Source: a virus
Reading direction: 5' to 3' (one strand)
IMG/VR virus record: IMGVR_UViG_3300006875_000032
Coordinates: 1-49,757 of that record
DNA: 49,757 nucleotides
The notes beneath the pieces are model-generated. The model saw nothing but the letters and a program-made list of their open reading frames with translations. It ran no database searches and was not told the DNA's origin. Positions 1 to 49,757 of the stretch are shown piece after piece (the first letter of the stretch is position 1; each line of letters starts with the position of its first letter). The translations under genes and the position numbers were made by a program.

Positions 1-10
1 TAACTCCAGG

Positions 11-559
11 TTAACCCTCGAAAGTCGGGGGTCGGTTAATGGATTGTTTTCCAACACTGCTAAAGCCTTCGCCTTCCGTCTTCAGGAGTCGATGTCCTGA
101 ACTGTCAACACCCTGCTGTAACTCTTCCATACGCTCCATGATCGCTTGGGTTGCTTCCATTGGCTTTTGGTAATGGAAGTGCGTCATGACCTTCTGGTAG
201 AGGTCCATGGGGATCTTGAACAGCAACATCTCATTGCAGGAGATGTGGCCCACATGCTCGCCAGCTTTTACACGGTAATTATCGTACCCAGGTAACTCAT
301 CTGCAAGCACAGGAACGTACCCAAGGCGAATCCGTTTATCAATGGTGTCGTAGCTATTGGTGGTGGAAAGCCAGCACAAATGCCATCCAGGTATATCTGG
401 GACTTTTGGCAGCGCGGTTTGTGTCCACTCGTCACTCCACATTTGGTCAATGTCCTGTGTACTAGCGAACGATTCTTCTGCTGGCAAGCGCGAGTGATCT
501 TCGCTTGCGCGAGTATGACGGCCACCAGCAGTAAGAGATTTTTTAAGGCGTGATTCCAT
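11..559 (-). CDS. Unknown head-region protein, 182 aa
   Basis: I do not recognise this protein. It is soluble-looking, with no signal peptide or membrane segment. A charged N-terminal 35 residues is followed by a Trp/Tyr/Pro-rich middle (IPGWHLCWLSTTNSYDTIDK) and a C-terminal helical stretch ending in a polar tail. It follows the scaffold-like gene with a 2-base gap and is the last complete head gene before the left edge. Bases 3-7 read GGAG on the minus strand, a ribosome site for a further gene outside the window, in the place where a major capsid gene would be expected. A virion or head-assembly role is inferred only from this position. Confidence 0.75.
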   Translation of the reverse strand: MESRLKKSLTAGGRHTRASEDHSRLPAEESFASTQDIDQMWSDEWTQTALPKVPDIPGWHLCWLSTTNSYDTIDKRIRLGYVPVLADELPGYDNYRVKAGEHVGHISCNEMLLFKIPMDLYQKVMTHFHYQKPMEATQAIMERMEELQQGVDSSGHRLLKTEGEGFSSVGKQSINRPPTFEG

Positions 560-561
560 GA

Positions 562-1512
562 CTAGCTCCTTGGGTTCTGTGATTTCTGTTCAGCGTAACG
601 CTTGATCATGCTCATCCGTTTTTTGGGGTCGTCCCAAAAGCCGGCATCCTTCATGGCTTTAACCTGATCAGGGGTTAGCATGAAGGTTTGGCGTCCACCT
701 GCTGACGCTGCATTCTCACGGCCAGAACTTGTCACAGCACTCCTGGGTCTACGTCGAGGAGAATCATCCTCATAGTCGTCATTGTACTGATGCGGGATGT
801 ATTTCCGCAAGCGGTTGTCCATCTCGTCCCAATACTCTCGAGTTGCGGGATTCCAACCCTCAGCATTAAGCTGCTCATCGATCTGTTTAGCAATCTTGCT
901 ATCCATATCTTTGCGCTCAGGGTCGAACCATGGGTTGCGTTGCATCCAGTTAGCGATTTGCTTTTGAACGCTTGCATCGGGGATGTTTGCCTTTTGCTGT
1001 GGCTGAACTGCCTTTTGCTTGAAGTTCTTAAGAGCCTCAAGCTTTTGGCGCTCATCAAGCAGCATTTCATTGGCTTGGGCAGCGGCTTCGCCATCTTGTG
1101 CTTGCACAGCCTCAGCCAACTTCATCTTGGCATATCGCACACGAAGTTCGCCATCTTGCATAGCCTTGTCGATTTGTGCGAGATCGTTGGCGTGAGTGCG
1201 TTGCTCAACGACTGCTAAGCGCTCCATCAACTCTTGGTTTTGGCGCTGCAGCAATTGCAGGCGCTCATCCTTCTCGGCCTGTGTCTTGCGGACTAAGTCC
1301 TTCTTCGCACGCCTACGCTCGCGCCGGGCAGCCCGTAAGGAATCGAGTTCGTCAGCGTTAGGGGGATCATCATCGCCAGGAACATCGCTGCTTTCAGTCT
1401 TGTCGCTTTGGTCATCGTCCGCCGCAACTTGAACCGAATCAGGAAGTTCAACGGTGACCGAGCCATCCGCTTCCTCCTTGATCGGAATATTTTCTTCATG
1501 TTCGTTGCTCAT
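562..1512 (-). CDS. Probable capsid scaffolding protein
   Basis: 316 residues with the composition of a phage scaffold. An acidic, disordered N-terminus (residues about 1-55) leads into a long charged coiled coil (about 55-165, rich in Arg, Lys, Glu and Gln) and a polar C-terminal region with a basic patch DSPRRRPRS. There is no catalytic motif. It sits between the portal block and the presumed capsid gene, the usual place for scaffold. Its ATG overlaps the stop of the GroES-like gene by four bases, implying translational coupling. Scaffold families are recognised by composition and context rather than by conserved residues, so the call is an inference. Confidence 0.7.
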   Translation of the reverse strand: MSNEHEENIPIKEEADGSVTVELPDSVQVAADDDQSDKTESSDVPGDDDPPNADELDSLRAARRERRRAKKDLVRKTQAEKDERLQLLQRQNQELMERLAVVEQRTHANDLAQIDKAMQDGELRVRYAKMKLAEAVQAQDGEAAAQANEMLLDERQKLEALKNFKQKAVQPQQKANIPDASVQKQIANWMQRNPWFDPERKDMDSKIAKQIDEQLNAEGWNPATREYWDEMDNRLRKYIPHQYNDDYEDDSPRRRPRSAVTSSGRENAASAGGRQTFMLTPDQVKAMKDAGFWDDPKKRMSMIKRYAEQKSQNPRS

Positions 1513-1946
1513 AGGAAGGCTCGCGTCTCAAGGGGGTTGCCCGTGATCTTGGCAATAACCTCATGATCATTAACGATCATAAAGAGCGCCGGATCTTCGT
1601 TTTGGTCTTCGCCAGGCACCCTTACTTCCCAGCGATCGCCACCCCATTTGGGTACGCGGATAAAGTCACCGACCTTGCACCAAGAGCCTTCAGGCCACTG
1701 CTGCATCGTGTCACGGTGACAAAACGCAAGAGGTCCAACCTCGATAACCTTGGCCACCTGCGTATTCCACTTCTCTGTCTCTTTGGTTTCTTCAACCAAC
1801 AAAATACCCGCCTTAGTGGTTTTCTTCTTGGAGCGACGGATCTGTACCATCACACGACCACCAAGAGGTTTCGCACCAGGATCTACGCTCGGAAATGCCC
1901 AAGCCATCTCAGCTTCGTTAGAAGCTACTGGTTCATTCATCTTCAT
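1509..1946 (-). CDS. GroES-like co-chaperonin (Cpn10 fold)
   Basis: About 145 residues. The core follows GroES order: PLGGRVMVQI (first strand, compare PLHDRVIVKR), a basic loop then AGILLVEE in the place of the GroEL-binding mobile-loop tripeptide (compare GIVL), AKVIEVGPLA, a GSWCKVGDFIRVPKWGG turn, and ALFMIVNDHEVIAKI at the end. An N-terminal extension of about 25 residues and extra loops make it longer than bacterial GroES (about 97). It presumably caps host GroEL to fold a phage protein, most likely the capsid, as T4 gp31 does. Three in-frame ATGs lie within 12 bases; 1946 has the best-spaced AAGGA, and 1952 is possible. Confidence 0.8.
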   Translation of the reverse strand: MKMNEPVASNEAEMAWAFPSVDPGAKPLGGRVMVQIRRSKKKTTKAGILLVEETKETEKWNTQVAKVIEVGPLAFCHRDTMQQWPEGSWCKVGDFIRVPKWGGDRWEVRVPGEDQNEDPALFMIVNDHEVIAKITGNPLETRAFL

Positions 1947-2118
1947 CTTCATCCTTCAAAATTGATTCAATCATCCGGAGTGCTTCAGTCAGCCCCAGAT
2001 TGATTCCGACCGTGCGTTGATACGCCTCCCATGTCGCAGCATTGCCTGCTGCAAGAGAACCGCTTATTTCAGCTTGGCGCATCTTGATGTCACGGATTAA
2101 GTCCGCTATAGGGTTCAT
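1933..2118 (-). CDS. Small acidic helical protein, 61 aa
   Basis: Unrecognised. It is predicted mostly helical (LIRDIKMRQAEISGSLAAG, then LGLTEALRMIESIL) and ends in an acidic tail KDEDEDE. Its last codons contain the ATG cluster and AAGGA site used by the GroES-like gene, so the two are read in overlapping frames. Its own ATG overlaps the TGA of the 53-residue gene before it. The tight nesting on both sides and protein-like composition support a real gene. It may be a small virion or assembly factor, but nothing in the sequence says which. Confidence 0.65.
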   Translation of the reverse strand: MNPIADLIRDIKMRQAEISGSLAAGNAATWEAYQRTVGINLGLTEALRMIESILKDEDEDE

Positions 2119-2276
2119 TTTTTCTTAGTGGGCAGTGCGCCTCCTTTGGTCTTGGGTTGTTGGGTTTGGCCTTTAGACTGCAGGCTTGTGCCGTCAAGGT
2201 TTGCGCCCATGGCAATACGCTTGTGATAGGGCACGGCTTCTTGGTCTTTCAGGTTGTTACTGGATGGTTGGGCCAC
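2115..2276 (-). CDS. Small basic protein with GTG start, 53 aa
   Basis: A short gene beginning with GTG at 2276. AGGAG lies six bases upstream, inside the last codons of the portal gene, and the two genes overlap by 20 bases in different frames. The product runs from VAQPSSNNLKDQEAVPYHKR to a Lys/Gln/Gly-rich tail ending ALPTKKK. Its TGA overlaps the ATG of the next gene. The strong ribosome site and exact fit between neighbours are the evidence. Function unknown; a small DNA- or portal-associated peptide would suit the basic tail. Confidence 0.6.
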   Translation of the reverse strand: MAQPSSNNLKDQEAVPYHKRIAMGANLDGTSLQSKGQTQQPKTKGGALPTKKK

Positions 2277-4824
2277 GATTAGCTCCTAAGTTTCGTTGGG
2301 CTTCGTTTTGAAGCCGGATAGCAGTCTCATACTGCTCTGCCTGCAATTGCTCATCCTTCTGGGTGAGTTGTGCAGTTGCTATGCGCTCCTTGGTGAGGTT
2401 GTTTGTAGCGTTAAGCGCCACATCCAACTGATCACGCTGGGCTGCGCGTTGTTGGTCGCCCTGCAGTCGTGCCATGTCAATCTGGCCACGTTGCTGCATG
2501 TCGGCACCTTTGAGTTGCATCTCAGCCTGATCGCGCTGTGCGCGGCGCTGAGTCTCTGCCAGGCTGGTTTCCTTGAGCACTTGCGCTTCAGGCGGTAACT
2601 GAGGCTGTGGCGTAAGCTGCTGCATGGCCTGCATCAATTGCTGAAGCTTTGGCACGACTTGATTGAATGCGGCCTGGCTGTCTTGCATGACATGGCGTGA
2701 TGCAATGGCAAAGGTCTTGTCAATCTCTGCAGTCAGTTGCTTGTTCTCATAGTCGCTCTCGGCCATGGGTTCGCCACGAGCCTTGCTTAGGTAGCCATTC
2801 ATGCGGCCAAGATACCAAAGGACCATGTGCTGCTTGATGTGCTCAAGGACTCGAGGCAGATAGAACGATGCCATGATGGGGTTTTGGCCAAAGGCAGGGT
2901 CTAGTGCAAAGTCTAAGTGCGCTTGCAGGTGTGCTAACTGGTCTTGGTGCGGGTAAGCGTAAGCATTCTGACCTAATGCCATGGCTACGTTCTCATCAGC
3001 AGCCGTTCTTTCTTCAGGTGCCGGTGTACCTTTGAGCAATTCATTGATGCCAGGAATCTTTAGCTGCTTTAAGAGACGCTCTTCAACGGCGCGACGGTCA
3101 TAAAGGTCTGGTGCCTTGTCTGATCGTGCCAAGACTGCCTGAATCTGCGCCATGCGCTGCGTTTCAGAGAAGATGTGCGGGTCAGACACCGGCACAACGT
3201 CTCCCATGCGTGAAAAGTCGCCTGGCTGGACCTCAAGATCAACTACTTGCTCACCGCGGCGCATGTCTTGCATGTACCAGCGGTTAAGGCGCTGCAAAAT
3301 CTTCAGTACACGGCCTTGTGAGGCGTGTAAACGAGCGTGGATAGCAGAAAAGACAGCGGCACCCTGCTCAATCAGTGCTTGTGTGGTGCCTACAGGAGCC
3401 TGTGCCGTTATATCAGCGATCTTTTCTTCTGCCGTCGTCACAACACCCTTGGCAGCCTTGTCTAAGAAGCCTAAAAGCTCAAATAACACAGGGCTGGGTG
3501 GGTTAAACGGCATCGGCATCGCAATCTTGCGAATGTCATCAACGCCTGGCGCACCTTCAATCTCAACAACTTGCGTCACATCAGCCTGTACAGACTGGCC
3601 AGAGATCTTTGCGCCCTTCAGTTTGAGCGTTGCCGGCGCATTATTGATGTGAGCAGAGTCTAAAAGCGCCCGTAAGGAGCCTGTAAGGGCTGCTGCCAGG
3701 CCTCCAATGAGGTGCGGCATCCCGATAGCGTAAGCACCACGCCATGGAATGAACTTAAATTCGACGACCCAGTCCAATTTGGTCATCGTTTCATCGCCCT
3801 CTTCCCAGTTTCGGTACAAACCGACCACTTCACGGTCGATTTCATCAACCATCAGGATGTAGGGCGCCATTTCACCCTTGGCATAGCTGTCATCTTCAAG
3901 CTCAAGCCAGGTGTAAATGTGGAAAACACGGCGCATGCCGTCAATATTCTCGTCTGCCTTGCGGCCTTCGATCTTGTTGTTGGCCTTTTCTGGCCGTGTT
4001 GGCTCCGGCTCCATGGAAACGCGAGTCAGGCTGATGTCTCGATACAGGCCTGCAGCAATGCGTTGCTCAAATTCCCAGCCAGTAATGTCATGAATCTCTG
4101 CTGCACGTTGTGCGGTGTAGAAATTCGTTGCGGCAAAGGGGATCAAAACCTTATCAATGGGCAGAAATTCAGCCACCGGACGCAGTTTTTTGTCATCCCA
4201 GTACATCTTGAGGTACTGAGAGCCGCCCAAAGGCAGTTGCGTGAGCATTTGCTCTTGCTCATCGCGGAATTCTTCGATCTGCTCAGTAAGCTGCCAGTTC
4301 ATCCAGTCGCGCTTACGCTCAGCACGTTTGACTTTTTCCTCGTCATTCTCGCCAAGGATCTTGGTTTTGACTGGGCCATCAGGCGGGAAAAGCTCTTTAA
4401 TGGCACGGCTTGCAAAGTCCACACAGGCTTCTGCCATGACAGGGTGGACTACTTTGCTGGCACCAAAGAATGTAGCGCCACCAGGGGCGTCTTTGCCCAT
4501 ACCAGTGCGCTTTAATCCCTCTTCGTATTGCTTGTCACGGTCTTCTCGAGCCTGCTTATCCTTCTCTAGCAGGTCAAGATACTTAACAGCCATGCTGTCA
4601 AGCGTAAAGGGATCGATGACCTCAGCTAGGTTTTCATAAAAGTCTGGGTCTTCAAGTGGTCCCTTGGTGTCTTCCATGCGGACAACAGCAGAGCCATCAG
4701 GAAGTTCTTCGATTTCTGCATCTTCATCAGGTAACTCGGCTGACATATCAGCAACGGGCACCTCGTCATCGGCCATACCGCTAATGAAGCGGCCATAGTC
4801 CTGCTCAATAGGCATCTCAGGCAT
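2257..4824 (-). CDS. Portal protein, 855 aa
   Basis: A large protein downstream of the terminase genes. The N-terminus is acidic (about 60 residues). The core has the portal-like stretch GATFFGASKVVHPVMAEACV, aromatic-rich beta regions with FLPIDKVLIPF, and a helical stem/wing region around GVVTTAEEKIADITAQA. The C-terminal 150 residues are a Gln/Ala-rich coiled coil (QRRAQRDQAEMQLKGADMQQ). Length and layout fit the large portals of short-tailed phages that form the 12-fold DNA channel at one capsid vertex. I start it at the ATG at 4824, which has GAGG eight bases upstream and overlaps the previous stop by 8 bases, rather than at the upstream TTG at 4851. Confidence 0.85.
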   Translation of the reverse strand: MPEMPIEQDYGRFISGMADDEVPVADMSAELPDEDAEIEELPDGSAVVRMEDTKGPLEDPDFYENLAEVIDPFTLDSMAVKYLDLLEKDKQAREDRDKQYEEGLKRTGMGKDAPGGATFFGASKVVHPVMAEACVDFASRAIKELFPPDGPVKTKILGENDEEKVKRAERKRDWMNWQLTEQIEEFRDEQEQMLTQLPLGGSQYLKMYWDDKKLRPVAEFLPIDKVLIPFAATNFYTAQRAAEIHDITGWEFEQRIAAGLYRDISLTRVSMEPEPTRPEKANNKIEGRKADENIDGMRRVFHIYTWLELEDDSYAKGEMAPYILMVDEIDREVVGLYRNWEEGDETMTKLDWVVEFKFIPWRGAYAIGMPHLIGGLAAALTGSLRALLDSAHINNAPATLKLKGAKISGQSVQADVTQVVEIEGAPGVDDIRKIAMPMPFNPPSPVLFELLGFLDKAAKGVVTTAEEKIADITAQAPVGTTQALIEQGAAVFSAIHARLHASQGRVLKILQRLNRWYMQDMRRGEQVVDLEVQPGDFSRMGDVVPVSDPHIFSETQRMAQIQAVLARSDKAPDLYDRRAVEERLLKQLKIPGINELLKGTPAPEERTAADENVAMALGQNAYAYPHQDQLAHLQAHLDFALDPAFGQNPIMASFYLPRVLEHIKQHMVLWYLGRMNGYLSKARGEPMAESDYENKQLTAEIDKTFAIASRHVMQDSQAAFNQVVPKLQQLMQAMQQLTPQPQLPPEAQVLKETSLAETQRRAQRDQAEMQLKGADMQQRGQIDMARLQGDQQRAAQRDQLDVALNATNNLTKERIATAQLTQKDEQLQAEQYETAIRLQNEAQRNLGANRGPTIQ

Positions 4825-7800
4825 GTTCGTATCCTCGTTTAACGCTATCAAGCGCTGACTTCTTCACGGCGCCGCCCTTCTTTTTCTCGGTGCGGACATC
4901 AGGCAACGGTACTTTTTTGCTGTAGTAAGGCATCAAGACACCTTCGCCCGTTTCAATCATGTCGAGTAGGTAATTGCGCACATTGCGTGGCGTAGGTTTT
5001 ACACCCATGCCGTTAAGCGTGTAGGCAGCTTGGCGCTCAAGTAAATCTAATGCGTCACCGCGGGGCGATACTAACCCGGTTAATTCGCCACCGCCAAACC
5101 AGCGGCCAGCTTGTGCCGTACCGCCAGGCAGGCCCAGGCTTTTAGCGATGTCCAGCATTTGCTGTTCTGCAGCGCCATATTCAGTTGAGCCAAATCCACC
5201 CTGCTTACTGAAATAGGGGTGAAAGCGACTTGCTTGCGTTTCGCCCGACGCCTCATGCACATCAAGCACCACTGACTTGCCAAAGTCTCCAGCTTTTTGT
5301 GTGCCGTAAGTTGGGATTTTGTAATTAACTGGTATGTCTGCTTTTGACATCTCGCGCAGGTCAAGATTTCCTTCAAGAACATTTCTCACGCCTTCACGAT
5401 GCACGGGCATCAATGGCAGACCAGTGCCGTATTTTTGCTTAAATGCTTCCATCTCGCGCTTGACGGTTTCCTCATCAAGGGGCAGGCCTCGAGCATTCAT
5501 GTCGCGTAGGAATTGGCCAACTGCCATTTCATTTAGGATGGAGTTACGCGCCGACGCCGGAGCAGTGCTGTAGATAAACTGATTAAACTTTTCCTCGGGT
5601 ATGCCGCGCTCAAGTGCCGCCATCTTCATGGGATAAAGCGAAGCGTAAAAAGTTTCACCACCCAGGGGCAACCCGCGCTTAATCTGCGCCTCAATGAGTG
5701 CTCGATTACGCGGGTCCTGGTAAATCTCTTCGATGTAACCAATGTTGGCCCTTGGGGGCGAGTAGCGCGGGAATGCCGTTTGTTCAATACCAGGAAAGCC
5801 TTCCATGGCATCTTTGATGAGCGATCTATCAAATGCTTGTAGCTCAGCACGCGGCGGCTGCCAAGGCTCGGTAGGTTGAGCGAGGAATTCTTCGGCCTTT
5901 TGGGCGCGTCGTTCAACAACCTCGGGCACATTTTGCAAGCGATCGCCTATTGATGCGGAGGCGGGTGCATCAATCAATTTGCCAAATTTCTTTTCAATGG
6001 CTGGTTTTTGCTGCTTCGTCCAAGTGAGGTTTTTCTCGGCGATTGCAGCGGCACGCTTTTGCACATCTTCAGGCGCCATCTTGGGATCTTCTTTGGCGAT
6101 GGCTTTGGCTACCTTGTTGGCTTCGCTTCTTAGCTCACGCGCTGTAAAGGCTGCTGCTTTAGATGCTTTGGCAATCTTCTCAAGCTTACCGCCGCCAGCC
6201 ATGCGCACAGCACCGCCCATGGCTAACTCAAGCGCCATGGTGTCAAGGTTGTCAGATATATGAATTCGCCTCATGGGACCACCCTGCTTATAAGGTGTTA
6301 CTGGCACTTTGCCAAACATCACGGCGCTCGGCTTGGTTGACTGTGGATTGATGTAACCGGCATATCCATAGTCGCGGATTAATCGCTCAAGCGCATTGGT
6401 TGCTTCAGTGGGCTGCGCCAATCCTTTGTTAGAGCTTGCCGTCATCGGGATGCGCGTCGTCTCTCTGGCCAACATGTTGAGCATGAGAGGATCAGCCGTC
6501 AGGTCATAAAGATTTTCACCCATGGCACGATAACGATGTGGTCCTAAGCCAGGCTCGGGTGTTACGCTTTCATCGGTGTAAAAGTAAGTCCTGGGTCTGA
6601 CCGAGCCAGTGCCAGCCAGTCGTGCGGCCTCTTCACCTTTGATGCCCGTGCCATAGAACGCCGGATCTGTTTCAGTCAAGCCTGCCTGCTTGCTGAAATG
6701 CATCATGGGCATGTTGACAAAGGTGCCCTCCTCGGGCTTGATCAGTCCTCGCAAGTAATCAGGCATCTCGCCTTCGTACTTTGTGCTTAAAAACTCGGGT
6801 GGCAAAAGCACTGGCTTTTGTGGGGCAAACTGAAAGCCATTCCATGCTTCTTTCAACTGCGAATCAATCTCTTTGACTAATTCAGTTTTGCCGCGACGAT
6901 TGGCTTCGTAGCGTTGCATGTTCAGTTCGTTGATGGTGCGCTTGAGTGCAGCATTCAGTGGGGTGTAGTTGACCGTGCTGTTTTGGCCTCGTGTCTCAGT
7001 GCTCATGGCCAAGCGTGCAAGGGGCGAGTACATCTGACTGTGGGCTGCCCAAGCAGTCTCCTCGCCCTTGGGGCCAAACTCGTTGCCATGCACCGCGTGA
7101 CCAAAGAAGTCATGCACAGCACGGAACTTTTCGTTTTCATTCAATCCGGTTTCAGGATCAACTGTCTTTAAGTAGGGGTGCTCATCACCGCCCTGGAAGA
7201 CGTACAGGTGCTTGTTGCCGTATACATCCTGCAGCATTTGCTTGCTGTTGCGGTAGTTGCCCTCGCCTGCTCGGTGATACGAAAGGCTTATGGGCAGACG
7301 CTTGAACTGCTCGTCAGTCTCTTTGGCTAATTGCTTGTAAGACGCAGCCAGCAATTCATCGTAGTTCTTGGCGCCCGATTCTTTAACGACGTCAGGCATT
7401 TGCCTGGCGTATTCATTGAAGATGGTTTGTTTGTATGTCGGGTCTTCAGTGGTCGCAAGCATGAAGGCGCGGCCAATGGGCGCTTGCTTGAAGATGGAGC
7501 TTTCAGAAATCTCTGGCAGTTCGTAAGGCCTGCCGAAGGCCTCTTGCACATAAGTGTCTGCTGACTGACGAACAAAGTTCGCCGGGTCAGCCATTACTTG
7601 CTGTACTGCTTCATTCGTAATTGGTTGCGGAACATCGCTTCCAGTTCCTCCTGCGGGACGCTGTCCGGCTTGAGTCCCATCGCTTTCGAGCGTGCCTCGA
7701 CGCTGGCCTGCAGGCGCTTGAGAGACGCTAGGACGGACGCGGTAGAACGGTCCTTCTGTGGCTGTTTCATATGTCACTCCTTGGACAGGGATTGTCGCAG

Positions 7801-8353
7801 CCTTTGGTGCTGAGACTTCAGGAATATTTGCTTTTGTTGTTGTTTTTGCCACACCTTTAATTGCTCCCACTGCGCCAGGCATGGCTGCGGGAGTCCACAT
7901 CTGGGGCAAGATAGGTGGCAGCTTAGACTCGCGTATAAAGCGCTCTAAGCCCTCGGCGGCGCTCTCAAGGTACTCAGGGCCAAGCTCAGTCTGCATGGGC
8001 CTCATATCGCCTGTAATGAACTCCTGAGAGGCTTCTAAGGCGCGTTGCAATGGGCTTGTGTCTGAAGGGTCGCCACTCTTGATTGCTTCTTTGATGAAGG
8101 TACCAGCAGTGACGGCAGGTGATACCAAAGTGCGGCCAACAATTGGCAGGCCCGTAAGCGCTGCATCAATACCGCCAGCAAGAGGCTTGGACACTGACTC
8201 GATGTCTTGCAGAATGTTGCCTTGGCCATAGCCCGGCAATGAGGACACACCGCGCTTTGGCGTTTTGCCCATGAAGCGATTGAGGGGGCTTCCACCGTCT
8301 TGCATTGGAACGCCGTACAAGGTTTCAAGCAGCTTCTTGGGATTGGGCATCAT
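4817..8353 (-). CDS. Large multi-domain phage protein (polyvalent-type), 1178 aa
   Basis: The start is one of two tandem ATGs (8353/8350), just downstream of GGAGG. Visible segments: a small/hydrophobic region near residues 60-120; around residue 415 a conserved FRAVHDFFGHAVHGNEFG with a GEETAWAAH partner; around residue 550 MPMMHFSKQAGLTETDP with FYGTG, which resembles the ADP-ribosyltransferase-like segments of phage polyvalent proteins; and a C-terminal block (about 910-1150) with FNQFIYSTAPASARNSILNE and KPTPRNVRNYLLDMIETGEG. Such proteins are thought to be packaged and act early in the host. The domain names are from memory and tentative. The position between terminase and portal supports a virion-associated role. 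Confidence 0.65.
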   Translation of the reverse strand: MMPNPKKLLETLYGVPMQDGGSPLNRFMGKTPKRGVSSLPGYGQGNILQDIESVSKPLAGGIDAALTGLPIVGRTLVSPAVTAGTFIKEAIKSGDPSDTSPLQRALEASQEFITGDMRPMQTELGPEYLESAAEGLERFIRESKLPPILPQMWTPAAMPGAVGAIKGVAKTTTKANIPEVSAPKAATIPVQGVTYETATEGPFYRVRPSVSQAPAGQRRGTLESDGTQAGQRPAGGTGSDVPQPITNEAVQQVMADPANFVRQSADTYVQEAFGRPYELPEISESSIFKQAPIGRAFMLATTEDPTYKQTIFNEYARQMPDVVKESGAKNYDELLAASYKQLAKETDEQFKRLPISLSYHRAGEGNYRNSKQMLQDVYGNKHLYVFQGGDEHPYLKTVDPETGLNENEKFRAVHDFFGHAVHGNEFGPKGEETAWAAHSQMYSPLARLAMSTETRGQNSTVNYTPLNAALKRTINELNMQRYEANRRGKTELVKEIDSQLKEAWNGFQFAPQKPVLLPPEFLSTKYEGEMPDYLRGLIKPEEGTFVNMPMMHFSKQAGLTETDPAFYGTGIKGEEAARLAGTGSVRPRTYFYTDESVTPEPGLGPHRYRAMGENLYDLTADPLMLNMLARETTRIPMTASSNKGLAQPTEATNALERLIRDYGYAGYINPQSTKPSAVMFGKVPVTPYKQGGPMRRIHISDNLDTMALELAMGGAVRMAGGGKLEKIAKASKAAAFTARELRSEANKVAKAIAKEDPKMAPEDVQKRAAAIAEKNLTWTKQQKPAIEKKFGKLIDAPASASIGDRLQNVPEVVERRAQKAEEFLAQPTEPWQPPRAELQAFDRSLIKDAMEGFPGIEQTAFPRYSPPRANIGYIEEIYQDPRNRALIEAQIKRGLPLGGETFYASLYPMKMAALERGIPEEKFNQFIYSTAPASARNSILNEMAVGQFLRDMNARGLPLDEETVKREMEAFKQKYGTGLPLMPVHREGVRNVLEGNLDLREMSKADIPVNYKIPTYGTQKAGDFGKSVVLDVHEASGETQASRFHPYFSKQGGFGSTEYGAAEQQMLDIAKSLGLPGGTAQAGRWFGGGELTGLVSPRGDALDLLERQAAYTLNGMGVKPTPRNVRNYLLDMIETGEGVLMPYYSKKVPLPDVRTEKKKGGAVKKSALDSVKRGYEHA

Positions 8354-8389
8354 CGGCCTCCGTTTGCGCGGGATGATAACCAGTAGGGC

Positions 8390-8418
8390 TTGCAAAGTCT
8401 ATCTGGACTCACTATCAT
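8390..8418 (+). promoter_or_regulatory. sigma70-like promoter for the 8423-8568 RNA
   Basis: TTGCAA (8390-8395) and TATCAT (8413-8418) are separated by exactly 17 bases, matching the consensus at 4 of 6 and 5 of 6 positions. It points rightward, opposite to both flanking late genes, and lies just before the first helix of the structured region. The start of transcription would be near 8424-8426. Confidence 0.55.
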
Positions 8419-8422
8419 CGCG

Positions 8423-8568
8423 CTGTCGGTGTGGCAGCCGGCAGTGCTGAGTACAACCCCAGAGTATTTAGGTGGGGCTTGTGTGGTCACAATGTCTTAC
8501 TCAGCAGACTGCGTGATTGCCCAACGCCAAAGGGCCTTGCCCCTCCTAAGTGTTCTGGGGTTTTTCTT
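8423..8568 (+). ncRNA. Candidate structured small RNA with pseudoknot
   Basis: No convincing protein is encoded here, but the plus strand folds very well. P0: 8423-8429 pairs with 8438-8444 (7 bp). P1: 8457-8472 pairs with 8545-8560, 16 continuous base pairs including three G-U, then a U-U mismatch and five G-C pairs (8474-8478 with 8539-8543). Inside are P2 (8485-8490 with 8513-8518, then 8494-8497 with 8506-8509) and P3 (8519-8522 with 8532-8535), making a three-way junction. The whole 8-base loop of P2 (8498-8505) is complementary to 8446-8453, a pseudoknot. P1 is followed by TTTTTCTTT like an intrinsic terminator. The G-U pairs become A-C mismatches on the other strand, which sets the direction. 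Confidence 0.6.
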
Positions 8569-8569
8569 T
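8457..8569 (+). terminator. Terminator-like end of the small RNA
   Basis: The closing helix of the RNA ends in CCCCAGA/TCTGGGG and is followed directly by TTTTTCTTT (8561-8569) on the plus strand. No such T run follows on the minus strand, so late leftward transcripts should pass. The enclosed distance is long (about 70 bases within the helix), unlike a simple hairpin terminator, so efficiency is uncertain. Confidence 0.4.
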
Positions 8570-8606
8570 GGTGCCGACCGTACTGTCCGCGATAGCAATG
8601 GGCTAC

Positions 8607-8778
8607 CCAGCCGCTGACAAGAACAGGGTACTGGTAAGGCGTTTCGACCCGGTGCAAATCCGTAAGAATCCAGCGGCTGGCAGAACCTCCAGGCCGAGGG
8701 GTCAGGCAACTGACATGGAGGTGGCGTTTATCGCCCGAGGAATCCCTGCTCACCACCCCTGTGGGGGTAGGGGGGCAG
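8607..8778 (+). other. Second structured non-coding block
   Basis: The rest of the gap before the terminase stop is also rich in helices. 8607-8616 pairs perfectly with 8671-8680 (10 bp). Inside it 8628-8634 pairs with 8649-8655 (7 bp, two U-G). 8685-8691 pairs with 8716-8722 (7 bp) and encloses a 5-bp hairpin 8701-8705/8710-8714 capped by a GCAA tetraloop. 8723-8726 pairs with 8732-8735, and 8755-8759 with 8764-8768. The G-U pairs and the GNRA loop occur only on the plus strand. I see no clear promoter of its own. It could be a separate RNA, part of a longer read-through RNA, or a DNA site used in packaging. Confidence 0.4.
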
Positions 8779-8805
8779 TTTCGAGGAATTATCCTTAAGC
8801 CTTCA

Positions 8806-10272
8806 TTACGACGCATACGGATTCTCTTTGACGACACCAGCATCGATGAGGTCTTCAGGGTCGTAATCATCAGGCGGTAGCGGGTCGATGTTGAGCCAGC
8901 TTGCATCTCTTAGGTATCTGAGTGCTTGCGAGAACGCGTCGCAGAAGTCATCGTGGTCGGTATTTGGGAAGCTGCAGATCTGCGTGACCATGGCCTCAGC
9001 CCAGTCTCTTACGTAACCCGATCGATTGCTGGACTCAGGCACATACACCCTTCCAGCCTTCACGATGTTAGCCACGATGCTCAGGCGTTGGATCTTGTCA
9101 GCCCTGCCTGGGTTGTAGGCCCTCACCGGGATGTGAGCACGCTGCAGGTCCTGGATCAGCACGATGCCCGCGGCCTTGTCCTCAACGAGCACGAGGTCAA
9201 CCTTCTTGGCGGTCTTGCCTTCACCGAAGATGATCTCGAACTCGTCAATGACCTTGGGCTTGAGATCGGGGTATTGGAGTCTGTCCTGCCAGGCGTCGAT
9301 GATCAGGACGCACATGCCACCGTCCTGGGGCTTGAAGACACCGAAGGTAATCGATGCGGTAGGATCGTTGACCGTCTTCTCAGTGAAGGCGCAGTCATAG
9401 CTTTGGACCACATACTCGAGCTTGGGCAGTTCTTTGCCGGCAGGCCAAAGCTTGAACCAATCCCGTTGGACAATACCCCCTTCCTCAGGGTCGATGATCT
9501 CAGCGTATATCTCCTGGCGGCCAAGCTTGGTACCTTCGTACTGCAGGATCTGGCGCTTGAAGTTCTCAGACAGGTTATCTAGGTTTGAGTAAGTGCTTGC
9601 AGTGGTAAGCACCACATCATCACCCTCGCGGCTGATCAGGTCGATGATCAGGTCCTTAGGCTTGGGTGTGGTTGTGCAGATCAGCCTGGTCTTCATGTCG
9701 GGCAGCTTCAAGCGCATACCAAACTGGATCTGGTCCCAGGCTTCCTGGATGTACTCCCACGCGGCTAACTCATCGAGCCAACCGCCGTGGAACTGCGGAC
9801 CGCGGAAGCGCTCAGGTTCACTGGCGGGAATGCCTTTGATCAGACTTCCGTTAATAAGCTTGATCTCATGCAAGGCCTTGTTGTAATCAGTGATCAGGAC
9901 CGCAGGAATCACGCTCAGAAGGCCTGAATCACCCTCGAAGCATGTACCCCTTACGTCACTGCTTGTTGGGGCCGCTACGAGCCATCTGGTGGCTTTGTAG
10001 GACTGTGCCCACCAGCCAATCTGCTCGGCTGCAGTCCTGGTCTTGCCGGCACCGCGGCCTGCTAACAGTAACCAGATCGACCACCAATCACCATGGGGCA
10101 AGATCTGGTGCTTGAGTGCTCGTGTGAGCCACATCATGCGCCAGGCCCAAGCAGCAGCCGCCTGTGGCTCTAGCCTGGTGTACTGCTCGCGGATCTGTGG
10201 ATCTTTGAGCAGGGCCTCGAGGTCACTTGTCCCCAAGCTGTCTCTTAGCCTCGAGGTTCTTGAGCATCGCAT
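8806..10272 (-). CDS. terL: Terminase large subunit (packaging ATPase and nuclease)
   Basis: Motor that pumps DNA into the prohead through the portal and cuts it. N-terminal ATPase: Walker A LLAGRGAGKT near residue 69, Walker B with catalytic acid GGWLDELAAW near 168, and coupling motif ICTTTPKP near 200. C-terminal RNase H-fold nuclease: acidic residues in QSYDCAF (about 292), VLVEDKAAG (about 365) and DHDDFCDAFSQAL (about 440). The 488-residue length is normal. The reading frame overlaps the small subunit gene by 50 bases and no good ribosome site precedes the ATG at 10272; a TTG at 10236 is an alternative start. Confidence 0.95.
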   Translation of the reverse strand: MRCSRTSRLRDSLGTSDLEALLKDPQIREQYTRLEPQAAAAWAWRMMWLTRALKHQILPHGDWWSIWLLLAGRGAGKTRTAAEQIGWWAQSYKATRWLVAAPTSSDVRGTCFEGDSGLLSVIPAVLITDYNKALHEIKLINGSLIKGIPASEPERFRGPQFHGGWLDELAAWEYIQEAWDQIQFGMRLKLPDMKTRLICTTTPKPKDLIIDLISREGDDVVLTTASTYSNLDNLSENFKRQILQYEGTKLGRQEIYAEIIDPEEGGIVQRDWFKLWPAGKELPKLEYVVQSYDCAFTEKTVNDPTASITFGVFKPQDGGMCVLIIDAWQDRLQYPDLKPKVIDEFEIIFGEGKTAKKVDLVLVEDKAAGIVLIQDLQRAHIPVRAYNPGRADKIQRLSIVANIVKAGRVYVPESSNRSGYVRDWAEAMVTQICSFPNTDHDDFCDAFSQALRYLRDASWLNIDPLPPDDYDPEDLIDAGVVKENPYAS

Positions 10273-10801
10273 CGAAGATGCTGACGTCAGCCTGCACGGC
10301 TACGGGATTGTCAGCATCACCAGCGTGAGTCAGGCGCTCACCGTACTTCTTGGGGTTCCACTTGGCCAAAAGCTTGAGCCTTGTCTCAATCTGCAGCTTG
10401 CGGTGGCCGAGCATGTCCTCCCTGGTGACTATGATGCCGCCTTCAGTCTCGACCTGCTTGGTACCCCACTTGGGCGTGTCGGCTAGCTCGAGGCACTCCT
10501 CGGCCATCTTGTCGTATCCGATCTCCCGTGCGCGTGCGATGGCTGCAGAAAGACCGACTCCGCGCCCCGAAGCAACCTCCTTATCATCCCTATACATCCA
10601 GTCATAAATCGTTCGCCAATCAGGCATACCCTCATCTCGGCATATCTGTCTTAATGGCTCAGCGTTACTTAAGCGCTCCACAATCTCTTGTGCGATTTCA
10701 GGGGTGTATTTGCTGGGGCGGCCTGTTTTCTTGGGCGCGGTTTGTTTTGCGGCCTGGGCTTTGGGTTTGGCGGGTTTAGGCATCACATCTTCCAGTGACA
10801 T
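10223..10801 (-). CDS. terS: Terminase small subunit
   Basis: About 192 residues. After a Lys/Ala/Pro-rich linker comes GRPSKYTPEIAQEIVERLSN and a helix-turn-helix (LRQICRDEGMPDWRTIYDWM) that should bind the packaging site. A helical oligomerisation region follows, with REIGYDKMAEECLELAD, and then LQIETRLKLLAKWNPKKYG, a signature of this terminase small subunit family. It immediately precedes and overlaps terL, as usual. The open frame extends to a TTG at 10858; ATG 10801 or ATG 10783 (GGAAG nearby) are more likely starts. It is the first gene after the 10892 terminator, so a late promoter may lie at 10802-10891, though I see no clear one. Confidence 0.85.
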   Translation of the reverse strand: MSLEDVMPKPAKPKAQAAKQTAPKKTGRPSKYTPEIAQEIVERLSNAEPLRQICRDEGMPDWRTIYDWMYRDDKEVASGRGVGLSAAIARAREIGYDKMAEECLELADTPKWGTKQVETEGGIIVTREDMLGHRKLQIETRLKLLAKWNPKKYGERLTHAGDADNPVAVQADVSIFDAMLKNLEAKRQLGDK

Positions 10802-10891
10802 AAGATCCGCTGATGATAGGGTTTTGGTGGGCTGGTGGCAATTGCTTGCGCAAGGCAAGGTCTAACTGCTTGATTTTACTACAGGTTTACT

Positions 10892-10918
10892 AAAAAAAGA
10901 ACCCCCAGGGCGGGGGTT
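10892..10918 (-). terminator. Intrinsic terminator of the leftward early operon
   Basis: On the minus strand AACCCCC, the loop GCCCT and GGGGGTT form a 7-bp G-C-rich stem followed by C and seven T residues (plus-strand A run 10892-10898). There is no T run on the other side, so it acts leftward only. It separates the early operon from the terminase genes. Confidence 0.85.
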
Positions 10919-10968
10919 AACTCTGTTGGGAAGCAGAGGACTTGAGGAGTACAGCATGGAAACAGCCT

Positions 10969-11067
10969 TCAGTCTAAGTCCTCTTCCTCGTCTTGGCAAT
11001 CCTCTTCACGCTCACGCTCTTTGTCGTATTCGTAAAGCTGCCGGTCAAGCCATGAGTCGTAATCCAT
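10969..11067 (-). CDS. Tiny acidic protein, 32 aa
   Basis: ATG at 11067 with GGAG seven to eight bases upstream, the GGAG lying in the last codons of the gene before it. The product starts MDYDSWLDRQLYEYDKERE and ends in a strongly acidic run with EEEDLD. It is the last gene before the 10892 terminator, with about 50 bases between. Not recognised, but the ribosome site, the protein-like start and the operon position support it. Aromatic/acidic peptides of this kind are common at the ends of phage early operons. Confidence 0.55.
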   Translation of the reverse strand: MDYDSWLDRQLYEYDKEREREEDCQDEEEDLD

Positions 11068-11071
11068 TTGT

Positions 11072-11257
11072 TTACTCCAAGCTGAGAAAGGTGTTGATGG
11101 CATCGCGCAGTTCGATGACTTTGTCGCGGTTAATGGCTACTGCTGCGTGAGCACCCAACTTCCATACTGACAGCCATAAGCCATTGTCATGCTCGCTCAA
11201 TGTAAGACGGTCAACTGCTTCAAGATCAATACAGGTATCAAATTCTTTTTTGCTCAT
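11072..11257 (-). CDS. Small early protein, 61 aa
   Basis: Unrecognised. The sequence looks globular: FDTCIDLEAVDRLTLSEH, then LWLSVWKLGAHAAVAINRDK and a closing helix ELRDAINTFLSLE. It has a strong ribosome site (GGAGCAAAC just before the ATG) of a type shared by several early genes here. A G-C hairpin at 11277-11290 lies just upstream of that site. It is followed after 4 bases by the 32-residue gene. Function unknown. Confidence 0.7.
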   Translation of the reverse strand: MSKKEFDTCIDLEAVDRLTLSEHDNGLWLSVWKLGAHAAVAINRDKVIELRDAINTFLSLE

Positions 11258-11276
11258 GATGTTTGCTCCAGGTAGT

Positions 11277-11290
11277 GGGGCCTTAGCCCC
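11277..11290 (-). promoter_or_regulatory. Short G-C hairpin ahead of a ribosome site
   Basis: A GGGGC/GCCCC stem with a 4-base loop, placed a few bases before the GGAGCAAAC start signal of the next gene on the minus strand. It has no T run, so it is not a terminator. It may mark mRNA processing or stability. A near copy lies at 19610-19624 in the other early operon. Confidence 0.4.
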
Positions 11291-11299
11291 TGGGTTTGA

Positions 11300-11650
11300 T
11301 TAGCTAAGTTCTGCTGCTGAAGGGATGTACTCATACTCCTCATCATCGCCTTTGATCCATGCACCTTTTGATGCTTGATCGTCCGAGTAATAGTTTTCAA
11401 ACATGACGCTGGCAATTTCGTAAAAGTTAACGTCCTCGAGATAGCCAAGAGCGCACTCACGAGCAAAGCCTTCGCTGGACGTTTCAAACACTTGGTTGAC
11501 TGCAATCGCACGAATGGCCCGTGAAAGCTCATCAACCGAAGGCTTACGGTCACAGCCCATGATTTGATACGGAATCACGTTGGAAAAAGTGTCGCGGAAG
11601 ATGACCCAAGTTGCGAAATTGCTGAAGCCGCCGTTTTGCGATGAGTTCAT
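11300..11650 (-). CDS. Early protein with a SNFATW motif, 116 aa
   Basis: The N-terminus GGFSNFATWVIFRDTFSN resembles the NYETW motif at the start of a widespread family of small uncharacterised phage proteins. The rest is helical with a conserved-looking ALGYLEDVNFYEIASVMFEN and an acidic end (KGDDEEYEYIPSAAELS). The start is set by GGAGCAAAC six bases before the ATG. It is transcribed leftward after the Ref-like nuclease gene with a 58-base gap in which I see nothing but the ribosome site. Role unknown, probably in early host takeover or replication. Confidence 0.75.
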   Translation of the reverse strand: MNSSQNGGFSNFATWVIFRDTFSNVIPYQIMGCDRKPSVDELSRAIRAIAVNQVFETSSEGFARECALGYLEDVNFYEIASVMFENYYSDDQASKGAWIKGDDEEYEYIPSAAELS

Positions 11651-11708
11651 TTTGTTTGCTCCTAGTTGGTTTGCGTTGTTTGCTACTGAGACTCAATCGT
11701 ACTCTCAT

Positions 11709-12035
11709 TTAATCCACTTGTGTAGACACACGCCATCCATCCGACAAGTGGTCGTGATGTGCAACTAAACGGCGGGTGATGTGCAGTAATTCAGCTTCAT
11801 CGACGCCATAGTGCTTCGTAAACCCTTTGATGCCCATGCCGTGGATGCCTGTTTTTCCTCTGTGGTGCTCAGGGCATAGCGGGATCGCGTCGTAGTGAGA
11901 TGCACGTTGGCCCATGCCGGTACCCTTTCTAGGGTGATGAATTTCTGCCGGCGTTCCTGGGGTTCCCTTCAAGTAACACAGCACGCAGCCAATACCCGCA
12001 ACCTTGTCGAGGTGCTTCTTCTCATCCTTAGTCAT
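11709..12035 (-). CDS. Ref-like HNH nuclease
   Basis: 108 residues with the layout of the phage P1 Ref family (RecA-dependent endonuclease): GCVLCYLKG (a CxxC zinc pair), AEIHHPRKGTGMGQRASHYD, IPLCPEHHRGKTGIHG (the HNH-type histidines and a further Cys/His zinc site) and a closing helix KHYGVDEAELLHITRRLV. P1 Ref cuts DNA at RecA-made displacement loops and stimulates recombination. In this operon it sits with RusA, which would suit a shared recombination or genome-processing job. The stop of the neighbour upstream overlaps its ATG by four bases. Confidence 0.85.
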   Translation of the reverse strand: MTKDEKKHLDKVAGIGCVLCYLKGTPGTPAEIHHPRKGTGMGQRASHYDAIPLCPEHHRGKTGIHGMGIKGFTKHYGVDEAELLHITRRLVAHHDHLSDGWRVSTQVD

Positions 12036-12250
12036 AGTGCCTTCCTGATTTGCTCAGCGTGCTCTATTCCCCAACCCCTGCCTTGTGATTGGGCAATCTT
12101 TGCGGCGTAAGCCAGACCTGATCTGAAGCCAGCGCTCCAGCCCTCGGCATAAACTTCTTCAGTCCAGCCCTTGTCATCTTCGAAGGCCACTGCGCCGAGA
12201 AAGTCAGCCAGGTCTGCAAGCATTTGTTTGTGGCGGCCATCGTTGCTCAT
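12032..12250 (-). CDS. Small early protein, 72 aa
   Basis: Starts at ATG 12250 in a TGATG junction with the upstream gene; the open frame runs further up but only overlaps that gene. The sequence MSNDGRHKQMLADLADFLG is followed by WTEEVYAEGWSAGFRSGLAYAAKIA, a helical, slightly acidic protein of a type often found beside phage replication genes. Not recognised as a named family. Confidence 0.65.
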   Translation of the reverse strand: MSNDGRHKQMLADLADFLGAVAFEDDKGWTEEVYAEGWSAGFRSGLAYAAKIAQSQGRGWGIEHAEQIRKAL

Positions 12251-12576
12251 CAGATCGTGGCCTTGCCTTCCAGTCTGAGGTTGGCTTGTTCCGTTCTCCA
12301 GATGTCCACTCTGGCTTGTGCTGCGATCAGATCCCATCTCAATTTCTCCTCGATTTCGATGGCCTGCCTGAGGCCTTTGAGCAGTTCAACGTATTCAGCG
12401 TGAGCATAAGCGTCGCGCTCTTGTGCGCCAAGGGCGCCTTCAATGGATTGCTTCATCAGCAACGCCTTCTTGCTCTTCCTGAACTCTTCAAGAAAGACAC
12501 GCTTCGCTTTGGCATTGGCAAATTCCTGAGCATGCGTGATGATGTGGTCAACTGCTTTGTGCGGATCACGATTCAT
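12250..12576 (-). CDS. Helical early protein, 108 aa
   Basis: A predicted all-helical protein: PHKAVDHIITHAQEFANAKA, then RVFLEEFRKSKKALLM, YAHAEYVELLKGLRQAIEIE and KLRWDLIAAQARVDIWRTEQ. I know this pattern from many uncharacterised small phage proteins next to RusA and helicase genes, but not with an assigned function. ATG 12576 overlaps the previous stop by 11 bases; ATG 12588 is an alternative. A DNA- or protein-binding accessory role in replication is only a guess from context. Confidence 0.7.
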   Translation of the reverse strand: MNRDPHKAVDHIITHAQEFANAKAKRVFLEEFRKSKKALLMKQSIEGALGAQERDAYAHAEYVELLKGLRQAIEIEEKLRWDLIAAQARVDIWRTEQANLRLEGKATI

Positions 12577-12787
12577 GGCTTTTCTCATTCAAGATGCGTG
12601 AAATTTCCCGGTCGATGTACCACCGAGCCTTGCGTAAGTCTTCGACTTGCTCACCCTTCAGTCCGGCGCGCCAACAATATTTGACAGCGTTACCGATGTT
12701 GAAATTGAAGTGCTCAGTAATCTCAATGCACTCCACACCTGATGGATGTGAGTTGTAATGCTTTGGGTGATTGACATTGTCATTCAT
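12566..12787 (-). CDS. DUF3310-family protein
   Basis: 73 residues with the DUF3310 signature: VNHPKHYNSHPSGVECIEI, FNFNIGNAVKYCWRAGLKG and DLRKARWYIDREI. The family is widespread in phages and sometimes annotated as a nucleotide kinase subunit, but its function is not settled. I start it at ATG 12787, preceded by GGAAGGGC, rather than at the frame's upstream ATG. It overlaps both neighbours by a few bases. Confidence 0.85.
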   Translation of the reverse strand: MNDNVNHPKHYNSHPSGVECIEITEHFNFNIGNAVKYCWRAGLKGEQVEDLRKARWYIDREISRILNEKSHES

Positions 12788-12992
12788 GACTGCCCTTCCA
12801 AGGTCCGCCATAGGCGCTAGAAATCCAAAATCCTAATTGGTTGATACTCATCCCCATACTCTCCATTTCATCGCGTGTTTTGCATCTGCGGCTCACCCCA
12901 AAATCGCCTGTGCGGTGCTTATCAAAGGCGAAGGTTGAGTTGAAGTAGTTTTTGCAGGCCTGGCACTGGTTGCGATCACCCGTTAATTTCAT
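12780..12992 (-). CDS. FDxHR-type zinc-binding protein, 70 aa
   Basis: A CQACKNYF pair, then the conserved AFDKHRTGDFG and a later Cys (SRRCKT) form a one-zinc finger as in the FDxHR family of small phage proteins. The C-terminal part reads QLGFWISSAYGGPWKG. It is the gene after RusA and overlaps it by 17 bases. Likely a small DNA-binding or host-interaction protein; no role is proven for the family as far as I know. Confidence 0.75.
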   Translation of the reverse strand: MKLTGDRNQCQACKNYFNSTFAFDKHRTGDFGVSRRCKTRDEMESMGMSINQLGFWISSAYGGPWKGSHE

Positions 12993-13356
12993 ACACCCTC
13001 ACTTTCACCAGGCCGGCGATTTGTTTGTTTCTGAAGATCCTCAGATCTGAGATCTGGTTGTCGTCCTTCCACACCTGAGCATGGGTCAAACTGTCCAGCA
13101 GAGACTTGAGCAGGTTGTCGATGTCCCGCTTGCGTTTGTCCGGCGGAAACACTTCGATCTCGACCCGCAGGTCCCCTTCCAGTTCGTAAGTCTTCACCCC
13201 ATGTTCCATAAGACATAAGTTCACTGCCTTGCGGTAGGCCTGGCCCTCCTGCGAAACGTATACGGTGGCGAGCTTGCCAATGACCCTGTGCCGCCAGTAG
13301 GTGTTTACAGTTGGTGGCCATGGCAATGTGGCCTCAAAAGATAATGGGGTTTCCAT
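12976..13356 (-). CDS. rusA: RusA-type Holliday junction resolvase
   Basis: Cleaves four-way DNA junctions left by recombination or replication. About 126 residues, the normal size. PWPPTVNTYWRHR is the usual beta start of the family, KRDIDNLLKSLLDSL carries the catalytic acidic residues (the DxD pair plus a later Asp), and DDNQISDLRIFRNKQ follows as in other RusA proteins. The reading frame stays open for another 47 codons upstream over the helicase gene; ATG 13356, overlapping that gene by 23 bases, gives the family's normal N-terminus. Confidence 0.9.
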   Translation of the reverse strand: METPLSFEATLPWPPTVNTYWRHRVIGKLATVYVSQEGQAYRKAVNLCLMEHGVKTYELEGDLRVEIEVFPPDKRKRDIDNLLKSLLDSLTHAQVWKDDNQISDLRIFRNKQIAGLVKVRVYEING

Positions 13357-14233
13357 AGGCTTGATCCGTAAATTGCTGTGAGTTTTTGTCGAACCAAAGT
13401 CTAATGACGCCTTCGTATTCGCCGTTTCTTTGTTTCTCAATGGCCAGGTAAGCGTCAGGGATTGACTGGTCAACGACATTGCCAGCCTCAACCTCACGCT
13501 CCTTCTTTTTGTTGCGGTGCATCAGGATCACGTTATCAACCTGGTCGGCCACTGATCCCGAGCCTTTCAGGTCCATCTTCGTGGGTGGGTTCTCATCGTT
13601 TTGCTGCTTGCGGATGTGGTGCACCAGGTGGATGTGCGTGTCATAGTCTCGAGCCAGAGTGCAGAGTTGGTCCACAAAGTTTTTCTGCCCGTTATAGTCG
13701 TCCTCGTCTCTTAGGCATTTCATCAGCGAGTCGATCAAGTAGTGCTTGCAATTGAGATTGGCTGCAGCGTAACTGCCGACCCCTAAAACCTGCCCAGGGC
13801 TTACCGTGCCCTGCTGGTCATAAAACCACATCTTGTCGCCCACCCAGTCCTTGAAGGCCTCGTAATCGGCTACAGCAGGGTCTCTGCGACGGGACCATTG
13901 CCTGACCATGCGCTGAAGGGTGCGCAAGGGCTTCATCTCGAAGGAAGCGATAACAACACGCTGGCCTTGAGCAATCAGGCTCAGGGCAATCATGCCGGTC
14001 AGCATCGACTTGCCAGATCCATTGGTGCCGGCAAAGACCGTAACCTCGGCAGGCCGGAACTCGAAGAGGCCCAGGGTCTTGGACCAGGGCATCGTGATGG
14101 GTTTGGTTGTGACCGGGTTCTTAACCTGGTCGATCAGTTGATCCATGCAGTCAGCCGCGGACCTAACGCGGACCTGGGCTTCCATGGAGTCATACCAGGC
14201 TTGGAAGTCGATGTCTTGCGGGATGGTATTCAT
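13334..14233 (-). CDS. DnaB-like replicative helicase
   Basis: A RecA-fold hexameric helicase without a primase domain, 299 residues. Walker A VFAGTNGSGKSMLTG near residue 70, VVIASFEMKPLRTLQRMVRQ (motif H1a), Walker B HYLIDSLMKCL near 166, IHLVHHIRKQ (H3) and KGSGSVADQVDNVILMHRN (H4) are all present and in DnaB order. It should unwind the phage DNA at the fork. The DUF1376 gene two positions upstream probably supplies the initiator/loader function. It overlaps the next gene upstream by 4 bases and RusA downstream by 23. Confidence 0.92.
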   Translation of the reverse strand: MNTIPQDIDFQAWYDSMEAQVRVRSAADCMDQLIDQVKNPVTTKPITMPWSKTLGLFEFRPAEVTVFAGTNGSGKSMLTGMIALSLIAQGQRVVIASFEMKPLRTLQRMVRQWSRRRDPAVADYEAFKDWVGDKMWFYDQQGTVSPGQVLGVGSYAAANLNCKHYLIDSLMKCLRDEDDYNGQKNFVDQLCTLARDYDTHIHLVHHIRKQQNDENPPTKMDLKGSGSVADQVDNVILMHRNKKKEREVEAGNVVDQSIPDAYLAIEKQRNGEYEGVIRLWFDKNSQQFTDQAYGNPIIF

Positions 14234-14526
14234 GCGTCAACCTTTGAGTCCCAGAGGATGGGAAAGCGTGATTCGGTGTAATGGGCGAAGACTCGGGCAG
14301 CACCGCAGCGGAGCAGTTCTTTAGCGGCGCGTGCTACTGCATCGGAGTCAGGGCCTGTAACGTGAGCCACCAGGCCTTTAACCCAGCGGTAGTCAAAATC
14401 CCATTTGCTGACCACCACAACCGGGGCTGCGGCGTAAGGATCAGGCTTGCCATCAAACTCGATGAAGACGGCGCGGGGCACCTCATTTTTGGCCAGCAGG
14501 TCCATAACGAAGTCGTGCCCTTTCAT
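14230..14526 (-). CDS. Unknown protein in replication operon, 98 aa
   Basis: Not recognised. It reads as a compact alpha/beta protein: AVFIEFDGKPDPYAAAPVVV, SKWDFDYRWVKGLVAHVTG, then DAVARAAKELLRCGAARVFA. It lies between the DUF1376 protein and the helicase with 4-base overlaps on both sides, so it is translated with them. A helper of replication is a reasonable guess from position alone. Confidence 0.75.
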   Translation of the reverse strand: MKGHDFVMDLLAKNEVPRAVFIEFDGKPDPYAAAPVVVVSKWDFDYRWVKGLVAHVTGPDSDAVARAAKELLRCGAARVFAHYTESRFPILWDSKVDA

Positions 14527-15194
14527 ACGCCACCCCGGCTTGCGAAGGGATCAAGGCCTGCAACAACAGGTTTAGCTTTTTGATTAGCAAGCCATTCAGC
14601 TTGAAAACCGCGCCAGTTCTTTTCAATGCAAAGCTTTAAGACATCCTCAATGCTCATCTTGGCTTGAACTGATTCAGTGATGAGTCTGGCAAAAGCAGTT
14701 TTGGTCAGTGGAGCATTGTGTGCTTTACGAACTCTAAGGAAATCAGACCAAATTTGATCAGACACATCATCAGGCTTGCTTGCAAGCCCCTTGTCTTTAT
14801 TATTGGTTATTGGTTCTTGGTTCTTGGTTGGGATCTGTTTCGCATCTGATTTCAGATCTGATTTCAGATCCTTTTCAGCTTCCCAACGGATCTGATTCGC
14901 ACGCTTTGCAGAAGCTGCCTTGGCTTGATACTTCTTAATTTCCCAATCAATCCTCTGATGCGTATGTGATTTCAGATCTGAATCGTATGTGAAATAGATC
15001 TGAACCAAACTCCGCACGCAATCCTCCTTGCCACGCGCTCCGATCTTGAAGGCAAGGCTTGGAATATCGTCTGGGAGCGGCTTTTCGGTGTCGTAATACA
15101 GCCAGATCAGCCGCAGGTAGTAATAGGACTCTTCGGGTGTTAAGGACGAGGTGTCCTTCAAAAAGTCCCCAATATGGTGGGGATAAAAGTGCAT
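14523..15194 (-). CDS. DUF1376 (YdaU-like) replication protein
   Basis: The N-terminal 100 residues match DUF1376: FYPHHIGDFLKDTSSLTPEE, YYYLRLIWLYYDTEKPLPDD, and YFTYDSDLKSHTHQRIDWEI. These proteins stand where phage O-type initiators or helicase loaders stand. A Lys/Asp/Gln linker with a repeated LKSDLKSD leads to a C-terminal helical domain with LCIEKNWRGFQAEWL, like DnaD/DnaT-type helicase-contact regions. Start chosen at ATG 15194 (GAAGG eight bases ahead); ATG 15218 is possible. It lies directly upstream of the helicase module. Confidence 0.85.
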   Translation of the reverse strand: MHFYPHHIGDFLKDTSSLTPEESYYYLRLIWLYYDTEKPLPDDIPSLAFKIGARGKEDCVRSLVQIYFTYDSDLKSHTHQRIDWEIKKYQAKAASAKRANQIRWEAEKDLKSDLKSDAKQIPTKNQEPITNNKDKGLASKPDDVSDQIWSDFLRVRKAHNAPLTKTAFARLITESVQAKMSIEDVLKLCIEKNWRGFQAEWLANQKAKPVVAGLDPFASRGGV

Positions 15195-15300
15195 TTCATA
15201 ACCTTCCATCAAAGGCAATCATCACTGAAGTTGGGCGTTGGCAGGCGGGTGATGAAGCCGCTTTTCGGTAGCTAACCTAGCCATGCCCTTTGGACTTTAC

Positions 15301-15567
15301 CTAATGCTTCGTTGGTGTGCAAGCAAAAGTTTGGATCATCTCGCGCAGCTTGCTATCAACGTCTGACCAATAGCTTTCAAAGGCTTCATGACCGTTATTC
15401 TCAGCAATCCCTAAGCAGATCTTGGTCAGCATGGTGAGCGCTACGCTGTTGAAGACCTGCTCAGCAAAGTCACTGTCATGCTGCTCTTCAATAAGTTCAA
15501 TGTGATTACCGATGCTTTTGACCATCGCATAAGCAGTCTTGGCTATCTCAATCTCGGTCTTAGTCAT
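15301..15567 (-). CDS. Small early helical protein, 88 aa
   Basis: Not recognised. Mostly helical: KTEIEIAKTAYAMVKSIGNH, LIEEQHDSDFAEQVFNSVAL and EAFESYWSDVDSKLREMIQT. ATG 15567 overlaps the upstream stop (ATGA) and has AGGGG nine to ten bases before it. After its stop, 106 bases to the next gene hold only a weak 20-codon frame and no hairpin or promoter that I can support. Confidence 0.65.
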   Translation of the reverse strand: MTKTEIEIAKTAYAMVKSIGNHIELIEEQHDSDFAEQVFNSVALTMLTKICLGIAENNGHEAFESYWSDVDSKLREMIQTFACTPTKH

Positions 15568-15806
15568 GGCTGACCCCTTGCTCGTATGGCGTTGGCGCAC
15601 CAAGTTGCCAGCACATCCTCGCCTTCGTATTCGGTGTCTATGTCTTCACAAACCTTCGCACACGCCTCACGCTCGGCAGCAGCAACAAGGGCAGCGAAGC
15701 GTTCAAGATGGCCTGTTAATTTAAGCTCACAATAGGCATGAATTACCGCGTGTGGATCATTAAGCCCTGCCTCTTTCGCCATGCGGATGATGTCTTCGCG
15801 GTTCAT
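15564..15806 (-). CDS. Small accessory protein with EREAC motif, 80 aa
   Basis: The first 30 residues (IIRMAKEAGLNDPHAVIHAY) are a short helical module; the second half is the phage mosaic segment LVAAAEREACAKVCEDIDTE with ATWCANAIRARG at the end. The same EREAC and IRARG pieces close the neighbouring 101-residue protein, so the C-terminal module is duplicated. Such modules are shuffled among many phage accessory proteins and have no known function. Confidence 0.7.
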   Translation of the reverse strand: MNREDIIRMAKEAGLNDPHAVIHAYCELKLTGHLERFAALVAAAEREACAKVCEDIDTEYEGEDVLATWCANAIRARGQP

Positions 15807-16108
15807 GTGTTACCCCTTGCGCGGATGGTGGCAGCTAAATGGCTGCAGGTATTGGCGTGTTCCATCACGATGCCGTCCTCGTCATTAACTTGCAACGATA
15901 TGCTCGTGAAATTTTCCACCGCAACATCAAGCAGCGCTGCACATGCTTCACGCTCGGCAGCCACAGCATCTGCAATCAACTTATCAATGCGCGAGGCTTT
16001 GCGCAGCCGGCTTACATGGCCTTTGTCATAGCCGGTTTGTTTAACGATGTCCTTGATCCTTAAGGACTCGTCCTTGACCAGCGCTCTGACTTCAAAGTAT
16101 CGGTCCAT
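15803..16108 (-). CDS. HTH accessory protein with EREAC motif, 101 aa
   Basis: The N-terminal 45 residues contain a helix-turn-helix of regulator type: LRIKDIVKQTGYDKGHVSRL. The C-terminal half has DAVAAEREACAALLDVAVEN and ends in AATIRARG, the same module as in the gene after it. Start at ATG 16108 (TGATG junction with the membrane protein gene); the open frame upstream only overlaps that gene. It probably binds DNA, but its target is unknown. Confidence 0.7.
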   Translation of the reverse strand: MDRYFEVRALVKDESLRIKDIVKQTGYDKGHVSRLRKASRIDKLIADAVAAEREACAALLDVAVENFTSISLQVNDEDGIVMEHANTCSHLAATIRARGNT

Positions 16109-16275
16109 CAAAACACCCCAAACCAAACACCCGTGCCGTGGACACATCCCACTGGGAACACGATCGCCCCAGCAATCAGCAAAAACCACTTAGCGCCCTG
16201 GATTGAGACAATGACATGAGTAAGCCAAGCCAGGATTACCCAAGCTGTAAGTGCGAATCCAAGCATGCCTTCCAT
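16108..16275 (-). CDS. Small two-helix membrane protein, 55 aa
   Basis: ATG at 16275 with AGGGG six bases ahead; the TGA overlaps the next ATG. Two hydrophobic segments are plain: MLGFALTAWVILAWLTHVIV (about 4-23) and WFLLIAGAIVFPVGCVHGTG (about 30-49), ending VWFGVF. Proteins of this pattern are common near the start of phage early operons and sit in the inner membrane, with no proven job; superinfection exclusion is one possibility. It follows the Cro-like gene by 28 bases. Confidence 0.7.
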   Translation of the reverse strand: MEGMLGFALTAWVILAWLTHVIVSIQGAKWFLLIAGAIVFPVGCVHGTGVWFGVF

Positions 16276-16303
16276 TAATTTCCCCTAAGTCGATCATCGC
16301 GGT

Positions 16304-16507
16304 TCATAACCCGTGCTCTTTAATGATCTGGTCGTACTGGTACTTGCCCTTTGAGAGCATCTCGGACACTGACGCCAGCATCAAAAGCCGCTTGAGCGGT
16401 ACACGATTCGTTTTGCAGTAGTAATGCGCAGTGCTCGGTGCAACCCCTAACAGACGGGCCGCTGATCGCACGCCACCAACGGATTCAATAAGGTCTCGTA
16501 TGTTCAT
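16304..16507 (-). CDS. Cro-like helix-turn-helix regulator, 67 aa
   Basis: A compact DNA-binding protein: MNIRDLIESVGGVRSAARLL followed by GVAPSTAHYYCKTNRVPLKR gives a Cro/CI-type helix-turn-helix, and a helical tail LLMLASVSEMLSKGKYQYDQ follows. It is the first gene of the leftward operon and borders the divergent control region, the position of cro or a repressor. No ribosome site precedes the ATG, unlike its neighbours. A promoter-like TTGCAT-17-TATGCT upstream would start the mRNA at or next to the ATG, suggesting a leaderless message as for lambda cI from PRM. Whether it acts as repressor or Cro is not visible. Confidence 0.75.
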   Translation of the reverse strand: MNIRDLIESVGGVRSAARLLGVAPSTAHYYCKTNRVPLKRLLMLASVSEMLSKGKYQYDQIIKEHGL

Positions 16508-16617
16508 GGCGTTAGCATAATCGAACGTTTGCCATGATGCAACCCATAGATAAATAGGTTGACAGAGTGTTCGATACATGAAACACTTTAGACTTCGCAA
16601 ACCACGGAGCAAACCCT
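16508..16617 (+). promoter_or_regulatory. Divergent early control region
   Basis: 110 bases between leftward and rightward early operons. Leftward: TTGCAT (plus 16537-16542) and TATGCT (plus 16514-16519), 17 apart. Rightward: a perfect TTGACA at 16559-16564 but no good -10 at the right distance, so it may need activation. Likely operators: AGTGTT/AACACT arms at 16566-16587, and ATCGAAC (16520-16526) facing GTTCGAT (16569-16575). Each set overlaps a promoter element. GGAGCAAAC near 16606 is the ribosome site of the first rightward gene. Confidence 0.5.
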
Positions 16618-16788
16618 ATGGAAAATTCTGAATGGCAACAAGCAATGGAAGAACGAGAGCAAATGGTCGAAGAGGCCTTTACTCGAGCACGAGATGGCCA
16701 GGCCGATGCAAATGATTGGAGACTGATCGCCGCTGAACTTGGCTTACGAAACATTTTCAAAAAGGATGCAAATCATGTTGATCTCTGA
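16618..16788 (+). CDS. First rightward early protein, 56 aa
   Basis: ATG 16618 has GGAG (within GGAGCAAAC) at normal distance. The product is charged and helical: MENSEWQQAMEEREQMVEEA, then RARDGQADANDWRLIAAELG. Not recognised. It overlaps the start of the SSB-like gene by 14 bases, so the pair is probably translated together. As the first gene after the control region it may be regulatory, but there is no DNA-binding motif that I can see. Confidence 0.65.
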   Translation: MENSEWQQAMEEREQMVEEAFTRARDGQADANDWRLIAAELGLRNIFKKDANHVDL

Positions 16789-17398
16789 TAGCGGTAATGA
16801 CCGCGAATTCAAACTAGCCCCGGCAGGGGTTCATATGGCCATCTGCTACGGCGTGGTCGATTTAGGCACCCAGGGTTACACCTACCTTGGCGAGCAGAAA
16901 CAAGCCCGGCAATGCCGCATCATGTGGGAGTTACATGGCGAAGATGCTGATGGCCAGCCTTTAACCCTGGAAGACGGCAGGCCCTTATCCCTGAGCCAGC
17001 GTTACACCTTATCGCTTGCTGAGAAGGCCAAGCTTCGCAAGACGCTGATTTCATGGCGTGGCAGGGAATTCACCGCCCAGGAACTCAAAGGGTTCGACCT
17101 TCGTACCATCATCGGCGCACCTTGCATGCTGACCGTGACTCACGCAGTCAAGGGTGATAGGACCTTTGCCAATGTGGATACGGTTACCGCGGTGCCTGCA
17201 GCGCTGAAAAAGCTTGGCCTGCCTGAAATGGTCAACAAGAAGGTGTACTTCAGCTTTGGTTACTTCGAGCAGCACGAGTTTGATGCGCTGACCGATGGCC
17301 TGAAGAAGATCATCATGCAGTCACCCGAATGGGAAAACAGGCAACAGATCAAGCATGTGGCCAAGCTTGATGACGTTGATGATGACATCCCCTTCTGA
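16775..17398 (+). CDS. Phage single-stranded DNA-binding-type protein
   Basis: 207 residues from ATG 16775 (AGGA eight bases upstream). The N-terminal part is beta-rich, as in OB-fold proteins (APAGVHMAICYGVVDLGTQ, ARQCRIMWELHGE, GRPLSLSQRYTLSL, PCMLTVTHAVKG). The last residues are acidic and end DDVDDDIPF, almost identical to the C-terminal tip by which bacterial SSB recruits partner proteins. It is followed by nuclease and winged-helix genes, fitting a recombination/replication module. The tail is direct evidence; the fold is inferred. Confidence 0.8.
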   Translation: MLISDSGNDREFKLAPAGVHMAICYGVVDLGTQGYTYLGEQKQARQCRIMWELHGEDADGQPLTLEDGRPLSLSQRYTLSLAEKAKLRKTLISWRGREFTAQELKGFDLRTIIGAPCMLTVTHAVKGDRTFANVDTVTAVPAALKKLGLPEMVNKKVYFSFGYFEQHEFDALTDGLKKIIMQSPEWENRQQIKHVAKLDDVDDDIPF

Positions 17399-17400
17399 TC

Positions 17401-17634
17401 ATGAAAACAAAACAGCTAACCCAGAAGGCTGCCGCCGCCCAATCCGTTGAGAACAAACTTGCTGAACGGGTTTGGGTGTCAATTTGGTATGTCAATGGGG
17501 TCATGCTAGTGCCGCACTTCACAAAGCAGCATGTGTGGGTGTGGCCTGGCGGCCAACTTTTTACCCCTGCCGAACTCGTTGACATGGGCGGCAAGGAATC
17601 AACCACCTTACTTTGGTCAAGACATTGGCTTTAG
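17401..17634 (+). CDS. Unknown small protein, 77 aa
   Basis: Not recognised. A basic N-terminus (MKTKQLTQKAAAAQSVENKL) precedes an aromatic beta-rich stretch RVWVSIWYVNGVMLVPHFTK and QHVWVWPGGQLFTPAELVD. It begins two bases after the SSB-like stop with no strong ribosome site of its own, so coupling is likely. The end overlaps nothing, and GGAG for the next gene follows at once. Confidence 0.65.
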   Translation: MKTKQLTQKAAAAQSVENKLAERVWVSIWYVNGVMLVPHFTKQHVWVWPGGQLFTPAELVDMGGKESTTLLWSRHWL

Positions 17635-17642
17635 GAGAAAAC

Positions 17643-17927
17643 ATGAAGAGGACGGCGAAACAAAGAGAGCGTATCAGCATGGGCATGAGGAATTCTTGGC
17701 TCAAGCGCAAGCACGACAAACTCAAAGCACAACTCGAAAGCGCTAATTTTTCCATTGAGGAAATCCCGCCAACAGATCAAAAGGACGTTGCAGCCGAGTA
17801 TGACTTCCTGCTGGCCCCTAATGGCGCAAGAGTCTTTGTGAAGCGCATTCACGATATGCAAATGCACGGGTTCCTGTTAGCAGCAGGCATCAAGATTCGG
17901 GCGGTATCAAGCCATGAAACAACTTGA
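17643..17927 (+). CDS. Unknown basic protein, 94 aa
   Basis: Starts at ATG 17643, just after AGGAGAAAAC. The first 40 residues are strongly basic and helical (MKRTAKQRERISMGMRNSWL, KRKHDKLKAQLESA), suggesting nucleic acid contact. The second half is RVFVKRIHDMQMHGFLLAAG. Not recognised as a family. It overlaps the next gene by 14 bases. Confidence 0.65.
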   Translation: MKRTAKQRERISMGMRNSWLKRKHDKLKAQLESANFSIEEIPPTDQKDVAAEYDFLLAPNGARVFVKRIHDMQMHGFLLAAGIKIRAVSSHETT

Positions 17928-18243
17928 ATTTCCAGAACTTGTGGAGTTTGGCACGGACCCTAAGCTTTTGGTCCGTAGAGATGACCCTGATACGAGTCAT
18001 GCGGCAGCCTATGCGGTTAAGAGTGGCGAGCTTGAAAAGCTTGTTTACGAGACGATCAAACGCTTTGCTGATGGCTGCACACAAGATGATGTCTTGGCAC
18101 TCAATCCAACGAAGCCCTACTCATCAATAACCGCAAGGTTTCGAGCGCTGCTTGATAAGGGTTTCATTGAGGATACAGGCCAACGTAAACCTGGCCGATC
18201 AGGGAAACCGCAACGCATCGTAAAGGTGAAGGTATGGAAATAA
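17914..18243 (+). CDS. Winged-helix DNA-binding protein, 109 aa
   Basis: Carries a clear winged-helix pattern: DDPDTSHAAAYAVKSGELEK, VYETIKRFADGCTQDDVLAL, a recognition helix YSSITARFRALLDKGFIEDT and a wing QRKPGRSGKPQRIVKV. Similar proteins are common in phage early regions beside recombination genes and probably act as regulators or replication accessories. It overlaps both neighbours by 10-14 bases. Confidence 0.8.
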   Translation: MKQLEFPELVEFGTDPKLLVRRDDPDTSHAAAYAVKSGELEKLVYETIKRFADGCTQDDVLALNPTKPYSSITARFRALLDKGFIEDTGQRKPGRSGKPQRIVKVKVWK

Positions 18244-18977
18244 AAGAACGCCCTTCCGATTCTGGACACTGGTATACCCGTACCGGCGAGCCGATGTACC
18301 AGGTTAAATCCAATGCTGGCCACCTGCGCAATACAACGCTCAGAGACGCTCGCAAGTATGACCTAGTACCTTCAGTCACCACCATCCTCAATTGCGCCGC
18401 CAAGCCCGGTTTAGAGGCCTGGAAACAGCAACAGATCTTGCTTGCATCACTGACCCTTCCAAAGCGTGATGATGAGTCGCTGGACGCCTACGCTGACCGA
18501 GTCTTAAAGGACAGCAAAGAGCAGGCCTCAGAAGCTCGAGATCTTGGTACTGCAATCCATGCCAAGGTTCAAAGTGCCTTTGAAGGCGGGCCACCGAATG
18601 AGTCTTATCTCGCTGTGAAGCAGGTGCTTGATCAGGCCTACGGTAAGCAGGATTGGATCAGTGAGAAGTCCTTCTCACACCCACAAGGATTTGGTGGCAA
18701 ATGTGACCTTCACTGCAAAGCAGCGGTCATTGACATCAAGACCAAAGCCTTTGGCCCTAAGGATGATCCGCAAGGGTTTGATGAGCACTTGATGCAACTG
18801 GCGGCCTATCGATCGGGATTGATACTTCCTGATGCGGCTTGTGCCAATATTTTTGTGAGCACAACCCACTCAGGATTGGTATCGCTCTTTGAGTGGACTA
18901 AAGCTGATGTTGAGCGCGGCTGGTTAATGTTTGAATCGCTTTTGAAGTTTTGGCAGGCCAAAAATAATTATCAGTAG
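18234..18977 (+). CDS. PD-(D/E)XK nuclease, RecB/Cas4-like
   Basis: 247 residues. The catalytic core is visible: an early ARDLGTAIHAKVQSAFEGG helix with the family's histidine, GFGGKCDLHC then AAVIDIKTKA (the D...DxK metal-binding motif), and DEHLMQLAAYRSG (the motif with conserved Gln-xxx-Tyr). This is the arrangement of phage exonucleases that resect DNA ends for recombination. With the SSB-like protein upstream and the RusA and Ref-like genes in the other arm it makes a recombination set. There is no Cys cluster of the Cas4 type. Confidence 0.85.
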   Translation: MEIKERPSDSGHWYTRTGEPMYQVKSNAGHLRNTTLRDARKYDLVPSVTTILNCAAKPGLEAWKQQQILLASLTLPKRDDESLDAYADRVLKDSKEQASEARDLGTAIHAKVQSAFEGGPPNESYLAVKQVLDQAYGKQDWISEKSFSHPQGFGGKCDLHCKAAVIDIKTKAFGPKDDPQGFDEHLMQLAAYRSGLILPDAACANIFVSTTHSGLVSLFEWTKADVERGWLMFESLLKFWQAKNNYQ

Positions 18978-19019
18978 GATGAGTGGTAGCTCCTGGGTGG
19001 ATGAATGGTTGGATAGGCT

Positions 19020-19048
19020 TTGACAAGTGGATTAAAAAAGCCTAAGAT
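19020..19048 (+). promoter_or_regulatory. sigma70-like promoter inside the rightward early operon
   Basis: Perfect TTGACA (19020-19025), 17-base spacer, TAAGAT (19043-19048). It lies in the only sizeable gap (18978-19095) of this operon and would start transcripts near 19055, exactly at an inverted repeat. Confidence 0.7.
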
Positions 19049-19053
19049 TCATC

Positions 19054-19071
19054 CATAGCAAGTTCGCTATG
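19054..19071 (+). promoter_or_regulatory. Inverted repeat at transcript start
   Basis: CATAGC and GCTATG flank AAGTTC. The repeat begins about six bases after the -10 box, so it is either an operator at the start site or a hairpin at the 5' end of the mRNA. GGAGCAAAC for the next gene follows. Confidence 0.5.
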
Positions 19072-19095
19072 TAAGCAAACCCAGGAGCAAACCAA

Positions 19096-19389
19096 ATGCA
19101 AAACGACATCGCAAACATCACCGCAGCATCAGTTGACCAACTCGGTGCTCTCTTAGCCCAGATCGCAGATCTGACCAAGCAGGCTGACGCAATCAAAGAC
19201 GCCATCAAAGACAGCGCTTCTGCTGGTGGCTCAAAGTCCATCGAAGGTTCACTCTTCAAAGCCACTTACGTTGAGACTAACCGCTCGACGTTTGACAAGG
19301 ACGCCTTCATTAAGGCTTTCGGTGCCGAGGCTTACGCCAAATTCCAGAAGACCACCGCAGTCTTCTCAGTCAAAGTTACCAGCCGCTAA
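19096..19389 (+). CDS. Early coiled-coil protein, 97 aa
   Basis: The N-terminal half is a heptad-like helix (VDQLGALLAQIADLTKQADA, IKDAIKD) followed by a beta-rich half with IEGSLFKATYVETNRSTFDK and FQKTTAVFSVKVTSR. I have seen this arrangement in many uncharacterised phage early proteins. It has its own promoter at 19020-19048 and a GGAGCAAAC ribosome site, so it is probably expressed strongly. Function unknown. Confidence 0.75.
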   Translation: MQNDIANITAASVDQLGALLAQIADLTKQADAIKDAIKDSASAGGSKSIEGSLFKATYVETNRSTFDKDAFIKAFGAEAYAKFQKTTAVFSVKVTSR

Positions 19390-19402
19390 TCAGGGGGCCA
19401 GC

Positions 19403-19603
19403 ATGAAGACACTCAACAACCTGCTGGCCACCCGCCCTTGGGTGGCATTCATCGATGATGAGCGCAGTGAAGGCAACAGCATCATCGTAACGCTAGCTGA
19501 GGGCTGGTACTTCGCTGACGAGACCGACTGTGGTGTACGCGGGTTTGACGCCGTCAGCGAGGTCAAGCGCGACACATCACGCAAAGCTGTAATCCAACGA
19601 TAA
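19403..19603 (+). CDS. Unknown small protein, 66 aa
   Basis: Begins at ATG 19403 after AGGGGGCC. It reads MKTLNNLLATRPWVAFIDDE, then SIIVTLAEGWYFADETDCGV and a basic end. A small alpha/beta protein that I do not recognise. A longer frame in the same phase starts inside the previous gene, but that part only shadows it. Confidence 0.65.
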   Translation: MKTLNNLLATRPWVAFIDDERSEGNSIIVTLAEGWYFADETDCGVRGFDAVSEVKRDTSRKAVIQR

Positions 19604-19609
19604 ACAACT

Positions 19610-19624
19610 GGGGGCCTAGCCCCC
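19610..19624 (+). promoter_or_regulatory. Short G-C hairpin before a ribosome site
   Basis: GGGGGC, loop CTA, GCCCCC, followed three to four bases later by GGAGG and the next ATG. There is no T run, so it is not a terminator. It matches the position and form of the hairpin at 11277-11290. Confidence 0.45.
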
Positions 19625-19635
19625 TCGGAGGACAC

Positions 19636-19845
19636 ATGTACAAGCTAATTGAATCTGACAAATACGATCTGCGTATGCAGGTCTGCAATGTGGTCGAGAG
19701 GGTCAACGATCTGAGCCGCGCCTTGGCAAGTGAGTACCAAGATCTTGATGGCTATCAACTCGACGCCTTCGCTCGCTTGCAAAAAGAAATGGAAGAGCTT
19801 GAGTCAATGTTCAAGCACATCAAATCACGGAGGAAAGCAGCATGA
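19636..19845 (+). CDS. Small helical protein, 69 aa
   Basis: Ribosome site GGAGG lies six bases before the ATG. The sequence is helical and charged: LRMQVCNVVERVNDLSRALA, then LDAFARLQKEMEELESMFKH and a basic tail KSRRKAA. Not recognised. Its stop overlaps the next ATG by four bases. Confidence 0.65.
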   Translation: MYKLIESDKYDLRMQVCNVVERVNDLSRALASEYQDLDGYQLDAFARLQKEMEELESMFKHIKSRRKAA

Positions 19846-20042
19846 TTCCTGGATCACGCGTGAAGACACCTCGAGGGCTTGGCATCCTTGAGCACATCCA
19901 ACCCGACGGGACCTGCGCAGTCCGATTGATCAATGACAGTGAGTGGCCATTTCCCGAGTGGATTTACCTGCAACGCAATCAAGTCAAGCTGGCATTCAAA
20001 CCCAAACCTGACCTGTCAACTTATGAGGAGGCGCCCTTTTGA
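19842..20042 (+). CDS. Small beta-rich protein, 66 aa
   Basis: MIPGSRVKTPRGLGILEHIQ followed by GTCAVRLINDSEWPFPEWIY resembles short SH3-like or KOW-type barrels (opening 'GSRVKTPRG.G.', then strands), a common small phage fold. The end is polar (KPKPDLSTYEEAPF). A nucleic-acid or protein contact role is possible but unproven. Coupled to neighbours by ATGA and TGATG overlaps. Confidence 0.65.
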   Translation: MIPGSRVKTPRGLGILEHIQPDGTCAVRLINDSEWPFPEWIYLQRNQVKLAFKPKPDLSTYEEAPF

Positions 20043-20356
20043 TGCACTGCATATCAATCCATTGGAGTGATGAGGAAGACAAGACAATCATTCGGTATTC
20101 AAAAAATTTTATAGCTGAGCATTATGTTACCCGGCTTGATATTTTGAAGGATGCCTTGCATGACCTGGAAGTTGAATACGAAAAAATTTATATAGAAGGA
20201 TACGGAACAGATGACACAGATTTATTTACAGCACCTGGGTATTTGCCCGATCAGCAAGTTTCAGACGAGCAAGCTAAAGCCAGTGACAAAACGCCCGTAC
20301 AAATTCGGCGTCTCAGCCTTGTACAGCCCACCGGCAAAAAACCATTACAGCCATGA
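20042..20356 (+). CDS. Unknown early protein, 104 aa
   Basis: Starts at ATG 20042 in a TGATG junction, with GGAGG 9 bases before. The first 60 residues are protein-like (MHCISIHWSDEEDKTIIRYS, FIAEHYVTRLDILKDALHDL); the rest is polar. It shares 146 bases with the next gene in another frame, an unusually long overlap, so either its C-terminus or the neighbour's N-terminus may be dispensable. Local base use is A/T-richer than around it. Confidence 0.55.
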   Translation: MHCISIHWSDEEDKTIIRYSKNFIAEHYVTRLDILKDALHDLEVEYEKIYIEGYGTDDTDLFTAPGYLPDQQVSDEQAKASDKTPVQIRRLSLVQPTGKKPLQP

Positions 20357-20504
20357 TCAGGACTGGGTTTATGACCTGATGGTACTTGACCGCACACCGT
20401 ATCAAATGATTCGCTACAAGGGCCTGCAGTGGCTGATGTATGCCCTGTTTGCTTGTGCCTTCATCTTTTTTGCTAATGGTATTGCACAGTGGGCGGTTCG
20501 ATGA
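20211..20504 (+). CDS. Single-pass membrane protein, up to 97 aa
   Basis: The C-terminal 25 residues WLMYALFACAFIFFANGIAQ form one hydrophobic segment, preceded by YQMIRYKGLQ. The start is uncertain: ATG 20211 has AAGGA about ten bases ahead but lies inside the previous gene; ATG 20379 (41 residues) would avoid most overlap. It is followed by a second one-pass membrane protein in a CGATGATT junction, suggesting a membrane pair. Confidence 0.5.
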   Translation: MTQIYLQHLGICPISKFQTSKLKPVTKRPYKFGVSALYSPPAKNHYSHDQDWVYDLMVLDRTPYQMIRYKGLQWLMYALFACAFIFFANGIAQWAVR

Positions 20505-20608
20505 TTGATCTTATTGACTGGCTTGTCACGATGTTTGGTGTCGGTTCGATTGGACTGATTGTGTTTTTAATTTACATACTTTGGAGCATGCCTTATGGCG
20601 AAGAATGA
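20501..20608 (+). CDS. Tiny membrane protein, 35 aa
   Basis: The ATG overlaps the stop of the gene before it. It reads MIDLIDWLVTMFGVGSIGLI followed by VFLIYILWSMPYGEE: one membrane helix with short ends. It overlaps the start of the next gene by 14 bases and carries that gene's GGAG site. Function unknown; the tight overlaps and clear membrane segment support it. Confidence 0.5.
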   Translation: MIDLIDWLVTMFGVGSIGLIVFLIYILWSMPYGEE

Positions 20609-20804
20609 TGATCGATTGATGCTGATTGCTACAGCGCTTAACGGGATCTTATCTCGCGGCATAGACCATTACAAAGATGGACCCTTTGAATTGGATACCC
20701 CTGACCGTATTGCACGGCTGGCAATCCGTATTGCAGACGCAACCCTGGAGCAAATGAATGAAAGACTACCAAGACCCCGAAGTGCAGATTCAAGTGCTGA
20801 TTGA
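20595..20804 (+). CDS. Small helical protein, 69 aa
   Basis: ATG 20595 with GGAG nine bases before. Sequence: MAKNDDRLMLIATALNGILS, then TPDRIARLAIRIADATLEQM and a polar tail. Not recognised. Overlaps the next gene by 47 bases, which starts from GGAG within it. Confidence 0.6.
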   Translation: MAKNDDRLMLIATALNGILSRGIDHYKDGPFELDTPDRIARLAIRIADATLEQMNERLPRPRSADSSAD

Positions 20805-20931
20805 GTACATGATGGTCATGATCGCTAGGCGTGACTGGCATGGCGTCAGTGATGCGGCTAATGACATCCGTGAACTCGAGGCAGAACAAGACGGTCCAAG
20901 CTTCCTAAGACGCACTCAGGAGCACGCATGA
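20758..20931 (+). CDS. Small protein with DWHGVSDAANDIREL motif, 57 aa
   Basis: ATG 20758 has GGAG eight bases upstream. The product reads MKDYQDPEVQIQVLIEYMMV and then ARRDWHGVSDAANDIRELEA. I recognise the DWHGV.DAANDIRE pattern as a recurrent small phage protein, function unknown. It ends in an ATGA overlap with the next gene. Confidence 0.65.
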   Translation: MKDYQDPEVQIQVLIEYMMVMIARRDWHGVSDAANDIRELEAEQDGPSFLRRTQEHA

Positions 20932-21080
20932 ATAAAGAGGACTTAGAGCTTGTTCTGCGCGTTTTACAGCGTGGCACATCACTTACATACATCGATGAGA
21001 TTGACGAGCGCAAAAAGGCCATAGAGGCCGTTAAAAAGGCTTTGTCGCTCTATCAGATCTTAATGGAGGATCAAGCATGA
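20928..21080 (+). CDS. Small helical protein, 50 aa
   Basis: Sits exactly between two ATGA overlaps. It reads MNKEDLELVLRVLQRGTSLT then IDEIDERKKAIEAVKKALSL, an all-helical charged protein. The ribosome site of the next gene (GGAGG) is within its last codons. Function unknown. Confidence 0.6.
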   Translation: MNKEDLELVLRVLQRGTSLTYIDEIDERKKAIEAVKKALSLYQILMEDQA

Positions 21081-21562
21081 ACATCCTTGACTTACTTGAT
21101 GAAGTGGCAACTGAAACCAAGAAGGAAGACTTGCAAGAGGCCTGGGATCGGTGTCTGTTAAGAAACCACTTGAGCAATGCCAACATGGGCAAATTGATAA
21201 GTTGGTTTTGCACAGAACACGATTTGAACTGGGTGCAGTTTAATGAACTTAAACGTGTTCCTAAGTACGAGTACCAGGTTTTTTGCCATACATCACGTTA
21301 TCTCGCGGCCTACCTTCCTAAGATCTGGGAATTGCTGATGGCAGAAAAAACCCACGAAGAGATCCTTGCTTATCTCAAACGATTCAATGTTCGCACGTTG
21401 GACAAACCCATCGATTTGAAAAAGGCGGCTAAGGAAGCCAAAGAACGGCAGCAAGACACGTTGAAAGACAAGCGGAATGTGCTTGAGCAAAAATCACGCT
21501 TTGGTCAACGGCTGCGTGCTAGTAAAGCCAATTGGAACACGGTCAAAGCAGTCCGGTCATGA
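21077..21562 (+). CDS. Unknown helical protein, 161 aa
   Basis: Helical and strongly basic at the C-terminus (LKKAAKEAKERQQDTLKDKR, FGQRLRASKANW). The middle has WFCTEHDLNWVQFNELKRVP and YLPKIWELLMAEKTHEEILA. No family recognised. Placed just before a helix-turn-helix gene with which it overlaps by four bases. The basic tail suggests DNA or RNA binding. Confidence 0.65.
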   Translation: MNILDLLDEVATETKKEDLQEAWDRCLLRNHLSNANMGKLISWFCTEHDLNWVQFNELKRVPKYEYQVFCHTSRYLAAYLPKIWELLMAEKTHEEILAYLKRFNVRTLDKPIDLKKAAKEAKERQQDTLKDKRNVLEQKSRFGQRLRASKANWNTVKAVRS

Positions 21563-21891
21563 TCAAGATCAATGAACTGCTGTACGCACGGATGATCAAG
21601 ATGCTGATGGATGGCTGCACTGCGTACAACATCTGCGATGAGACGGGCCTGCATGTGGTAACGGTCCAGTCTTATCTCAGAGCCTTACACAAGGAAGGTG
21701 TCATTCACATCACGGGCTGGGTGAAGAACTCCCGCGGTGTGGATGCCACGCACATTTACAAGCTTGGTATCGGTGAGGACAAGCCACGATCAAAGATGAC
21801 ACGGGCTGAGATTGCCAAACGGTATCGATTCAGACAACGGTTACGCGCACGCATAGAGCGTGAGCGGATTGCTTTAGGGGTAAGACCATGA
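21559..21891 (+). CDS. Helix-turn-helix protein, 110 aa
   Basis: A helix-turn-helix is clear in the N-terminal half: MLMDGCTAYNICDETGLHVV followed by TVQSYLRALHKEGVIHITGW (recognition helix and wing-like strands). The C-terminus is basic and helical (AEIAKRYRFRQRLRARIERE). Probably a transcription regulator acting in the middle of infection. Start at the ATGA overlap, 21559. Confidence 0.7.
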   Translation: MIKINELLYARMIKMLMDGCTAYNICDETGLHVVTVQSYLRALHKEGVIHITGWVKNSRGVDATHIYKLGIGEDKPRSKMTRAEIAKRYRFRQRLRARIERERIALGVRP

Positions 21892-22166
21892 GTGGTGATC
21901 ACAATCAATTTCAAAAGGGCAAGTCATACGTTGACGAGCCAGTAGCCTGGATGCACACAACCGGAACAGGGCATGTGTACTTCCGCAAAAAGCCACAGGA
22001 CAAGGTTTTTAATCCACAGCCTGTGTACACCTCACCAAAGCGTGAATGGGTTGGACTGACGGATGGGGAGATTGACATACTGTCATGCGAGACTGTTAAA
22101 GGTGATAAATCAGTCAACTGGCTATGTAAAGTCCTTGAAGCCAAGCTAAAGGAGCGCAACACATGA
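21888..22166 (+). CDS. Accessory protein with REWVGLTD module, 92 aa
   Basis: The front half (EPVAWMHTTGTGHVYFRKKP, then FNPQPVYTSPKREWVGLTDG) is a phage mosaic module met in many unrelated accessory proteins; the end is a helix VNWLCKVLEAKLKERNT. The DNA for PKREWVGLTD is repeated exactly in the gene two positions downstream. No function is known for the module. Confidence 0.7.
   Translation: MSGDHNQFQKGKSYVDEPVAWMHTTGTGHVYFRKKPQDKVFNPQPVYTSPKREWVGLTDGEIDILSCETVKGDKSVNWLCKVLEAKLKERNT
22033..22065 (+). repeat. 33-base direct repeat, copy 1
   Basis: Identical over 33 bases to 22651-22683. Both copies are in frame and encode PKREWVGLTD in different genes, 618 bases apart. Confidence 0.9.
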
Positions 22167-22525
22167 CGGACGAAGAACTGTTGAGGTATGCCGCGAAAGC
22201 GATGGGATATGTTGAGCCAACCATGTATAGGCCAAAAACCAACTGTCTTTTGTGGGTTGGGAAAGAGTCCGGCGCATCTATATGGAGTCCATTCCGCGAT
22301 GACAAAGACGCTTTTAATCTGATGGTTGCACTGGATATTGGCGTTCATCATGGCTGGACGTATGCAGATGAAAAGGTGCCGTATGCAAATGTGTGCGCTC
22401 AACATATCCCGTCAATGATTGAGGTCGGGGAAATAAAGGGTGATGACCCGAAGGCTGCAACTCGCCGCGCCATCGTCAGAGCCGCCGCTGAGATTGGCAA
22501 AAACATGGAGAAGAACCATGGCTGA
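22163..22525 (+). CDS. Accessory protein, DUF2591-like, 120 aa
   Basis: MTDEELLRYAAKAMGYVEPT, then SIWSPFRDDKDAFNLMVALD, and the typical closing KAATRRAIVRAAAEIGKNME. This WNP-like, DD.DA...L order resembles NinX/DUF2591-type phage proteins, whose function is unknown. Coupled by a 4-base overlap to the previous gene and by 8 bases to the next. Confidence 0.65.
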   Translation: MTDEELLRYAAKAMGYVEPTMYRPKTNCLLWVGKESGASIWSPFRDDKDAFNLMVALDIGVHHGWTYADEKVPYANVCAQHIPSMIEVGEIKGDDPKAATRRAIVRAAAEIGKNMEKNHG

Positions 22526-22772
22526 AAACAAAAAGACACCAACGGATAGTGCAACAGGTTTTATCGACGGTGTTTGGTATGGGCCAGGGCCTACGGCATG
22601 GCAGTGTCAATGCGGCAAACCGTATACGGTTACTTGTATTTCAAGCAAACCACCAAAGCGTGAATGGGTTGGACTGACGGATGAGGACATGGAAGCACTT
22701 TTCTTGAATGAGGACGGTGTGAGGTTTGCCCGATACATCGAAGCCAAGCTGCGGGAGAAGAATCATGGCTAA
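22518..22772 (+). CDS. Accessory protein with second REWVGLTD module, 84 aa
   Basis: From ATG 22518. A short N-terminal part with a possible metal pair (WQCQCGKPYTVTC) leads into PPKREWVGLTDEDMEALFLN and a helix RFARYIEAKLREKN. The central part is encoded by the second copy of the 33-base repeat. The two proteins otherwise differ, showing that only the module was shared. Confidence 0.65.
   Translation: MAENKKTPTDSATGFIDGVWYGPGPTAWQCQCGKPYTVTCISSKPPKREWVGLTDEDMEALFLNEDGVRFARYIEAKLREKNHG
22651..22683 (+). repeat. 33-base direct repeat, copy 2
   Basis: Exact match to 22033-22065, in frame with it. Recombination between the copies would fuse the two genes and delete the DUF2591-like gene. Confidence 0.9.
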
Positions 22773-22965
22773 GTTACCTTACACCTGGACCATTTGCCCT
22801 GATGAGCCGGCACCAAAACAATTCACAGCACTCACTCCCAGGCTGCTTCATGCCATGCGCAGTGGTGGTATGGATTTTACGATTGACCATCGGGTTCTTG
22901 CATGGCCAGCATCAAAAGCAGGCAAAACGATTGCCAACAACCACCTGAAAAAAAAGCATGAATGA
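22765..22965 (+). CDS. Unknown small protein, 66 aa
   Basis: Starts at ATG 22765, overlapping the previous stop by 8 bases. It reads MAKLPYTWTICPDEPAPKQF, then ALTPRLLHAMRSGGMDFTID and a basic end NNHLKKKHE. Not recognised. Its end overlaps the next start by 8 bases. Confidence 0.6.
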   Translation: MAKLPYTWTICPDEPAPKQFTALTPRLLHAMRSGGMDFTIDHRVLAWPASKAGKTIANNHLKKKHE

Positions 22966-23278
22966 CGCCCTGCGCTATCGCATGCTCAGGCAATTGGTTG
23001 ACTACCCCGATCAAATGGATGCCGATTTAGATGAGCTTATACGAGAAGCAATTGAAAATTATCGAGCGACTGCACAACCAGGCGCAAAACCAAATGAAAA
23101 CAGATCCAGCATTGGCCGATCAGTATTTGCACGATCTGGCCTGGAATGTGTTGGAACTAAGGAAGAAATTACACGATGCAATGCCCATACTGTCGAAACG
23201 AGTCAGGACGGTCCTTCAAGACAACCGTCCTTGACACCCGGTCTTACTGGGAACCCAACAAGCTTAGATTTTATTTAG
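22958..23278 (+). CDS. Unknown protein, 106 aa, C-terminus uncertain
   Basis: The first 35 residues (MNDALRYRMLRQLVDYPDQM, DLDELIREAIENY) look like a common small phage protein opening. The remaining 70 are low-complexity polar and overlap two other genes in different frames (23031-23234 and 23176-23388). The useful product may be only the N-terminal part, or this frame may be left over from a rearrangement. Confidence 0.45.
   Translation: MNDALRYRMLRQLVDYPDQMDADLDELIREAIENYRATAQPGAKPNENRSSIGRSVFARSGLECVGTKEEITRCNAHTVETSQDGPSRQPSLTPGLTGNPTSLDFI
23031..23234 (+). CDS. Small helical protein, 67 aa
   Basis: ATG 23031 lies inside the previous frame, with no strong ribosome site. The sequence is a well-formed helical protein: EKQLKIIERLHNQAQNQMKT, then LADQYLHDLAWNVLELRKKL. 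It ends inside the zinc-ribbon gene. Composition favours a real gene over the other frame between 23060 and 23175. Confidence 0.5.
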   Translation: MSLYEKQLKIIERLHNQAQNQMKTDPALADQYLHDLAWNVLELRKKLHDAMPILSKRVRTVLQDNRP

Positions 23279-23388
23279 AGCGCAGACGCGAATGCAAAAA
23301 ATGCCAAACACGGTTTCTAACGAGAGAGTTCTCACCATCGGTTCCACCACCCTCACGCTCAGAGAGTGGGCCAAGCGAGGAAAGCTGA
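23176..23388 (+). CDS. NrdR-like zinc-ribbon protein, 70 aa
   Basis: Has the zinc ribbon of the NrdR repressor: MQCPYCRNESG, then TVLDTRSYW, a basic LERRRECKKCQTRFLT (second Cys pair). NrdR controls ribonucleotide reductase genes; here the ATP-cone domain is absent, so only the DNA-binding ribbon remains. Phages carry such stand-alone ribbons as probable regulators. It overlaps its neighbour on both sides, including 97 bases with the next gene. Confidence 0.7.
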   Translation: MQCPYCRNESGRSFKTTVLDTRSYWEPNKLRFYLERRRECKKCQTRFLTREFSPSVPPPSRSESGPSEES

Positions 23389-23588
23389 GTTATTACACCT
23401 TGAAGTGGCGAGTCAATCAGGGATGGCCATCAGAGCGTTTATTTGAGCGCAGGAACGCCGTAAAGGACGGCATGAAGGTTTGCTCTAAGTGCCAGGACAC
23501 AAAGCCCGTAGAGGCCTTTTATGAGCGTTCTAGGGGCGGGTGGCTTGCAGAGTGCAAAGTCTGCTTTAAGTCTCGGTATAAACGCTAA
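23292..23588 (+). CDS. Zinc-finger HTH-type protein, 98 aa
   Basis: An N-terminal helix-turn-helix-like part, TLTLREWAKRGKLSYYTLKW plus RVNQGWPSERLF, known from phage HNH and AP2-type proteins, is joined to a four-Cys finger KVCSKCQDTKPVEAF...ECKVCFKSRYK. The nuclease histidines of HNH are missing. It is the last gene of the rightward operon; its TAA overlaps the stop of the converging late gene. Confidence 0.7.
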   Translation: MQKMPNTVSNERVLTIGSTTLTLREWAKRGKLSYYTLKWRVNQGWPSERLFERRNAVKDGMKVCSKCQDTKPVEAFYERSRGGWLAECKVCFKSRYKR

Positions 23589-25237
23589 GGAAGTGCTCCT
23601 TGATTGGTATTGGTTGTCGTGCCACCAAGGGATGCAGCGCCTCGTGACACAAAGGGTTGCATGGGTCCCATAAACTGAGGCCGCTTGGTAGCCAGATTAG
23701 TGAGTAGTTTTTGTGCAAGTGGGTTATACAGGCCTGCTGATGCTACAAGTGGAGCGCCAGTAGTTGCAACCTGAGCACCAAGATCAAGGCCAGTCCTGAC
23801 AATGTCTCCTACTTGCTGACGGCCTGCAGTGCCACTATCAGGCATGGTTGGACCCATCACCTTGAGTGCTGCTTGCGTCTCAGGCTGGAACATAGCGCGG
23901 CCTGTTGCGAACGGCCTTTGGCCACCAACGGCTTTAACAGCGCTTTGCATCTGGCTTGGTGAATAAATGCCTTCCTGAGCACCGATATAGGATGCTGCAC
24001 GCTCAACGCGCAAATAACGCTTGAATGCATCATGCAAGGACCGCAATTCTTTGCCTACGGCTGGGTTTTGATAAGCTAACTCGTTGCGCATGGCCTCTTG
24101 TATCTCGCGCAATGCAAAGCCAACATCTTGCAGCACAGGGTCACGCATATAAGCCTTGGCTTTATTGCCCAAGCTCTTTTCGATCTCACGGAACTCATTG
24201 CCATTGAGGTGTTTTTTGCGCTGAAATGCTTGCAGAAAAGTTTTATCAAACTCATCAAAAATGATGCGTTGCTGACCGATGGTCTTGTCTCGAGCAATAT
24301 CGGTAAATCGCTCCATCATGTGATCGTAAGTTGACTTTTTGGTCTTAGGATCAATAATATTTTTGAAGTCAATCTTGCTCGCTACCGTGTCATAACCCGT
24401 GCCGATCGTATCTTCAAGAAAATCAACGAGTGAGCGACCTGCAGGAACATCCTTGCCGATGCGCACACCGATCGGATCTAAAACTTTTTGAGCCATGGCA
24501 CGATTGAAATCCTCATTGGTCGTTTGCAAACCCTTGCGGATCATTGAGCCTGTCAATGGCAGGCTTGTGGCGGCTTGTTCAGCACGCTGCAAACCCTGTC
24601 CAATTAATGGAACATCGGCTAGTAATTGCCCTGGCGTAAAGCGTGTCATGCCCATGTCTTGGAGCATTTTTAACTCAGGCGAGACATTAGGCTTTAGCCC
24701 TGCTTGCGCAAGCTTTCCCAATACACCACCAAGCACACCACCTTGTAAGCCCTCTCTAGACTTCGATAAGAGCATGTCAAAGTAGCTATCCAGTGATGCT
24801 TTATCAGTGGTGGGCTGGCCTATTGCTGTACCAGCGCCTTGCGCTGCCATCATTAAAGGTCTTGTAACCGGCAGGGCAAGTTGCGGCAATGCTTCGCCAA
24901 CAGTTTCAGTAACCGACGCAGGAAAGCCTGCAATACCCTTCAAATACTGCGATGTGGCCTCTGTGGCCTCGGCTGGTGCATTGATACCAGCAAGCTGCAA
25001 TAAGCCAGCACCGAGCCTTGCAGGTGCCTGCAAACCAGCGCCAATCGTGGCTGCCACCTTAGCACCAGTCGTTACCGGCAAATACTTAGGTGCAGGGCCT
25101 GGCTCAGATCTGCGTGGCATAGCTGCAATATCAGACTGACGCCTATCCTCTTCAATCATCCAATCAGGCTTTTCACCCGTATCGACTTGGATTTTTTGGC
25201 GCTTTTCCTCGGCTTTAACCCAATCAGGCTTTTCCAT
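23585..25237 (-). CDS. Ejection-type internal virion protein, 550 aa
   Basis: The N-terminus has two copies of a short motif (KPDWVKAEEKRQ and KPDWMIEEDRRQ). A hydrophobic, small-residue region (about 65-150, with AATIGAGLQAPARLGAGLLQ) could insert into membranes. It is followed by a helical region with DRVFTPGQ-like elements and FREIEKSLGNKAKAYMRDPV. Large helical/Ala-Gly proteins of this kind, in tandem after the tail genes, are ejected with the DNA by short-tailed phages and help to build a channel. No enzymatic motif is seen. The role is inferred from composition and order. Confidence 0.65.
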   Translation of the reverse strand: MEKPDWVKAEEKRQKIQVDTGEKPDWMIEEDRRQSDIAAMPRRSEPGPAPKYLPVTTGAKVAATIGAGLQAPARLGAGLLQLAGINAPAEATEATSQYLKGIAGFPASVTETVGEALPQLALPVTRPLMMAAQGAGTAIGQPTTDKASLDSYFDMLLSKSREGLQGGVLGGVLGKLAQAGLKPNVSPELKMLQDMGMTRFTPGQLLADVPLIGQGLQRAEQAATSLPLTGSMIRKGLQTTNEDFNRAMAQKVLDPIGVRIGKDVPAGRSLVDFLEDTIGTGYDTVASKIDFKNIIDPKTKKSTYDHMMERFTDIARDKTIGQQRIIFDEFDKTFLQAFQRKKHLNGNEFREIEKSLGNKAKAYMRDPVLQDVGFALREIQEAMRNELAYQNPAVGKELRSLHDAFKRYLRVERAASYIGAQEGIYSPSQMQSAVKAVGGQRPFATGRAMFQPETQAALKVMGPTMPDSGTAGRQQVGDIVRTGLDLGAQVATTGAPLVASAGLYNPLAQKLLTNLATKRPQFMGPMQPFVSRGAASLGGTTTNTNQGALP

Positions 25238-25245
25238 GGCTGTCC

Positions 25246-26850
25246 TTAAAACGCTTCAGGGTACTTACCAAACCTGCGCTTAAATGCTTCACGATAAGCA
25301 GGCTGTTTCCCATACTCAATATCACTTGCGCTGGGTGTGGGAAAGGCTTGTGGCAAAGGCGTTGGTTTGCCCCCATCACTAGGCTCGCCAGCAAGGGTTT
25401 TCGGATCAAACTTCTTGGTGGATTCCCACTGAGTTTGCACGCGATCAGCACGATCAACAAGACGCTTGAAACCCTTTTCGATTTCATCAACCAACTCTCT
25501 GCGCTGCTTATTGGTCAACTTGATGTCTTGCAACTTACCGATGGACGCCTCAAGATTTTGCGCATCAAGGTTTGAAGCGGCACCAGGCAGGCGTGGTATC
25601 TGGGTAATCAAACTCTTACTCAGTGCTGCCAAATTGCGCAGTGCCGTATTCTCATCAGTGCCAAACAAAGCACCTACCGAAGAAGCCAAGCCACCACTGA
25701 ATGCACCACTTGGAGCTTTTTCAATGATGCGCTTAAGCTGATCAGTTTGCATCAATGCATTGGAAGCTTTAACGCCTTCTTGCACGATAGGAACAACATT
25801 TTTGGTGTAATCAATTTTTTGCTGATCGGTTAGCTTGCCTTCTTGCTCCTTACGCCTTGCATCTGCCCTATCTGCTGCGCTTTCTTGACTTAGCCTTAAA
25901 TTACCTCGGGCGATTTCCTGCGTGCCTTGTGCCAAGTTATATGTAAGCACACGCATGGTTTCTTGGAATGCACGAGCCTGCTGTTTATCCATGAGGCCTA
26001 TGGCCATATTCAGCATCTGGTTTGACAAGGTATTGGCCTTGTCCTCGTCAATCAGTCCTGACCTATATTGTTTGGCAAGTCTTTGAGCTTGTTGTTTGAT
26101 TGCAGGGCCTTGATCGCCAACGCTGTCAGCCATCATGATCATGGCGTCAAATGGTGTGCTTTCATCCCCTTTGAGATCTGACAGCATGCCCGACTTGCGC
26201 AACTGGGGAATCATGCCAACATAATCCTTAAGGGCGTTCATTGGATTGTCGGATTGACGAACCAATTCCATAGCGGCGTTAGGATTGAATTTAATTTCGG
26301 TGCGTTCTGGCTGGTCCTCCGATCCTGGCACAGTAATTTCTTTGAACATATCTCTGCCAAGTTTTCTTTGGCGCAGTTGCTTCTGTTGCGCATTTAATGC
26401 ATCAAAATATTTTGGATCGCCAGTAAGTGCTGCAAGTTTTTGTGCTTTGACTGGATCAAGTAAAAACTCTTCATCAGGAGAGGCCTGCTTATATAAACTG
26501 CCCATCAAAGATTGCTTTTGAGCTTCTTGGCGTCCAGCAACTTCTTTTGCGGCCATTTCAGCCTTTATCTGAGCTATATCAATGTTGCGCTTGCGTTCAG
26601 CTTCATCAGCCGTGCCATAAGCCTCCATGACATTGCCAAGGCTTTCACCGAAGCGCCCTGATTTGGTTGGCTGCAGGAATGCTCTAGCCATCGCTAAGTT
26701 GCGCGGATCAATAAATTCATTTCTTGCTTGCAAGGCATCAAGCATGGCCTGCTGCGCATCAATATACTTTTGACGCGATGCTGCAAGTTCTGGATCTTCG
26801 CCAGGAATTGCTACTGGCGAGACCGTTGCTAATGGGGATTGTTTAGCCAT
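25246..26850 (-). CDS. Ejection-type internal virion protein, 534 aa
   Basis: Predominantly helical and charged: LAASRQKYIDAQQAMLDALQ at the start, long Gln/Arg/Lys coiled regions (QAQRLAKQYRSGLIDEDKAN, ADRADARRKEQEGKLTDQQK) and an ordered segment with LAALSKSLITQIPRLPGAAS. No membrane segment or catalytic motif. It ends PAYREAFKRRFGKYPEAF. Placed between two other ejection-type genes with gaps of 8 and 3 bases. The name is a positional inference. Confidence 0.6.
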   Translation of the reverse strand: MAKQSPLATVSPVAIPGEDPELAASRQKYIDAQQAMLDALQARNEFIDPRNLAMARAFLQPTKSGRFGESLGNVMEAYGTADEAERKRNIDIAQIKAEMAAKEVAGRQEAQKQSLMGSLYKQASPDEEFLLDPVKAQKLAALTGDPKYFDALNAQQKQLRQRKLGRDMFKEITVPGSEDQPERTEIKFNPNAAMELVRQSDNPMNALKDYVGMIPQLRKSGMLSDLKGDESTPFDAMIMMADSVGDQGPAIKQQAQRLAKQYRSGLIDEDKANTLSNQMLNMAIGLMDKQQARAFQETMRVLTYNLAQGTQEIARGNLRLSQESAADRADARRKEQEGKLTDQQKIDYTKNVVPIVQEGVKASNALMQTDQLKRIIEKAPSGAFSGGLASSVGALFGTDENTALRNLAALSKSLITQIPRLPGAASNLDAQNLEASIGKLQDIKLTNKQRRELVDEIEKGFKRLVDRADRVQTQWESTKKFDPKTLAGEPSDGGKPTPLPQAFPTPSASDIEYGKQPAYREAFKRRFGKYPEAF

Positions 26851-26853
26851 AAT

Positions 26854-27918
26854 CTAACCGTCAAACTCTAGGTTATTAACAAACTCATCAATTGATGCTG
26901 CTTGCTCTGGCGTAAGGTTGTCTGTTCCAGACCCAAGACCTTTAATTAACTTTGCTATCTCAGATCCCAAAGTGCCGGATTTGCCACTTCCAGACCCTGT
27001 TTTAATGCCTGACAAGAACGATGTCAGCGAACCAATCTTATCGATTGTGCTGGGGCCATAACCAGCACCTTGTAGCGGACCCTTGTAAGTATCAGTGGAT
27101 GACAGCGGGAACTGGTAGCCTCGCATCAATGCAGCAACATTGGCAGCCCTTGTTAATGGAGCCTCAATCTTGGATTGCTCGTATTCAAGTTGTTGTGTAC
27201 CAAGATCTGACATCGTGCCCAAAGCACTCTTTGCGGCTTGCTGTTCTTGCAAGCCAAGACCGGATAGTGCTGTAGCAGCGGCAGATTGCTGGCCCTGTTC
27301 TTTAAGAGCGGCATCAAGCGCAGTTTGGAAGCCTTTTGATCTTGCCAAGGTCTGTTGGCTTTGCAAATTAGAAGCAATATCAGCCAGTGCTTGACCGCCT
27401 ATGGCGCCAGTGCGGCTGCTTCCAAAGCCTCCGGCACCACCCATCACACCTAATGCTTTAAGTGCTGGTAAGACATTTCGCTGGACATTGATGTCAGATT
27501 GCTTTTGCATCTCATCAATGACTTGCTGCTGGTTAAGATCGTAAAACTTTGAAATATCAGTAGCACTAACATCCATGGCAGACTGACCGGCTTTAAGTGC
27601 CTCATCAAGAGGCGTTTGATACCGAGTCAAAGCACCCATCCCTGGTAGCTGATTGGCAGCGTAAGGTTTGCCCGTTGCCGGATCAATACCTGACACTAAA
27701 TTGGTCAGATACTCAGGCCTGCTGGCAATAAGATCCTTGCCCTGTAAAGCCGTCATAGTTGGCTTTCCTGCGGCATCAACACCAGGTGTACCCAGTTGAC
27801 TCTGACCGACCTGAGCAAGGCTGGTCAGGTAGTCCGTAAGATACTGAGGCGCTGACTGCTGCTTGGTTGTCGTGGTTGTAATGTCTGGCGGCGCAGAGGC
27901 CTCAAATAATCCGGCCAT
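26854..27918 (-). CDS. Virion protein of the ejection block, 354 aa
   Basis: Begins MAGLFEASAPPDITTTTTKQ and has a Gly/Ala/Gln-rich body (VMGGAGGFGSSRTGAIGGQA, QGQQSAAATALSGLGLQEQQ). Opening and composition are typical of virion proteins near the tail in many marine and freshwater short-tailed phages. There are no repeats of the collagen type. It is coupled to the Gly-X-Ser protein upstream by a 2-base gap. Confidence 0.6.
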   Translation of the reverse strand: MAGLFEASAPPDITTTTTKQQSAPQYLTDYLTSLAQVGQSQLGTPGVDAAGKPTMTALQGKDLIASRPEYLTNLVSGIDPATGKPYAANQLPGMGALTRYQTPLDEALKAGQSAMDVSATDISKFYDLNQQQVIDEMQKQSDINVQRNVLPALKALGVMGGAGGFGSSRTGAIGGQALADIASNLQSQQTLARSKGFQTALDAALKEQGQQSAAATALSGLGLQEQQAAKSALGTMSDLGTQQLEYEQSKIEAPLTRAANVAALMRGYQFPLSSTDTYKGPLQGAGYGPSTIDKIGSLTSFLSGIKTGSGSGKSGTLGSEIAKLIKGLGSGTDNLTPEQAASIDEFVNNLEFDG

Positions 27919-27920
27919 GA

Positions 27921-30900
27921 TTATTTACCCTTCTTGAGATAGTCCAGCGGTGACTTATGCGCTGGCGGTGGTAAGTCTTTAACTTTCGTGGATCTGGCTC
28001 GTGCTCGTATTTGATGCATCATCTCGTAGAGTTTATCTGTTCCTGCCTTGGTTGAGCCATTACCAAGTGCAGAAACCACATCGGCAGGGAATACAAACTC
28101 GCCGTCAGCAAGCCAGGCTGGGATGTCATCCGATTGACCATCGCCTTCGCCAGCAACATGCTTGCCGTCCTTAAAGTTCTCACGGCCAAGAGCGCCACCT
28201 TCATTCATGAATTGCAAGTTCATTGGCTTGGCTCGAAGTGGCTCTACATAACCACCTTCAGCATATAACGGTTCTTCAACCTTAGGCTGTCTCAAGCCGA
28301 GAATATCGTCGATGGATGATTCCTGGCCGTATGTAAACGTAGGCGCTTGCTGGGGTTGGATGCCTAAGCGCTGCGACATCACAGCAGCTAACGAAGGATC
28401 AATCTGATTCATTTCTTCCACCCTTTTAATCAATGCCTCAAGTGGATTTTTCATAGATGTATCTCCGCTTGACTTAAGCATTTGCAATTCTGAGTCAAGT
28501 AAAAATGCAGGAAGTGATTTGGCCGCAGACACAACTGATTTCCCATCACGACCATCACGGCCAGAAAAACCAGAAAACCCTGATACGCCATTAATCCCAG
28601 AGATGCCAGAAAATCCACTGAAACCAGACGCGCCAGAAGTGCCTGACACGCCAGAAAATCCTGATACGCCAGATTCCCCGCTGTAACCCGAAAATCCAGA
28701 GGTGCCTGAAACGCCAGAAAAGCCTGAGAACCCTGACACGCCAGAAACGCCCGATGCACCTGAATATCCTGATTCGCCTGAGATGCCAGAGAATCCGCTA
28801 AATCCTGATATGCCCGATATGCCGGAAGCTCCACTGAAGCCTGATAAGCCAGAGACTCCGCTATAACCAGAGAATCCTGATTCTCCTGAAATGCCTGAAA
28901 ATCCACTAAAGCCTGATTCTCCGGATATTCCTGAGGCCCCCGAGTAGCCAGAAATCCCCGATTCGCCAGAAAAGCCACTAAAGCCAGAGGCACCGGATTC
29001 ACCGGACATTCCTGAGAACCCTGAGGCGCCTGACTCTCCCGATACGCCAGACCAACCAGAAATGCCGGATTCGCCAGAGAATCCTGAAAATCCAGAAATT
29101 CCTGACTCTCCTGAAAAACCGCTAAAGCCGGAAGCACCTGATTCTCCGGAAACCCCTGAAAATCCTGAGGCTCCTGACTCTCCCGAAACACCGCTAAAAC
29201 CAGAGGCCCCAGAAACGCCGGATAAACCCGAAAAGCCCGAAGCGCCTGACTCTCCTGAAAAACCACTGAAACCGGAACCGCCTGATTCTCCGGATACTCC
29301 TGAAAACCCTGAAGCGCCTGATTTCCCCGAAATGCCACTAAAACCCGATATGCCCGAAGTCCCTGATAAACCTGAAAATCCTGAGGCGCCAGAGTCTCCT
29401 GAAAATCCTGAGAATCCTGAAACCCCTGACTTGCCAGAAAATCCTGAAAAGCCTTCATCAGTCGTAACGCCAGAAACGCCCGAGACGCCTTCATCCCCGG
29501 TTTTGACGCCCTTCTCTAAATCGCCGCTTATAACAGGCACTCCCGCCTCTGCACCGCCTGGCGTAGATGCCGAACTATCTGAGGCAGCACTCGCTGCTTG
29601 TGCCGCCGCCAATTGCGCTGCAGCCGTTATGTCTTCTTGTACCGAAGTCGAGGCTGCAGTGCGTGCGGCATCTTCTTGACTTGCAACGCTTGCAAGCATC
29701 TTGCTAATTTCTTCTCGAGCATCGTCAGGCAACTCAGGATCATCAAGAATGATTTCGATCTGATCACGCAAATTACTAAGCTGATCAAGTCCAAGAACGG
29801 CTACATCTCCTTGAGTTCCTAATGACCCGCCAAACAAAGTACGATATACCGCATCAGGATCTTCCGATCCTAAGCCCAAAATGCCGCCAAGAGTTTTGAG
29901 AGTGTCTTGTGCGGCTGGTGTTGTAGCTGTGATGTCAGTGCCTGCGCCGCTTACAAGGCCCTGATTATTTGTTATGACTTCGTCTGATGGCGACCCAAAC
30001 ATGCCAGTCAAAATATCTGTTGCTTTTTGCGAGTCAAAAATGCCGTTTGTCACCATCCAATCGTGGACTTGCTCTATTGAGTATCCAGTGTTTCTAAATA
30101 ATTGAATCGCATCAGTAAGAGTGGCCGGCTCCTTATTTGTGAACAATTGGTTCATTGATGACACAAAATTAGGATCGGCAGTAGCCTGAGTTTGTAAAAA
30201 CTCGCCAGACTTTTCACGATAAAGATACGGATCTAAATTACTGCCGCCAACGCCTTGCAATGCAATTCGGGGGTCAATTTCTGTAGCGGCAAAAAAGGCA
30301 TCATCATCAGATGCGCCTGCATTTTTGGAGTCAATGAAAGCTTTGGCTGCAAGGGCTATTTGATTAGCCCCTAACTGCTGACCTTGTGTATTTAGATCGC
30401 CATAATCAGCAAGGCCACCAGTTGGAGTTAAACGACTCTGATCGTATGCTGTTCCGGCTCGGAATAACGATGTTAAAGCACCAATTTCATTGCCCTGCAT
30501 GGCCTGCATACCAGCAGTGATTATTCTGCCTGCCGTTGCTTTATCCATGCCTGTTTCTGATGCCAAAGCGTCAGCGGCAAAGTTTGTACCGACACTTGTT
30601 GCTAAGGCGGTCGGGTCAATTTTTCCAGTCGTGATTAGTTGTGTGATGGCATTTTTGCCAACGCTTGCAACCTCAGTGGGCAACATGGAGCCTACTTGAT
30701 TGGCTATAGCTCCTGTGCCTGCGCTGATGACCGCACTCTTTAATGCATCAACAGGATTTGCACCGCCGGCAATCTGCAAAGCAAAATTAATAGCACCTGA
30801 CCCTAACGCGCTTGCGGCTGCGCCAGTGGCACCTAAGGCACTTCCTACAGCCTGGCCAACACCAGGTAATGCACCAGGCAGTACAAGGCCAAGTGCTTGA

Positions 30901-31628
30901 ATCCAACCGGCATAATCAGGGGCGTTTGGCGTTGCTAGGCGTGTTCCTGTAGGCTGGCCATATGCGTCATATTGCTGCACTAAAACCTGATTGCCTTGCA
31001 TCCCGATGGCGCGTTCTGCAACGACATCTTCACCCTTATCCAACTGCCTAATGCTTGGCTCAGTGCCTATATCACGCTGTAAGGTGCCGGTAAGCATCGT
31101 GCCAAGTGGCATACCAGCCTGCCTGAAATAATCATGCACCTGACTGACTGGGATGCCCATGGCAACCGAAAGGTCCCGATCTGATGCGCCGTATTGCTTA
31201 GCATATAAAGCAATCGCCTGCGGATTGCCGATGTTTTCAGTGACGAATGTTTTTAAGTTAGGGGCGGTATCAGCCACAAGAGTGTGTTTGCCAGTAACAG
31301 GATCAAACACATACTGACCAGCATTAGGGTCTGCTATGTAGCTTGATGAAGCAGGATCATCAGGGTTATAACGGCCTTCCGTCCAGGTATCGCCTCTTGG
31401 ATTACCAAACGCATCAAAACCGCTTTTTTGCAATGCGCCAACACTTGATGTGATGTTATTTAAGGCTCCACTAGCCGGTAGTGCTCCTGCTGTTTGTGAT
31501 GATCCAGATATTGAAGCTTGACTTAATGGGCTAACACTAGCCGAGCCACCAGGAAGAGCACCCGATCCAAGTGCTTGATCATCAAGTTCTTCCTCAGAGG
31601 CTAGACTTTGATAAGTTGGCAGCGCCAT
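27921..31628 (-). CDS. Large virion protein with collagen-like Gly-X-Ser segment, 1235 aa
   Basis: Three parts. Residues 1-725: ejection-protein style, with Ala/Gly-rich stretches (LGATGAAASALGSGAINFAL) and repeated short helical elements (VSQVHDYFRQAGMP, IEQVHDWMVTNGI). Residues 726-1031: about 102 unbroken Gly-X-Y triplets, 99 of them Gly-X-Ser, X varying among Phe, Val, Ile, Ala, Glu, Leu, Tyr. Residues 1032-1235: GEGDGQSDDIPAWLADGEFV and FPADVVSALGNGSTKAGTDK, a C-terminal motif I know from other phage virion proteins. The triplets should form a trimeric collagen-like rod. This is unusual for an ejection-type protein; the gene could instead encode a tail spike or stalk. Confidence 0.7.
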   Translation of the reverse strand: MALPTYQSLASEEELDDQALGSGALPGGSASVSPLSQASISGSSQTAGALPASGALNNITSSVGALQKSGFDAFGNPRGDTWTEGRYNPDDPASSSYIADPNAGQYVFDPVTGKHTLVADTAPNLKTFVTENIGNPQAIALYAKQYGASDRDLSVAMGIPVSQVHDYFRQAGMPLGTMLTGTLQRDIGTEPSIRQLDKGEDVVAERAIGMQGNQVLVQQYDAYGQPTGTRLATPNAPDYAGWIQALGLVLPGALPGVGQAVGSALGATGAAASALGSGAINFALQIAGGANPVDALKSAVISAGTGAIANQVGSMLPTEVASVGKNAITQLITTGKIDPTALATSVGTNFAADALASETGMDKATAGRIITAGMQAMQGNEIGALTSLFRAGTAYDQSRLTPTGGLADYGDLNTQGQQLGANQIALAAKAFIDSKNAGASDDDAFFAATEIDPRIALQGVGGSNLDPYLYREKSGEFLQTQATADPNFVSSMNQLFTNKEPATLTDAIQLFRNTGYSIEQVHDWMVTNGIFDSQKATDILTGMFGSPSDEVITNNQGLVSGAGTDITATTPAAQDTLKTLGGILGLGSEDPDAVYRTLFGGSLGTQGDVAVLGLDQLSNLRDQIEIILDDPELPDDAREEISKMLASVASQEDAARTAASTSVQEDITAAAQLAAAQAASAASDSSASTPGGAEAGVPVISGDLEKGVKTGDEGVSGVSGVTTDEGFSGFSGKSGVSGFSGFSGDSGASGFSGLSGTSGISGFSGISGKSGASGFSGVSGESGGSGFSGFSGESGASGFSGLSGVSGASGFSGVSGESGASGFSGVSGESGASGFSGFSGESGISGFSGFSGESGISGWSGVSGESGASGFSGMSGESGASGFSGFSGESGISGYSGASGISGESGFSGFSGISGESGFSGYSGVSGLSGFSGASGISGISGFSGFSGISGESGYSGASGVSGVSGFSGFSGVSGTSGFSGYSGESGVSGFSGVSGTSGASGFSGFSGISGINGVSGFSGFSGRDGRDGKSVVSAAKSLPAFLLDSELQMLKSSGDTSMKNPLEALIKRVEEMNQIDPSLAAVMSQRLGIQPQQAPTFTYGQESSIDDILGLRQPKVEEPLYAEGGYVEPLRAKPMNLQFMNEGGALGRENFKDGKHVAGEGDGQSDDIPAWLADGEFVFPADVVSALGNGSTKAGTDKLYEMMHQIRARARSTKVKDLPPPAHKSPLDYLKKGK
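28536..29453 (-). repeat. Collagen-like Gly-X-Ser repeat (about 102 triplets)
   Basis: 918 bases, nine-base period, no break in the triplet register. Codons for Gly and Ser vary freely, so the DNA has diverged while the protein pattern was kept, evidence for selection. A second, interrupted block of the same kind lies at the right edge. Confidence 0.9.
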
Positions 31629-31629
31629 T

Positions 31630-31878
31630 TCAATTTGTCCTCGGGTTTACAGCGCCAACCACAGCAGATGCCCAGTCCTGCCAGTCTTCAAAAGCATAAG
31701 GCTCAGGAATGGCTTCGTTGGCAAACACATCAATAGCCTTTAAGCCGGCAGCCCATGACTTCCAATCCATATCAAGGATGGGCACTTGCAGTTGATTAGA
31801 GGCATACAACTCGCACATGAGACATGCCCATGACTCAAAGGTGTGAAACCGCGGATCATAGATCAGTGCTACGCTCAT
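31630..31878 (-). CDS. Small tail-region protein, 82 aa
   Basis: MSVALIYDPRFHTFESWACL, then MDWKSWAAGLKAIDVFANEA and a Trp-rich end FEDWQDWASAVVGAVN. I recognise the YDP..F..W.C.M opening as recurrent between tail hub and ejection genes of short-tailed phages, without a known function. ATGA overlap with the hub gene, 1-base gap to the next. Confidence 0.7.
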   Translation of the reverse strand: MSVALIYDPRFHTFESWACLMCELYASNQLQVPILDMDWKSWAAGLKAIDVFANEAIPEPYAFEDWQDWASAVVGAVNPRTN

Positions 31879-34163
31879 ACGGTATAGCCCCTTACATCGC
31901 CTGTGTCCGCATCCACGATGATCTTGCCCGTTTGATAGTCGCCACCTGCCACATTACTGACAAACTTTAAGCGCAGCAATCGGCGCTGCTCTTTCATGTC
32001 AATCTTGCTTGTTCCTGGCGCAAACGTATACGGACCTGTGATTTTATCCGGTTGATCAGGGTAGGGCCTGCCGACAACATAAAGCTCTAAGTCGCCAGTT
32101 TGGATAAAGTTAGGCTCAACACGCTCAATGCGTGTCCACTTGTTCTCACCCACTGGTGAGTAAGTGGCAGGACCACCCGCAATAACACCGAGATCTGATG
32201 TGATGAAGTAGCTTTCAATGGCTAGTACCGAGGTGCCTTGAATGACATCCTTGCCGTACTCATGCTGCCAAAGCGAAACTTGCTGCATCAGGGTTTGAAC
32301 GGTGATTTGAAAGCCTGAGCCTCCTGCAAGCGTAGCTGTCAATACATCGCCTACGGTATAGCCTGAGCCACGATTATTGATCGTTACTGAAACAACCTTG
32401 CCACCAATAACAACCATGGTGGCCGTAGCTCCTGTGCCGGTCCCTCCGGTCAGCGTTTTATAGCTGTAGGTGGCATCGGTATAAGACGAGCCAGCATTAG
32501 TAATCGTGACGGCATTGATGCTGTCAGCGGTATTAATGTCATAGCCTGCTTGCACGGGAAAGCGAAAGACCTGCGAGAAGTAGCCTGCAGAGCGTTGTGC
32601 TCCCAAGGCTTCTCCGGTGTCATACCAGGTGTTATCTCTGACGTTATAAATCACAGCATCCGTACACTCGGTAGCATCACCTCGAGGGTAGAACCACCAA
32701 ATCTCGCCATATCGTGGGACCTTCGTGGCCCAAATCTTCTGGCGCTGGCTGTAATTTAAGTTGTCAAAGAAATAATTCTGATTAAAAGAATTAGGAATCT
32801 CTTTGGTTACGCCGTTGTAAAGCAAGAAGCGATCAACGCCCGTCCAAAAGTAAATGCCGTCATACTCAATGACTGCCGATGATGATAAGAAAGACGACTG
32901 CGATGTAATGATGTCGTAGCGCCAAAAGGTCGGAGCGGCAAAGTTTGCCGTTCCTGCCACACCTAAAGACTGAGGTGCGTAAGACACCCTAATAAGGCTA
33001 TCAAGGGACCAGAATAATCCTGACGGTGAATTAGAGCCACCACGCACTGGAAGGCCTTGTAGGATCTTTCCTGTGGCTGCATTGACCCGATTGGCGTCAG
33101 CCGATACCCAATCATCAATATCACCTGCTGAACAGTTCCAGATCAGGCCGTCATTGCCGTAAACAAACACATAAGGATGTAATGCAACGACCCCGCCTGA
33201 AATAGAGACTTCATTGTCAAAGGTCAGTGTTGTTGTGGCTGAGATCGTTGCCGCCTGGCTGAGGGTTACTGTCGTTGAGACGACAGATACAACGGTTGTG
33301 CCAGCAGGAATACCAGGACCTTTAACGACTTGACCTGCAGCAATCTTGGTGCTGATAGCGGCCAAAGTGACTGTTGTTGTGCTGTTAAGCACACAGCTAT
33401 CCACCGCGAATAAGCCGGCAGCCCATAAGACTGAGCCTGACAATGGCCCACACAACAAGCGTGTGTTGGTTTCATTATCGATGTCTTGCAGGTCTTGCGA
33501 AGGGTGTGCAAGCAACAGATTCGTGTTTTGATCAACCGAATCAGTAAACGTATCAAACTGCCATGAGTTGTTATCTGAGGCGGTAAACGGCGAATCAATC
33601 GCTGAGATCTGTAACAAGACACCAGAGCCAGCACCACCGAGGTAAGTGTTGGCAATCGTTAAGAACTCACCAGGCACATAACGTACACCGCCACCTGTCA
33701 GGGTAACGGCAGTTACTGCGCCACCTGAAACTGTCACGCTAGCCCTTGCGCCACTGCCAGTTCCTGAAGTGCTGTAAGCCAAAGGCACATTGGTGTATGA
33801 GCCGTTGGTATAACCGCTACCTGCCGTGGTAATACTTACCGTTGTGACAGGTCCTGCAAAGCTAAAGTCCGTAACGCCAGCGCCGACACCATTGTTGTTA
33901 ATGGGTACGACCTGTAAGCCGTCTGAATAGCCGCTGTAGACGTTGTTATAAAGGCTTCGTACAACAACAAAAACCCCTCGAGAGGGGCCTGCAAGGTTGT
34001 TGACAATTTCTCGATAGCCGCCCATCTTTCTTGGCCGAGCCAGTTCGCCACCAAACTTCTGGAATCGCACCCAGCGTCCATCGGTGTAATACTCTTTATC
34101 AAAGAGCGTCCCATCCCGCTGAATGCCGGGGCGGGTATCAAGGGCAAAGACCTTTTTTGTCAA
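31875..34163 (-). CDS. Tail hub / DNA-stabilisation protein (P22 gp10-like)
   Basis: 762 residues. The framework (RWVRFQKFGGELARPRKMGG, HPYVFVYGNDGLIWNCSAGD, RYGEIWWFYPRGDATECTDA, VYN-type turns, ending in IDMKEQRRLLRLKFVSN) fits the beta-propeller-like hubs that close the portal channel in P22-type tails. Two inserted beta modules share a motif: ITTAGSGYTNGSY...GAVTAVTLTGGG and ITNAGSSYTDATY...GKVVSVTINNRGSGYTVGD. A third insert reads VKGPGIPAGTTVVSVV. The inserts probably decorate the tail surface. Confidence 0.7.
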   Translation of the reverse strand: MTKKVFALDTRPGIQRDGTLFDKEYYTDGRWVRFQKFGGELARPRKMGGYREIVNNLAGPSRGVFVVVRSLYNNVYSGYSDGLQVVPINNNGVGAGVTDFSFAGPVTTVSITTAGSGYTNGSYTNVPLAYSTSGTGSGARASVTVSGGAVTAVTLTGGGVRYVPGEFLTIANTYLGGAGSGVLLQISAIDSPFTASDNNSWQFDTFTDSVDQNTNLLLAHPSQDLQDIDNETNTRLLCGPLSGSVLWAAGLFAVDSCVLNSTTTVTLAAISTKIAAGQVVKGPGIPAGTTVVSVVSTTVTLSQAATISATTTLTFDNEVSISGGVVALHPYVFVYGNDGLIWNCSAGDIDDWVSADANRVNAATGKILQGLPVRGGSNSPSGLFWSLDSLIRVSYAPQSLGVAGTANFAAPTFWRYDIITSQSSFLSSSAVIEYDGIYFWTGVDRFLLYNGVTKEIPNSFNQNYFFDNLNYSQRQKIWATKVPRYGEIWWFYPRGDATECTDAVIYNVRDNTWYDTGEALGAQRSAGYFSQVFRFPVQAGYDINTADSINAVTITNAGSSYTDATYSYKTLTGGTGTGATATMVVIGGKVVSVTINNRGSGYTVGDVLTATLAGGSGFQITVQTLMQQVSLWQHEYGKDVIQGTSVLAIESYFITSDLGVIAGGPATYSPVGENKWTRIERVEPNFIQTGDLELYVVGRPYPDQPDKITGPYTFAPGTSKIDMKEQRRLLRLKFVSNVAGGDYQTGKIIVDADTGDVRGYTV

Positions 34164-35398
34164 AACGTGCCCCCAGAAATGCCACCTGTAAAGTTGCCCG
34201 TGCCAGTGACTGCAAGCCCTGTGGTGTTGACCTCAGCAATAAGACTGCCACCCACTGAAATGCCAAATCGACTTGAGCCAGGCCGATAAATACCTGTATT
34301 TGTTTCGCTTGCAAAGTTCAGTGAGGGACTTGCAGCCGTACCATTGACCAAACTGATAGCCGTACCGCCAGCAATCGCTGTATTGGCGTTTAAGAGGTTC
34401 GTACCATCACAGATTAGGGTTGCCTGTCCTGAGGCTGGAACGGTTGCTGTAGCCCCTCCGGATATACCTGTAGACACCGTTAAGGTAAAGATGCCTGCAG
34501 AGCACTGGTTACTAATCACATACAGATTAACAATCGGCGGGACAATGATTGTCACATTACCCGTCAAGGTGCCGTTGTAGATCTGGATCGTATTGGAAGC
34601 TTCATTGGCAGTCAGCGTGTAAGTGCCTGTTGTGACAGTTTTGGTAAGTGCTGAGAATTCAAACTGCGTACTGACACCAAAGCCAACCGTCACAAAGGTC
34701 GTGCCTGTGCAGACAATAAAGGCCGACTCATTGGGATTGAAGTCTTTTGTTGAGGCGCCATCAATCAGTTCGCCTGAATTACCACTAACCGTTAGGGTGC
34801 CTGAGCCGCTGTTTTTAACCAGGAAGAACCAGTTATTGCCCACTGTTGTTGCAAGCGGCAATGTGGTTGTAGCGGTACCGCCTGTCCACACATAAGTCTT
34901 TGCACGATCGCCATCAACAAAGGTCTGATTGGCAACCACTGAGGCAACAGGATGGCTTTGATTGAGCGTAGCGCCTACTGCTAGAAGTCCAGCACCAGCC
35001 AGGGTGGCAGCATCTGCTGACGAGGTGCCAGCGCCAAACTGCACATTCGCCCAAGTGCCATAGACGTTGCTGTTGTCAGTCAGGTAGATGTATTTGGCAA
35101 CGCCTGAAGCAACCGTAATGATCGTGCTATTGCCATCATAAGTCTTTACCGTGATGGTATTGGCACCCGTGTTACGGATAAGAGCGTCTTGGCCTACCGA
35201 AACCTGATTAGCAGGTGGCATACGAAGTTCATACGCACCCGAGGACGTAACGTCCATGATGCGTGCTGCCGGTGTTTCGGTGCTCAGGTTGCCATTAATA
35301 GGCCAAACAAGCTGTAAGTTGCCTGTCAGCGATATTTGCTCGTAGGAAACGTCCGTCGGCTGTACAACGTCGCCTGTGAAGGGGCTTACATAGCTCAT
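34160..35398 (-). CDS. Tail fibre or tail appendage protein, 412 aa
   Basis: MSYVSPFTGDVVQPTDVSYE opens the protein. The rest is Thr/Gly/Val-rich beta structure with repeating strand-turn units (TGANTITVKTYDG, NSGSGTLTVSGNSGELIDGA, TGTGNFTGGISGGTF), as in trimeric phage fibres. No catalytic motif and no C-terminal peptidase domain. Between adaptor and hub genes, so an inner fibre or appendage is likely. Confidence 0.7.
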   Translation of the reverse strand: MSYVSPFTGDVVQPTDVSYEQISLTGNLQLVWPINGNLSTETPAARIMDVTSSGAYELRMPPANQVSVGQDALIRNTGANTITVKTYDGNSTIITVASGVAKYIYLTDNSNVYGTWANVQFGAGTSSADAATLAGAGLLAVGATLNQSHPVASVVANQTFVDGDRAKTYVWTGGTATTTLPLATTVGNNWFFLVKNSGSGTLTVSGNSGELIDGASTKDFNPNESAFIVCTGTTFVTVGFGVSTQFEFSALTKTVTTGTYTLTANEASNTIQIYNGTLTGNVTIIVPPIVNLYVISNQCSAGIFTLTVSTGISGGATATVPASGQATLICDGTNLLNANTAIAGGTAISLVNGTAASPSLNFASETNTGIYRPGSSRFGISVGGSLIAEVNTTGLAVTGTGNFTGGISGGTF

Positions 35399-35400
35399 GA

Positions 35401-36036
35401 TTAACTATCCGCGGCAATGGCCTGACGATCTGCGATACGCAGCTTGTCTTCAGCCATGAGGGTTTGAATGATGGCGTCGTACTGAGCCTGCCATAACGGA
35501 GTGCGCTCGTCGTTTTTAAGGAAGGGCATTGCTTGCAAGAGCGAGCCATATAAGAGTGCTTGGGGTGCGTATACCGTAAACCAGTTCGTTTGATTGGCTG
35601 AACTCAGCGGCTGGACACGCTCGTAGTACAAGACCTCAAAGTTGTAGGCAAGCGTTGGTGTTGGGGCTATGAACCAGTGCGTGTAGTCGTAATCACAATA
35701 AAACTTTGGAACACCCGTCTGAGTAGGATCGGGCCAGTATTCACGCAGGTACTCGTACTTGCGCAGCAAGATGGGGTAGCGCTTGCCTGCAACCGTGATG
35801 TTCATAGACACGGTTTTATGCCAACGTGCTGGCTTGTCGATAATTGGATTAGCAGCCGTCAATGTGTTGGACTGTACGGTCAGGTTCCCAAGGAACTTAA
35901 TTTGGCTTGCAATGACTTGCTCAGCCAGCCCAATAAATGTGGGGATGCGATCGATGGTAGCGTCGTCTGTGCGCTCCAGATATTGCTGGATGTCAAGCAC
36001 CAGACTGTCGTAAGTCATTGCATAGGCGACTGTCAT
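35401..36036 (-). CDS. Head-tail adaptor protein
   Basis: 211 residues from ATG 36036 (TAATG junction with the gene before it, AAGG 8 bases up). The helical N-terminus MTYDSLVLDIQQYLERTDDA, then FIGLAEQVIASQIKFLGNLT, KRYPILLRKYEYLREYWPDP, and FYCDYDYTHWFIAPTPTLAY, FEVLYYERVQPLS match the adaptor family of short-tailed phages (SU10-type), which joins portal to tail. Size and position next to the hub are as expected. Confidence 0.8.
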   Translation of the reverse strand: MTVAYAMTYDSLVLDIQQYLERTDDATIDRIPTFIGLAEQVIASQIKFLGNLTVQSNTLTAANPIIDKPARWHKTVSMNITVAGKRYPILLRKYEYLREYWPDPTQTGVPKFYCDYDYTHWFIAPTPTLAYNFEVLYYERVQPLSSANQTNWFTVYAPQALLYGSLLQAMPFLKNDERTPLWQAQYDAIIQTLMAEDKLRIADRQAIAADS

Positions 36037-36428
36037 TACCACACCTTCTTCTTAATCGATTCGGGCTGGGGCACGAACTGCTTGCCTTGCCGCATTCCTT
36101 CACGCTTGGCTCGAGTTGTTGCCGCGTATTCAGAAGGTGTGAGCTTCTCTCGTGCTGCCTTGGGCAAGTAACGCTCGCCGGTTGCCTTGGGTCCTTGAGT
36201 GCTGGGTTTACCACTTCGTGTTCCCCAGTCCTCTTTGGTCCACTTTGAGAGCGAATTATCCGCTTTTTTAGGCCCTTTGTAACCCCCGCCCGAGGCTTTG
36301 TACTTCTGGGTGGCTAATTGGGCCTTACGGGCGCTCCACTGGCCTGGATTACCCCCTTTGCCGGATGCTTTAACAGAAGCAACGATGCGCTTCCATTTGG
36401 CCGGATCTGACTTGGTTGCTGAACTCAT
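36036..36428 (-). CDS. DUF5872-type basic protein, 130 aa
   Basis: Very Lys/Arg-rich: MSSATKSDPAKWKRIVASVK, then ARKAQLATQKYKASGGGYKG and the conserved WTKEDWGTRSGKPSTQ, GERYLPKAARE. This matches a family of unknown function found in phages and elsewhere (DUF5872). It may bind DNA inside the virion or late in assembly. ATGA overlap with the lysozyme gene before it. Confidence 0.75.
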   Translation of the reverse strand: MSSATKSDPAKWKRIVASVKASGKGGNPGQWSARKAQLATQKYKASGGGYKGPKKADNSLSKWTKEDWGTRSGKPSTQGPKATGERYLPKAAREKLTPSEYAATTRAKREGMRQGKQFVPQPESIKKKVW

Positions 36429-36892
36429 CGCATTAACGCGGCCTCAGCCGCCCTCCTACGGGTTAGTCCTGGCAAAACCCTGCCAGCGGCTTTATTCCAC
36501 TTCAGGCATTCATCCGCGGCACCATCCCAGTTATTAGCGTCAATACGCTTCTTGAAGGTGCTGACCCTGTAATTGCCAAGGCCACAGTTATAGGCCCAGC
36601 TTGTAACCGCTGCCATGCGCCTTGGGAGCGCTTTAGAGAGGCCTGGTGACATCTTAAGCAGTCCGCGTACAAAATACTCAACGTGATGGTCTAAAGCGTC
36701 CTCGCACTGCTCAAGCGTCCAGATAGTTCCAGGATTGATGTCTGGGCCTGTAGCACCCCAGCCAATCGTCCAAGGATGTCCTCTGGTACCGGGATCGGGA
36801 TAGGCTTGAACTCGTCCATCAGGCAGACGCTTTGCCAGCCCTTCAAAGGGCTTGATCAGTACATCTTTGCAAAGCTTCTTTGCCTCATTCAC
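36425..36892 (-). CDS. Endolysin, T4-type lysozyme (GH24)
   Basis: Cuts peptidoglycan at the end of infection. Catalytic region: KPFEGLAKRLPDGRVQAYPD then GTRGHPWTIGWGAT gives the Glu, Asp, Thr triad; an insertion of about seven residues separates Glu from Asp compared with the usual spacing. The rest, MAAVTSWAYNCGLGNYRVST and KWNKAAGRVLPGLTRRRAAE, is typical GH24. There is no signal peptide. The frame opens with TTG at 36907; GTG 36892, eight bases after GAGA, is my choice. It follows the holin cassette. Confidence 0.88.
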   Translation of the reverse strand: MNEAKKLCKDVLIKPFEGLAKRLPDGRVQAYPDPGTRGHPWTIGWGATGPDINPGTIWTLEQCEDALDHHVEYFVRGLLKMSPGLSKALPRRMAAVTSWAYNCGLGNYRVSTFKKRIDANNWDGAADECLKWNKAAGRVLPGLTRRRAAEAALMR

Positions 36893-37067
36893 TAGATTTC
36901 TCAGCAATCAATCGGTTAACGTGTTCCCACAGCGCATGGATCTGCCTATCGTGATCCTTTTCCAGGTAATCAAGCCGCGTCTTAATGGTCACGGCATAGA
37001 CGGCTACGCCAACAAGCGCAACCCCCAAGAACCAAACCCTTGCGAGGGAATCGATCAAGGCTTCCAT
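36885..37067 (-). CDS. Lysis-cassette membrane protein, 60 aa
   Basis: MEALIDSLARVWFLGVALVG with VAVYAVTIKTR gives one membrane helix near the N-terminus; the rest (LDYLEKDHDRQIHALWEHVN) is a periplasmic- or cytoplasmic-type helix. Between holin and endolysin genes, so a holin partner or spanin-like role is likely, although the short soluble part is smaller than in usual i-spanins. TAATG start junction. Confidence 0.65.
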   Translation of the reverse strand: MEALIDSLARVWFLGVALVGVAVYAVTIKTRLDYLEKDHDRQIHALWEHVNRLIAEKSSE

Positions 37068-37555
37068 TACCCACCTTTTTGGTACTTCTCTATGCTTCTC
37101 CCGACAAACCAAAAACTGATCATCATGTTCAGCATGGCAAAGTCATCCTCGTCGTAGGATTTGGTGAGAACCTCAGCCCAGTTGGCATTGGTCTGGAAGG
37201 CTATCGTCAAGCCAGCAGCCTTGACAGCCACATATACGCCAAATGCAATCCAAGTAAGACCGGGGCGGGTAATAGCAGTGATAAAAGAAGCCAGCCAGCC
37301 AGCCTCTTTTGCTGTTTGGGCCTGTTCCTTAAAAGCCTCCTTAATCGTGTCCATTTGCGAGATCGAGTAGTCCACATACTTCTCCTCCATCTTGAACTCG
37401 CCCCTCATTTTTTCGAGGTCGGTTTGAAGCTGGAACATACTCAACTCATGCTGGCGCTCGTTCTTCTTGTCCAAGAACTTCAGGACTTCCGGGGCGAGGC
37501 GGAAGATACCGCCGAAGATGGAACCAAGAAGACCGCCGCTTAGCAGATCAAACAT
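37067..37555 (-). CDS. Three-helix holin (GTA holin type)
   Basis: 162 residues. An amphipathic N-terminus (LLSGGLLGSIFGGIFRLAPE) and a charged helix RQHELSMFQLQTDLEKMRGE lead to membrane segments LASFITAITRPGLTWIAFGV, YVAVKAAGLTIAF and FAMLNMMISFWFVGRSIEKY. This is the pattern of the GTA_holin_3TM family. It should form the membrane lesion that releases or triggers the endolysin. Operon: XhlA-like, membrane protein, this gene, 60-residue protein, lysozyme. Confidence 0.8.
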   Translation of the reverse strand: MFDLLSGGLLGSIFGGIFRLAPEVLKFLDKKNERQHELSMFQLQTDLEKMRGEFKMEEKYVDYSISQMDTIKEAFKEQAQTAKEAGWLASFITAITRPGLTWIAFGVYVAVKAAGLTIAFQTNANWAEVLTKSYDEDDFAMLNMMISFWFVGRSIEKYQKGG

Positions 37556-37557
37556 AA

Positions 37558-37974
37558 TTATCCCTTGGCCGTTACGATGTCCTGACCTTTTTTGACCGTT
37601 ACTTTGCTGCCTTCAACGTCAACCTGCATGGGTTGCTCGGCACGGTCCAGTTTGTCAAGACGATGGATAAGGTCTTTAATAACTTCAAACTCAGGCTTCT
37701 CTTGCTTGGCTGCGGTTCCCGCAATGCCGTTAAGCATCTGAATAAGTGCAGTAAGTGAAGCGCCAAGCAAGCCCATTACAGCGGCGATCTTTTCGCCTTC
37801 AAGGAAAAGAGATGCACCAACACCCACGAGTACGATTAGGAAGATATACAGTAAGCCGTCTTCACCGATGGCTTTACCTGCTACTTCTTTGGCCGAGTCT
37901 TGTGCTTTAAGCTCATCAAGCCTAATTCTGGCCTGGGCTTTAAGCACCGCTAGTTCGTGAGTTTTGTCGTCCAT
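37558..37974 (-). CDS. Membrane protein of lysis cassette, 138 aa
   Basis: A charged N-terminal helix (KTHELAVLKAQARIRLDELK), two membrane segments LLYIFLIVLVGVGASLFLEG and KIAAVMGLLGASLTALIQML, and a soluble end VDVEGSKVTVKKGQDIVTAKG (KxVTV beta strands). Two-helix form and context suggest a second holin or antiholin. TGATG junction with the gene before it and 2-base gap to the next. Confidence 0.7.
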   Translation of the reverse strand: MDDKTHELAVLKAQARIRLDELKAQDSAKEVAGKAIGEDGLLYIFLIVLVGVGASLFLEGEKIAAVMGLLGASLTALIQMLNGIAGTAAKQEKPEFEVIKDLIHRLDKLDRAEQPMQVDVEGSKVTVKKGQDIVTAKG

Positions 37975-38189
37975 CAGATACCCAATAGCTTTTTAACAAA
38001 CTCAGCCGCAGCGCCAGGGCCGAGCAGCACTGCAGCAAACACCGCAATGATCCAATACTCAATCTTAGTCATGCGCTTATCGCCGTTGTTAAGCTGATCA
38101 GTTATCGCTTGATAACGGTTAGCGCACTCCTTCTCATGGGCGCTCATTCTGGCTTCTAGCACGGCATGTCTCGTCTCAATCGAGTCCAT
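37974..38189 (-). CDS. XhlA-like hemolysin-type protein, 71 aa
   Basis: ETRHAVLEARMSAHEKECAN then RYQAITDQLNNGDKRMTKIE is the helical cytoplasmic part, and YWIIAVFAAVLLGPGAAAEF the single C-terminal membrane anchor, as in the XhlA family of phage lysis proteins. First gene of the lysis cassette. No clear ribosome site precedes the ATG; a 15-codon frame in the 58-base gap upstream may couple it, but that is unproven. Confidence 0.75.
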   Translation of the reverse strand: MDSIETRHAVLEARMSAHEKECANRYQAITDQLNNGDKRMTKIEYWIIAVFAAVLLGPGAAAEFVKKLLGI

Positions 38190-38247
38190 AGTTCATTAGG
38201 CGGCCTGTCGTTGATACATTGCGCTACAAATCAGGGTAAGCATTATG

Positions 38248-38406
38248 TCAGCCTCGCGTTTCTTGCTGCGAAACTTGTGGCACAACCTGAGCCTTCAGCT
38301 TGTCAATCAATACGACTACCTGAACGTAAGGCATAGCACCCAAAGCATTCAAAATGCTATTGACTTCATTAAGGGTCAATTCAAGATTGACAACTTGATT
38401 GTTCAA
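38248..38406 (-). CDS. Small protein with TTG start, 52 aa
   Basis: TTG at 38406 has GGAG about 8-11 bases upstream, in the last codons of the preceding gene. It reads NNQVVNLELTLNEVNSILNA, LGAMPYVQVVVLIDKLKAQV and a polar end. The NLELTL.EVN.ILNALG..P..QV pattern is a recurrent small late protein of phages, function unknown. It explains the apparent 220-base gap before the lysis cassette. Confidence 0.65.
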   Translation of the reverse strand: MNNQVVNLELTLNEVNSILNALGAMPYVQVVVLIDKLKAQVVPQVSQQETRG

Positions 38407-38409
38407 CGC

Positions 38410-38730
38410 TCAACTCCAAGGAAGGGTCGCCTTAACGGCAACTGGAACTTTTTGCCCGTCTATTTGAGCTTGCACTTCTTGCTCAATAGCAACAACCCTT
38501 TCTGGCTCAAGAGCCTCTTTGGTCCAGGCAATAGCCTGATCATGCGTTAATTGATCGTATGGCAAGAAATTATTTAAGTCGGCAGGTTTCAAAACAACCG
38601 AATAATTTACGGATGCTGTAAGGTCACCTTCTTTGCCATGAACTGTAAAGTTACTTAATGTGACCGTATTTGGGCCAGGGCTTTGTGCCACCTTAAGGGC
38701 CTCAATCTTCCATGTGAATGCCATCATCAA
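38410..38730 (-). CDS. DUF7936-like virion-region protein, 106 aa
   Basis: AFTWKIEALKVAQSPGPNTV, TLSNFTVHGKEGDLTASVNY, SVVLKPADLNNFLPYDQLTH and a closing helix with VVAIEQEVQAQIDGQK. This is a small beta-then-alpha protein common in fibre regions of environmental phages. AGGA precedes tandem ATGs (38730/38727). Function unknown. Confidence 0.65.
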   Translation of the reverse strand: MMMAFTWKIEALKVAQSPGPNTVTLSNFTVHGKEGDLTASVNYSVVLKPADLNNFLPYDQLTHDQAIAWTKEALEPERVVAIEQEVQAQIDGQKVPVAVKATLPWS

Positions 38731-38735
38731 TTCCT

Positions 38736-40190
38736 TTACGCTACAACAGCAAGCTTGCGAAGGTTGCCGCTAGAGTCTTTAATCTCTATGTAACCCGCAA
38801 TCGATAAGACAGACCCTGTGTAAGTTCCAAAAGATACCTTGCCCGCATTTTTTGGCGTGAGCAAAAGATCAATATCTGTGTCTGAACCGCCGACCATTAA
38901 TTGAGGACCACTACCAGTTACGTTGCCTCTAGCCTGCAAATAATTGACTGCTGAAGCAAGATTGGCAATCCGAAACTGCTCGCCACCACCAGTTAAAAAA
39001 TTATGAAATCCGCTGTTCTTTGATGAGTATTGGATATTTACATTGGTATCCGAACCTTGAGCACTGATCTTGGCTCGTGCGTCAGATGAGTTGCCTCCAG
39101 TGATCTCGACGTAGTTATAAGCATTTGCTGTATGCGCTACGCGAAGCTGTCTGTCAGTAGAGTTGGTAAAGAAATCAAAAATGCCTGTTCCTTGAGTGCC
39201 GAAAGTCATGGATACGTTGGTATCTGACCCTGCGGCATAAAACAACGGGCTTGAGCCTGTTGATGATCCTACAGCCTGAAAGTAATTAACCGCCGTACCG
39301 AACGTATAGGCAAAAAGGGCTGTTCCGTCAGCCGTTCCAAGGGATACGCCACCAAGAGCACCCTTGCCTGTGATCTTTACTTCAATGTTTGTATCAGAGC
39401 CAGTAGCCGATATGGCCGTAGGGTTGCCGGTGGCAGAGCCGCCGATGGTTAATGTATTTGCGGTGCCTGCAAGTGCTAAAACGCCTGCATCACTGAGCGT
39501 TGCCGTGGAATTCTGAATGATTTTCCCGGTGGTCAAATCAAATCTTACGACTGCGTTATCAGTAGCGCTTGTTGGCCCGATTACGTCGCCAGTGCCAAGA
39601 CCTGAGGCAGTAAGTGCAATGCCTCCTGCCGTATTGGAAATGCTTAGCGGTGGGCTAACCGTGATATTGGCTAGGGTAAAGCCTGAGCCATTACCGATTA
39701 GTAGCTGGCCGTCACTTGCAGCGGCACTAACACCTGTGCCTCCGCTACCGATGGGTAAGGTGCCTGTGACGCCGTTCGTTAAATCAATTTGCGCCCAGGC
39801 TGGATTGTTATTGGTACCCGTATTAGAGAGGTAACGTGTGGCCGTAGTGCTCTTGGCAAGCCTGGCTAAGGTGTTAGCCCCAGAGGCGTAAAGCAAGTCG
39901 CCTTGAGCCGTTAGAACCGATGATGCAGATGGCGCAAATGATAGGGTTCCAGAGCCATCCGTTTGAACGGCTTGATATGCCGAGCCGTCAGCAGCCGGAT
40001 AAGTTAGGCCCGCAGGGTTGTTGATGAGCTTTTTGACGGTCCCTGATGAGTTCTTTGCATAGAGCGCCATCCCACTGTCGTGGTAATTGATGGCAAGCTC
40101 ACCTGCGTTTAAGTTGCCAGCAGCGGGTGCTGTGGTTGAGGCTGTATTGGTCCGATAAAGCTGGATTGGTGTGTAATTCGGTGCGGCCAT
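38736..40190 (-). CDS. Tail fibre with GSDTN repeats, 484 aa
   Basis: MAAPNYTPIQLYRTNTASTT with GNLNAGELAINYHDSGMALY is the N-terminal attachment-type motif seen in many phage fibres. Residues about 240-460 carry at least five copies of a beta unit centred on GSDTNV/GSDTDI with partner NYxxxxG (AISATGSDTNIEVKITGKGA, AGSDTNVSMTFGTQGTGIFD, AQGSDTNVNIQYSSKNSGFH, GGSDTDIDLLLTPKNAGKVS). A trimeric beta-helix or beta-prism rod is likely. No chaperone domain at the C-terminus. Confidence 0.75.
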   Translation of the reverse strand: MAAPNYTPIQLYRTNTASTTAPAAGNLNAGELAINYHDSGMALYAKNSSGTVKKLINNPAGLTYPAADGSAYQAVQTDGSGTLSFAPSASSVLTAQGDLLYASGANTLARLAKSTTATRYLSNTGTNNNPAWAQIDLTNGVTGTLPIGSGGTGVSAAASDGQLLIGNGSGFTLANITVSPPLSISNTAGGIALTASGLGTGDVIGPTSATDNAVVRFDLTTGKIIQNSTATLSDAGVLALAGTANTLTIGGSATGNPTAISATGSDTNIEVKITGKGALGGVSLGTADGTALFAYTFGTAVNYFQAVGSSTGSSPLFYAAGSDTNVSMTFGTQGTGIFDFFTNSTDRQLRVAHTANAYNYVEITGGNSSDARAKISAQGSDTNVNIQYSSKNSGFHNFLTGGGEQFRIANLASAVNYLQARGNVTGSGPQLMVGGSDTDIDLLLTPKNAGKVSFGTYTGSVLSIAGYIEIKDSSGNLRKLAVVA

Positions 40191-40194
40191 GATG

Positions 40195-40659
40195 TCACCC
40201 TAATACCAGTTCTTGAGTGGATAGAAGCGATTTTAAGGCCTTCAGTACGTCTTGAGGAGGCACAAATTTGCTTGGGTCGTGTTCAGTATGCTCCCACCAT
40301 AAAAACTGATTAGGAGCCAGTAAGGAGCGGTCTTTCAGAAGATTGATGTTCTCAGGATGCCCGAAAATCAGTGGGTCGGATACAGACCACAAGACAACCC
40401 CTGGCTTTCCCTCATCCCATCCCAGGTGTTGAAGAAATGAATCGCAAGAAATCCAAGTCTTGCACTGCTGGATGAGTTTGCGCACTTCAGTGAGAGGGAG
40501 ATTCTTGCGAAAGTCTGCTACCAGTTGTCTCTCGCCTTCGACCCCAACTTGGATAATTGGCTCGTCAATCAGGCGAATTAACGCTTCCCAGTAGGGATAG
40601 TTCTTGGGATTCTCTTTGCCGTTGCGTAATTGCTTGGCAAATGGCGCGATCAGAATCAT
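40195..40659 (-). CDS. C-terminal half of a GT9-like glycosyltransferase
   Basis: ILIAPFAKQLRNGKENPKNY, then WEALIRLIDEPIIQVGVEGE, LIQQCKTWISCDSFLQHLGW and VVLWSVSDPLIFGHPENINL follow the second Rossmann domain of heptosyltransferase-type (GT9) enzymes, including the conserved Asp-Ser before the nucleotide-sugar site. The first Rossmann half is missing here and seems to lie at the end of the preceding gene, joined by a TTATGATT overlap. The pair may act as one complex. Confidence 0.65.
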   Translation of the reverse strand: MILIAPFAKQLRNGKENPKNYPYWEALIRLIDEPIIQVGVEGERQLVADFRKNLPLTEVRKLIQQCKTWISCDSFLQHLGWDEGKPGVVLWSVSDPLIFGHPENINLLKDRSLLAPNQFLWWEHTEHDPSKFVPPQDVLKALKSLLSTQELVLG

Positions 40660-41621
40660 AAGTACATTTTCCGATAGGCGTCTTCAAGGCTTGACTTCCA
40701 CTGCCAGCGGTGCATCTTGCCGTAAATGTTAAACATCTCAATGTCGCCAAAAAGACTTTGAGCTTCAGCGATGGATTTTGACGGCACTATCTCAGGATAG
40801 CAACCAAAGACGATTGGGTTTTTAATGTGTGGCAGGACATGCGAAAAGACGATGTGATCGCCCATGCCGCTATTAAGTACCACGATGGTCTGATCTCTGA
40901 AGGCCATGGTATTGCGAAAGATCTGCTCGTCATGAGCAAACAGTTCTTGCCTGTTTTCCATCCGAATACCGCCCGATGGTGCCTTTAAGTGCCAAGTGAC
41001 AGCATGAGGCACAACCAGTAACTTGTAGCCCTTTTTGTGTAGGCCGTAAGTAAATAGCGTCTCTTCTCGATGCGCTACCCGTGAGAGGGCAAGGTTGTAG
41101 TCGTAAACACCTGCACGATATAAAAAGGTGCAGTGCAAGTGCTCGACTTCCTGTGTCTTCTTGATAAGCCCCCACTGCAGGTTTGGCTCAGTGTAGATGT
41201 GCTCAATCTTGCCCGTAGCAGCACCGTCAAAGGTTTGAGGTGGTGTAAGGACTGAACCACCAACACCGCCGATGTGAGGGCCAACGTGCTTTAAGAGGTT
41301 CTGCAGGACATTAGGCTCTGGCAGTGCATCATCATCCACGCGCCACACCCATTCATATCCCATCCAATTAGCCATTTGATGGTTGTGATGTTGGCCCTTC
41401 TTGCCGGCATAGAGCCACTCCCAAGCGATCTCTTTGGCCTGCATCATGTAAAAGAGCTGCTTATAAAGCGGATCGCCACGCAGATCTTGCTGGTCATCGT
41501 TGTCATCAAAGATCACAAGCTTATCGGGCCTGCGGGTCTGATTGATGATGGCCTGCAACGCCATAGGCAGCGTTGTGTGCGTGCGGCCACGGGTTGAGAC
41601 TGAGCAAAGAACGCTAGGCAT
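40656..41621 (-). CDS. GT2 glycosyltransferase with GT9-like N-terminal half appended
   Basis: Residues 1-240: GT-A fold of family 2, with VLCSVSTRGRTHTTLPMALQ, KLVIFDDNDD and the metal-binding WRVDDDALPEPNVLQ. Residues about 243-321: TIVVLNSGMGDHIVFSHVLP and NPIVFGCYPEIVPSKSIAEA look like the first half of a GT9 enzyme (compare GGIGD..M). The second half is the next gene. It would transfer a sugar from a nucleotide donor; the acceptor is unknown. Set within the tail-fibre genes. Confidence 0.75.
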   Translation of the reverse strand: MPSVLCSVSTRGRTHTTLPMALQAIINQTRRPDKLVIFDDNDDQQDLRGDPLYKQLFYMMQAKEIAWEWLYAGKKGQHHNHQMANWMGYEWVWRVDDDALPEPNVLQNLLKHVGPHIGGVGGSVLTPPQTFDGAATGKIEHIYTEPNLQWGLIKKTQEVEHLHCTFLYRAGVYDYNLALSRVAHREETLFTYGLHKKGYKLLVVPHAVTWHLKAPSGGIRMENRQELFAHDEQIFRNTMAFRDQTIVVLNSGMGDHIVFSHVLPHIKNPIVFGCYPEIVPSKSIAEAQSLFGDIEMFNIYGKMHRWQWKSSLEDAYRKMYL

Positions 41622-42900
41622 GCCAGCGCCCGATGAGAAGGTTTAGGCGGTTGTGCTGATCAATCGGTTTTGGCCAATCAGAAATGTTGCCTTCTTCATC
41701 AATGTAATTGAACTCAAAGCCAGGAAAGTGCGATTCGTTTAAGCCATGCAGTTTGTGATGCGGTCCCCAAAAGCCTGGCGGCTCATTCATGGGTACGGTA
41801 AAGAGCAAGTTCTTGCAGTGCTTTTTAAGCTTTTGCAGGACCTCTAAGCCGTTATCAATATGCTCAATGACCTCAAAGGCAATGATCGTATCGTATTGCT
41901 CAAGGTCGATCTTATTGATGTCGGCGTTGATAAAGTTTGCCCTGTCAGCCCACTTTTGCTCTTTAGCCACTTCAACAATGATGGGGTCGTAATCAAGACC
42001 TGTGTATTCCACGCCGTCAGGCATGAACTGGAGGCCGTAACCACTTGAGCATCCGATCTCAAGGATCTTATTGCCGCGGACATGCTTAGCCGCCCATTGG
42101 TAACGCGTGGTTTCTCGAGGGAATACCGGGTCGCCTTTAAGGAATACTGCACGCTCCCAATAATTGGATAGCCGCCAGCGATACCAGTCAGGGTTGTATT
42201 TCTTGGCAAGCTTAAGTGAGTTGCGCAGGAAAATGTCGTGGTAATTGGGTACTAGACTCGTGTCTAAGACTGTGCCTTCGCCAGCGTGGTAAATCGGAAA
42301 GCCGCCAATGAAGATGTTGTCCTGCCATGCCTTGGGAGAGCATTCGCAGACCTCAAAGCCAGCCTTTTCTGCCTCAATGCAAAATTCTGTGTCTTCGCCA
42401 CCGCCAACGCCGTACTCGGTGTTCAGAAGGCCAATAGCATCGAAAACCTTGCGGTGAACCATAACGCAAAAGAACACTGCAAAGTCTCGGCCTGCAGGCT
42501 CTGATGGCCCTTTAATCACGCATGAGATGCCGCACCTTTCATTTTTGAAGGCGCTATCAAGCATCTGCAGCCACTGGCTCTTGGTTTGCGGCAACAAGAC
42601 GGTATCGTTGTTTAGCAGGACGATCTTATCTGCTGTGGCAAAGCGTATGCCTGCGTTTGTGGCCCCAGAATAGCCTAAAGGCTGATCGTGCCAAATGACT
42701 TTAAGATGCTTTTCAAACCCAATGCTGGCAAAGGTTTTCTTGAGTGATTTGAGGTAATCCGACGTTTCATCCTTGCAGCCATTTGCCGAAATGACCAACT
42801 CAACCTCACCCATGTCGGTATATTTGAATATCGACTCAATGCACGGCTTTAACAGATCACTGCAATGGTTATATGTCGGGATGACAATCGAATATTTCAC
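41614..42900 (-). CDS. GT2 glycosyltransferase fused to SAM methyltransferase
   Basis: Residues 1-250: family 2 transferase (MKYSIVIPTYNHCSDLLKPC, VIWHDQPLGYSGATNAGIRF, IVLLNNDTVLLPQTK with the DxD-like NND, then GGGEDTEFCIEAEKAGFEVC). Residues about 275-428: class I methyltransferase with KILEIGCSSGYGLQFMPDGV (SAM motif I), YTGLDYDPIIVEVAKEQ, and DTIIAFEVIEHIDNGLEVLQ. So one protein could add a sugar and methylate it. Overlaps the neighbours by 4-8 bases and is encoded within the fibre cluster. Confidence 0.85.
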   Translation of the reverse strand: MKYSIVIPTYNHCSDLLKPCIESIFKYTDMGEVELVISANGCKDETSDYLKSLKKTFASIGFEKHLKVIWHDQPLGYSGATNAGIRFATADKIVLLNNDTVLLPQTKSQWLQMLDSAFKNERCGISCVIKGPSEPAGRDFAVFFCVMVHRKVFDAIGLLNTEYGVGGGEDTEFCIEAEKAGFEVCECSPKAWQDNIFIGGFPIYHAGEGTVLDTSLVPNYHDIFLRNSLKLAKKYNPDWYRWRLSNYWERAVFLKGDPVFPRETTRYQWAAKHVRGNKILEIGCSSGYGLQFMPDGVEYTGLDYDPIIVEVAKEQKWADRANFINADINKIDLEQYDTIIAFEVIEHIDNGLEVLQKLKKHCKNLLFTVPMNEPPGFWGPHHKLHGLNESHFPGFEFNYIDEEGNISDWPKPIDQHNRLNLLIGRWHA

Positions 42901-43238
42901 AGGGAGTCAGCCCCTACAGAATCCGCACCGATGGAATCTGCCGCAGGCACTATCCACTGACAAGTCTCTTCATCAAGTACAGCGTCCGGTGTTGGTTTTG
43001 GCGGGATAAACGCGTCACGAACGGGGTCGTAGGTGTAGCCAATGCCTGCGTAGTTTTTCCTAAAGTTGCCGTTGTAGCTGGTCTGTTTCCAGTGCGGATA
43101 ACCGCCTGACCAGTTCTGGAGAAACCAAACGCCTTTCCATTCCTGCTCAACACCGTTTTGGTCAAGCAGTTCGTTGTTGTGAACGACATGGACTTCAAGC
43201 ACCACGTTGTTCTGATCTAGCTTTGCAAAGTGAGACAT
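42897..43238 (-). CDS. Tail fibre-associated small protein, copy 1
   Basis: 113 residues: MSHFAKLDQNNVVLEVHVVH, then WKQTSYNGNFRKNYAGIGYT, RDAFIPPKPTPDAVLDEETC and QWIVPAAD. This family follows fibre genes in many environmental phages and may be an assembly factor or a small fibre tip. A paralogue with the same order is at 44473-44784. The end repeats GADSIGADS-type residues. Confidence 0.75.
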   Translation of the reverse strand: MSHFAKLDQNNVVLEVHVVHNNELLDQNGVEQEWKGVWFLQNWSGGYPHWKQTSYNGNFRKNYAGIGYTYDPVRDAFIPPKPTPDAVLDEETCQWIVPAADSIGADSVGADSL

Positions 43239-43246
43239 GCTTTACC

Positions 43247-44476
43247 TCAGAATGTGATCGTGCCGTTGCCGGTGAATTTGTAGGTGCGATAACCGCCACT
43301 TACTGTAATCGTTGGTGATCCTGTTGTTGCCGATGCTGCTGGATATGTGTCTACATAACGGACTATCACAACACCTGACCCACCGGCTCCCCCGGCAACA
43401 GAAGAACCACCAGCAGAGCCACCACCACCGCTACCAGTATTGATCGCCCCAGCAGTGGGTGAACCAACACCACTGGCTCCATTCCCGCCTATACTACTTC
43501 CACCAGATCCAGAAGATGTATAACCACCTCCGCCACCGCCTGCTGCATAAAAAACACCTGAGCTAGTAGGCCATTCACTGCCAGTACCGCCGGCACCGCT
43601 TACCGATCCAGAACCGCTTGAACCAGCGCTTCCAGATCCGCCGCCGCCAGCACCACCAAAATTCCCTGCCGCATTACTACCTGTTCCGCCGCTATTCCCT
43701 TGTGATGGAGATGTAGAAGGTGTATTTCCATTACCTGCGGCACCAGCGCCATCATTCCCGCCGCCGCCCCCGCCGGACCCGCCATCACCACCAGTACGCG
43801 CCCCTGTTGAATTTGAGCCGCCACCGCCACCACCATACGCCTTAATGGTATTTGTACCTGCTCCTGATGGGCTTTCTGTAATACCTGTTCCCGCAATTGA
43901 TGAATCCCCGCCGGATGATCCACGCGCTGATACTGATGTTGCCCCTGCCCCAGAGTTTCCAACGGTAATCGTATAAGTTGTTCCAAACGTCAGCGTTAGA
44001 TTTGTTGATGATTTTCTAAAACCACCGGCCCCGCCGCCACCACCAGAATTAATACCACCCCCACCGCCCCCCGCAACAAGAAGATATTCAATTGAAATTG
44101 TCTGGTTAATAATGCTAGAAGAGGTATTGCTATACGAAATCCAACCTTGCGTTGCGTCAACGTAGACTAAGTTCACAGAGCCGCGACTTGTATTAATTAT
44201 TCCGTTCGCTGTTGATCCGTTTAATTTATTGCTGTTAGGGTTAACCGTCAGGTTATTAGTACCCCACGTACCCGCATAATCTGTCAGCGTGATGACATTC
44301 CCTGCCGCTGGACTAGCAGGTAGCGTGACGGTAAATGCTGCGGAAGTCGTATTACACGGATAAGCCCTGCCAGCCACAGCCGTAAACCCCGTGGTCTGCA
44401 CGGCCTGCCACGCCACACTGGATATACCAGATGTGCCTGACTGCGTGATGTTTGCGGATGTGATCTTGGTAGTCAT
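43247..44476 (-). CDS. Tail fibre with glycine-rich domain, 409 aa
   Basis: Residues 1-125: beta-rich fibre part (FTVTLPASPAAGNVITLTDY). Residues about 130-365: glycine-rich domain opening ISIEYLLVAGGGGGGINSGG, with runs of five to six Gly and a conserved NTPSTSPSQG, closing GGAGGSGVVIVRYVD. Such domains form packed polyglycine helices at phage receptor-binding tips. C-terminal strand repeat SGGYRTYKFTGNGTITF. The same domain occurs twice in 46115-47920. Confidence 0.8.
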   Translation of the reverse strand: MTTKITSANITQSGTSGISSVAWQAVQTTGFTAVAGRAYPCNTTSAAFTVTLPASPAAGNVITLTDYAGTWGTNNLTVNPNSNKLNGSTANGIINTSRGSVNLVYVDATQGWISYSNTSSSIINQTISIEYLLVAGGGGGGINSGGGGGAGGFRKSSTNLTLTFGTTYTITVGNSGAGATSVSARGSSGGDSSIAGTGITESPSGAGTNTIKAYGGGGGGSNSTGARTGGDGGSGGGGGGNDGAGAAGNGNTPSTSPSQGNSGGTGSNAAGNFGGAGGGGSGSAGSSGSGSVSGAGGTGSEWPTSSGVFYAAGGGGGGYTSSGSGGSSIGGNGASGVGSPTAGAINTGSGGGGSAGGSSVAGGAGGSGVVIVRYVDTYPAASATTGSPTITVSGGYRTYKFTGNGTITF

Positions 44477-44784
44477 ACCGAATCAGCTCCTAGACTTGGA
44501 ACAATCCACTGGCAGGTCGCTTCATCAAGCGTTGCATCATCGCTTGGCTTGGGCGGGATGAAGGCATCACGCGCTGCATCGTAGGTGTAACCCAGCCCAG
44601 CGTAATTTTTCCTGAAGTTGCCGTTATACGAAGTCTGCTTCCAAGTGCCGCCAAGCAGTCGTTCGCAAAAGGCTGCTCCGATGTATTCCTTCTCAACACC
44701 GTTAGCGTCTGCTGTGTCTTTGTTATCAACAACGATGACTTGCACAACAACGTCGTTTTCAATCTTTGCGAAATGACTCATCAT
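44473..44784 (-). CDS. Tail fibre-associated small protein, copy 2
   Basis: 103 residues, paralogue of the 42897-43238 product: MSHFAKIENDVVVQVIVVDN, WKQTSYNGNFRKNYAGLGYT, RDAFIPPKPSDDATLDEATC, QWIVPSLGADSV. The two differ mainly between residues 20 and 45. It directly precedes the glycine-rich fibre gene (4-base overlap), so each copy may serve its own fibre. Confidence 0.75.
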   Translation of the reverse strand: MMSHFAKIENDVVVQVIVVDNKDTADANGVEKEYIGAAFCERLLGGTWKQTSYNGNFRKNYAGLGYTYDAARDAFIPPKPSDDATLDEATCQWIVPSLGADSV

Positions 44785-45248
44785 TAACCTCTTGCAAATA
44801 CACCATGATATTTATCGCGGGCTTCTAAAGCCACAAGCTCCGCGAATTCCAGATCTTCATGCCAGCCAAAAAACCTACGCTTTCTGTTTATTGAGAGTTC
44901 AACTACCCATTTCTGACATTTTTTATCCCAGCGAACATTTTTTACGCCACTCGTATTGTTTTTATGCAGCTTACGATTCAAACAATTCTGTTGCTGTGTA
45001 GCCTCACGCAAATTTTCTATGCGATTGTCAGACCTATCATTGTTGATGTGGTCAATGATTTTTGGCGCATACCCGTGGTGATAAATAAAAATCAATCTGT
45101 GCAACGTATACACCACGCCATCTACCCTCATGCGGATATACCTGTGGTGATTTGTAATTGGCGTAAATTTTGGTTGACGGCCATGCTTGGCGTATAGCTT
45201 GCCATCCCTGTAATCAAAAAGCTCTTGAAGGCGTTGCTTGCTGATCAT
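44784..45248 (-). CDS. HNH homing endonuclease with AP2-like domain
   Basis: 154 residues. HRYIRMRVDGVVYTLHRLIF, then IIDHINNDRSDNRIENLREA is the HNH site (His, Asn, and a later Asn/His); NTSGVKNVRWDKKCQKWVVE with RRFFGWHEDLEFAELVALEA is the AP2-like DNA-binding end. Typical of free-standing phage homing endonucleases, which cut intron- or gene-free relatives at a nearby site. It lies between the oxygenase and the fibre-associated gene; no intron boundaries are seen. Its base use is A/T-richer than its neighbours. Confidence 0.88.
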   Translation of the reverse strand: MISKQRLQELFDYRDGKLYAKHGRQPKFTPITNHHRYIRMRVDGVVYTLHRLIFIYHHGYAPKIIDHINNDRSDNRIENLREATQQQNCLNRKLHKNNTSGVKNVRWDKKCQKWVVELSINRKRRFFGWHEDLEFAELVALEARDKYHGVFARG

Positions 45249-45250
45249 AG

Positions 45251-45853
45251 CTATGCCTCCAACTTAAGACCAGTTAAATCCATTTCCTCGCCAACTGTGC
45301 CAACGGGAAACGTGTTAAACGATAGCGATATGCGTGTCTGCTCACCCTGAACCGTAGGTACCATGTGCGTTAAGGATGAGGGGAAAAGAATCAACCGGCC
45401 AGTGAATGCCTCAAACCACCAAGACTCTGAGTTGTACGCATTCCAGTTGTCGGTGGGAAACTTGATCTGCTGCCAGCCGTCTTTGTAAAAGTAAATCCTG
45501 TCATCAGGATTGGTCTGCAAGTAAAACACGCCTGAGATGTAGCTATTGGGGTGGGCATGTTTGTGGTGATACTGACCCTGCTCACTGTAATTGCACCAGC
45601 TTTGTGTGATGCGTAGGGATACATTGTGCTTGGGATTGACTGTGGCTTTGAAGTATTCAGCCACGCTGTCCTCAATGAATGATCGCAGGCTTGTCATGGC
45701 CGGATTGCGAAGCACGAAGTTATCCGTGGAGGTCGTATTGCCCATGTTAGGCCGAGTCTCAAGCTCACGCACAAAGAACATCTCCTCGTCCGTGAGTTCA
45801 CGGCCAAGGTCTGCAAAACCTACAGCGGTGGGAAATAAGTTATGCAGGTTCAC
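45251..45853 (-). CDS. 2OG-Fe(II) oxygenase
   Basis: About 200 residues. HNLFPTAVGFADLG start, metal/substrate region QYHHKHAHPNSYISGVFYLQ (first His pair), and the distal GRLILFPSSLTHMVPTVQGE with QTRISLSFNTF (second His and the 2-oxoglutarate-binding Arg). This matches the putative 2OG-Fe(II) oxygenase family found in marine and freshwater phages, in the double-stranded beta-helix fold. It would hydroxylate an unknown substrate. GTG 45853, after AGAGG, is a better start than ATG 45868. Confidence 0.85.
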   Translation of the reverse strand: MNLHNLFPTAVGFADLGRELTDEEMFFVRELETRPNMGNTTSTDNFVLRNPAMTSLRSFIEDSVAEYFKATVNPKHNVSLRITQSWCNYSEQGQYHHKHAHPNSYISGVFYLQTNPDDRIYFYKDGWQQIKFPTDNWNAYNSESWWFEAFTGRLILFPSSLTHMVPTVQGEQTRISLSFNTFPVGTVGEEMDLTGLKLEA

Positions 45854-46106
45854 CGATAGCCTCTTCAATCATCCTTCTTTCGCCAGTGATCTTTTCCCAA
45901 TCCTCATCAAGCCAGATCGTGGGGATTGACTCTTCAAACTCTTTAATCTTTTCCATCACCCAGTAAATCTCTTCCATGCTGGGCTTAGGCCGTGGATCAT
46001 CCCAACGTGTAATGACGTTATTGGTTATTTCCCACTTGGCATTGGGACGAAGCATGTGCATCGCCGTATCAATGCCATAAAACCTCATGATCTTTTTATC
46101 GCTCAT
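45840..46106 (-). CDS. Small fibre-region protein, 88 aa
   Basis: MSDKKIMRFYGIDTAMHMLR, then NNVITRWDDPRPKPSMEEIY and KIKEFEESIPTIWLDEDWEK. The RWDDPRP.PS..EI....KIKE.E pattern is frequent next to tail-fibre genes in environmental phages, function unknown. Between the oxygenase (14-base overlap) and the large glycine-rich fibre. Confidence 0.7.
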   Translation of the reverse strand: MSDKKIMRFYGIDTAMHMLRPNAKWEITNNVITRWDDPRPKPSMEEIYWVMEKIKEFEESIPTIWLDEDWEKITGERRMIEEAIGEPA

Positions 46107-46114
46107 GTGACCTC

Positions 46115-47920
46115 TTATTGATTGATCTTGATGATGACGATACCGGAGCCGCCTGCCGCGCCGTTGCCGCTATTCGGAGCCACATATCCGTTTCCACCGC
46201 CCCCGCCACCAGTATTAGTACCACCAGCCGTTGCAGCCGAAGCCCCTGCCGCCCCACTACCGCCGCCGCCAATGCCACCCGTGCCTGCTGGAAGGCTTGA
46301 CCCAGCAGGTTCTCTTCCAGTACCACCACCACCGCCACCTGCAAAATATCCTGTTGATGGTGAACCCCCAGGCCCAGCACCACCAAAAGACGCAGCGTAA
46401 GATGGCCCTTGTGTACCTGCTCCACCATTGCCTCCACCAACGCTCGTATTACCTGCGGTTCCAGCACCAGAAGAACCACCACCGCCGCCACCGGTGTAAG
46501 TATTAGGCACAGTTGCGCCAGCACCTCCATTGCTTCCTTGCGAAGGGCTTGTAGATGGCGTATTTCCAGTGCCGCCAGCACTATTGTTATATCCACCTCC
46601 GCCACCTGAGCCTCCATCTGCTCCTGTAGCGTTTGGCGCATAACCAGACCCGCCACCACCGCCACCAAATGATGTGATGGCATTTGAGTAGGGGTTACCA
46701 GGAGCAGCGGGACTTGCTGTTATACCTGTTCCAGATATGTACGAATCACCGCCACTAGCGCCTCGTGGATAAGATCCTGGCCCAGCTATTCCTCCCGGTC
46801 CACCACCACCAACAGTAATGGTTAAAACATTGCCAGCAGTGATTCCAGCCGTATGGCCTGCTGCTGTTCTATAACCACCAGCTCCACCGCCACCACCAGC
46901 AGCACTTCCAGCACCAGCCCCACCACCACCAGCAACGATCAAGTAATCAATTGACGTAACACCAGTAGGCACAGTCCACTGACCAGACCCTTTGAAGGTG
47001 AATACGGTTTGTGATGGTGCTTGGTATTTCAGGATGACAATGCCGGAGCCGCCTGTACCGCCTGTACCACTTGCTCCCCCGCCACCGCCACCAGAGTTTG
47101 TTGTTCCATTTTGTTTTCCGGTTGACCCTCCGTCAGCATTCCCGCCGCCACCGTAACCGCCAGCACCTCCAGTTGAACTACCTGCACCGCCGCCGCCGCC
47201 AGAAAAATAACCTGTAGATGGCGAACCTCCTGGGCCAGCCGCACCAAAACTTGACGCATAAGATGGGCCTTGAATGCCTATTCCTCCAGCACCGCCCGTA
47301 GTGGTTGAAGGGGCTGCATTACCATTTCCTCCTGCACCACCGCCACCGCCTCCACCACTTGCGGCAGGATCATTGGCTCCATTACCGCCATTGTTCCCTT
47401 GGCTTGGCGAAGTAGATGGTGTATTTCCTGTTCCAAAATTATCTGTGGCGGTATCTCTCTGCCCGCCACCGCCACCGCATCCACCATTTCCGCCTTGTTG
47501 GACTCCCGAATTTCTTGAACCTCCACCCCCACCACCAAAAGCTACAAAAGCATTAGTGTAAGGATTCCCTGACGATGGGTTATTAGCAATTGGCGACCCA
47601 GAAATATATGAATGACCGCCTTGTGTGCCAACAGCAGTTGCTGTACCACCTGCACCACCAGACCCAACATTGATCGTGTAATCAGTACCTGCGGTAACAG
47701 CTAATCCTGTTCCAGTTCTATAACCGCCAGCGCCTCCGCCGCCACCTTCACCGGATGACCCACCATTTCCACCCCCACCACCACCACCAGCGGCCACAAT
47801 CAAGTAATCAACCTCAGTCACCCCCGTAGGGCAAGTCCAAGTTGATGTCGCTGTGAAGGTTTGGATGATGGTATACCGCTGCCCCAGCGATCCAATAATC
47901 AAATTAAGAATGCCAGTCAT
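46115..47920 (-). CDS. Tail fibre with two glycine-rich domains, 601 aa
   Basis: After a short start (MTGILNLIIGSLGQRYTIIQ) come two tandem copies of one domain: residues about 20-300 (FTATSTWTCPTGVTEVDYLI, ending GSGIVILKYQ) and about 310-600 (FKGSGQWTVPTGVTSIDYLI, ending GSGIVIIKINQ). Each has Gly runs and the conserved NTPSTSPSQG and GPSYA(S/A)SFG...GPGGSPSTGYF. A recent in-frame duplication is likely. Receptor-binding tip proteins of polyglycine type are the best comparison. Confidence 0.8.
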   Translation of the reverse strand: MTGILNLIIGSLGQRYTIIQTFTATSTWTCPTGVTEVDYLIVAAGGGGGGGNGGSSGEGGGGGAGGYRTGTGLAVTAGTDYTINVGSGGAGGTATAVGTQGGHSYISGSPIANNPSSGNPYTNAFVAFGGGGGGSRNSGVQQGGNGGCGGGGGQRDTATDNFGTGNTPSTSPSQGNNGGNGANDPAASGGGGGGGAGGNGNAAPSTTTGGAGGIGIQGPSYASSFGAAGPGGSPSTGYFSGGGGGAGSSTGGAGGYGGGGNADGGSTGKQNGTTNSGGGGGGASGTGGTGGSGIVILKYQAPSQTVFTFKGSGQWTVPTGVTSIDYLIVAGGGGAGAGSAAGGGGGAGGYRTAAGHTAGITAGNVLTITVGGGGPGGIAGPGSYPRGASGGDSYISGTGITASPAAPGNPYSNAITSFGGGGGGSGYAPNATGADGGSGGGGGYNNSAGGTGNTPSTSPSQGSNGGAGATVPNTYTGGGGGGSSGAGTAGNTSVGGGNGGAGTQGPSYAASFGGAGPGGSPSTGYFAGGGGGGTGREPAGSSLPAGTGGIGGGGSGAAGASAATAGGTNTGGGGGGNGYVAPNSGNGAAGGSGIVIIKINQ

Positions 47921-47930
47921 GGCGCTTCCT

Positions 47931-48380
47931 TTAGGTCAAACCGTTGCCGGAAATCAGCCAAGTCGTGGAAGTCATCTTGACCGCCGTGGCAATACCATAC
48001 TGAGCAAGACTCCGTGATCCCGTAGATCCCGTTCCTGCTTGGTAAAGCGTATCGCTCGTAATCGAAATCGTGACAACCTGCGAAGTCATGTTAATGAAGG
48101 TCAACACCGTTCCCGTCGCATAAGCCACCGAACTATTAGCAGGGATCGTAAACGTCCTTGCGTTAGCGTCTGTTGATGGGTGGAAGATAACCTTCCCGGC
48201 ATCAGCAGCAACCGCCGTATAAGCGGCAGACTGCTCATTGATCGGCGCGTTTAGGTAGCCAAGCGTGTCTGCTGACGTTGAATCAGGTAGCGTAAGGGTC
48301 GCTGATACCGACGTGTTGGCGCTTTGTAGCGTGGTTGTGCCAGCACCAGAAGCATTACCCTGAACTTTAAGATTGCTCAT
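47931..48380 (-). CDS. Small fibre / appendage protein, 149 aa
   Basis: MSNLKVQGNASGAGTTTLQS, then LTLPDSTSADTLGYLNAPIN, YTAVAADAGKVIFHPSTDAN, ARTFTIPANSSVAYATGTVL. Beta-rich, no membrane segment. The NEQSAAYT...AGK.I.H......RTFTIPANSSV.Y..GT...F.N part is a unit repeated in many phage fibre proteins. Probably a fibre segment that joins a larger fibre. Gap of 9 bases to the collagen-like fibre gene. Confidence 0.7.
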   Translation of the reverse strand: MSNLKVQGNASGAGTTTLQSANTSVSATLTLPDSTSADTLGYLNAPINEQSAAYTAVAADAGKVIFHPSTDANARTFTIPANSSVAYATGTVLTFINMTSQVVTISITSDTLYQAGTGSTGSRSLAQYGIATAVKMTSTTWLISGNGLT

Positions 48381-48389
48381 GTCAAATCC

Positions 48390-49757
48390 TTAACCAAAAA
48401 TTAACCAACGCTGGTCTGTGCCAACAGTCACCGCAACACCTGTATTGATCGTGACAGGCCCAACACTTGAGCCGTTATAAGCCGACGTTACCGAGTAGTT
48501 GCTAGAAATGGTCTGTTGATTCTCAGCAATAACACCAGAAGCTCCACCACCACCAAGCACACGAATCTGAATCGCCACACCACTTGCAGGCGCAGTCGTA
48601 AACACAACGTTCGTACCAGAGATCGTGTAGTCAGTCGTCGGTACTTGCGTAACGCCGTTCTCAATAACGAGAACATTGTTTACTGTCATGCCAGAGGCAC
48701 CGGCAAACGTCGTCGTTGTGCCGTCGCCTGTGTAGGTGTAAGTGGCGTAACCAGATCCACCACCGCCGCCACCGCCTCCGCTGATCGTCACAGTTACAGC
48801 GGTTCCTACGGCTGATGCCGTTACACCCGAACCAACAAAATCAAAGCTCGTAACGCCAGACGTTAAGAGAGACCCTTCGTCTGATACCGAGATATTAGTT
48901 CCAGCACCTGAGTATCCCGATACCCCTGAGAAGCCAGAAAGACCTGAAAAGCCGCTGAGTCCAGAGAATCCGCTTAATCCTGAAAATCCACTCAAACCTG
49001 AGAAGCCACTGAAGCCTGATGTTCCGGCACCAGAGAATCCCGAGATGCCTGAGAATCCTGATACGCCTGAGAATCCACTCAGGCCTGAAAACCCACTGAG
49101 TCCTGAGAAGCCACTAAGACCAGAAAAGCCAGAGATCCCTGAGAAGCCTGATGCGCCAGAAAATCCTGAGAAGCCTGAGGTGCCGATGCCCGAAAAGCCG
49201 CTGATTCCAGAAAATCCACTGATTCCAGAAAAGCCACTGGCTCCAGAGAAACCACTGATTCCGGAGAATCCGCTGATACCTGAGAAACCACTGATGCCAG
49301 AAAAACCGCTGATACCCGAGAAGCCTGAGTATCCGGAAGTTCCGCCACCACCGCCGCCAGAAATAGTGACCGTTACAGCGTTACCAACTGCTGTGGCCGT
49401 TACACCAGCGCCTACAAAATCAAATGACTGGACGTTGGTTGTAAGCGGGATACCTTCATCAGAGACGGTAATCGCAGAGCCGGCGCCAGAAAACCCTGAG
49501 AGACCAGAGAATCCCGAAAGGCCTGACAATCCAGAAAAGCCACTTAAACCTGAAAAGCCAGAAAGGCCTGCGCCTGAAAAGCCGCTAAACCCTGATATGC
49601 CCGACCCTGAATAGCCAGAAATCCCTGATCCTGAGTAGCCAGAAAGGCCGGAGAATCCAGAAAGGCCAGAAAATCCTGAGCCGCCAGAAAACCCAGAGAG
49701 TCCTGAATAGCCTGATAAACCAAGACCTGAGAATCCCGAGTAACCAGAAATGCCAGA
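48390..49757 (-). CDS. Collagen-like tail fibre, 5' end outside window
   Basis: The frame is open to the right edge, so the N-terminus is missing. From the edge: Gly-X-Ser triplets with short breaks, a globular module (AITVSDEGIPLTTNVQSFDF ... AVTVTISGGGGGG), a second long triplet block, a near copy of the module (NISVSDEGSLLTSGVTSFDF ... TISGGGGGGGG), and a beta-rich end YATYTYTGDGTTTTFAGASG ... NQQTISSNYSVTSAYNGSSV. This is a trimeric fibre of rods alternating with knobs. An internal ATG at 49529 is not the true start. Confidence 0.85.
   Translation of the reverse strand, partial: SGISGYSGFSGLGLSGYSGLSGFSGGSGFSGLSGFSGLSGYSGSGISGYSGSGISGFSGFSGAGLSGFSGLSGFSGLSGLSGFSGLSGFSGAGSAITVSDEGIPLTTNVQSFDFVGAGVTATAVGNAVTVTISGGGGGGTSGYSGFSGISGFSGISGFSGISGFSGISGFSGASGFSGISGFSGISGFSGIGTSGFSGFSGASGFSGISGFSGLSGFSGLSGFSGLSGFSGVSGFSGISGFSGAGTSGFSGFSGLSGFSGLSGFSGLSGFSGLSGFSGVSGYSGAGTNISVSDEGSLLTSGVTSFDFVGSGVTASAVGTAVTVTISGGGGGGGGSGYATYTYTGDGTTTTFAGASGMTVNNVLVIENGVTQVPTTDYTISGTNVVFTTAPASGVAIQIRVLGGGGASGVIAENQQTISSNYSVTSAYNGSSVGPVTINTGVAVTVGTDQRWLIFG
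48912..49757 (-). repeat. Gly-X-Ser repeat blocks in tail fibre
   Basis: Two blocks of nine-base-period repeats (about 48912-49349 and about 49490 to the edge), interrupted by the knob module and by short breaks such as GAGTS and GSGIS. Same pattern and orientation as 28536-29453. Confidence 0.85.

Follow-up and report, generated by a model that had tools for sequence, protein, structure and literature searches.

The analysed stretch of DNA, a phage record of 49,757 bp referred to here as the window, has a 410-base gap between the gene for the terminase large subunit (terL) and the next late gene, and the question is what this gap encodes. A sequence-only reading had seen in positions 8423-8568 a pseudoknotted plus-strand RNA with its own promoter and terminator, had not recognised its class, and had considered either a likeness to the phi29 packaging RNA, for which it saw no evidence in the sequence, or a leader-antisense regulator of late genes. 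The RNA is on the plus strand, antisense to both flanking genes (Table 1). The ORF list lets the large late gene begin with a TTG; an ATG near 8351, preceded by GGAGG, is probably its true start. A GroES-like co-chaperonin gene (phrog_3188; 1509-1952, minus strand) was observed downstream of the portal gene, within the late region. The analyses described below indicate that the gap almost certainly holds an RNA gene built as a unit of two modules.

Anatomy of the unit

The promoter boxes, the closing helix pairing 8457-8472 with 8545-8560, its G-C extension, the complement of the 8-base loop and the T run were all found where the sequence-only reading had placed them. The preference for the plus strand was also borne out: the plus-strand fold of 8423-8568 had an energy of -67.9 kcal/mol (z -5.5), which none of 200 shuffled sequences reached, vs -52.6 (z -2.8) for the minus strand. 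A further fold z-score for the window RNA was -4.9. When long stems anchored on a U-run were scanned, the window RNA scored 40 and the next best stem in the window 27, while the best scores in eight Markov-simulated windows were 21-32. The extent of the element had to be revised. The 8423-8568 region is only the 5′ module, RNA1 (about 145 nt), of a unit extending to about 8790, which includes a second structured domain, RNA2 (about 215 nt). Alignment of relatives in both orientations showed a shared layout of promoter, hairpin H1, long hairpin H2 and U-tract, which make up RNA1, followed by RNA2.

Table 1. Coordinates of the RNA1-RNA2 unit and of neighbouring genes in the window.
Feature	Position	Strand	Basis
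-35 box TTGCAA	8390..8395	+	sequence
-10 box TATCAT, 17-nt spacer	8413..8418	+	sequence
RNA1 5′ hairpin H1 (GTCGG/CCGGC)	8425..8442	+	98.2% of cells paired in relatives
Pseudoknot 5′ strand GCTGAGTA	8446..8453	+	pairs with 8498-8505
Long hairpin H2	8455..8562	+	98.8-100% of cells paired; folding
H2 closing helix	8455-8472/8545-8562	+	
H2 closing-helix extension GGGGC/GCCCC	8474-8478/8539-8543	+	
H2 inner helices	8483-8490/8513-8520 and 8494-8497/8506-8509	+	
Pseudoknot 3′ strand TACTCAGC, in loop closed by GTCT/AGAC	8498..8505	+	full complement of 8446-8453
U-tract TTTTTCTTT, directly 3′ of closing helix, intrinsic-terminator-like	8561..8569	+	sequence
RNA2 type B, second structured domain	8574..8790 (ends approximate)	+	relatives, covariation
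RNA2 core pseudoknot	8674..8722	+	alignment of 19 sequences
PC	8674-8677/8693-8696	+	100% of cells paired, 19 sequences
PD	8685-8691/8716-8722	+	100% of cells paired; 4/7 pairs altered on both sides
PE hairpin, within RNA2 core	8701-8704/8711-8714	+	
RNA2 hairpin	8723-8726/8732-8735	+	97.4% of cells paired; 3/4 pairs altered on both sides
RNA2 hairpin	8755-8759/8764-8768	+	92.6% of cells paired
Portal gene	2257-4851	-	ORF listing, PHROGs
Next late gene (large), antisense to the RNA	4817..8395	-	ORF listing, PHROGs
terL	8806..10272	-	ORF listing, PHROGs

The promoter-like sequence is not peculiar to the window. The -35 and -10 boxes matched at 8/12 or better in 82% of 62 RNA1 clusters vs 16% in shuffles, these calls being sequence matches and not mapped starts. 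In 33 of the 62 clusters, within the common RNA1 class, the -10 box begins exactly 18 nt upstream of the pseudoknot strand. With this fixed spacing the start falls at the foot of H1, and in the window transcription is predicted to begin at about 8425. At the other end of RNA1, the GC-rich stem is followed directly by a U-tract (8455-8569), an arrangement resembling an intrinsic terminator. The same arrangement was present in 89/89 distinct RNA1 modules, although a TTTT or longer run after the stem was a requirement of that search; the typical run is 5-7 T.

Covariation and the selected strand

The sequence-only reading had regarded relatives without compensatory changes, or with a conserved protein frame, as arguments against an RNA. 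Compensatory changes were looked for and were present in the RNA1 helices and in the pseudoknot. An alignment of 11 window-type RNA1 sequences had 95.3% of cells paired and 13 pairs altered on both sides, and its covariation score of 0.202 vs 0.110 was reached by 0/500 shuffles and far exceeded that of slid versions. Among relatives, one pair of H1 has switched from G-C to A-U. The variable pseudoknot columns are imperfectly aligned in this set; therefore, permutation of partners across 63 clusters is the better test of the pseudoknot. Summed over the clusters, the best pairing of the 5′ segment with the H2 interior came to 1255, compared to 871 ± 20 (sd) for permuted partners (0/2000). Relatives have swapped the strands for unrelated yet mutually complementary pairs, as seen within the window class: GCTGAGTA/TACTCAGC in the window, TGTCAGGA/TCCTGACA in L040, TGAACGA/TCGTTCA in L109, GAGCGAA/TTCGCTC in L219 and TCAGGAAG/CTTCCTGA in L220. 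Exchange is also visible between near-identical copies. Three sites in total distinguish L049 from L172, and two of them form a single compensated pseudoknot pair; L199 and L204 show two compensated pseudoknot pairs.

The helices of the aligned relatives contain 96 G-U cells vs 2 A-C cells, which identifies the plus strand as the one under selection. A protein-coding gene was rejected. Relatives in the RNA1 alignment are offset by gaps of 1 and 2 nt, which argues against a conserved protein frame, and no such frame was found; covariation and orientation fit an RNA.

In the window class (RNA1-B), the kissing strands are about four times as variable as the remainder (0.44 vs 0.11). This fits an element of self-recognition, for instance in homo-oligomers, and it also fits plain compensatory drift; since the excess among close pairs of all classes is only 1.5-fold, drift may be all that it reflects. 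The fixed scaffold with exchangeable complementary strands could also suit a device for superinfection or incompatibility, with free RNA1 kissing the RNA1 that is being transcribed from an identical phage and so altering readthrough, but the unit has no repressor-like cargo and we consider such a device highly improbable.

The second module and its variants

In the alignment of 19 sequences of the type B RNA2 core, 96.4% of cells were paired and the covariation score was 0.387 vs 0.137 (0/500). By inspection, RNA2 of types A, B and C and the Betaproteobacteria-1 RNA share one core order, in which a helix encloses a second strand in its loop before it is closed, and a small hairpin then precedes the partner of that second strand; this topology is backed by statistics for type B only.

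Several variants of the 3′ part of the unit were observed. In L322 (plus strand, 3364) RNA2 has no core, and its 5′ hairpin leads straight into the CCACCCTTGGGG end, while in L270 (minus strand, 493) the RNA2 5′ hairpin is present as a tandem pair. The linker between RNA1 and RNA2 in L143 and L146 (about 1660-1847 in the latter) contains a large tRNA-like fold with a T-arm and an acceptor-like helix, in which ARAGORN called no tRNA gene. Other hairpins are inserted in this linker in L115, L244 and L310. In the reverse complement of L111 (1455-2284), a type A RNA2 without RNA1 follows an HNH-endonuclease-like ORF that is itself behind a TerL-like ORF.

Distribution, linkage and orientation

The terL site was examined in 80 loci encoding terL relatives. 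In 49 of them, with terL 62-98% identical, just 2-11 nt separate terL from a conserved motif that precedes the next gene, and the site is thus empty; the element is dispensable there. Moreover, the window's hairpin type occurs in six to seven loci of other phages, in an early-type region after a small non-packaging gene and attached to a different 3′ domain (97% hairpin identity in the first three such loci). The idea of a phi29-like packaging RNA had drawn on the adjoining terL, and the several hairpins and complementary loops agree with it. The empty sites and the copies far from packaging genes speak against it, as does the lack of an Rfam match, and we hold a packaging role to be extremely unlikely.

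A second suggestion, antisense regulation of the late operon by the RNA, matches the orientation of the window unit between terL and the next late gene. Some relatives at the terL site are antisense like that of the window, but 13 have a related element in sense, among them L003, L005, L025-L027 and L045-L047; in sense-oriented copies an overlap of the -35 box TTGACA with the terL stop codon is possible. The use of one site in both orientations disfavours a conserved antisense role, and elsewhere, in other phages, the element occupies other sites in mixed orientations. An antisense regulator is therefore very unlikely.

Relatives are present on hundreds of mostly unclassified viral contigs, at many sites and in both orientations, as expected from a widespread optional RNA module rather than from a part of the packaging machine. 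Pattern scans of viral contigs found domain A on 62 contigs, domain C on 50 and domain B on 26. Scans based on RNA2 yielded 89 distinct RNA1 modules, and an independent scan for the RNA1 stem gave at least 120 stretches corresponding to at least 113 distinct RNA1. As all these scans use exact patterns, they undercount the members. A scan of genome contigs with the domain A pattern returned two matches, by estimate at chance level. Plain nucleotide searches of GenBank phages found no relatives except two weak matches, and both are members, located in the complete Manatee Spring phages MW202484.1 and MW202753.1. They have the promoter-like sequence, H1, matched pseudoknot strands, the U-tract and RNA2. 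Their RNA1-RNA2 regions are annotated as hypothetical proteins (UOF77725.1 at 2525-2884 of L330, from MW202484.1; UOF81610.1 at 2347-2778 of L331, from MW202753.1), which, given the overlap with the units, are probably not proteins.

The attachment of the window's hairpin type to a different 3′ domain shows that hairpin and 3′-domain types recombine, the combinations found being hairpin B with domain A, hairpin C with domain A and hairpin B with domain C. Such recombination would be expected if the two modules were separate elements, RNA1 being a small RNA that is terminated and RNA2 one that settles downstream of terminators or genes. The U-tract that follows RNA1 everywhere points in the same direction, as do the copies of RNA2 without RNA1 behind the HNH gene of L111 and downstream of an ORF in L120. 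Nonetheless, RNA2 lies behind virtually every RNA1 among the matches listed. In the RNA1-only scan, motif classes placed RNA2 behind 95 of 109 untruncated RNA1 among these matches; the remaining 14, read individually, had RNA2 or a remnant in all except one or two (L298 resembles a chance match and L269 a remnant). The modules are thus almost obligately linked, and independence of the two is rather unlikely.

The possibility that the unit is a cis-acting leader, with RNA1 as an attenuator and RNA2 as a riboswitch-like or ribosome-recruiting 5′ region for the gene behind it, was weighed against the ends of RNA2 and the neighbouring genes. A U-tract separates the modules, type A RNA2 frequently terminates with GGGGAAGYTATGYCTAAA, and type B terminates with TTTCGAGGAA followed by ATG. 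Among 136 placed copies, 65 are co-directional with both neighbours and 25 appear antisense to both, an approximate count since orientation was judged by the lengths of open frames. The gene for the major head protein (phrog_3437) is behind the unit in 17 loci, such as L114, L121, L123, L125, L131 and L134. However, the genes downstream are unrelated (major head protein, replication initiation protein, HNH endonuclease and unknowns), and the unit has no constant position before a regulated gene. The ORF behind type A RNA2 has two codons in L090 (ATGTCTTAA) and lacks an ATG in L046, and no ORF was found behind the unit in the window or in several relatives. A leader is unlikely. The absence of an ORF behind the window unit and the 25 copies antisense to both neighbours favour a stand-alone, trans-acting RNA.

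Proposed mode of action

We propose that the unit is an autonomous, optional, trans-acting non-coding phage RNA gene of two modules, of the general GOLLD/ROOL type, a reading to which we give about an even chance. Host sigma-70 RNA polymerase would initiate near 8425, and RNA1 would fold into H1 and the long hairpin H2, with the 5′ strand pairing into the H2 interior to form the pseudoknot. Many polymerases would probably halt at the U-tract, and readthrough would add RNA2 with its own core pseudoknot. The product would then function as a folded RNA, not in packaging, as an antisense RNA or as the leader of an mRNA; action in trans is, on balance, probable. Its likeliest mode, suggested tentatively and at a confidence well below even, would be RNA-RNA self-recognition by the variable, self-complementary kissing strands, giving homo-oligomers as in GOLLD/ROOL. 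Two observations pull against the proposal: a single long RNA is hard to square with a strong terminator placed between its two modules, and the many copies of RNA2 that end at a Shine-Dalgarno sequence and ATG would fit a leader. A bolder version of the proposal, speculative and unlikely, sees the unit as a widespread mobile phage RNA module whose exchangeable kissing strands are a self/non-self code, so that like RNAs assemble and those of rivals do not; RNA2 would be the effector domain, and Betaproteobacteria-1 one of its branches.

Comparison with known RNA families

A literature search found no description of such an RNA1-RNA2 cassette, and Rfam searches of the window gave no match for RNA1 or RNA2 at the gathering threshold or at E values up to 10. 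Two relatives, however, do contain a known family, Betaproteobacteria-1 (RF02932), in the RNA2 slot directly behind RNA1: L289 at 5600-5717 (86.8 bits) and L315 at 2483-2599 (93.4 bits), with a gathering cut-off of 49.4. Apart from unrelated int-alpA and tRNA hits, this was the only family matched in the first and divergent RNA2 types. One int-alpA RNA (RF02996, 40.6 bits, cut-off 35.8) was observed in L039, a relative of the window phage, at 1131-1202 on the plus strand, just upstream of an HNH/AP2-endonuclease-like gene; it is unrelated to the terL-site element.

Other structured RNAs were considered and set aside. The order of strands in RNA2 is like that of a group I intron core (P3-P7-P3′-P8-P7′), which was rejected because RNA2 interrupts no exon and has no P4-P6 between these strands. 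An HDV-like ribozyme, suggested by the same topology and a GCGAA-like joining strand, was set aside for lack of P3 and of an Rfam match. Type III toxin-antitoxin RNA antitoxins are pseudoknotted RNAs with a promoter and a terminator, sometimes followed by a gene. The unit resembles them in these respects but has neither tandem repeats nor a constant toxin gene; the type III antitoxin, HEARO/omega RNA and retrons were dropped because there are no repeats, nuclease or reverse transcriptase. The phi29 packaging RNA is likewise a phage RNA with complementary loops, and here a packaging gene is nearby, but the RNA described in this work is dispensable, occupies many sites and has no tie to packaging.

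The Betaproteobacteria-1 RNA reportedly comes from a 2017 paper. By inspection, its last hairpin hides the same core topology (PC5′-PD5′-PC3′-PE-PD3′). However, RNA1 and the pseudoknot are both absent from the Rfam model, which spans 120 positions, and the window RNA2 is below the family threshold. If the relationship is real, this family, in Rfam only an sRNA, gains a transcription unit, a partner module and a pseudoknot core.

With GOLLD and ROOL, the unit shares the character of a large, ornate, structured RNA carried by phages. In GOLLD the 3′ region is universally conserved and the 5′ region less so, and some members have a tRNA in the linker (PMC12286853). The two-module layout with a variable 5′ module recalls this, although here both modules come in several types, and the tRNA-like linker fold of L143 and L146, in which ARAGORN called no tRNA gene, may be a further likeness. 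Nonetheless, the unit is about half the size and has a U-tract between its modules, and the GOLLD covariance model had no match in the window or in about 37 relative loci. If the interpretation is correct, the RNA1-RNA2 units are a class of structured phage RNAs with more than 100 distinct members in one viral collection, which were missed or annotated as hypothetical proteins, and their many natural compensated variants provide material for testing what phage RNAs of the GOLLD/ROOL type do.
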